A stretch of 35,399 bases of DNA from an uncultured Verrucomicrobiota bacterium. Lineage in GTDB: Bacteria; Verrucomicrobiota; Verrucomicrobiia; Chthoniobacterales; JACTMZ01. A model generated the notes under the pieces. It was not told the origin of the DNA. It made no database searches and saw only the letters and a list, made by a program, of their open reading frames with translations. The stretch is taken from NCBI GenBank assembly GCA_903953565.1, contig CAJBKE010000047.1, positions 1 to 35,399 of the forward strand, written 5' to 3'. A program made the translations under genes and the position numbers. The stretch's first letter is position 1; each line of letters begins with the position of its first letter. Shown here in pieces: positions 1 through 35,399 of the stretch.

Positions 1-935
1 CCGGCTGGTAGCGCGGGTGATACCGCGTAAGAAACCACCGCTCCACCGCTGCTGCCGGGCGTGTTGTCCGGGATCGCTACGTCCTTGGCATAAATGGCGG
101 GGTTGCTGGAAAAACTAAGAGAGGAAGGTGCGACATCATTGACTGCGATGCTCACTGAAGCGGTGGTGGATCCGCCGGTGTTGCTAGCGGTGACGGTGTA
201 GCCGGCGGCAGTGGCAAGGGCTGTCGGCGCGCCGCTGATGACGCCGGTGGAAGTGTTCAGCGTAAGGCCGGCTGGCAGCGCGGGTGAGACCGCGTAGGAA
301 ACCACGGCTCCGCCGCTGCTGGTGGGCGTGTTGTCCGAGATCACCGTGTCCTTAGTGTAGCTCGTCGGGTTGATGGAATAACTGAGAGAGGAAGGTGCGA
401 CATCATTGACTGCGATGCTGACTGAAGCGGTGGTGGAGCCGCCGGTGTTGCTGGCGGTGACGGTGTAATCGGCGGCCGTGGCAAGAGTCGTCGGTGTGCC
501 GCTGATGACACCGGTGGAGGTGTTTAGCGTGAGGCCGGCTGGCAGCGAGGGTGAGACCGCGTAAGAAACCACCGCACCACCGCTGCTGGTGGGTGCGTTG
601 TCCGGGATCAACGTGTCCTTGGTGTAGGTCGCCGGGTTGCTGGAATAACTGAGAGAGGAAGGTGCGACATCGTTCACCGTGATGCTCACTGATGCCGTGG
701 TCGATCCGCCGGTATTGGTTGCCGTGACGGTGTAACTGGCGGTGGTGGTCACCGCCGAGGGCGTTCCGCTGATGACGCCGGTGGAGGTGTTAAGCGTCAG
801 ACCCGTCGGCAACGCGGGTGAGACCGCATACGAAACCACCGCGCCGCCACTGCTGGTTGGCCTGTTGTCCGTGATCGCTGAGCCCGTGGTATACGTGGCG
901 GGGTTGCTGGAGTAGTTGAGCGCTGAGGGAGCGGC
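1..935. repeat. In-gene tandem 267-bp repeats (about 3.5 copies)
   Basis: The string GAAGGTGCGACATC recurs at 124, 391 and (slightly changed further on) 658, exactly 267 bp apart, and a fourth, more diverged unit follows to about 935. Each unit encodes 89 residues on the minus strand with the pattern SYAVSPALPAGLTLN, then STGVISGTP, then a TVTASNTGGSTTASVSI-type strand, matching putative Ig / cadherin-like adhesion modules. Neighbouring copies are nearly identical at the DNA level, which suggests recent expansion. The array continues beyond the left edge. Confidence 0.9.
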
Positions 936-3900
936 GACGGGCGGCGCGGTGGTCTTCAGTGATAGTTTCCATCCTCCGCTGATGCTGCCGGTGTTGATTC
1001 CTCGGTCATCCATCACATAGAGGCTCCAGGTTCCCGCGGGATTCGTTCCATTGAAAACCGCCAAGGTTAAGTCATACGGCGCAGCGGGAGCAGGCGCCGA
1101 GAAGGCATCGGAAGTTGATCCAATATCAGTAGGTCTGTAGGTTCCTGTGGTAATGGGCACCGCACTAGTCGGCAGGAAAACTGCGGCTGCATCATCGAAC
1201 GTTAGATTCACATTCGCGACAGACGCACCTGCGCCAACATCCGACATCAACAGCACCTTCTGCCCCAGTGGCCCGACCAGCAGGATGTCCAAATCGTTTT
1301 GCCGAGCGTGAGTGAGGCCATAAATCGTGACCGTGACCCTAGTGATTGTTCCGGCCGTTGCTGGCACAACGATCGCGGATGGGTAGGGCGAGGCTGCTGC
1401 ATTGTCATTGAGCGTGATTAACGAGGAGTTACGGAAGCCGCCTTCTTCAACTGCAATGTTCAGCTGGGCAGTCGTCGAGCCGCCTGTGTTGGTGGCGGTG
1501 ATAGTGTAGTTGGCGCTGGTAGAAAGTGCCGTCGGCGTGCCGCTAATCATGCCGGTGGTGGTGTTCAAAGCCAGACCGGCTGGTAGGGCGGGCGATACCG
1601 CGTAAGAAACCACGGCTCCGCCACTGTTGGTGGGAGCATTCAAAGTGATCGCCTGATCTATTGGATAGGAAGCGGGATTACTGGAATAGGTCAGTGCGGA
1701 GGGGGCTATATCGATGACCGTGATGTTGAGTGAGGTGGTGGTCGAACCGTCGGGATTGGTCGCCGTGATGGTGTAGGTGGCCGCCGGTGTTGGTGCCAAA
1801 GGTGTGCCGCTGATAAGGCCGGTGGTGCTGTTCAGCCTCAAGCCGCTTGGCAGATTGGGCGTGGCCACATACCTCACCACGCCGCCGCCAATGCTGGACG
1901 GGGAAAGATTGTTGATCACCGTGCCCTTAGTGTAAACGGGAGGGCTGGAATAGCTCAGTCCCGCGGGCGGATTGGGGCCGGGTGCTACGACGTCGATGAG
2001 GAGGATTGCCGTGTCCGTGCCACCGGAGCTACTGACCTGCACCGCCCATCGATTGAGGCCCAGGTCGGCGAGTTGCGGTGTTCCTGAGAGCGTCCCGTCG
2101 GCGGTGATGCTTAGCCAAGACGGTCCGGAAACCTTGGAGAAGGTCAGCGCTTGGCCGTTCGGATCGCTGGCATTTCCCGAGAGGGTTCCCGAATAGACCC
2201 CATCGACCGGTGCGGCGGTCTTGCCGATCGGATCGCTGCTGAAGAGAGGCACGCTGCTCGGAGGGGTAGCCGAAGTCCGAGCAAAGGTGGCCGTGACCCG
2301 CGAGTCTTTGGTTGGGAAAAGAAACGGGCGGGCACTGGTCCCGGTCAACGCGCCGCTCCATCCGGTGAATTTCCATCCCGAAGCAGGAGTCACCGTCAAT
2401 TCCAAGCGCTGGCTTTCGGCGAAGTCGTCACCGACGACCGGCGAGTAGGTCGTAGCGTCCGTACGAGCGCTGACCGTGCCCATGCCAACCGTGCCGATTT
2501 GGACATGGGCCAGCTTGGTCACTTCCAGTTTATGGAAAATATCATCATCTGAATCCAAATTGACGAGGATGAGGTCGGAGCCGTTAGGCCCTTGGTTTCC
2601 GAAGGCCCAATCCGTGACCACCACCGATGCAGTCTTCCAGGTATTGCTGTTGGTTTTGGTGACCGTGAACGCGGTTTTCTGGTTATTCCCCACGGCGTCG
2701 TAGCGAAGGGCAAACTGACCGGTGCCGCGATCGAGATAGTCCACGGAAAGCCGCACCCGCTGGCCCACTGAAGGCAGCAGGTTGTCATTGATTTCGAAAT
2801 ACATCGTGTTCCGGCCGGAGGCACTGTCGAAACCGCGCGCGAAGCGGTCATAAGGATGCGAGCTTGTCGTCAAGGTTCCGTTGACGCGCCAGAGTCCCTT
2901 GCTGGTGGAATCCGGGTCCATCTGAGTGATAAACCGTTCATAGTTCCCGGGCCAAATCTCCCAACCGGAATCGTTGAATCCAGTCTGCGCCCTGCGTTGC
3001 GCCACCTGTCCCAAGGGGGCCGCGTTCAGGTCGTCCATCTTGGCACCCTGGCTGGCATAGGCCGCACAGATGGTGGTATACCGGTTGGTATTGCCCCTGT
3101 TGGCCGGCGATCCATAGGTTGCGATCGGAAACTTGGTGGTATCCTCCGAAGCGAGTCCTTCGTGAAAGATGCAGAATCCGCCGCGGGCCGTTGGCGGGTC
3201 GAGTTCCGCCGCCCAGGTGTTGAAAAACTCGGCCGTAGAGACAATGTCATTGGCCGCCGCGCCCTCCATGACCGAACTGCTCCAATCCCATATTGTCATG
3301 CCGGCGTTGAGTTGTTCCACCGCGCACCAATACATGCCCAATTTGAGATTGAGCTGGAAATAGGGTTTTTCCCAAGTCTGATCCATCTCGTTGACGGAGA
3401 AAAACCTGAACGGTGTATCCATGGAAAGCGCCTTGAACGAGTCCGGCACGTTTCTGGATTCCGACAAATGGTGTCCGCGAACCTGGCCGCCATACTTCGC
3501 ACCGAATCCGGACGTTACATTGGCCATGACCCAGTCCTGCTCGGTCTGATAGGCCGGCACCTCGATATTCTGGAAGAGCAGCGGGATTTGCGGTCCTGTG
3601 CCATGCTGGAAGGCCTGGTCATAAACATTGAAAGCCCACAACCTGTAATTCCGCCATTCCTCGGCACTAATTTGATACTCAGGCGGAACGAAGGGAACGT
3701 CCGAGCCTTCATACGGCTCTTCGTCCCCCGTGGCGCCGGTATCCACGCGAACGAAAGAGACGATATTCGCCAGATGAGCCGGAACGTCCTCGCGCAGATG
3801 TTTGCCAAGCGCCTGCACCATTTCTTCAAAGTAGATTTTGAATTCAGGATCCAGATAGTATCCATAGGTGTACGTAGGGCAGGTGATTTTTGGAACGCCC

Positions 3901-4211
3901 GCCGCGAAAATCCAAGGCGGCATGGTCGTCGCAGAGACGGGCTGGATCTTGACGAAAAATCTCTGGTTCTGGTCGTAAGCCAACTGCAACAGGCTATCCA
4001 GCGCTGCCCAGTCAAAGGTGTTCCGGGCAGGGTTGATTGCCGTCCACTCCGCTGCATATTCCTGCCCCCGGACATAAGGATATTGGCTGACGAGATGCCC
4101 GCCTGCCCGGTCCCACACGCCATAGGCTTCCCGGGGCAGCCCGAGCTCCGCATGGAGCGACGAGAAAGTTGCCAGCGGCAGGGATGTGATGATGAGGAGT
4201 ATGCGTTTCAC
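1..4211 (-). CDS. Giant secreted GH-A-type TIM-barrel protein with Ig-like repeats and a P-domain (3' end outside window)
   Basis: The frame is open from a GTG at 4211 to the left edge, about 1,403 residues with no stop. An in-frame TAA lies a short way upstream, and GTG is the only good start, giving a signal peptide (VKRILLIITSLPLATFSSLHA). Residues about 25-550 are homologous to the two genes upstream, with the shared YGVWDR opening, TGATGDE (E164) and NEMDQTW motifs. This resembles a GH42/GH-A-type barrel, so a secreted glycosidase acting on galactose-like sugars is inferred. Next come a bacterial-repeat (InlB-like) module at about 560-640 with GWKFTGWSG, a putative Ig module at 645-740, two 89-residue Ig-like repeats, a proprotein-convertase P-like domain at about 925-1090 ending in GTWSLYVMDDRG, then at least three more repeats. 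It is the last visible gene of the hydrolase cluster, 147 nt after its neighbour. The substrate is unknown. Confidence 0.85.
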   Translation of the reverse strand, partial: MKRILLIITSLPLATFSSLHAELGLPREAYGVWDRAGGHLVSQYPYVRGQEYAAEWTAINPARNTFDWAALDSLLQLAYDQNQRFFVKIQPVSATTMPPWIFAAGVPKITCPTYTYGYYLDPEFKIYFEEMVQALGKHLREDVPAHLANIVSFVRVDTGATGDEEPYEGSDVPFVPPEYQISAEEWRNYRLWAFNVYDQAFQHGTGPQIPLLFQNIEVPAYQTEQDWVMANVTSGFGAKYGGQVRGHHLSESRNVPDSFKALSMDTPFRFFSVNEMDQTWEKPYFQLNLKLGMYWCAVEQLNAGMTIWDWSSSVMEGAAANDIVSTAEFFNTWAAELDPPTARGGFCIFHEGLASEDTTKFPIATYGSPANRGNTNRYTTICAAYASQGAKMDDLNAAPLGQVAQRRAQTGFNDSGWEIWPGNYERFITQMDPDSTSKGLWRVNGTLTTSSHPYDRFARGFDSASGRNTMYFEINDNLLPSVGQRVRLSVDYLDRGTGQFALRYDAVGNNQKTAFTVTKTNSNTWKTASVVVTDWAFGNQGPNGSDLILVNLDSDDDIFHKLEVTKLAHVQIGTVGMGTVSARTDATTYSPVVGDDFAESQRLELTVTPASGWKFTGWSGALTGTSARPFLFPTKDSRVTATFARTSATPPSSVPLFSSDPIGKTAAPVDGVYSGTLSGNASDPNGQALTFSKVSGPSWLSITADGTLSGTPQLADLGLNRWAVQVSSSGGTDTAILLIDVVAPGPNPPAGLSYSSPPVYTKGTVINNLSPSSIGGGVVRYVATPNLPSGLRLNSTTGLISGTPLAPTPAATYTITATNPDGSTTTSLNITVIDIAPSALTYSSNPASYPIDQAITLNAPTNSGGAVVSYAVSPALPAGLALNTTTGMISGTPTALSTSANYTITATNTGGSTTAQLNIAVEEGGFRNSSLITLNDNAAASPYPSAIVVPATAGTITRVTVTIYGLTHARQNDLDILLVGPLGQKVLLMSDVGAGASVANVNLTFDDAAAVFLPTSAVPITTGTYRPTDIGSTSDAFSAPAPAAPYDLTLAVFNGTNPAGTWSLYVMDDRGINTGSISGGWKLSLKTTAPPVAAPSALNYSSNPATYTTGSAITDNRPTSSGGAVVSYAVSPALPTGLTLNTSTGVISGTPSAVTTTASYTVTATNTGGSTTASVSITVNDVAPSSLSYSSNPATYTKDTLIPDNAPTSSGGAVVSYAVSPSLPAGLTLNTSTGVISGTPTTLATAADYTVTASNTGGSTTASVSIAVNDVAPSSLSYSINPTSYTKDTVISDNTPTSSGGAVVSYAVSPALPAGLTLNTSTGVISGAPTALATAAGYTVTASNTGGSTTASVSIAVNDVAPSSLSFSSNPAIYAKDVAIPDNTPGSSGGAVVSYAVSPALPA
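1441..1975. repeat. Second block of 267-bp Ig-like repeats (two diverged copies)
   Basis: Two further units of the same 267-bp period lie here; equivalent strand motifs start near 1450 and 1717. They are more diverged from each other than the units at 1-935. They are separated from that first block by the P-like domain encoded at about 950-1440, so the repeat array is interrupted by an unrelated module. Confidence 0.8.
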
Positions 4212-4358
4212 AGTGAGCCGTCTTACGGCTTGAGGGTCCTGTTCAACCAGTTAACGAGCTGAGCTACCTAGAATATCGTATTGCACATAATCATAAAGTT
4301 CCTGAAATGGTTCTTGTCGGAGTGGAGTTCGATGGTTGGAGGGGGGCAGATGGGTTGC

Positions 4359-6293
4359 TTATTCCGAATCCTCGCCGTCAGCCGATAGGTTCTTTTTGCT
4401 TTTTTTCTCTTTCCCGGGCCTGCCTGCCTTATCGGCTTTCGGAGGCATCGGTGCGTTTGCAGACACCTTGTAATCGGTCGGCGGCAAAAGCACTGGCGCC
4501 TCCAGCTTGCCACGGTGCACTTCGATCAAGCTGAAGATGTCGTCCTTGTCATCCGCGTTGACAAGAGCGAGATCGGAGCCCTTGGTTCCGCCGTGGCGGA
4601 AGACGGCGTCATTAAGCGTGACAACTTCATGATGCCATCGCTTGTCACCCTTGCCCGTAACGGTCAGCGCCGTTTTCATCTCCGGTTTGCCGGCATCGTA
4701 ATCCAGCTTCCAGGTCGAACCTGCCGTCCCGTCATACCAGACGACGGTCACCGTCATCACCTTCGGTTCATTGCCTTCGGAGAAGCCCTCGTGCAATTTG
4801 AAAAACATCGCGTCCTTTCCGGAGGCGTGCTCGAACCCGCGCGCAAAGCGGGAATAGATGGAAGAGGTCGGAGTGATCGGGCCGCCCACGCGCCAGAGGG
4901 GAATGGACGTGGCATCGGCGTCAATCTGGTAAAGGAAGCGGCCGTAGTTATCCGGCCAGATGTCCCAGCCCACGTCGTTATAACCGGTTTGGGTGTCGCG
5001 CTGCCGGACTTGGTCCAGCAACAGGCCATTCTTGTCATCCACCGCCGCGCCATACTTCGCGTACGCGGCGCAGATTTTCAGCATGCGATCCGCATTCTTG
5101 CGTTGGGCAGGTCCGAACTCTGCCTCGGGATAAGCCTTGGTATCGGCGGCATCCAATCCTTTGTGCAGGGCACAGAAGGCGCCGGTGGCGGTCTTGGGAT
5201 AGATCTGTCCGGCGTATCGGTTGAAAAAGTAGAAGGAATAGTCGAAGCCCTGTTCCTTGCACGCATCCATGGCGCTCTTGGTGACATCCCAGACGCTCTG
5301 CCCGCCGTTGAGGGCGTTTACCGCGCCCCAGTAGAAACCGAGCGGGACGTTGAGCTGATACCACGGGTGCCGCCAAGTTTGATCCATCTCCGAGCGGCGG
5401 AACAGCGTCAGCCCCTTGGGATCAAGGAGGTAGGGTGTCCACTGGTCATACAACGAGCGTTCGCCGGACAGATGGTGCCCGCGCGAGAGCGCTCCGTTCT
5501 TGATGCCGAAGCTGCCGTGGACGTGGTTGGTCACCCATTCCCACTCTTTGAGGAAACCCTCTTGGGCTTCGACCTCGTCTTCGTCCGAGCCGATGACCGG
5601 CCCGACGGCGTTGAAAAGCAGATCGATTTTAGGCTCATCGGCACTGCCTGCGAAGGTCTTCACAAACAGGTCGAAGGTCTCCAAGCGGAACTCCCGCCAC
5701 GCGGGAGCGCTGCGGGGCAGATCGTATTTGCTCTCTATGGCCGTGCCTTTGTAGGGGGTTTCATCACCAGTGCACCCCGTCTTGATCTGGATGAAGGCGA
5801 TCCGCTCCTGCTGTTCTTTCGGATAACTGCGGATGTGCTTTCCGAATTCAGTGATGAGGCGGAAATAATACGTCTTGTATTCGGGGGTCAGGTAGTAGGG
5901 GTAGCCATCCCATTTACCCTTGTGCTTCTCCTTCTCGCTCTTCGTCCTCACCTTCGGCACACCATGTTGGTAAATCCATTCCGGCGCGTCGGGACCCACA
6001 CTCAAGGATAGATAAACGAACTGATTGTTCTGAGCGGCTCTTTCCATGACTTTATCCAAGCCACTCCAGTCGAAAACTTCCGGCTGCTTTTCCAAATCGG
6101 CCCATCTCTGATCGAAAGAAAACCCTTTGAGGAACGGATACTCTTTGGGGTCAAATTTGTCCGTCCGATCCCACACCCCAAAGGCGCTGGGTGGCGGCGC
6201 GGCTTGAAGCAAGGCAAACGAGCAGGCGACCATCAGCCCGATGAGACGGACCGTTTTGGTCAAACCAGTGGCCTTGAGTTCAATTTGTTTCAT
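4359..6293 (-). CDS. Secreted GH-A-type TIM-barrel hydrolase, paralog 2
   Basis: The protein has 644 residues from the ATG at 6293. The longer frame to 6335 adds 14 residues ahead of the signal peptide and is not preferred. The signal peptide is MKQIELKATGLTKTVRLIGL followed by a hydrophobic core ending near AAPPPS. The barrel opens with FGVWDR and has GH42-like features: a DWSGLDKVMERAAQNNQ helix and a PDAPEWIY strand. Conserved E178 in TGCTGDE and E302 in SEMDQTW are candidate acid/base and nucleophile; this assignment is inferred from conservation among the three paralogs only. The C-terminal third is almost identical to the next gene upstream. The tail is lysine-rich (GKEKKSKKN). No Shine-Dalgarno is seen. 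The gene lies 53 nt after its upstream paralog, probably in one operon. A galactosidase-type activity is possible, but the substrate cannot be read from the sequence. Confidence 0.85.
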   Translation of the reverse strand: MKQIELKATGLTKTVRLIGLMVACSFALLQAAPPPSAFGVWDRTDKFDPKEYPFLKGFSFDQRWADLEKQPEVFDWSGLDKVMERAAQNNQFVYLSLSVGPDAPEWIYQHGVPKVRTKSEKEKHKGKWDGYPYYLTPEYKTYYFRLITEFGKHIRSYPKEQQERIAFIQIKTGCTGDETPYKGTAIESKYDLPRSAPAWREFRLETFDLFVKTFAGSADEPKIDLLFNAVGPVIGSDEDEVEAQEGFLKEWEWVTNHVHGSFGIKNGALSRGHHLSGERSLYDQWTPYLLDPKGLTLFRRSEMDQTWRHPWYQLNVPLGFYWGAVNALNGGQSVWDVTKSAMDACKEQGFDYSFYFFNRYAGQIYPKTATGAFCALHKGLDAADTKAYPEAEFGPAQRKNADRMLKICAAYAKYGAAVDDKNGLLLDQVRQRDTQTGYNDVGWDIWPDNYGRFLYQIDADATSIPLWRVGGPITPTSSIYSRFARGFEHASGKDAMFFKLHEGFSEGNEPKVMTVTVVWYDGTAGSTWKLDYDAGKPEMKTALTVTGKGDKRWHHEVVTLNDAVFRHGGTKGSDLALVNADDKDDIFSLIEVHRGKLEAPVLLPPTDYKVSANAPMPPKADKAGRPGKEKKSKKNLSADGEDSE

Positions 6294-6346
6294 AGAGTTT
6301 TTGTGACGTCGATGTCCGTTGCAGACACCATTCAAGCAGGATCTGC

Positions 6347-8275
6347 TTATTCCTGATTTGTGGCTTCGTCCGATTTCTTTCCCTTCCTCTTTTTTCCAGA
6401 TTTGCCCGCCTTATCCGCTTTGGGCGGCATCGGTTTTTTGTCAGAAACCTTGTAATCGGTCGGCGGCAACATGACGGGCGTCTCAAGCTTGCCACGGTGG
6501 ACTTCGATCAGGCTGAAGATGTCGTCCTTGTCATCCGCGTTGACAAGAGCGAGATCGGAGCCCTTGGTTCCGCCGTGGCGGAAGACGGCGTCGTCCAGCG
6601 TGACAACTTCATGGTGCCATTGTTTGTCACCCTTGCCCGTGATGGTCAGCGCCGTCTTCATCTCCGCTTTGCCGGCATCGTAATCCAGCTTCCAGGTCGA
6701 ACCTGCCGTCCCGTCATACCAGACGACGGTCACCGTCATCACCTTGGGTTCATTGCCCTCGGAGAAGCCCTCGTGCAGTTTGAAATACATCGCGTCCTTT
6801 CCGGAGGCGTGCTCGAACCCGCGCGCAAAGCGGGAGTAGATGGAGGATGTCTGGGTGATCGGGCCGCCCACGCGCCAGAGGGGAATGGACGTGGCATCGG
6901 CGTCAATCTGGTAGAGGAAGCGGCCGTAGTTATCCGGCCAGATGTCCCAACCCACGTCGTTCAATCCAGTTTGGGTGTCCCTTTGCCGGACCTGTCCCAG
7001 CGCCAGCCCATTGGTGTCGTCCACCGCCGCGCCATACTTGGCGTAATCGGCGACAATTTTCTCCATTCGCTCGATATTTTTGCTGGAAGCATTTCCATAC
7101 TTCGCCTCCGGATAAGCCTTGGTATCGGCAGCATCCAATCCTTTGTGCAGGGCGCAGAAGGCATCCGTGGCCGTCTTCGGGTTGATTTGTCCGGCGTAGC
7201 GGTTGAAGAAATAGAAGGAGTAGTCGAAGCCCTGTTCCTTGCACGCTTCCATGGCGCTAGAAGTGATGTCCCAAATGCTTTGTCCGCTCTGCAGACCCGT
7301 GAGGGCACCCCAGTAGAAGTTGAGCGGCCGATTCACATAATACAGGGCCCGTTGCCACGTCTGGTCCATTTCCGACCGGGCAAACAAAGGAGTGCCCTGC
7401 GCAGCGATGAGTCGGGGGTTCCACGTCTCAATTTTGGTCCGCTCCCCGCTCAAGTGGTGACCGCGCCCGCTGCCGGCAATCTTGATCCCGACTCCGCCCT
7501 TGGCATTGTCCGTCACCCATTTCCACTCTTCGGAAAATCCGCGCTCGCCCTTCCCCTCGCGCTTCCCCTCGCCCTCCTCATCGCCATCCGGTTGCACGTT
7601 GTTGAACATCAGGGCAATCTCGGGCTGGTTAGAACCGCCCTGGAAGGTCTTCACAAACAAATCGAACTGCCACAGGCGGAACTCCCGCCAATCGGGGGAC
7701 TTGGTGGGCAAGTCATATTTTTTCTCAATGACATTGCCCTTGTAAGCGCACTCGTCGCCCGTGCACCCGGTCTTGACCTGAATGAACGCGATGCGCTCCT
7801 GCTTTTCTTTGGGGTAACTGCGGATGTGCTTCCCGAATTCAGTGACCAATCGCTGCAAAAGCGACTTGTATTCCGGCGAAGGATAGAAGGGATAAACTGG
7901 CCAGTTGTCGTGCATCTGGCCGCTTGTCTCCACACGCGGCACACCCTTGGTGTAGATCCACTGCGGTGCGTCCGGCCCCACATTCAAGGAAAGGTAAATG
8001 AACTGGTTCTTCTTCACCGCCGAATCCATGGCCTGATCCAAAGCGCTCCAATCAAAATCACCCGGCCGTTTTTCCACATCAGCCCAGTTTTGATTGAATG
8101 CCAATCCCTTCAGGAAGGGATAGTCCTTAGGATCAAAGGACGAGCCGCGATCCCATACCCCGAATGCGCTGGGCGGCGGCACGGCTTGAACCGGCAACAG
8201 GAATGTAGCGCCGATCAGTCCGATGAGACTGAGCGTTCTGGCCAAGCCAGTGGATTTGAATTCAATTTGTTTCAT
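6347..8275 (-). CDS. Secreted GH-A-type TIM-barrel hydrolase, paralog 3
   Basis: The protein has 642 residues from the ATG at 8275, which gives a clean signal peptide (MKQIEFKSTGLARTLSLIGL, then a hydrophobic stretch to about residue 31). An upstream in-frame ATG at 8368 also begins MKQ but adds a non-signal-like leader. The architecture matches the gene downstream: FGVWDR, DWSALDQAMD, candidate catalytic E175 in TGCTGDE and E302 in SEMDQTW, and a conserved C-terminal domain from about residue 425 (GWDIWPDNYGRFLYQ). An acidic/basic low-complexity insert (GDEEGEGKREGKGERGF, about 231-247) is absent from the paralogs. The tail is lysine-rich. About 30 nt upstream of the ATG are also shared with the downstream paralog, so the duplication included the leader. 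The role is inferred to be extracellular glycan degradation. Confidence 0.85.
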   Translation of the reverse strand: MKQIEFKSTGLARTLSLIGLIGATFLLPVQAVPPPSAFGVWDRGSSFDPKDYPFLKGLAFNQNWADVEKRPGDFDWSALDQAMDSAVKKNQFIYLSLNVGPDAPQWIYTKGVPRVETSGQMHDNWPVYPFYPSPEYKSLLQRLVTEFGKHIRSYPKEKQERIAFIQVKTGCTGDECAYKGNVIEKKYDLPTKSPDWREFRLWQFDLFVKTFQGGSNQPEIALMFNNVQPDGDEEGEGKREGKGERGFSEEWKWVTDNAKGGVGIKIAGSGRGHHLSGERTKIETWNPRLIAAQGTPLFARSEMDQTWQRALYYVNRPLNFYWGALTGLQSGQSIWDITSSAMEACKEQGFDYSFYFFNRYAGQINPKTATDAFCALHKGLDAADTKAYPEAKYGNASSKNIERMEKIVADYAKYGAAVDDTNGLALGQVRQRDTQTGLNDVGWDIWPDNYGRFLYQIDADATSIPLWRVGGPITQTSSIYSRFARGFEHASGKDAMYFKLHEGFSEGNEPKVMTVTVVWYDGTAGSTWKLDYDAGKAEMKTALTITGKGDKQWHHEVVTLDDAVFRHGGTKGSDLALVNADDKDDIFSLIEVHRGKLETPVMLPPTDYKVSDKKPMPPKADKAGKSGKKRKGKKSDEATNQE

Positions 8276-8374
8276 AAAGTTTTTCCGATGTCGTTGGGTG
8301 GTTGAGGCGCAGTTCACACAGAGCCTGCCGGTAGCGCGAGTGGCTTCCGAATAAATGAGCTGTTTCATCGTTCT

Positions 8375-9817
8375 CTAGTTCTTCCCCCCGCCATTATTCG
8401 CCAGAAGTCCGGCACGGATGCACACGTTGAGAAAGGCGGCGGCGGACCAGAGTTGATGGCCTGAGCCGTCGATCAAACCGCCGGGAAGGGGAATTTTTTC
8501 GTGGAAGGAGCCCAAGCCGTCCCCCCATTCGCTCTCATTGTCTCCCTTCTTCTTTTTTGGTGCGAAGGCGGTTCCCAGCGAACGCCCCAGCAAGGCCGCA
8601 TTTTGGGGGGTATAGTCGCCACCATCGGCCATCTCTTTGCCCCAAAGGAAAAACGTGTCGCAGAACGGCCAACTTGCCATGTTGTGCGGGCCACTGTTAC
8701 CGAGGATGAACGGAGAAAAGAGCGGGATGCCCTTGTCGGTAATCGGATAGCCCGCATAGGCTGCCTTCGCGGCATCGCCTTCGAGAATGCCAAAGATCAC
8801 GGCAAACGCAGTTCCTAGGATCTCCCTGTTCGGCATAACGACTCCATGCCGATCCTTATAGTAGGCTAGCGTGCCATCGGATTTGGCGAATTCCCTGACG
8901 ATGGCAGCCTTGAGTGCCGCCGCGCGATCGAGCCACTCCTGTTTTTCACCCGCCGGACGACCGCTTTTTTCGGCGGCGTTGGCCATGGCGAGCATCCCGC
9001 GATAGTAGAGGCAATTGGTGGAAAGCGACTTAAGCAGCACGCAATCCGCTTTGGTCATCCCCTCGGGGTAGGCCGAATTGGTGATGTCGTGGAAGAGCGG
9101 TTGGCCGCGGAACAGTCCGTCGCCCGGGTCGAACCACGGTTCATAGAACACCTCGAAAAAATATTTGCCGTTCTCGAACATCCACGGCCAGTCGGCCAGT
9201 TCGGGATGGACCGTGAAGAGATCGTCCGCGGCCCAGAGCCAGACCACATCATCCGTGGCCCGCGTGTAGGAGTTGGTCCGGTGTTTCGCCATGACCTCCT
9301 TCTCCTCCTCGGCGATCACCTCCCAAGGGACTTTGATCTCCGGGATCACGTGCGGAGCGGAGACCCGGTAGCCGAGTTTCCTGCGGACGTCGCGAGTCAA
9401 TCTGAGGGACGAAAGCATCACCTCGGGGTAAAAACGATTCACGCCCAGCACCCCGGCAATGGAAATGTCGCGCGTGTAAACCCGGTCGCCATAGCGCGTG
9501 CCGGCACCGAAATAGATGACCCCGGCCTCATTCTTCACCTCGTTGCGTTCCACGTCATCGAGGGCTATTTTCCACATACGTTCGGTCAGCGGTGTGATCT
9601 CTCCTTTCAAAGCAGCCTTGGACTGAGGCTGCGGCGCCGGAAGCTGGGACAGACTGAAATTGCCATTCGCATCTCGCAGGGAATCTGCGGTCATCACCAA
9701 TGGCCCCTGTTCAAAAAGGAACCGGGGTTTCTCAGATGCGGGCTCCGCAAAAGCCAGACCGGGGCAAGTGAACGCAAAAGCCAGCGCGGGAAGGAGGCTG
9801 TCACAACCCCGATTCAT
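8375..9817 (-). CDS. Secreted six-hairpin glycosidase-like protein
   Basis: The frame extends to 9934, but the ATG at 9817 starts a signal peptide (MNRGCDSLLPALAFAFTCPG, then LAFA before EPAS). The upstream 39 residues look non-coding, so 9817 is preferred (480 residues). The body is typical of (alpha/alpha)6 toroid glycosidases: aromatic-rich helices (DDVVWLWAADDLF, WPWMFENGKYFFEVFYEPWF), a helical middle and a C-terminal GSGHQLWSAAAFLNVCIRAG helix as in the GH63/GH78-like superfamily. I cannot assign a GH family or catalytic acids with certainty; the DD in WAADDLF and E in YEPWFD are candidates. It lies between the GH-D enzyme and the tandem TIM-barrel genes on the same strand, consistent with joint breakdown of one polysaccharide. 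Confidence 0.75.
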   Translation of the reverse strand: MNRGCDSLLPALAFAFTCPGLAFAEPASEKPRFLFEQGPLVMTADSLRDANGNFSLSQLPAPQPQSKAALKGEITPLTERMWKIALDDVERNEVKNEAGVIYFGAGTRYGDRVYTRDISIAGVLGVNRFYPEVMLSSLRLTRDVRRKLGYRVSAPHVIPEIKVPWEVIAEEEKEVMAKHRTNSYTRATDDVVWLWAADDLFTVHPELADWPWMFENGKYFFEVFYEPWFDPGDGLFRGQPLFHDITNSAYPEGMTKADCVLLKSLSTNCLYYRGMLAMANAAEKSGRPAGEKQEWLDRAAALKAAIVREFAKSDGTLAYYKDRHGVVMPNREILGTAFAVIFGILEGDAAKAAYAGYPITDKGIPLFSPFILGNSGPHNMASWPFCDTFFLWGKEMADGGDYTPQNAALLGRSLGTAFAPKKKKGDNESEWGDGLGSFHEKIPLPGGLIDGSGHQLWSAAAFLNVCIRAGLLANNGGGKN

Positions 9818-9944
9818 CTTCGGTCCGGTATTTTCTCCGCGCTTCTGCACCTCAGTGTAAAATCTTCCCGCGGACAATCCCCGCGCCGAAGCGCCGAAGC
9901 TCAGGCGTAAAGGTTGAAGCGTCATTGCTCGCAAACGATGGCGA

Positions 9945-11786
9945 TTACCGCGATTTCAAATTCTCGCAGAGTTGGGCAAACGACTCCTTGCCGTCATACT
10001 TCAGAATAACCGAATGCCGCCCGTCCAATTTGACGGGCTCGGCTTTTCCGAAGGCTTGGAGAGCATACTCCTTGGGCGTGTTGCCCCAGTTAAAGACGCC
10101 GAGATAAATCTCCTTTCCCTTGCGCGCGAGCACCAGCTCGAAGCCGTCGTTCTTTTGCGTTCCATGCTGCCAGAGATCCAGCGGCACCGTCTCGTCCATC
10201 GCCGGATACTGGAATACTTCCTTCACCAAGGCCTGACGCTCCGGCCGGAGCGTCATCAGGTTGTCGCTGTTCAGCCGAGCCGTGCCGTAGAGCTTGTTGA
10301 GGTCCGCCCACATTTGCGCTTCGTTCAACGTCATGCTGCCGCCGTGTTTGACTTTTTCCTGGGAGACGGTTTCGTCCTCGTCGACGGCCTCGCGGAAGAC
10401 CAGGTAGTCGGCATCGCCATTCCACACCTTGCCGTTCAGATAGAAGTTGCCGAGATTTGCCAGCGAGCGCTCGGGGAAGGCCTCGTATCTCGGATGAATG
10501 TCGCCACCGCTGCGCATGCCGTCCACAAATCCGATGCACGGACCGAACACCGCAGAGCAACCGAGAAAATAGGCATCCGGCCCCATGGCCTCGCGCATGG
10601 TCTGCATCCCCAGACGGAACCTCTCCACGCTGGTGATCGTGGGATCATGGGCCTTGATGCCGTTGGCCGACTTGTTCCTCGCAAGAGTGTCGTTCTTCAG
10701 CCCGTAACGCATGAAGTCCACCTTGAAATAACGTACGCCCCAGTTCTCTTTCATGTTGCGGATGCAATCGGCGATGTGCGCCCGTGCGCCTGGATGCGAG
10801 TAATCGAAGTAAATATAACGCATAACCTTGTCGCCCTTGTCATTCACCTCGACAAGCAGTTTGCCGTCCTGGTCGTGCAGGAAATATTCGGGGTGGGCTT
10901 TGTAGATCTCCGAATTCTCATCGCCCCGGAAGCCGTCGAAGTGAAGGCCGGGCGTCTTACCTTCGGAGGTGATCCGGGAAACGATCGCCTTGATGCCGCC
11001 GGGTAGGAGGTCCGGCCGCACGCTCTGGTAATCGCCGCGCTCGGTCCACCAACCGCCGTCGATCTGGATCATGTTCGCATCGGGCGCGAGTTTGTTCAGC
11101 GCGTCCATGTTCCCATAGATATCCTTGGCGGTGAAAACCCGGCCGTAGTAGTCCCATGTCGCCCAGCCTTTGAAATCAGCAGGCTTCAGTTTCTCGATAC
11201 CGTTCTCCGCCGCGATGGCCGTGCCGAATTGATCGAGCAGCGCCAGCCAGTCATCGGCGCGCCGGAGGACAATCTGTTCATACTGGATGGTCTCGCCCGG
11301 CTTGAGTTGCCTCCCCTCGCCATCGGACCAGATCTCGATGGCCCCGTCCTTGAGGGTGAAGTTCGGCAGGAAAATCCGCCAGGAAAGCGAGCCGGCGAAG
11401 AGATATTTTCCGTCCGCCAGCCGCACCACCTCATACATGTGGCTGGAGCTCTTCGCCGTTTGCGTGCCGACATTCTGACGCAGCAACGGCGTGCGGCCCA
11501 TGCAACTGCCCCCGTAGAGGACTTCCAAATCATCCGCGAGTTTTTCCGCCACCGGAATGCGCACGTTGATCCTCTCGATCGCCAGCGGCTGATCGCCCTT
11601 GTTGGAGAGCGTGATCGCCAGGCGCTGGAAACCATCCGCTTGTTCCGTCAAAGTCTGACTCGTGGTCACTGGATGGTTTGCCTTAACCTCCACAGTGATG
11701 TCAGGCCAGGCGGAACCGGCTTGAACGGACATCGTCGCGGCGCACAGAAGAGTCGCCGACATTAGAATCAACGCAGTTTGTTTCAT
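9945..11786 (-). CDS. Clan GH-D glycosidase (alpha-galactosidase / GH36-like), secreted
   Basis: The protein has 613 residues with signal peptide MKQTALILMSATLLCAATMS, then VQAG. An N-terminal beta domain (about 25-200) precedes a TIM barrel with IQIDGGWW, a KVDF strand and an RSGGD strand. D357 in YFKVDFM matches the KxD nucleophile of GH36/GH27 enzymes, and R425-D429 (RSGGD) matches the RxxxD acid/base. A small C-terminal beta domain (about 540-613) ends the protein. The expected reaction is retaining hydrolysis of terminal alpha-linked galactose or a related sugar outside the cytoplasm; the exact specificity is inferred. It is the first hydrolase after the pseudopilin gene (61 nt gap, with a hairpin between). 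It shares the MKQ start and A/T-rich leader of the TIM-barrel genes. No Shine-Dalgarno is seen. Confidence 0.88.
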   Translation of the reverse strand: MKQTALILMSATLLCAATMSVQAGSAWPDITVEVKANHPVTTSQTLTEQADGFQRLAITLSNKGDQPLAIERINVRIPVAEKLADDLEVLYGGSCMGRTPLLRQNVGTQTAKSSSHMYEVVRLADGKYLFAGSLSWRIFLPNFTLKDGAIEIWSDGEGRQLKPGETIQYEQIVLRRADDWLALLDQFGTAIAAENGIEKLKPADFKGWATWDYYGRVFTAKDIYGNMDALNKLAPDANMIQIDGGWWTERGDYQSVRPDLLPGGIKAIVSRITSEGKTPGLHFDGFRGDENSEIYKAHPEYFLHDQDGKLLVEVNDKGDKVMRYIYFDYSHPGARAHIADCIRNMKENWGVRYFKVDFMRYGLKNDTLARNKSANGIKAHDPTITSVERFRLGMQTMREAMGPDAYFLGCSAVFGPCIGFVDGMRSGGDIHPRYEAFPERSLANLGNFYLNGKVWNGDADYLVFREAVDEDETVSQEKVKHGGSMTLNEAQMWADLNKLYGTARLNSDNLMTLRPERQALVKEVFQYPAMDETVPLDLWQHGTQKNDGFELVLARKGKEIYLGVFNWGNTPKEYALQAFGKAEPVKLDGRHSVILKYDGKESFAQLCENLKSR

Positions 11787-11812
11787 AAATTGGTAGTTTT
11801 TCTGATACGACT

Positions 11813-11844
11813 GTCGGCCCCGCTCGCTCTCCTAGTGGGCCGAC
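11813..11844 (-). terminator. Hairpin between pseudopilin and GH-D genes
   Basis: A perfect 8-bp inverted repeat (GTCGGCCC at 11813-11820, GGGCCGAC at 11837-11844) with a 16-nt loop starts 3 nt beyond the pseudopilin stop. There is no immediate U-run on the minus strand; a short A-run follows about 12 nt later. It may be an attenuating or RNA-stabilising hairpin that lowers hydrolase expression relative to the pseudopilin, rather than a full terminator. Confidence 0.5.
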
Positions 11845-11847
11845 GCA

Positions 11848-12519
11848 TTAGCGACCTTTCCAGAACACCGATCCCGCGGAACCTTCCGTGTCGATCGTCT
11901 GCTTCATCGCGGTCAGGAAGGCGTCATCGACTAAATCGGCATGGCCGTCGAAAAAGGTAATGGCGCTTTTGTTGTTGTGGTAGGGCTTGATGACGTTATT
12001 TCCGGAATCCTTTAGGTTAATGGCCATGCCAGCTCCCGAGTTCATCGTGTTGCTGTCACCCAGAAGTAAGGTGGCACTGGGGCTGGTCACTTGCGCCATG
12101 CGCGTGGGTCCCCCGGAGCCGATATATGAATTGAGCCCATAGCTCGCACGGGTCACGCTGTACGTGTTACCGAGCGCCTGCATAGCGGCCATTGCGCTTG
12201 GACAACACAGCGGTTTGTAAAATTCAAGATCTCTCTGGTTGTCACCGGTTCTCTTGATATAGCCGTTACTTTCAAGCTCGGTATACCATGTGGAACCACC
12301 CCCACTGCCTGCAACCAGCACCCCAGCCTTGTCGGTGACCATGGAGAGGTAGAAAGAGCTAAATTGGCGCATGTTGGACACGCATTTGGCCCGGTCGCCT
12401 GATTCACGGACCTTGCCAAAGGCCGGCACGGCGATGGCGGCCAGCACAGCCATAATCGCTATAACAACGAGTAACTCGATGAGAGTGAAAGCAGCTTGAA
12501 ATGGGCTCCAGGTTGGCAT
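11848..12519 (-). CDS. Pseudopilin-like protein with H-X9-DG signature
   Basis: The protein has 223 residues from the ATG at 12519. The frame to 12669 adds 50 residues lacking any pilin feature and would run over the upstream promoter-like element. The prepilin leader MPTWSPFQAA precedes a FTLIELLVVIAIMAVLAAIA segment with Glu at mature position 5 (E15). The residue before the cleavage site is Ala, not the usual Gly. H181 with D191-G192 fits the prepilin-associated H-X9-DG motif that is common in Verrucomicrobiota, Lentisphaerota and Planctomycetota. Such proteins are thought to be processed by a PilD-type peptidase and inserted in the inner membrane; their function is not established. The gene is first in the hydrolase cluster and has the shared promoter-like element about 100 nt upstream. 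Confidence 0.9.
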   Translation of the reverse strand: MPTWSPFQAAFTLIELLVVIAIMAVLAAIAVPAFGKVRESGDRAKCVSNMRQFSSFYLSMVTDKAGVLVAGSGGGSTWYTELESNGYIKRTGDNQRDLEFYKPLCCPSAMAAMQALGNTYSVTRASYGLNSYIGSGGPTRMAQVTSPSATLLLGDSNTMNSGAGMAINLKDSGNNVIKPYHNNKSAITFFDGHADLVDDAFLTAMKQTIDTEGSAGSVFWKGR

Positions 12520-12618
12520 GGCGGGGAACTTTGGCCCTTGGGGGCGAGACTGTTCGGGGGATGGGATTTCGAATAAGTCGCTGGGTTCCGGCGAAGACCG
12601 AAGTTCTACACTAAATTT

Positions 12619-12643
12619 CAGCCGAATACGCAGATTATGACGG
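12619..12643 (-). promoter_or_regulatory. Shared bipartite promoter-like element upstream of pseudopilin gene
   Basis: On the minus strand this reads CCGTC, 15 nt, GGCTG, with the inner text ATAATCTGCG and TATTC. It ends about 100 nt before the pseudopilin ATG. The element matches four others in this window in both half-sites, in spacing and in orientation. As the hydrolase genes follow on the same strand with short gaps, it may drive the whole cluster. Confidence 0.6.
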
Positions 12644-12670
12644 GAAAAGCTAGCCACAGCATCCAACAAG

Positions 12671-12697
12671 CACCTCCCCCGACAATGTCGAGAGGTG
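12671..12697 (-). terminator. Hairpin after the HTH/alpha-CTD-like gene
   Basis: CACCTC (12671-12676) and GAGGTG (12692-12697) are inverted repeats, with an inner CGACA/TGTCG pair. It starts about 24 nt past the stop of the regulator gene on the minus strand. No strong U-run follows, so it is a probable transcript-end structure with moderate support. Confidence 0.45.
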
Positions 12698-12720
12698 GCT
12701 CGCGTGTTACCACCGCGGGG

Positions 12721-13131
12721 CTAGGCGACAAATTCGACTGGCTGGATCCCCTCTTCGATCCATCGCTGGATTTCGGCGCGGGTCTTGCTGCCGCAGTTGC
12801 GCTCTTCGCGGAGGTGCTCCAGCACGTTGGTCTCTACGGCTTCACTGCGGGTGCGAATACCACGTCGTTCGAGGGCATTGACGGCGCGGCTGGATAAATG
12901 GAACAACTCGACCGCTTGGCCAAGCGAGGCCAGCGACCGGCGGTGCCTCGCGAGCATGAGCGATACGGCCTGCGGCGTGACCTTGAGCTCCCGGCCGATT
13001 TCACGAAACGAGTAGCCCAGCCCCCGCAGCGTGGCGATATCGCGAATACGGCGGGGCAGGTCGTCGACTGTCTTGCTCCTGACATCCTCCCCGGAAATGG
13101 TGGCGTTCTGTGGGTCGGTGTCGTTGTGCAT
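12721..13131 (-). CDS. HTH protein with RNA polymerase alpha-CTD-like domain
   Basis: The protein has 136 residues from the ATG at 13131. The frame to 13218 would overlap the end of the preceding surface-protein gene and lacks conserved character. Residues about 30-68 form a sigma region 4-like helix-turn-helix (LGYSFREIGRELKVTPQAVS). Residues about 74-132 align well with the C-terminal domain of the alpha subunit of RNA polymerase: LSSRAVNALERRGI, then RNCGSKTRAEI. Residues that contact DNA in E. coli alpha (R265, N268, G296, K298, S299) correspond to R82, N85, G114, K116 and T117. It is therefore probably a cytoplasmic DNA-binding regulator. It lies 83 nt after the large PEP-CTERM gene on the same strand and may be cotranscribed. 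I know of no named family with this pairing; helix-hairpin-helix proteins in general are the alternative. Confidence 0.75.
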   Translation of the reverse strand: MHNDTDPQNATISGEDVRSKTVDDLPRRIRDIATLRGLGYSFREIGRELKVTPQAVSLMLARHRRSLASLGQAVELFHLSSRAVNALERRGIRTRSEAVETNVLEHLREERNCGSKTRAEIQRWIEEGIQPVEFVA

Positions 13132-13214
13132 GCTTTGCGAATCTTTGCTCTGGAAGAGGAACGCCGTAATCGGATGCCTGCCTAGAATCTCTTGGCGATG
13201 GCCGGGCCGCGGAT

Positions 13215-16200
13215 TCAAGACTTACGGAGCCAGCGCCGGGTCGCGGGCCATCCCAGCATGGCCAGAAGGCCGAGGGCGGTGATGACCGTGGAGGGTTCGG
13301 GAATGGCGGTGATGGTGAAGTAGCTGCCCTCGATGCCGGTGGTGTAATCGGCGCCGCCGAAGCCGAAATTGGCCAGATCGCCATTGCCGAAGGAATTGCT
13401 GGTGAACTGCAGTTTATTGCCCGGGAAGAAGTTTTGTACGGCGACGAGCGAACTGCCGGTGTTGGCATAATTTTGGAACTGCAATGTGCCGCTGATGCCG
13501 TTGCCGAAGTCGAGGAAGGACCCGGCGGTTATGTTGAGGTTCCCGAAAACTTCGCTCACGCCACTGGCCCGCGCGATGGTGCCGCCGGACAGCGTCACGG
13601 CCGCGCCGTCGTTCAATTGCTCGCTTTGCGAAAGAAGCAGCACGGCGCTCGAGGCAATACTGATACTGCCGGCACTGCCGGCTGCGGCGCCTACGGTTGA
13701 AGCGAGGTCGACGGTGCCGGTCCGGACATCGAGAGCGCCGGAGAATGTGTTGGCGCCCGAAAGGGTCAGGGTGCCAGCCCCGAGTTTGGTGATGCCGAGC
13801 GAGCCAGAGCCCGTGCCGGTAGAATTCGCGAGAATGTCGGTGATGCCGAAATTGCCGCCGGCCGCATTGGCGGTATCGAAGGCGATGGCGGATCCGCCGC
13901 GCAGGCCGTTGTTGTTCACCTCTCCGCCCAATCCGGTGAGGATTGTGGTCACATCCGCGGTGGAGAACTCACCGCTCCCGCCCACATTGAAACCGACCGT
14001 GCCGCCCGAGTTGACGGTGATGTTTGTCTTGTCCCAACTACCGGTGGCGCCGCCGTAAAGCGCCGTGGCCTGGGTGAATTTCAGCAATCCACCGTTGGCA
14101 TTGATCGTGGTGGTTCCGGTGTAGCTGTTCGAACCGGAAAGGGTGAGGGTGGCATTACCCGCTTTGGTGATTCCACCGTTGCCGACGACGCCGCTAAATT
14201 CCACCGAGGAATCCGTGGTGAGTGTGCGGGTGGCTCCGCCGAGGTCGACACCGGCGCTGAAGGTGAGCTTGCCGTCGTTTGTCGCATTGCCCAGGATGAC
14301 GTTGCCACCGACGGTGACCGCATTCAAAATCGTGCGGTTCGCGGTGCTGCCGCTCGAGAGCGTGCCGCCATTGAGAGCGAGGCTGTCCGTGCCAATGGCA
14401 CTGCTGGTGATCGCGCCGACCGAGCCAACGCTGGCCGCACCCAGCTGTAGGGTGCCCGCGCTGAGAGTGGTGCCGCCGCTATAGGTGCTGGCCCTGTTGA
14501 GAGCGACCGTCCCGGCGGTGGTCTTGTTCGCGCCCGCCGTGCCGGCGAGAACCGCCGAGGAGCTGCCGCTTTGGAGATCATAGGCTGTGATGCTCGTCAG
14601 GATGCCCGACGTGCCGGTGCCTGTAATCGCGCCGCCGGTGAGCTTCACTCCATTGACCGTATCGGTATTGCCGCCCAGCGCGAAGGTGCCAGCGGCGACT
14701 TCCACATCGGAAGCGTTGTTGATCTGGTTAGCAGCACCGAGTGTCAGAGTTCCTGTGCCACTGACCAGCACATTGCCCGCGAGGGCAACCACGCCTGCGG
14801 TCTTGCTGAGCACCAAGCTGCCTGCGCTCACCGTGGTGAGACCGGTGTAGGTATTGGCGTTGCCACCGCTGAAGGTCACCGTCCCGGCGGTGGTCTTGTT
14901 CGCGCCTGCCGCGCCGGCGAGAACTGCGGCGATGTTGCCGCTGCTTTGGAAGTCGAATGCGGTGGTGCTGGTCAAAGTGCCCGAGCCGGTAATCGCGCCA
15001 CCGGTGAGCTTCAGGTTGTTGACGGTATCACTGTTGCCGCCCATCGCGAAGATGCCGTTGGTGGCGACTTCAAGGCTGGCGGTGTCCTTGATCTGGTTGG
15101 CGTTGACGATCTGCAAGGTGCCGCCATTGACGAGGGCATCGCCCGCGAGGGCAACCACGCCTGCGGTCTTGCCGAGCACCAAGCTGCCTGCGCTCACCGT
15201 GGTGAGACCGGTGTAGGTATTGGCGTTGCCACCGCTGAAGGTCACCGTCCCGGCGGTGGTCTTGTTCGCGCCCGCCGTGCCGGCGAGAATTCCCGTGACG
15301 TTGCCACTACTCTGGAAGTCGTATGCAGTGCTGCTGGTCAACACGCCAGTCGTGCCAGTGATAATACCACCGGTGAGCTTCACATTGTTGACGGTATCAC
15401 TGTTGGCACCCAGCGCGAAGGTGCCAGCGGCGACTTCCACCTGAGAAGCGTTGTTGATCTGGTCAGCAGCGCCGAGTGTCAGAGTTCCTGTGCCATTGAC
15501 CAGCACATTGCCCGCGATGGCATCGACTGCGGTCTTGTTAAGCGTGAGGCCGCCTGCGCTCACCGTGGTAAGGCCGCTGTAGGTGTTGGCGCTGGCACCG
15601 AGGAAAGTCAGCGCGCTTGCGCCTTGCTTGGTGATTCCACCGTTGCTGACGACGCCGCTAAATTCCACCGAGGAATCCGTGGTGAGTGTGCGGGTGGCTC
15701 CGCCGAGGCCCATGGTTCCGCTGAAAGTCAGCTTACCGTTATTGGCCGCGTCGCCAAGGGTGACGTTACCGCCGATGGTGGTGTTATTGGTAGGAGCCCG
15801 AGCACTAGTTGAGCTGGCAGAAATCTTGCCGCCGTTGAGGGCGAGGCTGCCTGTCCCTAGTGCGGTGTCGTTGCCGAGCAGCAGATTGCCTTGGGTCAGC
15901 GTGGTGCCACCGCTAAAAGTGTTGCCCGAGGAAATCGTGGTATTTCCACCAGTCGAGTTGATCTGCAAGGCGAACAAGGTCGTGGCGTTGGACGCACCGT
16001 TTACGTCACCGATGGTATTCAAAAAATTCACCCCGCCGGACCCTGATCCATTGATCGTCAGTGTGTAGGTGCCTGCTGACGAGAGATTATCGACCGACAC
16101 ACGATTGACGGTCAGCAGACTGCCCGAATTGTTGGCCCAGTTTTGATTGGCGACGATGCTTGCCCCCTGCGCCGCGTCAGCTGAAGCCCCAAGGGACACC

Positions 16201-16559
16201 GCGCCCGTTCCGAACTTCATCTCAATACCGCTGGAACCGATGTTCAGGCGGTTGTTGCCAGTGCCCGTCGTGATCGTGGTGCCGCCGTTGGAAGAATCAA
16301 AGACCAAGCCACCGAGGAAATAGCTGTTCGCAGCAGTCGGTTGGAACAGGTAGGACGCAGAGTTGAAAGTGGCGATGTCGGCATTTGCCGAGGTGCTGCC
16401 CGCAACAAAGCCATTAAGCCAATTTGACGTCGTAGCCCAGTTGGTCGAAGTGCCACCAGTCCAAGTGCCATCAGCGGCAGAAGCAGAGCCTGCGGCGAGG
16501 AGGCTGAGGATGATGGCGCAGGGGAGGGCTTGATTACGGAATAGGAAGGGAATGATCAT
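13215..16559 (-). CDS. Large autotransporter-associated beta-strand-repeat protein with PEP-CTERM tail
   Basis: The protein has 1,114 residues. The signal peptide covers about 1-28 (QALPCAIILSLLAAGSASA). The mature start ADGTWTGGTSTNWATTSNW is typical of these surface proteins. The body is a long Gly/Thr/Asn/Ser-rich beta-helix made of beta-strand repeat motifs such as NTYTGLTTVSAGSL and TLSGSNSYTGTTTI. The C-terminus has the PEP-CTERM sorting signal: IPEPSTVITALGLLAMLGW, then an Arg-rich end (RRWLRKS). PEP-CTERM proteins are processed by exosortases and sent to the outer surface or matrix; no exosortase is in this window. The shared promoter-like element lies about 75 nt upstream. No Shine-Dalgarno is seen. 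Its role is probably adhesion or matrix, not enzymatic. Confidence 0.9.
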   Translation of the reverse strand: MIIPFLFRNQALPCAIILSLLAAGSASAADGTWTGGTSTNWATTSNWLNGFVAGSTSANADIATFNSASYLFQPTAANSYFLGGLVFDSSNGGTTITTGTGNNRLNIGSSGIEMKFGTGAVSLGASADAAQGASIVANQNWANNSGSLLTVNRVSVDNLSSAGTYTLTINGSGSGGVNFLNTIGDVNGASNATTLFALQINSTGGNTTISSGNTFSGGTTLTQGNLLLGNDTALGTGSLALNGGKISASSTSARAPTNNTTIGGNVTLGDAANNGKLTFSGTMGLGGATRTLTTDSSVEFSGVVSNGGITKQGASALTFLGASANTYSGLTTVSAGGLTLNKTAVDAIAGNVLVNGTGTLTLGAADQINNASQVEVAAGTFALGANSDTVNNVKLTGGIITGTTGVLTSSTAYDFQSSGNVTGILAGTAGANKTTAGTVTFSGGNANTYTGLTTVSAGSLVLGKTAGVVALAGDALVNGGTLQIVNANQIKDTASLEVATNGIFAMGGNSDTVNNLKLTGGAITGSGTLTSTTAFDFQSSGNIAAVLAGAAGANKTTAGTVTFSGGNANTYTGLTTVSAGSLVLSKTAGVVALAGNVLVSGTGTLTLGAANQINNASDVEVAAGTFALGGNTDTVNGVKLTGGAITGTGTSGILTSITAYDLQSGSSSAVLAGTAGANKTTAGTVALNRASTYSGGTTLSAGTLQLGAASVGSVGAITSSAIGTDSLALNGGTLSSGSTANRTILNAVTVGGNVILGNATNDGKLTFSAGVDLGGATRTLTTDSSVEFSGVVGNGGITKAGNATLTLSGSNSYTGTTTINANGGLLKFTQATALYGGATGSWDKTNITVNSGGTVGFNVGGSGEFSTADVTTILTGLGGEVNNNGLRGGSAIAFDTANAAGGNFGITDILANSTGTGSGSLGITKLGAGTLTLSGANTFSGALDVRTGTVDLASTVGAAAGSAGSISIASSAVLLLSQSEQLNDGAAVTLSGGTIARASGVSEVFGNLNITAGSFLDFGNGISGTLQFQNYANTGSSLVAVQNFFPGNKLQFTSNSFGNGDLANFGFGGADYTTGIEGSYFTITAIPEPSTVITALGLLAMLGWPATRRWLRKS
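14791..15290. repeat. 366-bp internal repeat in the PEP-CTERM gene
   Basis: About 130 bp starting at 14791 recur almost unchanged at 15157, 366 bp apart (122 codons). The repeated text encodes TYTGLTTVSAGSLVL on one side and ANKTTAGTVTFSGGN on the other. A third, diverged copy follows near 15520. The near-identity suggests recent unit duplication in the beta-helix. Confidence 0.75.
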
Positions 16560-16634
16560 AAACCTAGTTTAGGGTGTGCTTTGGGGCCGGCTGCACACTG
16601 AGGGGTGCAGGGATAACGGAATCCCACAGACCTT

Positions 16635-16660
16635 CAGCCGAAACGCAAATTATATGACGG
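16635..16660 (-). promoter_or_regulatory. Shared bipartite promoter-like element upstream of PEP-CTERM gene
   Basis: The minus strand reads CCGTC, 16 nt (ATATAATTTGCGTTTC), GGCTG, preceded by a T-run. It lies 76 nt upstream of the ATG at 16559. It shares the inner TGCGTTT with the copy before the sigma factor gene. Confidence 0.65.
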
Positions 16661-16726
16661 AAAAAAGTTAACTGATAAAATGTTGGAGATTTGAACGGTG
16701 AGCGGACGGAAAAAGCACCGCCCGAC

Positions 16727-16960
16727 ACCCCACCCGCGGCTTCCACCGCTGGCACTATTTCCGAATTCCCGTTTGCCTCGGGCAGCTACAGCTACACCCC
16801 GAGTGCTCTGCTCACTTTGAACAACTTCAATTTCGGCAGCACAATGACCTTCAATACCGAGCTGAGCAGCACCGATTTGGCCACCTTCTCCTTCACCAAC
16901 GGCGGCATTGCCAGCTCCAGTTGGGACGGCTTCACGGGGTCAACCCCGAGAGTTGCAGAG
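16727..16960 (+). pseudogene. Plus-strand remnant of a surface-protein coding region
   Basis: The 16.56-17.13 kb gap has no intact gene. On the plus strand it reads GSYSYTPSALLTLNNFNFGS, then TMTFNTELSSTDLATFSF and TNGGIASSSWDGFTGS, a beta-strand-rich text of the kind that precedes the C-terminal sorting signal in PEP-CTERM proteins. It has no signal peptide or plausible start, and downstream it changes into a frame that antisenses the next gene. I read it as a decayed fragment in inverted orientation; it could also be chance. Confidence 0.35.
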
Positions 16961-17073
16961 TCAGGCAGCAACTCGCTCATCTCCGCCCCAAGCACCTCTT
17001 GGGGCCTAACATTGCATCGTCCGGAGCATGCTGCAAGGGACGGCATTGAACTGCCGGTGACGGAGGAGAGAGA

Positions 17074-17103
17074 AAAACCACGCCGCGGAGGCGGCAGGGT
17101 TTT
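17074..17103 (-). terminator. Intrinsic terminator of the 591-residue-frame PEP-CTERM gene
   Basis: On the minus strand AAAACCCTGCCGC, loop CTCC, GCGGCGTGGTTTT form a long GC-rich stem that runs into TTTTTC. It starts 26 nt past the stop at 17130. The stem has one mismatch and one wobble pair. This is a standard Rho-independent terminator form. Confidence 0.75.
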
Positions 17104-17129
17104 CCAAAGTCAGCCGAACTTGGCGGGCG

Positions 17130-18740
17130 TCAGTGCCGACGCCTGCGCATCACGCGCGCACCGAGTCCTGCCGCCGCCAAGGCGAGAAGGGCATAGGTGC
17201 TGGGTTCGGGTACGATGTAGTTGAGATAAATGTCGTTGTCCGTCTGGCTCCAAGAGAAGCTCGAGCCCGCGAGCGACGTGCTAAAGTCGTTACCCAGGCT
17301 GTCGAGCGAGACGTTAATAGTGTCGAATACGTTGGCCGAAGCGAGGGCAGGAGCAACGGCATTGCTGAAGACCAACCAAGTCTGGTTGCTGCCCCAGAAC
17401 GCGTCGTTCCAGTCCGTCGCGGAGCCTGCTCCGTTGAAGACGAGGTTGTTGGTCACACCTGTGTTGATCGTCAACGTGCCGCCCGAGACGTTCACGCCGT
17501 CAAAGGCCGTCCCGCGACCGGTGGTGACGTTGCCATTGAGTTCCCAGACGAACGTCGCCCCGCTCGAGTAGCTGAGGCCATTGGCAAAAGTCTGGATACC
17601 GGGACTGTTCCCGGGGCTGTGAATGCCACTGATGGTGGTGGCGCCGCCGATGGTTCCGGAACCGCCCAGAGTTGCTCCAGAGGACACCGTCAGCGCGCCA
17701 GTGGCAGCGGATTGATTGCCGTTGACGACCAAGAAACCTGCATTGACCGAGGTTGCTCCGGTGTAGGTGTTGGAGCCGGAGAGGATCCATCGGCCCGAGC
17801 CAGCCTTGGTCACGCTGACAAGGCCGCCCCCTCCCGTGTTGTGGTCGGAGATCACGCCACTAATCGCGTTCGCGTCGGTGTTGGTGCCGCCCAGGCTGAG
17901 AACACGATTGGTCGTGATGGCACCAGCCGAAACGTTGAAGGCCGGATTGGAGAAAACCAGAGGGGTGCTGCCGTTGGCGCTGTTATTATTGATGGCGGCA
18001 CCGCCACTGCTGGTGGCAGTGGTGGAGCCAATCTGCACTTGGCGGTCGGTGCCCCCCGCGCCGAGCGTGACGTTCAGGGTACCCCCCGAGAATCGGATGA
18101 GGGAGTTGGAGTTGGCGGTGGTTCCCGCACCCAGCGCACTGTTTGTACCCCCATTGGCGATGCCGCCGGCGACGTTGACGGTGAGCGTGCCTGCATTGAT
18201 GACTGTCTGCCCGAGGTAAGAGTTACCCGCGTTTTGCAAAATGACTTCACCGTTGCCCGCTTTGGTGAAAGTTCTTGTCCCGTTGTTCTGGCTGATGGCG
18301 CCGGAAATGATGATGGTGCGATTGGCAGCCGCATTAACGGCTCGGTTACCTGTCCACTGAAGGTTCAGCGTGATCGTGTCCGTGATGCTTGAGCTGGAGT
18401 TGGTCGTGACGATGTCGCCGCCCAAAGCGATGTTTGATCCAGCCAGCGTGAAACCGCTCGTTGCGTTTGTGCCGTTATTCCCGAAGGTGATGGCCGTCGC
18501 GGTATAACCTGCACTGATATTGTTGGTGGTCGTGGTTTGCGTGTTCCCGATGAAAGTCAGATTGGTGGGAGAAGTCGGAACGGTATCGTTATCCCAGTTG
18601 AGGGCGGAGTTCCAGTTTCCGTCCCCTGCCCCGCCGTCCCAAGTGTTGGCCGCGTGGGCGGTTGGGCTGAGTGCGGAGATAAACAGAAGGGTCGCGGTCG
18701 CGGTGAGAAGGGTGAGGGAGGTGTGGGCCTTGGCTTGCAT
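17130..18740 (-). CDS. Autotransporter-associated beta-strand-repeat PEP-CTERM protein (duplicate copy 1)
   Basis: The protein has 536 residues from the ATG at 18740. The longer frame to 18905 crosses the promoter-like element and the copied fecR end, so it is rejected. The signal peptide runs MQAKAHTSLTLLTATATLLF to SPTAHA, followed by NTWDGGAGDGNWNSALNWD. The N-terminal ~300 residues are close to those of the next upstream gene, including ITLNLQWTGNRAVNAAANRT and a TFTKAGNGEVILQNA beta-strand repeat. After WILSGSNTYTGAT the two diverge. This copy ends with VPEPSTYALLALAAAGLGAR and an Arg-rich tail (RRRRH), a PEP-CTERM signal. It is probably exported and sorted to the cell surface or matrix. 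Confidence 0.88.
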   Translation of the reverse strand: MQAKAHTSLTLLTATATLLFISALSPTAHAANTWDGGAGDGNWNSALNWDNDTVPTSPTNLTFIGNTQTTTTNNISAGYTATAITFGNNGTNATSGFTLAGSNIALGGDIVTTNSSSSITDTITLNLQWTGNRAVNAAANRTIIISGAISQNNGTRTFTKAGNGEVILQNAGNSYLGQTVINAGTLTVNVAGGIANGGTNSALGAGTTANSNSLIRFSGGTLNVTLGAGGTDRQVQIGSTTATSSGGAAINNNSANGSTPLVFSNPAFNVSAGAITTNRVLSLGGTNTDANAISGVISDHNTGGGGLVSVTKAGSGRWILSGSNTYTGATSVNAGFLVVNGNQSAATGALTVSSGATLGGSGTIGGATTISGIHSPGNSPGIQTFANGLSYSSGATFVWELNGNVTTGRGTAFDGVNVSGGTLTINTGVTNNLVFNGAGSATDWNDAFWGSNQTWLVFSNAVAPALASANVFDTINVSLDSLGNDFSTSLAGSSFSWSQTDNDIYLNYIVPEPSTYALLALAAAGLGARVMRRRRH

Positions 18741-18779
18741 GGAGGGATGGAGACGTGGATGGATCTCTCCTCTAGAAAT

Positions 18780-18804
18780 CAGCCGACTAGAACATTTGTG
18801 ACGG
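18780..18804 (-). promoter_or_regulatory. Shared bipartite promoter-like element, duplicate copy 1
   Basis: The minus strand reads CCGTC, 15 nt, CGGCTG, ending 40 nt before the ATG at 18740. Upstream it has GGCAAC 16 nt before CGTC, which resembles the GGAAC-N16-CGTC form of classical ECF promoters. It lies inside the segment duplicated with copy 2. Confidence 0.6.
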
Positions 18805-18957
18805 AAATAGCTTAAAAAAGTTGCCGACGTCCCCGCCCCTGCCTCATGGGCGATCGCTGCGCCCGCTGTCCCAAGGCGAGCCGCGAAAACCCCACCGATG
18901 ATCAAAGCGGCTTTACCGCGATGCCCTACAGGGCATTGGGATAATTCTCGCTTTCAA
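18801..18957 (-). pseudogene. Duplicated 3' end of fecR plus its downstream spacer
   Basis: The 18,801-18,957 stretch matches 21,541-21,700 closely. On the minus strand 18,957-18,902 still reads ESENYPNAL, stop, GIAVKPL, stop, against SEKYPYAMYGIAVKPL at the end of the intact FecR-like protein. It therefore marks the left-hand breakpoint of a segmental duplication that copied the end of fecR, the promoter-like element and the following surface-protein gene. The rest of the gap, 18,958-19,043, shows nothing clear. Confidence 0.85.
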
Positions 18958-19043
18958 CACCAACGTTGCGGAGTCCGCAAAGAAGAATGTTTGACGCCCC
19001 GGGAGTTAGAGAGGCCTGCCACGGCGGCAAGACCACCCCGGGA

Positions 19044-21437
19044 CTACGGGGCTATGGTGGCCCTGACTCGGTAGAAGGAGTTGCTCCCTGCCGGGGTGAC
19101 CGTGAACTCGCGGCGCACGTAGGACGGCGCCAGCAGAATCGCCGGGTTGGTTTGGTTGGCCGAGTTGGTGATCGAGCCCGTGACAACGCTGTTGTCAGCC
19201 CAAGGACCGGTGGCGAGGTTCGTCGTCGACTGCACCATATACGACACCGCGTTCGTGTTCGTGCTGGCGAGGAAGGAGACCAGCGTGGAGGCACCGGATG
19301 ATGCCGCGCTGATCAGCGCGGGAGTTCCAACTGTCGGATTGCCGTCGAAGGCGAACTCCATGTTGTTGTTAAATCCGTCTCCGTCGGGGTCCGCCGTTCC
19401 ATTGGTATTGCTCGTGCCGCCGGGGAAGTTGGTGATACCCGGGTAGTTTGTCAGCCAACTGCCATAGGGCGTGAGAACCGGAGCCGTGCTCGCGACACTG
19501 ATTTGCCCGGTGCTGATAAAGTCGTTGGTCACCCAGACATAATTGGGGTTGGAAAGCGGCGTCACGTTGAGGGTCGGCGTGCCGCCGATCGCTCCGCTGA
19601 AAAGATGAAAGATGTTGCCGTTGGTCGGGGAGTAGTTGGCGCTGGCGGCCACGTTGATCGTGCCGTCTACGGTGTTAGAAATCGCCCCTGCGAGCCGGTC
19701 GTATTCAGCCAGACTGTCGATGCTGAGATTAACAATGCCGTTGGAGGCGACAGTCAGATTCCCTCCGATGGTCAACGCTCCGTTGGTATTACCGCGACCG
19801 GGCTGCAAATTCCCGCTGACAAACACATTGCCCCCGACGGTGCCCAGACCGGCCAAGGTGGCGCCATTCGAAATATTGAGAGTATTGGTGGAAATGGATC
19901 CGTTGACCTGCAAGGTTCCCTGCTTCACATCGGTTGCTCCAGCGTAGGTGTTGGATGCATTCAGCACGGCCACACCGGTGCTGTTCATGATAAATCCGGG
20001 GGTGAAGGATCCATTAGTATTTGTCACCACCGGTCCAATGATCGGACCATCAAACGTAAAATCGCTATTTCCTGAGAAGGTGGCGGTTTTGTTGGCACCG
20101 GCATCAGCCACCGCAGAAATGTCGAGCGAGCCGACGAAGCGAACGGCAACATTGGAGGAGTAGATTGTTTTGTTGCCCGATCCCTGTGTCAAAACGTTCG
20201 TGACTGCAGTGTTCGTGAATTCGAGGGTTGCCTGCCCGCTTGAAGCGGCAAAGTTGATGTTACCCCGAAGATAGTTTTTGACGGAGTAACTGCCGGGCGC
20301 CAGTTCGAGGGTCGATGTGGTATCAGCTCCGGCAGAACCAACGATCGTGGTGTTCGGCGGGAGAGAGTTTACGGACGCGACACGCAGCACGCCATTGGAA
20401 CTGCCTGTTGTGCCGCCTACCGTTGTTGAGCCAGAGTAGGAGTTGCTACCGGAGAGGATCCATAGGCCCGAGCCAACCTTGGTCACACCGACGAGACCGC
20501 CCCCTGCGGTGTTATTGTCGGAAATTACGCCACTAATCGCGTTCGCGTCGGTGTTGGTGCCGCCCAGGGTGAGAACACGGTTGGTGGTGATGAGACCGGG
20601 CGAGGCGTTGAAGGCCGCATTGGAGAAAACCAGAGGGGCGCTGCCGTTAGCGCTGTTATTATTGATGGTGGCACCGGCATCGCTCGTGGCAGTAGCGGAA
20701 CCAATCTGCACCTGGCGATCGGTGCCCCCCGCGCCGAGCGCGACGTTCAGGGTACCCCCCGAGAATCGGATGAGGGAGTTGGAGTTGGCGGTGGTTCCCG
20801 CACCCAGCGCACTGTTTGTACCCCCATTGGCGATGCCGCCGACGACGTTCACAGTGAGCGTGCCTCCATTGATGATTGTCTGGCCAAGGTACGAGTTGCT
20901 CGCGTTTTGCAGAATGACTTCGCCGTTGCCCGCTTTGGTGAAGGTTCTTGTCCCGCTGCTCTGGCTGATGGCGCCGGAGATGATGATCGTGCGATTGGCA
21001 GCCGCATTAACGGCTCGGCTACCTGTCCACTGAAGGTTCAGCGTGATCGTGTCCGTGATCGGATTGTTTGAGCTTGATGCTGCCGTGACGATGTCGCCGC
21101 CCAAGGCGATGCTTGATCCAGCCAGCGTGAAGCCGCTCGTTGCGTTTGTGCCGTTATTCCCCAAGGTGATGGCCGCCGAGTTTCCGAGGTTGGTGCCGAC
21201 GAGATAATTTGTAATAATGTTATTGGTCGTCGTGGTTTGTATGTTCCCGCTGAAAATCAGGCTGTTGGAGGCGACCGGAGCGGTATCCCAGTTGGCGGTG
21301 GAGCCCCAGTTTCCGTCCCCTGCCCCGCCGACCCAGCTATTGGTAGCCGCGTGGGCGGTTGGGCTGAGTGCGGCGATAAACAGAAGGGTCGCGGTCGCGG
21401 TGAGAAGGGTGAGGCAGGTGTGGGTCTTGGCTTGCAT
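19044..21437 (-). CDS. Beta-strand-repeat surface protein with Ca-type repeat and non-PEP C-terminus (duplicate copy 2)
   Basis: The protein has 797 residues from the ATG at 21437, with a signal peptide almost identical to copy 1 (MQAKTHTCLTLLTATATLLF). The first ~300 residues match copy 1. After WILSGSNSYSGST it takes a different path, with more beta-strand repeats (LNASNTYAGATDVKQGTLQV), a SDLAEYDRLAGAI-like region, then an EF-hand-like DPDGDGFNNNMEFAFDGNP segment and a C-terminal domain with MVQSTTNLATGPWADNS ending SFYRVRATIAP. There is no PEP-CTERM motif. The calcium-type repeat plus FYRVRA end recurs in exported proteins of Verrucomicrobiota and may be another sorting or folding module (general recollection). 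It is downstream of the sigma/fecR pair on the same strand, 205 nt away, with its own promoter-like element. Confidence 0.88.
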   Translation of the reverse strand: MQAKTHTCLTLLTATATLLFIAALSPTAHAATNSWVGGAGDGNWGSTANWDTAPVASNSLIFSGNIQTTTTNNIITNYLVGTNLGNSAAITLGNNGTNATSGFTLAGSSIALGGDIVTAASSSNNPITDTITLNLQWTGSRAVNAAANRTIIISGAISQSSGTRTFTKAGNGEVILQNASNSYLGQTIINGGTLTVNVVGGIANGGTNSALGAGTTANSNSLIRFSGGTLNVALGAGGTDRQVQIGSATATSDAGATINNNSANGSAPLVFSNAAFNASPGLITTNRVLTLGGTNTDANAISGVISDNNTAGGGLVGVTKVGSGLWILSGSNSYSGSTTVGGTTGSSNGVLRVASVNSLPPNTTIVGSAGADTTSTLELAPGSYSVKNYLRGNINFAASSGQATLEFTNTAVTNVLTQGSGNKTIYSSNVAVRFVGSLDISAVADAGANKTATFSGNSDFTFDGPIIGPVVTNTNGSFTPGFIMNSTGVAVLNASNTYAGATDVKQGTLQVNGSISTNTLNISNGATLAGLGTVGGNVFVSGNLQPGRGNTNGALTIGGNLTVASNGIVNLSIDSLAEYDRLAGAISNTVDGTINVAASANYSPTNGNIFHLFSGAIGGTPTLNVTPLSNPNYVWVTNDFISTGQISVASTAPVLTPYGSWLTNYPGITNFPGGTSNTNGTADPDGDGFNNNMEFAFDGNPTVGTPALISAASSGASTLVSFLASTNTNAVSYMVQSTTNLATGPWADNSVVTGSITNSANQTNPAILLAPSYVRREFTVTPAGSNSFYRVRATIAP

Positions 21438-21519
21438 GGGGGACGGGGGATGAATTCCTCTGCCCGGTGGGTTTGGCAACGGGATGGAGGTGCGGATAAA
21501 ACTCTACTCTAACTTAACT

Positions 21520-21544
21520 CAGCCAACTAAAGCATTAATGACGG
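21520..21544 (-). promoter_or_regulatory. Shared bipartite promoter-like element, duplicate copy 2
   Basis: The minus strand reads CCGTC, 15 nt, TGGCTG, ending 83 nt before the ATG at 21437. GGTAAC lies 16 nt upstream of CGTC, as in copy 1. The copies retain both half-sites although the text between them has drifted. Confidence 0.6.
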
Positions 21545-21642
21545 AAATAGTTGAAAAAAGTTACCGACGTCCCCGCCCCCTGCCTCAGAGGCGATCACCG
21601 CGCCTGATGCCCCAGGGCCAGCCGCGAAAACCCCACCGATAA

Positions 21643-23049
21643 TCAAAGCGGCTTCACCGCGATGCCATACATGGCATAGGGATATTTCTCGCTTTTGATA
21701 GCAAGCGCACCAAGCGTCACCGTCGCGGCGACCGGCACGTCTTTGCGCCACACAGAGTGCACGACATAGAGTTCACCATTGGCATCCGGCTTGAGCTTTT
21801 TCGTTTCAACCAGATCCGGCCACCAAGGACCACTGCGCAAGCGCAGCCCGGTGTCCCGAAAACCGTGCCGCAGCCATTCTGGAGGCGTGGCGCGGCTATC
21901 GAACAAAACGTAAACCGCGCAGGGACGAGACAACTCGAGGTTGATGTCGGCCAGCGGTTGGCGGTTCGCTCGACGTTGGAAGGTTCCAATAACATCAGCT
22001 CCCTCCAATTCCCGCGGAAAAAGCTGGCCGGGCAAGGCGCGCCAACAGAGTTTGCGGTGCCAGCGATGAGCGAGGGAAGCCAGCGCGCCCTCCCCCATAC
22101 CACCCGGCGTGATGGTGTAGCAGCGGTAAAAATTTGCTTTAGTGATGTTGTCCGTAACGCCCGTGATGACCGCCGAATCAGGGGCGTTCAAGCCCCGGAT
22201 CGCCAAGCGATCGCCCTTTAAGGCCAACGCCTGCAAGCGCTGAATTTTGGCTTCGCGGCTCGTCATGCGCGCCGCCTCGCCCTCATAGAGACTCGCTAGC
22301 CGATTTTCCTGCGTAGGCGGCTCCCCAGCACGGTAAACTTCAACCTCACCGTCAAGCACCACAATATCGGTGCTGCCATCCTCCCCCACCGACGCGCCGA
22401 AGCGCGTGCCAATATCCAGCAAGAGGGCGCTCGCCGTATCGAGCACGAACCCCTTGGCTTCCGATCCCACATCGATGGTGACGTTGCCAAGCAAGAGCCG
22501 CAAGCGCATCGGATCCACGAATTCCAGGGACACGGGGCCATCCAAGTCCACTACGGCTCCCGAACTAACCCGGAACCGCAACGAACCGGTGCTCATTTCC
22601 AATCGGTCCAGCGCCACCCGCTGCCCCACCTGATAGGGCGCCCCTGAAGACGCAAGGATGTCGACCATTACGCCCTTGGGGGCGGCAACCGGGGCGTCCT
22701 GATTGACGGCGACCGCCCCGCCTTGGTTGCGATCCGAAACAAGCCAAAATGCAAATGTGGCGATCAGGACCGCGGCCGCCGCCAAGGCGGCCTTGCCGAA
22801 AGGGAAAGAAATAACCTTGGATGAAGACTGAAACTCGATCGAGGGCAGGACGACCGAAGACGGCACGGCGGCGCGCCCTTGCTGCCAGGTCAGAAGGGCA
22901 TGAATCTGCATCTGCTTGGCGTAGGCGTTGCGGGCCGCGGCACTGCGGCGCAAATGCTCTTGGAACTGCCCGAGTTCTGACTCGGTGACTGTGCCCTCCA
23001 GCACCGCATGACAGAGATGTTCGAAATCCTTGGGGTCGTGGTGCTTCAT
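21643..23049 (-). CDS. FecR-like membrane protein coupled to ECF sigma factor
   Basis: The protein has 468 residues from the ATG at 23049. AAGGAGG stands 7 nt upstream, one of the few clear Shine-Dalgarno sites here, and the ATG overlaps the sigma stop by ATGA. The N-terminal helical part (residues 1-60, DFEHLCHAVLEGTVTESELG) resembles the anti-sigma-like region of planctomycete/verrucomicrobial FecR proteins. One transmembrane segment lies at about 83-103 (AALAAAAVLIATFAFWLV). A FecR domain follows at about 120-260 (VDLDGPVSLEF, LDIGTRFGASVGEDGSTDIV, LDGEVEVY). The C-terminal part, with AVYVLFDSRATPPEWLRHGF, is a domain I do not identify. It probably senses a periplasmic signal and controls the partner sigma factor. 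Its 3' end is duplicated at 18.9 kb. Confidence 0.88.
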   Translation of the reverse strand: MKHHDPKDFEHLCHAVLEGTVTESELGQFQEHLRRSAAARNAYAKQMQIHALLTWQQGRAAVPSSVVLPSIEFQSSSKVISFPFGKAALAAAAVLIATFAFWLVSDRNQGGAVAVNQDAPVAAPKGVMVDILASSGAPYQVGQRVALDRLEMSTGSLRFRVSSGAVVDLDGPVSLEFVDPMRLRLLLGNVTIDVGSEAKGFVLDTASALLLDIGTRFGASVGEDGSTDIVVLDGEVEVYRAGEPPTQENRLASLYEGEAARMTSREAKIQRLQALALKGDRLAIRGLNAPDSAVITGVTDNITKANFYRCYTITPGGMGEGALASLAHRWHRKLCWRALPGQLFPRELEGADVIGTFQRRANRQPLADINLELSRPCAVYVLFDSRATPPEWLRHGFRDTGLRLRSGPWWPDLVETKKLKPDANGELYVVHSVWRKDVPVAATVTLGALAIKSEKYPYAMYGIAVKPL

Positions 23050-23594
23050 GCCCCGGCCTCCTTCTCTTTCGCGAGGAGCAACTGGACGCAATCGGCCAGC
23101 AGTTTACGCAGGCGATAAAAGAGTGCGGCCATGGCATTCTCCGGACGGGAAAGCCGACGGGCGATATCCTGCACCGCCTCGCCCCGGCCGTAACGCGCTG
23201 CGATGAGTTCGCGCTGCCGGGCGTTCAGCTGCCCTATGCAGCTTTCCAACATCTTCATCTGGCGATCAGTTTCCTCTGAGGAATCCTCCAATTCCGCCGC
23301 CACGGTGGCCAGCAATCCATCGTCCAGCACCAACCGGGAACGCTGTCGACTTTTCCGGCAGGCCAGGACTTCAAAGCGGGCAAAAGAATAGGCCCAACGC
23401 AGAAAGGGCTGTTGCGGGTCGTATTCCGAGCACTTGCGACAGAGTTTCATGTTCGTCTCCTGCAGCACATCGTTGGCATCGTTCACCCCGCCCAACAGCG
23501 ACACGATAAAGGCATACAAGGCGCTCTGGGAAGACGTGAGCAGTTGCACGAATTCGGGCGTGGGGCCGGAGGTATTGGTGGCGGTCCTGTCCAT
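23046..23594 (-). CDS. ECF-type RNA polymerase sigma factor (Rhodopirellula/Verrucomicrobium family)
   Basis: The protein has 182 residues. Region 2 spans about 22-85 (LYAFIVSLLGGVNDANDVLQ, PFLRWAYSFARFEVLACRKS) and region 4 about 115-170 (IGQLNARQRELIAARYGRGE, VQDIARRLSRPENAMAALFY), separated by an acidic linker. Length and motifs fit the sigma-70 subfamily typical of Planctomycetota and Verrucomicrobiota (TIGR02989-like, from family knowledge). It directs core polymerase to a specific promoter set. It is translationally coupled to the fecR-like gene. The shared promoter-like element ends 20 nt upstream, so it may activate its own transcription. The gene is divergent from the aldose-epimerase gene. 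Confidence 0.9.
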   Translation of the reverse strand: MDRTATNTSGPTPEFVQLLTSSQSALYAFIVSLLGGVNDANDVLQETNMKLCRKCSEYDPQQPFLRWAYSFARFEVLACRKSRQRSRLVLDDGLLATVAAELEDSSEETDRQMKMLESCIGQLNARQRELIAARYGRGEAVQDIARRLSRPENAMAALFYRLRKLLADCVQLLLAKEKEAGA

Positions 23595-23614
23595 TAAGGG
23601 TCTCTGACCTATCT

Positions 23615-23640
23615 CAGCGAAAACGCACTGAATATGACGG
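23615..23640 (-). promoter_or_regulatory. Shared bipartite promoter-like element upstream of sigma factor gene
   Basis: The minus strand reads CCGTC, 16 nt (ATATTCAGTGCGTTTT), CGCTG, ending 20 nt before the sigma ATG. It differs from the consensus GGCTG by one base. Its close distance to the start codon would leave a short leader. It supports autoregulation by the encoded sigma factor. Confidence 0.65.
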
Positions 23641-23791
23641 AATATTGCCGCTTGGCGAGGAGCGCCTCACGGTAGAGCACCTGAATGGTCGAAACGGATG
23701 CAAGACAACGACCCATCGCCTGTGGCGGAAAGCTTTCGTCATATTCCGGGCAGAAAAGAGGAAACATAATAGCCGCCCCGATCCCCCAGCC

Positions 23792-24943
23792 ATGATTCCA
23801 ACCGCCACCGACGAGCGCCCGTTTGAAACAACCGGGTGCCGGACACTTTTACTCATTGCGCTCTTGGCCTCCACGGGTCTCGGTGTCTGCCGTGCGCAGA
23901 TCCAGCCGTCCCCGGACCCGGATGCGCAGTTTGATTTGAAGAACGCCAACGGTATGGAGGTGCGGCTGGCTTCCTACGGGGCGCGGATCACCTCGATCAA
24001 AGTTCCCGATCGCAACGGCAAGTTTGCCGATGTCGTGCTGGGCTTTGACACGATCGAACCCTATCGAACCTCCGTGAAGAAGCCCTACCTCGGAGTGACA
24101 CTCGGCCGATATGCCGGGCGTATCGCCCATGGAAGGTTCACCCTCGATGGAGAGAAGCATGTGCTCGCGCAGAACAACGGCCCCAATCATAACCACGGGG
24201 GCGTCACCGGATTCGACAAGGTTGTTTGGGAGGCGAAGCAAATTCCGAACGGCGTGGAATTCCATCGCACCTCTGCCGATGGGGAGGAAGGCTACCCGGG
24301 AAGTCTCGAGGTCCGCGTGACCTACACGCTCACGGACCAAGACGAGCTCATCATCGAATACAAAGCGACGACCGACCGCGCAACGCCGGTCAACTTGTCC
24401 AACCACAGCTATTTCAATCTGGCGGGCGAGGGCTCGGAAACCGTGCTCGATCATGAGCTCATGATCAACGCGGATGAGATGCTGCCGATCGACAAGACCT
24501 CGATTCCCATCGGGAAGATTGTGCCCGTCGCGGGTACGCCTTTCGACTTTCGCCAACCCAAGCAGATCGGACGCGATATCGATCAAACCGACGAGCAACT
24601 GGCTCATGGGAGCGGGTATGACCACACATTTGTTCTCCATCCGAACACGGGCGGTTCTCCGGAGCCGGCGGCCACCCTCTACGAGAAGAACAGCCGCCGA
24701 ATGCTGCAGGTCTTCACCGACCAGCCGGGGCTCCAGCTTTACACCGCGAACTTCCTCGATGGATCCCTCATCGGGAAATCCGGTCGTCCATACCTGAAGC
24801 GCAGCGCGCTCTGTCTGGAAACGCAGCACTTCCCCGACAGCCCGAATCAGCCGGAATTTCCCAACACCATCCTCCGACCCGGCGAGATCTACCAGACCCG
24901 GACGACGTATAAGTTCAGCGTGAGCGATACCGCCGGGGAATAA
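23792..24943 (+). CDS. galM: Secreted aldose 1-epimerase (galactose mutarotase)
   Basis: The protein has 383 residues from the ATG at 23792, giving a signal peptide (CRTLLLIALLASTGLGVCRA). The frame continues to 23645 but that part is not signal-like. Galactose mutarotase landmarks are all present: GRYAGRIAHGRF, GPNHNHGG (H134), NLSNHSYFNLAG (H205, catalytic acid), DHTFVL and CLETQHFPDSPNQP (E343, catalytic base). It interconverts alpha and beta anomers of galactose or glucose. Here it acts outside the cytoplasm, which fits sugars released by secreted hydrolases. It is followed at 87 nt by galT, the next step of galactose use. No Shine-Dalgarno is seen. Confidence 0.93.
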   Translation: MIPTATDERPFETTGCRTLLLIALLASTGLGVCRAQIQPSPDPDAQFDLKNANGMEVRLASYGARITSIKVPDRNGKFADVVLGFDTIEPYRTSVKKPYLGVTLGRYAGRIAHGRFTLDGEKHVLAQNNGPNHNHGGVTGFDKVVWEAKQIPNGVEFHRTSADGEEGYPGSLEVRVTYTLTDQDELIIEYKATTDRATPVNLSNHSYFNLAGEGSETVLDHELMINADEMLPIDKTSIPIGKIVPVAGTPFDFRQPKQIGRDIDQTDEQLAHGSGYDHTFVLHPNTGGSPEPAATLYEKNSRRMLQVFTDQPGLQLYTANFLDGSLIGKSGRPYLKRSALCLETQHFPDSPNQPEFPNTILRPGEIYQTRTTYKFSVSDTAGE

Positions 24944-24960
24944 TAAAGCCCGCGCTGCGT

Positions 24961-24995
24961 CGGCGGCGAGATTGCTCGGACCGTTTACGCCGCCG
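24961..24995 (+). repeat. Inverted repeat between galM and galT
   Basis: CGGCGGCG (24961-24968) and CGCCGCCG (24988-24995) can pair as an 8-bp GC stem with a 19-nt loop. No U-run follows. It may be an intercistronic RNA hairpin rather than a terminator. Confidence 0.45.
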
Positions 24996-25030
24996 GAGCG
25001 ACGATTATCAAAGTTTGAAGTTCTAAAATC

Positions 25031-26071
25031 ATGACTGAATTCAATTTCGACGAACATCCGCACCGCCGGTTCAACCCGCTACGGGGCGAGTGGGTTCTCG
25101 TCTCGCCGCACCGCACCAAACGACCCTGGCTGGGTCAGGTGGAAAAACTGGCGCCGGACGACCGCCCGGCCTACGACCCCAAGTGTTATCTTTGCCCCGG
25201 CAATCAGCGCATGGGCAGCGACATGAATCCGAAATATGACGCAACGCTCGTGTTCACGAACGATTTCTCGGCGCTGCTGACGGACACGCCGGAAATGACC
25301 GGGGCGCCCGATGATCTGCTGCGCGTGGAACCCACGCGTGGCGAGTGCCGCGTGATTTGCTTTTCACCGCGCCATGATCTCACGCTGGCGGAGATGGCCG
25401 TGCCGGACATTCGCAAGGTGGTGGACGTGTGGGCCACGCAGACGGCGGAACTCGGCGAGAAGTATCGCTGGGTGCAGGTCTTCGAGAACAAGGGTGCGGC
25501 GATGGGCTGCTCCAATCCGCATCCGCACGGGCAGATTTGGGCCAGCAACTTCGTGCCGAACGAAATCGCCGCCGAAGAGCGCGAGCAGAAAAATTATCAG
25601 CAGGAAAATGGCTCGGTGCTGCTGCTCGACTACGCCAAGCGCGAACTTGCCGCGCAGGAACGGGTTGTGGTCAGCAACGCCCATTGGGTTGCGGTCGTTC
25701 CGTTTTGGGCAGTGTGGCCGTATGAAATCCTGCTGCTGCCGACGCGGCAGGTGCAACGTTTACCCGAATTGACCGATGCCGAACGCACAAGCCTGTCGGA
25801 AATCCTGCAGGCGATGCTGATTCGCTATGACAATCTGTTCGAAACCTCGTTCCCCTATTCGATGGGCTGGCATGCCACGCCGAACGGAGCCGGGGATCAA
25901 CCGCACTGGCAGTTGCACGCGCATTTTTATCCACCGCTTCTTCGATCGGCCACGGTGAAGAAATTCATGGTCGGCTACGAGATGCTCGCCGAGGCGCAGC
26001 GTGATCTTACGGCAGAACAGGCGGCAGCACGGCTGCGGGAATTGCCCGCCAAACACTATCGGCACGGATGA
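25031..26071 (+). CDS. galT: Galactose-1-phosphate uridylyltransferase
   Basis: The protein has 346 residues, the family's usual length. It transfers UMP from UDP-glucose to galactose-1-phosphate in the Leloir pathway, in the cytoplasm. Zinc ligands C52 and C55 (CYLCPGN), H115 and H164 and the catalytic H166 in NPHPHGQIW fall at the same residue numbers as in the E. coli enzyme. FRNE-like [13 protein letters not shown] and the C-terminal [11 protein letters not shown] triad are intact. There is no signal peptide. It follows galM, whereas galactokinase and UDP-galactose epimerase genes are not in this window. No Shine-Dalgarno precedes the ATG, only an A/T-rich leader. Confidence 0.96.
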
Positions 26072-26084
26072 AAGTGACCCTCAC

Positions 26085-26150
26085 ATGAAGATCCTCGTCG
26101 CCGGCGAAGCCGAGATCCATCGGCAGCATCACCACCAGGACTCGATCTGA
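26085..26150 (+). other. 21-codon open frame between galT and a hydrolase gene
   Basis: ATG at 26085 opens a short frame (MKILVAGEAEIHRQHHHQDS, then I) that ends at TGA 26148, 4 nt before the next GTG start. The first residues look like the start of a cytoplasmic enzyme, so it could be a decayed gene start, a leader peptide, or chance. There is no ribosome site. I would not call it a gene. Confidence 0.2.
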
Positions 26151-26154
26151 CCCG

Positions 26155-27372
26155 GTGAGACGGCCCCTATATCACACGGCCATCGTTGCCACTTACCTGG
26201 CCCTTCTTTTGCCACTGACCAGCGTGGCGGCCCCCTTGCCGACCGCCGTCAGCCCCGACGGCACTTTGCTGCGCGGAGGTGCCGAGATCTTTCCCTTTGG
26301 GATCTACCATACGTCATGGATTGGCGAACGCTATGGGGACGAGCGCACTCAAGACCTGCTCGCCATCCACGACAACGGTCTTGGCATCCTGCAGACCTCC
26401 CTTGACCCCACCAGTCGCGAATCGGATTTCGCTCTTCTCGACGACGCGACACGACGTGACATGGGCGTCATGGCCGAGCTTTATCTTCCCGCCTTGGGCA
26501 CGTTGATCGATCGCATGAAGAGCCATCCCGCCATCATCTCCTGGCAGATCGGTGATGACTTTAATGTCACCACTTCAAAAAACTACTGCTCGCCCGAACT
26601 TCTCAAGGAACGCCACGAGTTGGCCCTGACACACGACCCCAATCACGTCACCTACGCGAGCGGCGGTTCTGCGCCGGTGGCGCGGTATCGCTCATTCAAA
26701 GAATATCAAGGCTGCGTCAACATGATCGGCATCCAATGCTATCCCGTGGACAACAAGCCGGATTTTCCTGATGAACTGATGCTTGAGCGATGTTTCCAAT
26801 TGTTGAAATCCCGGGTGTCGGAAATCGAAGGCACGGGCATTGTCCCCATCGCTAACCTGCAATCTTTCAGTTGGTCGAAAAGGGGTGTTTTTCCAACCCC
26901 ATCGGAATCGCGAAACATGCTGTATGGAGCTCTCGCTGCTGGGGTTAAGGGTGTCTTGTATTACACATATTACGACGGCACGCCGATCAAAGGCCACGTG
27001 ACGTTGAACCAGCAGGCCCCGGCGCTCTGGGACGAAATCGGGAAGCAGGCCAAGGAGATCAGCCAACTGGCTCCGTTTCTTCTCAAGGGCACCCGCCACG
27101 CCCTCCCGTCCAACGCGGAGCACGTCCATGTTTTCCTGTGGGAAAAGGACGCGAAGAAAATCCTCGTGGTCTTCAATACCGACAGGCGCGCCTCGACAGA
27201 TCTGCACACGGTGATTCCCGACTCGGCAGGCCAAACGCTCGCATCCCTTTTTGCCAACCGGCCAACCGGATTGGAGCTCAAAGGCGGTATCTTGAGGGGC
27301 AGGATTAGACCCGAGGAAGTCCACGTCTATTCTGTCTCGGAGTCCGCTCAACCCCACCCCCTTGAACAATAA
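26155..27372 (+). CDS. Secreted TIM-barrel protein, GH2/GH-A-like, altered acid/base position
   Basis: The protein has 405 residues from a GTG at 26155, giving a signal peptide (IVATYLALLLPLTSVAA). It opens with a GGAEIFPFGIYHTSW strand like the first barrel strand of GH-A-type enzymes. It continues with ILQTSLDP, the strand HPAIISWQIGDDFN (residues 124-137), VNMIGIQCYP and AAGVKGVLYYTYYDG, all typical of a barrel related to GH2/GH5/DUF4434-type proteins. In relatives the HPAIISW strand ends in NE or DEP with the Glu acid/base; here the corresponding residue is D135. A C-terminal beta part (about 315-395) follows. It may be a glycosidase with altered chemistry or a sugar-binding protein. It sits between galT and a GH114-like gene on the same strand. 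Confidence 0.7.
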   Translation: MRRPLYHTAIVATYLALLLPLTSVAAPLPTAVSPDGTLLRGGAEIFPFGIYHTSWIGERYGDERTQDLLAIHDNGLGILQTSLDPTSRESDFALLDDATRRDMGVMAELYLPALGTLIDRMKSHPAIISWQIGDDFNVTTSKNYCSPELLKERHELALTHDPNHVTYASGGSAPVARYRSFKEYQGCVNMIGIQCYPVDNKPDFPDELMLERCFQLLKSRVSEIEGTGIVPIANLQSFSWSKRGVFPTPSESRNMLYGALAAGVKGVLYYTYYDGTPIKGHVTLNQQAPALWDEIGKQAKEISQLAPFLLKGTRHALPSNAEHVHVFLWEKDAKKILVVFNTDRRASTDLHTVIPDSAGQTLASLFANRPTGLELKGGILRGRIRPEEVHVYSVSESAQPHPLEQ

Positions 27373-27403
27373 CCTCCCAACAATCACTCGTCGAAATCCC
27401 TCC

Positions 27404-28336
27404 ATGAAACCCCCCGCCTTCATCGTGTCTATTTCGATTCTCACGCTGACGCACTTCGCCCGCGCGGAATCAAACCCCGCCTCGTTCGCCTACATCCTGC
27501 AGGCCGATTCCTTCGCAAAAACAAAATCTGCGGCCGTTGCGCAACTCAAGGAATGCGGACGCGATTGGATCGTTCTCGACGCGGCCTTCGCTGGCGACAC
27601 GCCGTGGGAGCGAGCGGACCTCGACGCAATCCGCAGCGGGAAGGAAGGGCGGAAAGTGGTCGCCTACATTTCCATTGGCGAGGCTGAAGACTACCGCCCC
27701 TACTGGCGCGCCGAGTGGGTCAGCAATGGCCAGCGCACCGCCGGCGCGCCGGCGTGGCTCGGGATCGAGAACCCTGAGTGGAAGGGAAATTATCAGGTCA
27801 AATATTGGAACGCCGAGTGGCAAAAACTCATGCTACCCGCAGTTGAAGACGCGATGGCTCGCGGTTTCGACGGGGTGTATCTGGACATCGTTGATGGCTT
27901 TCAGACATATGAGCAGGGAGCCAACGATTACTTGGACGACCGCATGAACCCGGAGACCAAGCAGACCTATCGCCGCGACATGGTGGACTGGGTGAAATCG
28001 ATCGCCGCCCGCGCCCGTGCGAAGAATCCTGCGGCACTCATCATCCCGCAAAACGGCTCCCAACTCGCCACCCACAAGGACTTCGTCGAGGTCATCAGCG
28101 CCCAAGGCATCGAGGACTTGTTCACCAATGGGAAAAAACTCCAGCCCGCCTCGCACACAGATGAAATCCTCGGCCACTTGAAAACATTGGCTTCGGCAAA
28201 GAAGCCCGTGCTGCTCATCGAGTATCCAAAGACGCCGGAGCGGCGGGCGCTGTCCAAGAAGTTGGCCGAGGAGAACGGACTCGTTTGGCTCGTGACGGAT
28301 CGTCAACTCAAGACGCTCGGTGAATCGGGCCAGTGA
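27404..28336 (+). CDS. GH114-like secreted protein (endo-alpha-1,4-polygalactosaminidase type)
   Basis: The protein has 310 residues from the ATG at 27404. The frame reaches back to 27362 into the previous gene's end, but the ATG gives the signal peptide (MKPPAFIVSISILTLTHFAR, then A). GH114/TM1410-type landmarks are present: FAYILQAD at the first strand, KVVAYISIGEAEDYRPYW, WNAEWQKLMLPAVEDAMARG, FDGVYLDIVDGF (D161), and GLVWLVTDRQL at the end. Known members cut alpha-1,4-linked galactosamine polymers such as those in fungal and bacterial biofilms. Here it would be extracellular. It lies 31 nt after the TIM-barrel gene and probably shares its transcript. The substrate is inferred from the family only. 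Confidence 0.85.
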   Translation: MKPPAFIVSISILTLTHFARAESNPASFAYILQADSFAKTKSAAVAQLKECGRDWIVLDAAFAGDTPWERADLDAIRSGKEGRKVVAYISIGEAEDYRPYWRAEWVSNGQRTAGAPAWLGIENPEWKGNYQVKYWNAEWQKLMLPAVEDAMARGFDGVYLDIVDGFQTYEQGANDYLDDRMNPETKQTYRRDMVDWVKSIAARARAKNPAALIIPQNGSQLATHKDFVEVISAQGIEDLFTNGKKLQPASHTDEILGHLKTLASAKKPVLLIEYPKTPERRALSKKLAEENGLVWLVTDRQLKTLGESGQ

Positions 28337-28479
28337 GTCTCTGGCCCATGCCTGAACACTCCATCCCGCCGCTCGCGTCATCGAGACGCGCGTGATGATT
28401 TCCACGAACTTTTTACCCGCCGCCTCCGAGTGTAAGCATAAACACTCCGGCCCAACCGCAGAAATGGCGTCGCGCAACC

Positions 28480-28511
28480 AAAAAAGCGGCTCCGGGTAAC
28501 CCCGGAGCCGC
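28480..28511. terminator. Bidirectional intrinsic terminator
   Basis: An 11-bp perfect stem (GCGGCTCCGGG at 28486-28496, CCCGGAGCCGC at 28501-28511) has loop TAAC. On the minus strand it is followed by TTTTTTGG, making a strong terminator 37 nt past the small secreted-protein gene. On the plus strand CCTGGTTTTATT follows, so it can also stop the galM-GH114 transcript, whose last stop is 28336. The 28337-28479 stretch holds nothing else I recognise. Confidence 0.88.
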
Positions 28512-28547
28512 CCTGGTTTTATTCGTCTGGTTAGATGGCCACGGGAG

Positions 28548-28913
28548 CTATTCCTCAGCGCCCCCGTCGTCGCCCTTTTTCTCGCCTTTCTTCTTCTTGG
28601 TAGATGCGTCAACGGCTGAGGCCGTGTCGGGAGTCGCTCCGACTGTGATTTTGGCACGCATTCCGACAGTGATGTCCGCAAGCTTCGCGCTTGCGCCCTC
28701 CACTGTGATGGCCGCATCCGCGACCTTGTAGGTTTTATCCTCACCGGGTTCGCCTTTCTTCCCGGAATGCACGGTGATGGTATTGGCGGTGGTGTCGACG
28801 GCGGTGACTTTCCAGCCGGGCTTTTTCCCTCCCTCTTTTTCTCCAGCCAGTGCCATGCCTGGCGCGGCCAGCATGATGGTGAGGGTCAATGCGTAGGATA
28901 TGAATGCTTTCAT
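28548..28913 (-). CDS. Small secreted protein, DUF5666-like pattern
   Basis: The protein has 121 residues from the ATG at 28913. The 22 residues added by the upstream frame look non-coding. The signal peptide is MKAFISYALTLTIMLAAPGM, then ALA. The mature part has one small beta-domain pattern (WKVTAVDTTANTITVHSG, KTYKVADAAITVEG, LADITVGMRAKITV), which resembles the DUF5666 / OB-like repeats in exported bacterial proteins. A charged tail follows (KKKKGEKKGDD). The function is unknown. It stands alone, with a strong terminator after it, and no known partner. Confidence 0.75.
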   Translation of the reverse strand: MKAFISYALTLTIMLAAPGMALAGEKEGGKKPGWKVTAVDTTANTITVHSGKKGEPGEDKTYKVADAAITVEGASAKLADITVGMRAKITVGATPDTASAVDASTKKKKGEKKGDDGGAEE

Positions 28914-29061
28914 TGTGGTAGCGGTGCTTTCTGTTGATTGTTGAATTGGTTTTGAAGGCTGTGAAGCCCCACAAGACAAAACCCCAACCCCGGATGAAAG
29001 TTTCGAAATTTCCGCGCGCCCGTGCGAACACCCTGACGTGAGGCCGGGCGCGGGCGCTTAC

Positions 29062-29120
29062 CGCTGCCTGTTCGGCAGCGCGCTATTGCCAGCCGGCAAA
29101 GATTGCGTGACGATCTTTGC
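29062..29120. repeat. Two hairpins immediately upstream of tRNA-Val
   Basis: CGCTGCC/GGCAGCG (29062-29080, loop of 5) and GCAAAGAT/ATCTTTGC (29096-29120, with an inner CGT/ACG) are perfect inverted repeats. The second ends 6 nt before the tRNA. They could be a processing or regulatory structure, or a short dispersed element. The 28914-29061 stretch before them holds no gene. Confidence 0.55.
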
Positions 29121-29126
29121 GTTGTG

Positions 29127-29198
29127 GCGCGGTTAGCTCAGCGGTAGAGCGGCTCGTTTACACCGAGTTGGTCGGGGGTTCGATCCCCTCACCGCGCA
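29127..29198 (+). tRNA. tRNA-Val (anticodon UAC)
   Basis: The 72-nt cloverleaf has acceptor GCGCGGT with ACCGCGC, D-arm GCTC/GAGC, anticodon stem GCTCG/CGAGT with loop TTTACAC (anticodon TAC), T-arm GGGGG/CCCTC with the TTCGATC loop, and discriminator A. The CCA end is not encoded and must be added. Confidence 0.95.
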
Positions 29199-29248
29199 TG
29201 CCCGCCTCAGAGTTGCGGCGGAGGTTAGACCGAGCTAACTGTTGTCTT

Positions 29249-29797
29249 ATGCAAACGGCAACTATCGAGCAAATCAACGCGACCGACCTCGCGGCCCTCT
29301 GGCGAAGCAACCCGGATCTTTCCGTCATTGATGTGCGCACGCCGGCGGAGTTCGAATCGGTGCACGCGCGCGGCGCGCAGTTGCGACCGCTGCACGATTT
29401 GAACCCGGAAGATTTCACGCGACAAAACCAACCGGTCTACATCCTCTGCAAGTCCGGGGTCCGCGCAACCCAGGCCGCGGAGAAGCTTTTGGAATCCGGC
29501 ATGAAGCGGGCGATCGTCGTCGAAGGCGGAACCGATGCGTGGATCGCCGCTGGATTGCCCATCGAGCGCACCGGGCGGAACGTCCTCCCACTCGACCGTC
29601 AAATGCGTCTTGTGGCCGGAACAATGATTTTCGCGGGATCACTGCTCGCACTTCTGGTTAACCCGGCCTTCGTCTGGATTCCGCTCTTCATGGGTTGCGG
29701 GCTCGTCTTCTCCGCAGTGACCGGCATTTGTCCGATGAGCAATGTCATTGCGCGCATGCCCTGGAACCGCGGATCGTCCTGCGGTTGCGGGAACTAG
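29249..29797 (+). CDS. Rhodanese-domain protein with YgaP-like membrane tail
   Basis: The protein has 182 residues from the ATG at 29249. The frame runs back through the tRNA to 29117, which is not coding. The rhodanese domain spans about 5-115 (SVIDVRTPAEFESVHARGA) with active-site C67 in YILCKSGVRA and a GGTDAWIAAG end. The C-terminal DUF2892/YgaP-like part spans about 120-182 with two transmembrane segments (MRLVAGTMIFAGSLLALLV; FVWIPLFMGCGLVFSAVTGI) and a CPMSNVIARMPW end. Rhodaneses carry a persulfide on the Cys and pass sulfur to acceptors; this one is inner-membrane anchored. It is convergent with sufU, with only 3 nt between the stops, which fits a sulfur-handling neighbourhood. Confidence 0.92.
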   Translation: MQTATIEQINATDLAALWRSNPDLSVIDVRTPAEFESVHARGAQLRPLHDLNPEDFTRQNQPVYILCKSGVRATQAAEKLLESGMKRAIVVEGGTDAWIAAGLPIERTGRNVLPLDRQMRLVAGTMIFAGSLLALLVNPAFVWIPLFMGCGLVFSAVTGICPMSNVIARMPWNRGSSCGCGN

Positions 29798-29800
29798 GAT

Positions 29801-30253
29801 TCAGTCCCCCGACTCGCTCGTCGCGGTGGCCTGGCCGGCCAGCGCCGCTTCCAAGGTGTGCCACGGCAGCATGGCGCATTTGATCCGGGCGGGAAATTTG
29901 CGCACGCCGGACAATGCGGCGAGGTCTCCCACTTCGGGCGGTGGCGCGGCTTCCGGTCCGAGCAGCATGTCACGCACTTGGCCCGACAGCGCGCGCGCTT
30001 CCGAGGCGGTGCGGCCTTTCGTTTTACCGGTCATCATGGAGGCCGAAGCGCGGGAAATGGCGCATCCTTGGCCCTGGAAAGCGACGTCGGATAATGTGTC
30101 GTTGTCCAACCGGACAGAAACTTTCACCTCGTCGCCGCACAGAGGATTATTGCCCTCAGCGCTGCACGTGCACTCGGGCATCTCGCGGTAGTTCCGCGGA
30201 CGCTTGTTGTGATCCAGGATGATCTCCTGGTAGAGGTCGGCCAACTCGGACAT
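29801..30253 (-). CDS. sufU: SufU-type iron-sulfur/sulfur-transfer protein
   Basis: The protein has 150 residues from the ATG at 30253, whose A is the last base of the sufS stop (TGATG). Zinc-ligand Cys residues are C39 (NPLCGD), C64 (GQGCAISRAS) and C126 (IKCAMLPW), with D41. The insert between C64 and C126 is characteristic of SufU rather than IscU. In the known system it takes sulfur from SufS and supports Fe-S cluster assembly. The translational overlap with sufS strongly supports one operon. Confidence 0.95.
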   Translation of the reverse strand: MSELADLYQEIILDHNKRPRNYREMPECTCSAEGNNPLCGDEVKVSVRLDNDTLSDVAFQGQGCAISRASASMMTGKTKGRTASEARALSGQVRDMLLGPEAAPPPEVGDLAALSGVRKFPARIKCAMLPWHTLEAALAGQATATSESGD

Positions 30254-31479
30254 CAGGCGAATATTTTGGAGATTTTGCGCAGGGAGGCAACCAAAGCGTC
30301 GGCTTCCTCCGTCGTGTTGTAAAAAGCGAACGAAGCACGCGCGGTGCCCGGGATGCCGTAGAACTTCATCAGCGGCTGCGCACAATGATGCCCTGCCCGT
30401 ACGGCAATGCCGTCCGTGTCGAGAATGGTTCCGATGTCGTGGGGGTGAATCCCGTCCATGGTGAAAGAGAGAACGGGGACCTTGGCTTCCACGTCACCAT
30501 AAATCTTCAGCCCGGGAATTTCCCGCAACCGGGGCGCCACGTGATCACGCAGTTTTTGCTCGGCCTGTTCGATCGCATCGAATCCGGTCGCATCAAGGTA
30601 ATCGACTGCCGCTCCCAAGCCGATGGCTCCGGCGATATCGGGCGTGCCGGCTTCGAATTTCTCCGGAGCCTCGCGAAATGTTGTGCCTTGCTCGAACGAT
30701 ACGCGGCCTATCATGTCCCCGCCTGTCTGGTAAACGGGCAGTCTCTCAAGCCACTCCTTCTTGCCATAAAGCACGCCGATGCCGGTGGGTCCGCACACTT
30801 TGTGGCCGGAGAAGACGAAAAAATCGCAATCGAGGACCGACACATCGACGCGGAAATGCGGGGCGGACTGGCAACCGTCGAGCAAGACAACCGCCCCCGC
30901 TTCGTGGGCCAGCCGGATCACTTCGCGCGCGGGATTGATCGTGCCGAGCGCGTTCGAGGCATGGACAAAGGAGACAACTTTCGTGAGCGGGCCGAGCTTG
31001 CGCGTGAAGTCCTCGAGATCAATCTCGCCCGATGGAGTGATATCCGCCACGACAACACGGGCGCCGCTTTGCTCGGCCGCCTGCTGCCACGGGACGATGT
31101 TCGCGTGGTGTTCCATGCGGGTGAGCAAGATCTCGTCTCCCGCTTTCAACCAGCACTTGGCCAACCCGTGGGCCACGAGATTGATCCCCTCGGTCGCGCC
31201 ACGGACAAAGACAATATCGCGCGGCGAAGGCGCGCCGATAAAGCGCGCCACTTTCTCGCGGGCGCGGTCGTAGGCATCGGTAGCCACCTGACTCAGATAA
31301 TGCACACCGCGGTGGATATTCCCGTTCTGCTCGCGGTAATAGCGGTCAACGGCCTCGAGCACTTGGCTCGGTTTTTGCGAGGTGGCCGCGTTGTCGAGGT
31401 AAACCAAGGGGCGTCCATTGACCGACGATCCGAGAATCGGAAAGTCCGACCGGAGGGCTTGCAGGTCCCAGTTTGCCAT
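30253..31479 (-). CDS. sufS: Cysteine desulfurase SufS
   Basis: The protein has 408 residues. ATG 31479 is preferred over the TTG at 31488, which would lie in the TATAAT box. It is PLP dependent: K227 in FSGHKVCG binds the cofactor, C366 in RAGHHCAQP carries the persulfide, and H-containing MEHHANIVPW and the GGDMI loop are intact. It converts cysteine to alanine, delivering sulfur to SufU. It is cytoplasmic. A very short leader is predicted. Confidence 0.96.
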   Translation of the reverse strand: MANWDLQALRSDFPILGSSVNGRPLVYLDNAATSQKPSQVLEAVDRYYREQNGNIHRGVHYLSQVATDAYDRAREKVARFIGAPSPRDIVFVRGATEGINLVAHGLAKCWLKAGDEILLTRMEHHANIVPWQQAAEQSGARVVVADITPSGEIDLEDFTRKLGPLTKVVSFVHASNALGTINPAREVIRLAHEAGAVVLLDGCQSAPHFRVDVSVLDCDFFVFSGHKVCGPTGIGVLYGKKEWLERLPVYQTGGDMIGRVSFEQGTTFREAPEKFEAGTPDIAGAIGLGAAVDYLDATGFDAIEQAEQKLRDHVAPRLREIPGLKIYGDVEAKVPVLSFTMDGIHPHDIGTILDTDGIAVRAGHHCAQPLMKFYGIPGTARASFAFYNTTEEADALVASLRKISKIFA

Positions 31480-31487
31480 GGCGGCCA

Positions 31488-31496
31488 ATTATAGCA
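31488..31496 (-). promoter_or_regulatory. Extended -10 box of sufS with near-leaderless start
   Basis: The minus strand reads TGCTATAAT, an extended -10 with consensus TATAAT. By the usual spacing, +1 would fall at about 31481, two nucleotides before the ATG at 31479. No good -35 was seen. No Shine-Dalgarno can exist in such a short leader. Confidence 0.65.
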
Positions 31497-31545
31497 CAGG
31501 TCGCCGCGAGAACGATGCCGCGGCTAAAGACCGATCGGAAACGAG

Positions 31546-32637
31546 CTACCTATTGCCTGGAGTGACAAGCCACTCCGTGCGCGAGGACAAAAAAGGCGCC
31601 ACAAAATTGCGCGGAATGAAGACGGTTTTGCCTTGGAACTTGGCAGCGGCAGACAACTTCTCATCACGGGCTTTCTTCACCTCCTCGGTCGCCAATTCCT
31701 CCGGCAGAGCTTCGACCGCAACTGTGACCGGCAGGTTGTCGCCGTCTCCGCGGCCGATTGTCAGGACGTAACGCAAGCCGTCGAATGTATCGGCGGTGAC
31801 AGTGACCGGATCTGTCTCGAGCGGTTTGACCCGCGCGTCGTCCGGACCGTCGGGCAGATCGGCCACGGCCATGCCGGTGAACAGCGGGTCGATGGCCATG
31901 GCTTTGTTCATGTCGAGCAACTGGTTCTTACGCAAACCCTCCATGGTCCACTGCCCTCCGGAAACATCACGCTTGAGCACCCACGAAGCATCTTTGGATT
32001 TCGCTTCAACACGCCGCGGCATGCCGGGACGAATGAAAGTCTTGTCGATCCACGCGGAAGGAGCGGTCTGCAGATCGGAAAACGTCTCCGAGACCAGATA
32101 AGCGTTGTCGCCACCGGCGACCGGCACCACGTAGCGGCCGCTTGCCGTGCCGCCAATTTCCGGGCGCATGCCCTGCGGAGTGGTCGTATGCATCTTGCCC
32201 AGAAGGAGAGCGGCCAGCGGCTGGTCTGCCGCACTCCTCAACTCGACCTGCGTGCCGGTCTCCTCGCGCGGGATATCGTCCGCTGCGGCGCGCAGAGTCA
32301 AAGCACCGCGATCCGCCTCGGCAACGGGAATGCTTTGCACCGCTTCGAGGTTGGAAAGCTTGAGAATGAGGGCGGACAAGCGTTCGAAATCGGCCGGATA
32401 ACCGGAACGCTCGGTCACACCCCAACCGCTTCCGCTTCGCTGCAAGGTGACGCGGCCATCGGGCCCGGACAGCGTGACCGAGGTCACGTCGTTGACCGGA
32501 AATTGGCCGAGGATTTTTTCCCCGGCGGGAACGGCCTGTTCCTGCCAACTGCCGCGCTCGGAGCGGTGCAAATACCAGGCCAGCACGGCGATGACCGCCG
32601 CGGCAAAAAGAAGATAAAGGAACTTCGGGCCTTTCAT
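31546..32637 (-). CDS. DUF4340-type membrane-anchored protein of a Gld-like ABC exporter operon
   Basis: The protein has 363 residues from the ATG at 32637, 4 nt after the GldG-like stop. The upstream 22 in-frame residues overlap that gene and are rejected. One N-terminal transmembrane anchor (FLYLLFAAAVIAVLAWYL) is followed by a large soluble part with the DUF4340 pattern (ILGQFPVNDVTSVTLSG, GWGVTERSGYPADFERLSAL, VETF-like VSETFSDLQTAPSAW). DUF4340 proteins commonly follow GldF/GldG genes, so it probably sits on the outer face of the exporter. Its function is unknown. Confidence 0.88.
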   Translation of the reverse strand: MKGPKFLYLLFAAAVIAVLAWYLHRSERGSWQEQAVPAGEKILGQFPVNDVTSVTLSGPDGRVTLQRSGSGWGVTERSGYPADFERLSALILKLSNLEAVQSIPVAEADRGALTLRAAADDIPREETGTQVELRSAADQPLAALLLGKMHTTTPQGMRPEIGGTASGRYVVPVAGGDNAYLVSETFSDLQTAPSAWIDKTFIRPGMPRRVEAKSKDASWVLKRDVSGGQWTMEGLRKNQLLDMNKAMAIDPLFTGMAVADLPDGPDDARVKPLETDPVTVTADTFDGLRYVLTIGRGDGDNLPVTVAVEALPEELATEEVKKARDEKLSAAAKFQGKTVFIPRNFVAPFLSSRTEWLVTPGNR

Positions 32638-32641
32638 AGTT

Positions 32642-34531
32642 TCAACGGGCGCTCTGGCGTCGGTGGCGCACGAAAGCAATAAGCAGACCCACGGCGGCCA
32701 CAACCAAGGGCATCGTCACGATGTTGATCCATTTGACGCGCTGCTCCAAGGAATCGACCTCGCGGCGCAAAGTCTTGCGGACGTCCTTCAGCTCTTTCTT
32801 TGCTTCGACCTCCTGCCGGCGGAAGGATTTGATCTCCTCTTGTTGCTCGGGCGTAAGAATGAACTGCTGCCCGGCATCCTTGCTGCGCTCGAGCTCGGCA
32901 AGGCGCGATTGCGTTTCGGTGAGTCCTTTTTCGAGTTCGGAAATCTTGTCGCGGAATTTGTTTTCCGCCTCGGCTTGCATGCGTTTGACCACGGTGAAGG
33001 GACGGTCGCGGGCGGCGCGACTGCGCACCGAGGCGAGTTCTTCGCCGCCAGCCAGCTGCTCGATCATGGACTGGGCCAGATCGATGTTGCCGTTGGCCGG
33101 CACCACCACAGGTTGCCCGAATGGCGTAGGCACCTCGGCCGCGGCCAACGGATCGAAGAGCATGTCAACGTCACCAACGAGGTAGACCGTTGTCGGTGCA
33201 GTTGATTCTTTCAGCCCGGGCGGCGCATCCGGATCCGGCGGAGTGACTGCATCGGGCAAGGGAGCCTGCCCCGGAGGCACGGGCTTAGGCTTGCCCTGCG
33301 GAAAAGCGGTTTGGAATTTCCCTTCGAGCTTCACGGCAACGGCGTATTGCACGCCGCTCGGCTTGAAGTTGCGCTCGACCATTTGCGGCGAGGTCTGGGT
33401 GAAGGACGGGTCGGCCAATTCCGATTGCGGCGAGGAAAAGACCAAGGCCGTGCGCTCGATGCCCTCGGGCGACTCGCCCTGATAAGCGCCGGCCAAGGCC
33501 ATGAACAGACTGTCCACCGCACCGGTCACTACGGAGTCCGGATCGATCGAGTCGGGCCCAAGCGCGAGAATGCCCGGAGCACGTCCGCGGCGCGTGTTGC
33601 CGACATTTTGCATATCGACGACGATTTCGGAGGTGTTGAATTGCACTCCCCATACCGGAAGAAGTTTGCCGAAAGTCGAAACGCTGGGCGGGGTCATGCC
33701 CATCATCGGTCCGCCGGGCGGAGAATCCATGACGCACATCGGATCGAGAAATGCGGCCAGCTTACCCCCACGCAGAACGAACTGGTCGATGGCATACTCG
33801 GTCGTCTCGGAGAGTTGCCGCGGATGCACCACGACAAGAGTTCCGATATCGGGCGGGATTTCGGACGCATCGAAGGGGACTTCCTTGACCTCAAAGGCAC
33901 GGCGCAATTCGTCAAAGAAAATCCCGGCGGATGGCGGGCGTTCCATCATCATCATGGGCGGCGTGGGACTGGTCGCTAACGGGGTCATGAGGCCGATGAC
34001 CGGACGCTCGGCATTGGTCACCGCATTGATGGCGCGAACGATGTCATATTCGAGCAAACGCTCGCGATCCGGCGCCAGGAACGGCATGGCCGATTTGCGG
34101 TCCACCTGCGAGAAGCCCAGTCCGAGATAGATGCGGTCGCCGTTCGGGAAGATCTGCGGGTCCACCCCGTCGAGCCGGGCGGAATCTTCCGCATCGGAAT
34201 CCGGCGTCGGATCGAGACGCTGAATCTGAAGCTGTCCGCCCGAAACGGTCTTCATGGCATCGAGGAGATCGTTCACGCTTTGCGCGTAATTTTTCAACCC
34301 CATGGGCATGGCCTCGTCACTCTGGCTGTAATAAAAACGCAGCTGCACGGGAGATTTGAGGCCGGATAAAATCTGGCGCGTGCCTTCGCTCAGGGTGAAG
34401 GCACGTTCCTCGGTTAGGTCAGCGCGCCATTGCAGACGGGAAATGACCACGTTGAGCCCGATGAGCAAAACAAGCAGGGCGGCGAGACCGAGCAGGACGT
34501 AAGCGGGTGTTTCGAATTTGCGGTTCTTCAT
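32642..34531 (-). CDS. GldG-like auxiliary protein of ABC exporter
   Basis: The protein has 629 residues. An N-terminal transmembrane segment (YVLLGLAALLVLLIGLNVVI) is followed by ADLTEERAFTLSEGTRQILS, the family signature. The large extracytoplasmic ABC_transp_aux part spans about 40-480. A charged coiled coil (about 520-600, EQQEEIKSFRRQEVEAKKEL) precedes a second transmembrane segment (about 602-622) and an Arg-rich end. It forms an exporter with the permease; in Bacteroidota GldA/F/G relatives are linked with gliding, but in Verrucomicrobiota the role is unknown. A Pro/Met-rich loop (TSPTPPMMMMERPP) is unusual. Confidence 0.92.
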   Translation of the reverse strand: MKNRKFETPAYVLLGLAALLVLLIGLNVVISRLQWRADLTEERAFTLSEGTRQILSGLKSPVQLRFYYSQSDEAMPMGLKNYAQSVNDLLDAMKTVSGGQLQIQRLDPTPDSDAEDSARLDGVDPQIFPNGDRIYLGLGFSQVDRKSAMPFLAPDRERLLEYDIVRAINAVTNAERPVIGLMTPLATSPTPPMMMMERPPSAGIFFDELRRAFEVKEVPFDASEIPPDIGTLVVVHPRQLSETTEYAIDQFVLRGGKLAAFLDPMCVMDSPPGGPMMGMTPPSVSTFGKLLPVWGVQFNTSEIVVDMQNVGNTRRGRAPGILALGPDSIDPDSVVTGAVDSLFMALAGAYQGESPEGIERTALVFSSPQSELADPSFTQTSPQMVERNFKPSGVQYAVAVKLEGKFQTAFPQGKPKPVPPGQAPLPDAVTPPDPDAPPGLKESTAPTTVYLVGDVDMLFDPLAAAEVPTPFGQPVVVPANGNIDLAQSMIEQLAGGEELASVRSRAARDRPFTVVKRMQAEAENKFRDKISELEKGLTETQSRLAELERSKDAGQQFILTPEQQEEIKSFRRQEVEAKKELKDVRKTLRREVDSLEQRVKWINIVTMPLVVAAVGLLIAFVRHRRQSAR

Positions 34532-34537
34532 GATTTT

Positions 34538-35281
34538 TCAGCCGGCACGCCGGGCGCGCAGCACGGCTTGGGTGGCGAACAGGAAGAAAAAAATGACCGA
34601 GAAGAAAAAGAGAAGATCGCGGAGATCGAGCACGCCGCGTTGGATGTTGTCGAAATGCGTCATGACGCTGAAGGCCGCCACAAAATCGACAACGCCCGGA
34701 CTGAAGACGCGGTTGAGAAGATTCAGCACGGGCGGCCAACCGCAGAGGATGAGGAAAAGGCAGATGACAACCGCGATGATGAAGCTGACCACTTGGTTGC
34801 GCGTGAGGGCCGAGGTGAAAGACGTCACGGCGAGATAGGAGGCGCCAAGGAGCAGGCTGCCGATGTAACCGGCCAAGATGATGCCATTATCCGGCGCACC
34901 GAGATAATTGACCGTGATCCAGACGGGAAAGGTGAGGACCAGCGCGACGGCAATGATGATCAGGTAGGCCAGAAACTTGCCGAGGATAGCCTGCCCGGTT
35001 GTCACTGGTAGCGTGAGGAGCAACTCGATCGTCCCCGAGCGTCTTTCCTCGGCCCACATACGCATGCCCACGGCCGGGACGAGGAAAAGATACAGCCACG
35101 GATGCCAGCCGAAGAACGACGCCAGCGAGGCCTGCCCGCGTTCGAAGAACCCTCCGATCATGAAAGTGAAAAACGCCGAGAGCAGGAGAAAAATGACGAC
35201 AAAGACATAAGCCACCGGCGAAGAAACCGTGCCGGACAGTTCCCGCTTGGCGATCGACCAGATGTTGCCCCAGCAGCTCAT
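34538..35281 (-). CDS. ABC-2 type permease, GldF-like
   Basis: The protein has 247 residues with six predicted transmembrane segments (about 22-42, 60-80, 100-125, 138-160, 168-185, 220-242), typical for ABC-2 permeases. The conserved EERRSGTIELLLTLPVT stretch follows the second segment. GGGAGGT lies 6 nt before the ATG, one of the few clear ribosome sites here. It overlaps or abuts an upstream gene by ATGA, so an ATPase gene probably lies just beyond the edge. It works with the GldG-like protein. Confidence 0.93.
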   Translation of the reverse strand: MSCWGNIWSIAKRELSGTVSSPVAYVFVVIFLLLSAFFTFMIGGFFERGQASLASFFGWHPWLYLFLVPAVGMRMWAEERRSGTIELLLTLPVTTGQAILGKFLAYLIIIAVALVLTFPVWITVNYLGAPDNGIILAGYIGSLLLGASYLAVTSFTSALTRNQVVSFIIAVVICLFLILCGWPPVLNLLNRVFSPGVVDFVAAFSVMTHFDNIQRGVLDLRDLLFFFSVIFFFLFATQAVLRARRAG

Positions 35282-35399
35282 GCCGCACCTCCCGACAATT
35301 TGTAGCGGCGGTCTGTGAGCGTCGGCTGAAGTCCACGGCGTGATGCGCCCCGGCTTCGTAGAGAGGCAATCCGATAAGGCAGCGGCTGAAAGAAGCTGC
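35278..35399 (-). CDS. Possible C-terminal end of an upstream exporter gene (partial)
   Basis: One minus-strand frame is open from the right edge to a TGA at 35278-35280 that overlaps the permease ATG (ATGA), ending LTDRRYKLSGGAA. Operon order suggests the ATP-binding subunit, but no ATPase motif is visible in 39 codons and the other two frames are open too. Part of the stretch (AGCGGCGGTCTGTGAGCGTCG) resembles a short intergenic repeat. Either reading is possible. Confidence 0.35.
   Translation of the reverse strand, partial: SFFQPLPYRIASLRSRGASRRGLQPTLTDRRYKLSGGAA

Follow-up and report, generated by a model that had tools for sequence, protein, structure and literature searches.

The window, a 35,399-nucleotide stretch of DNA from an uncultured bacterium of the Verrucomicrobiota, encodes a 136-residue protein in which a helix-turn-helix (HTH) is joined to a homologue of the C-terminal domain of the RNA polymerase α subunit (α-CTD), a domain normally known as a part of RNA polymerase. 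We propose, with a probability of roughly 0.55, that this small protein regulates its own operon by binding DNA with both domains, and that its α-CTD holds DNA near the −35 region in overlap or competition with the α-CTD of polymerase. According to this proposal, the HTH would recognize its specific site via the major groove, while the repurposed α-CTD would grip the adjacent narrow minor groove (A-tract, UP-element-like) through the residues that polymerase uses. The regulator would thereby fine-tune, and more likely restrain, sugar-use and cell-surface operons. If true, a part of the core polymerase has been turned into a regulator. The positions of the gene, its domains and the neighboring features are compiled in Table 1.

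Table 1. Regulator gene, its domains and adjoining features in the window.
Feature	Position	Strand	Evidence or remark
Regulator gene	12721..13131	minus	136 aa, stop codon counted; dN/dS about 0.09–0.24 over the core among family pairs
Helix-turn-helix domain, residues 20–66	12934..13074	minus	Pfam match sub-threshold here; 19 of 25 members match Sigma70_r4_2; pLDDT mostly 80–95
RNA polymerase α-CTD-like domain, residues 67–128	12748..12933	minus	PF03118 E = 1.5e-7; hhalign E = 1.6e-9; fold matches
Surface protein, 1114 aa, passenger-associated repeats and PEP-CTERM-like end	13215..16559	minus	PATR E = 8.4e-21, TIGR02601
Pseudopilin-like protein, prepilin N-terminal motif, co-directional downstream	11848..12669	minus	PF07963, TIGR02532
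Melibiase-like glycoside hydrolase, co-directional, further downstream	9945..11786	minus	PF02065 E = 6e-9
Best-matching promoter-like sequence for the likely operon, TTATCA-18-TATAAT, upstream of the surface-protein gene	16649..16678	minus	Consensus match only

Architecture of the regulator

The coordinates given for the gene in the original prediction proved correct, and the gene lies on the minus strand, its frame running from an ATG at 13131 to a last sense codon at 12724, with the stop codon at 12721–12723. A TTG at 13218 is an alternative start that could yield a 165-residue product, and the start of the regulator is uncertain because the N-terminus is not conserved among family members. 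A frame artefact was discounted, as the family is under purifying selection (pairwise dN/dS, Table 1). The predicted structure of the 136-residue protein showed a mean pLDDT of 80.6 overall and was good across most of residues 27–128. Pfam scans of the regulator yielded no match to the α N-terminal assembly domain nor to a kinase domain such as that of PglW, and the true rpoA of the same genome is a separate gene on another contig (G000:C61, L008).

With regard to the C-terminal part, the predicted alignment with the α-CTD over its length was borne out. Residues 67–126 matched PF03118 (RNA_pol_A_CTD) with 31.5 bits against a gathering cut-off of 23.8, 24 of the 25 intact relatives matched the same Pfam family at E ≤ 0.01, and a profile of the family retrieved RpoA C-terminal domains among solved structures at E = 1e-6. 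Profile–profile comparison by hhalign with the CTDs of Verrucomicrobiota RpoA proteins gave a probability of 96% over 57 columns. Similarly, when an RpoA CTD profile was employed, 24 of the 25 family CTDs outscored the best composition-preserving shuffle (9.4 bits; 4381 scored). The latter result, together with the profile–profile E value, indicates that the match is not due to chance.

The structural comparison suggested along with the original prediction was not decisive by itself. When the domain was modelled alone (pLDDT of 81.9), the top eight Foldseek matches were RpoA CTDs or RpoA chains, but with weak E values (best 0.75), and the best E value obtained with the whole-protein model, 0.54, was not significant. 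In VIA-align, the CTD model was superimposed on 7vpd_S, an actinobacterial α-CTD, with a Z-score of 6.7 (56 aligned residues, 2.2 Å), a range shared by unrelated folds. We therefore regard the α-CTD identity as decided by the sequence comparisons, since the fold evidence alone would not decide it.

The HTH announced for the 136-residue protein was present as well, the letters originally quoted for it being residues 38–57. It forms a trihelical domain spanning residues 20–66, with a recognition helix (T/S-P-Q-A-V/I-S-L-M-L) that is nearly fixed in the family. Its designation as sigma-region-4-like held to some extent: Sigma70_r4_2 matched 19 of the 25 members at E ≤ 0.01 (best E of 1e-7), but the window protein remained below the cut-off (19.3 versus 25.7 bits), HTH_38 was likewise sub-threshold, and the NarL/LuxR-type and sigma region 4 folds were its structural neighbors with tied Z-scores. 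The term fairly describes the fold, and an ancestry from sigma region 4 is plausible. In comparison with sigma-70 region 4 proteins and NarL/LuxR regulators, the regulator has a similar trihelical HTH but is devoid of sigma region 2, a receiver domain and a ligand-binding domain. The Sigma70_r4_2 matches would also suit a split sigma factor, in which this protein is the region 4 half and a separate region 2 protein its partner; this is very unlikely, given that Pfam found no sigma-70 region 2 match in the 136 residues and that the only neighbor with region 2 among those scanned with Pfam is a complete ECF sigma factor, encoded in the window at a distance of about 10 kb.

DNA-contact and sigma-contact surfaces

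R82, N85, G114 and K116 align, as originally claimed, with R265, N268, G296 and K298 of E. coli α, and N112, T117 and E120 are the further counterparts of N294, S299 and E302. Residue counts were based on the 25 intact family members. The equivalents of R265, N294, G296 and E302 were invariant, those of N268 and K298 were kept in 24 members, and the S299 position was occupied by threonine in all 25. This contrasted with the D259 equivalent, which was leucine in 22 of 25 members, and with E261, kept in a single one, while the RpoA of the same genome retains both acidic residues as E-x-E. The positions equivalent to 285–288 were also divergent in the family. Taken against the RpoA CTD, the regulator shares nearly full-length homology and the above set of contact residues, with threonine for S299; it differs in having one inserted residue in the loop that leads to the last helices, in the absence of D259/E261 and of the α N-terminal domain, and in its linkage to an HTH.

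In an rRNA promoter complex, R265 and N294 reach into the minor groove, and phosphates are contacted by K298 (PMC7822876); D259 and E261 of the α-CTD contact R603 of sigma70 (PMC5511352). A generic helix-hairpin-helix without conserved DNA-contact residues, the outcome that the original prediction had set against itself, is not borne out by the data, since these residues are almost fixed across the 25 relatives (24–25 of 25 per position) and constitute the most conserved feature of the domain. The same pattern bears on the unlikely alternative that the α-CTD-like part serves structure or dimerisation alone, DNA being recognized by the HTH without its help. The helical fold is indeed a common one, RAD51-like N-terminal domains and SAM domains reaching similar Z-scores; however, the invariant residues are precisely those that contact DNA, and other surfaces vary.

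We consider it doubtful that the protein is a polymerase-recruiting activator, whose HTH would occupy a −35-like or upstream site and whose α-CTD mimic would bridge to sigma region 4, the beta flap or the real α-CTD, replacing the UP element. Such a role would be in line with the proximity of α-CTD and sigma region 4 on UP/−35 DNA in solved promoter complexes (3n97 among the fold matches) and with the position of some members at the head of operons (L092 and L093), but the counterparts of D259 and E261 have been lost and positions 285–288 have diverged. Recruitment of polymerase, one of the two modes of action originally put forward, is disfavored as far as it would run via sigma, and as the sigma-contact surface is gone, occupancy or competition is favored over recruitment with modest confidence. 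In the DNA-grip proposal, the loss of the surface that touches sigma-70 would leave the domain as a grip near the −35/UP region. If the grip on DNA has been kept and the sigma contact lost, the family would offer a naturally occurring separation of functions with which to study how UP elements are recognized.

Distribution and gene surroundings of the family

The genome from which the window derives (2.86 Mb, 70 contigs; the window is contig G000:C47) contained six clear relatives with 40–63% identity, the true rpoA scoring far below. Members were found in 10 of the 11 genomes of the genus, with up to seven intact copies per genome, and the only genome without one is 65% complete. This genus is the only one of its family in the genome collection searched. 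Across the 213 genomes of the order, 11 of them from this genus, no two-domain protein was listed outside the genus, where RpoA and occasional HTH-only matches were seen; likewise, none was found in a 388-genome sample of the phylum, in which the weaker matches were RpoA or sigma-type HTHs. In a scan of contigs, family loci were all located in MAGs titled Chthoniobacter flavus, Chthoniobacterales or uncultured Verrucomicrobia, which correspond to the genomes already found, and the extra match was an HTH-only protein in Amorphus coralli. Among the genomes searched, the family is restricted to one genus. Four further copies were truncated or frameshifted (L086, L087, L106, L107), three of which match the galactokinase-linked member at 77–87% identity.

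A mobile-element origin, in which a gene with a phage repressor-like HTH would have been dispersed as cargo or as a selfish element, is very improbable. The best sequence match of the HTH among PDB structures, a phage immunity repressor, was weak (E = 0.005), and the family varies in copy number and includes a few decayed copies, all of which would fit such an origin; phages, plasmids and IMG/VR, however, yielded no convincing match to the family, and several neighborhoods of its members are common to more than one genome. It is possible, although we put it forward only tentatively, that the family is a transcription factor class born within this lineage, whose captured α-CTD reads UP-element DNA and, having lost the sigma contact, competes with the polymerase α-CTD at UP-type promoters, and which diversified in one genus into regulators that are each specific to an operon for sugar use, microcompartments or surface proteins.

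The regulator gene of the window has an operon-like placement. The surface-protein gene is co-directional and upstream, its stop codon lying 83 bases ahead of the regulator ATG, and more glycoside-hydrolase-like genes follow beyond the melibiase-like gene. Elsewhere on the minus strand of the window, a pair of similar neighboring genes (658 and 673 aa; positions 4359–8368) represents an apparent tandem duplication, the copy at 4359–6335 being weakly GH42-like, and an ECF sigma factor gene overlaps a gene for a FecR-domain protein beside surface repeat genes (21643–23594).

Other members abut or overlap GH3 β-glucosidase genes (L081, L088, L089, L090), genes for a GH65 phosphorylase and a β-phosphoglucomutase-type HAD protein (L096, L099, L100), or pseudopilin genes with H-X9-DG ends (L102, L104, L105); in all of these except L102, the start codon of the member overlaps or abuts the stop codon of the GH3, β-phosphoglucomutase-type or pseudopilin gene. 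Genes for galactokinase (L098), rhamnose isomerase (L091), glucokinase (L085), GH16 (L084) and CstA (L095) lie within about 80 bases of further members. Control of surface-protein promoters in particular, as initially suspected, is not supported, given that sugar, microcompartment and pseudopilin genes predominate among the neighbors across the family. The location of members inside sugar-use operons suggests a regulator built to act on the promoter contacts of polymerase. Classical sugar regulators (DeoR, LacI-type, GntR-type) adjoin members at several loci and may act in partnership with them.

At three loci (L092, L093, L097), the member and a deoR gene are divergently oriented. A PduL gene follows the member at L092 and L093, succeeded at the latter by a BMC shell gene, while L097 stops at a contig edge; a rhamnulokinase-type kinase is encoded behind deoR at L093 and L097. 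The regulator listed for the fucose/rhamnose microcompartment loci of Planctomycetes and Verrucomicrobia is DeoR (PMC4207490). The three loci are of this published type, whose description is extended here by the small regulator. Family members are candidates for controlling rhamnose-microcompartment and polysaccharide operons of freshwater Verrucomicrobiota, most of which are uncultured.

Between the divergent deoR and the member at these three orthologous loci, on which the observation rests, conservation is highest in a block made up of an A7–8 tract and the TTGC that directly follows it. The block fits the proximal UP subsite consensus of E. coli, AAAAAARNR, and lends weak support to the proposed mechanism. 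The arrangement recurs ahead of a surface repeat protein gene in a further genome of this genus (L152); it is absent from the window and, genome-wide, no commoner than a reversed control, and the block may simply serve RpoA alone. Neither EM motif finding nor 6-mer counts upstream of members or their presumed operons revealed a shared operator convincingly above shuffles.

Related proteins elsewhere in the phylum

A search for the same layout in other Verrucomicrobiota, as had been recommended, yielded none with these two domains in this form among the genomes covered, but it did reveal α-CTD and sigma region 4 joined in other ways. Complete sigma-70 factors (regions 1.2, 2, 3 and 4) with a C-terminal α-CTD are encoded at L134 1474–2751 (genome G178) and L133 463–1713 (G100), with Pfam E values for the α-CTD of 7e-15 and 4e-16, respectively, and a matching 417-residue homologue is present in G369 (L146); these are all three genomes examined of one other Verrucomicrobiota family. 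In several families of the phylum, proteins of about 350–390 residues (L135, L137, L140, L141) carry an N-terminal α-CTD, then sigma region 4 and then a further C-terminal part. The regulator shares with all these fusions an α-CTD joined to an HTH of the sigma region 4 type. They differ, however, in being 350–1200 residues long and in having the opposite domain order or being complete sigma factors of about 420 residues, and they were not found as homologues of the family over both domains.

The initial statement that no named family combines this pair stood insofar as none was present in Pfam, NCBIfam or PHROGs and none emerged from literature searches for an α-CTD/HTH family; the pairing of α-CTD and sigma region 4 itself, on the other hand, recurs elsewhere in the phylum. 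Because similar pairings exist there in other arrangements, the family is not a new category but a new minimal form of a wider theme, of which we found no description. PglW of BREX likewise combines a helical domain resembling the α-CTD with HTH modules in a protein other than RpoA (PMC12839542); it is a large kinase of a defence system with many domains, whereas the regulator has 136 residues and resides in operons for sugar use and surface proteins.

One to three α-CTD matches were also seen in each of several large proteins (L139 1–1710, L138, L136), two of which match sigma region 4 as well, and a PglW-like kinase with an α-CTD is encoded at L143 in an open frame of about 1427 residues.
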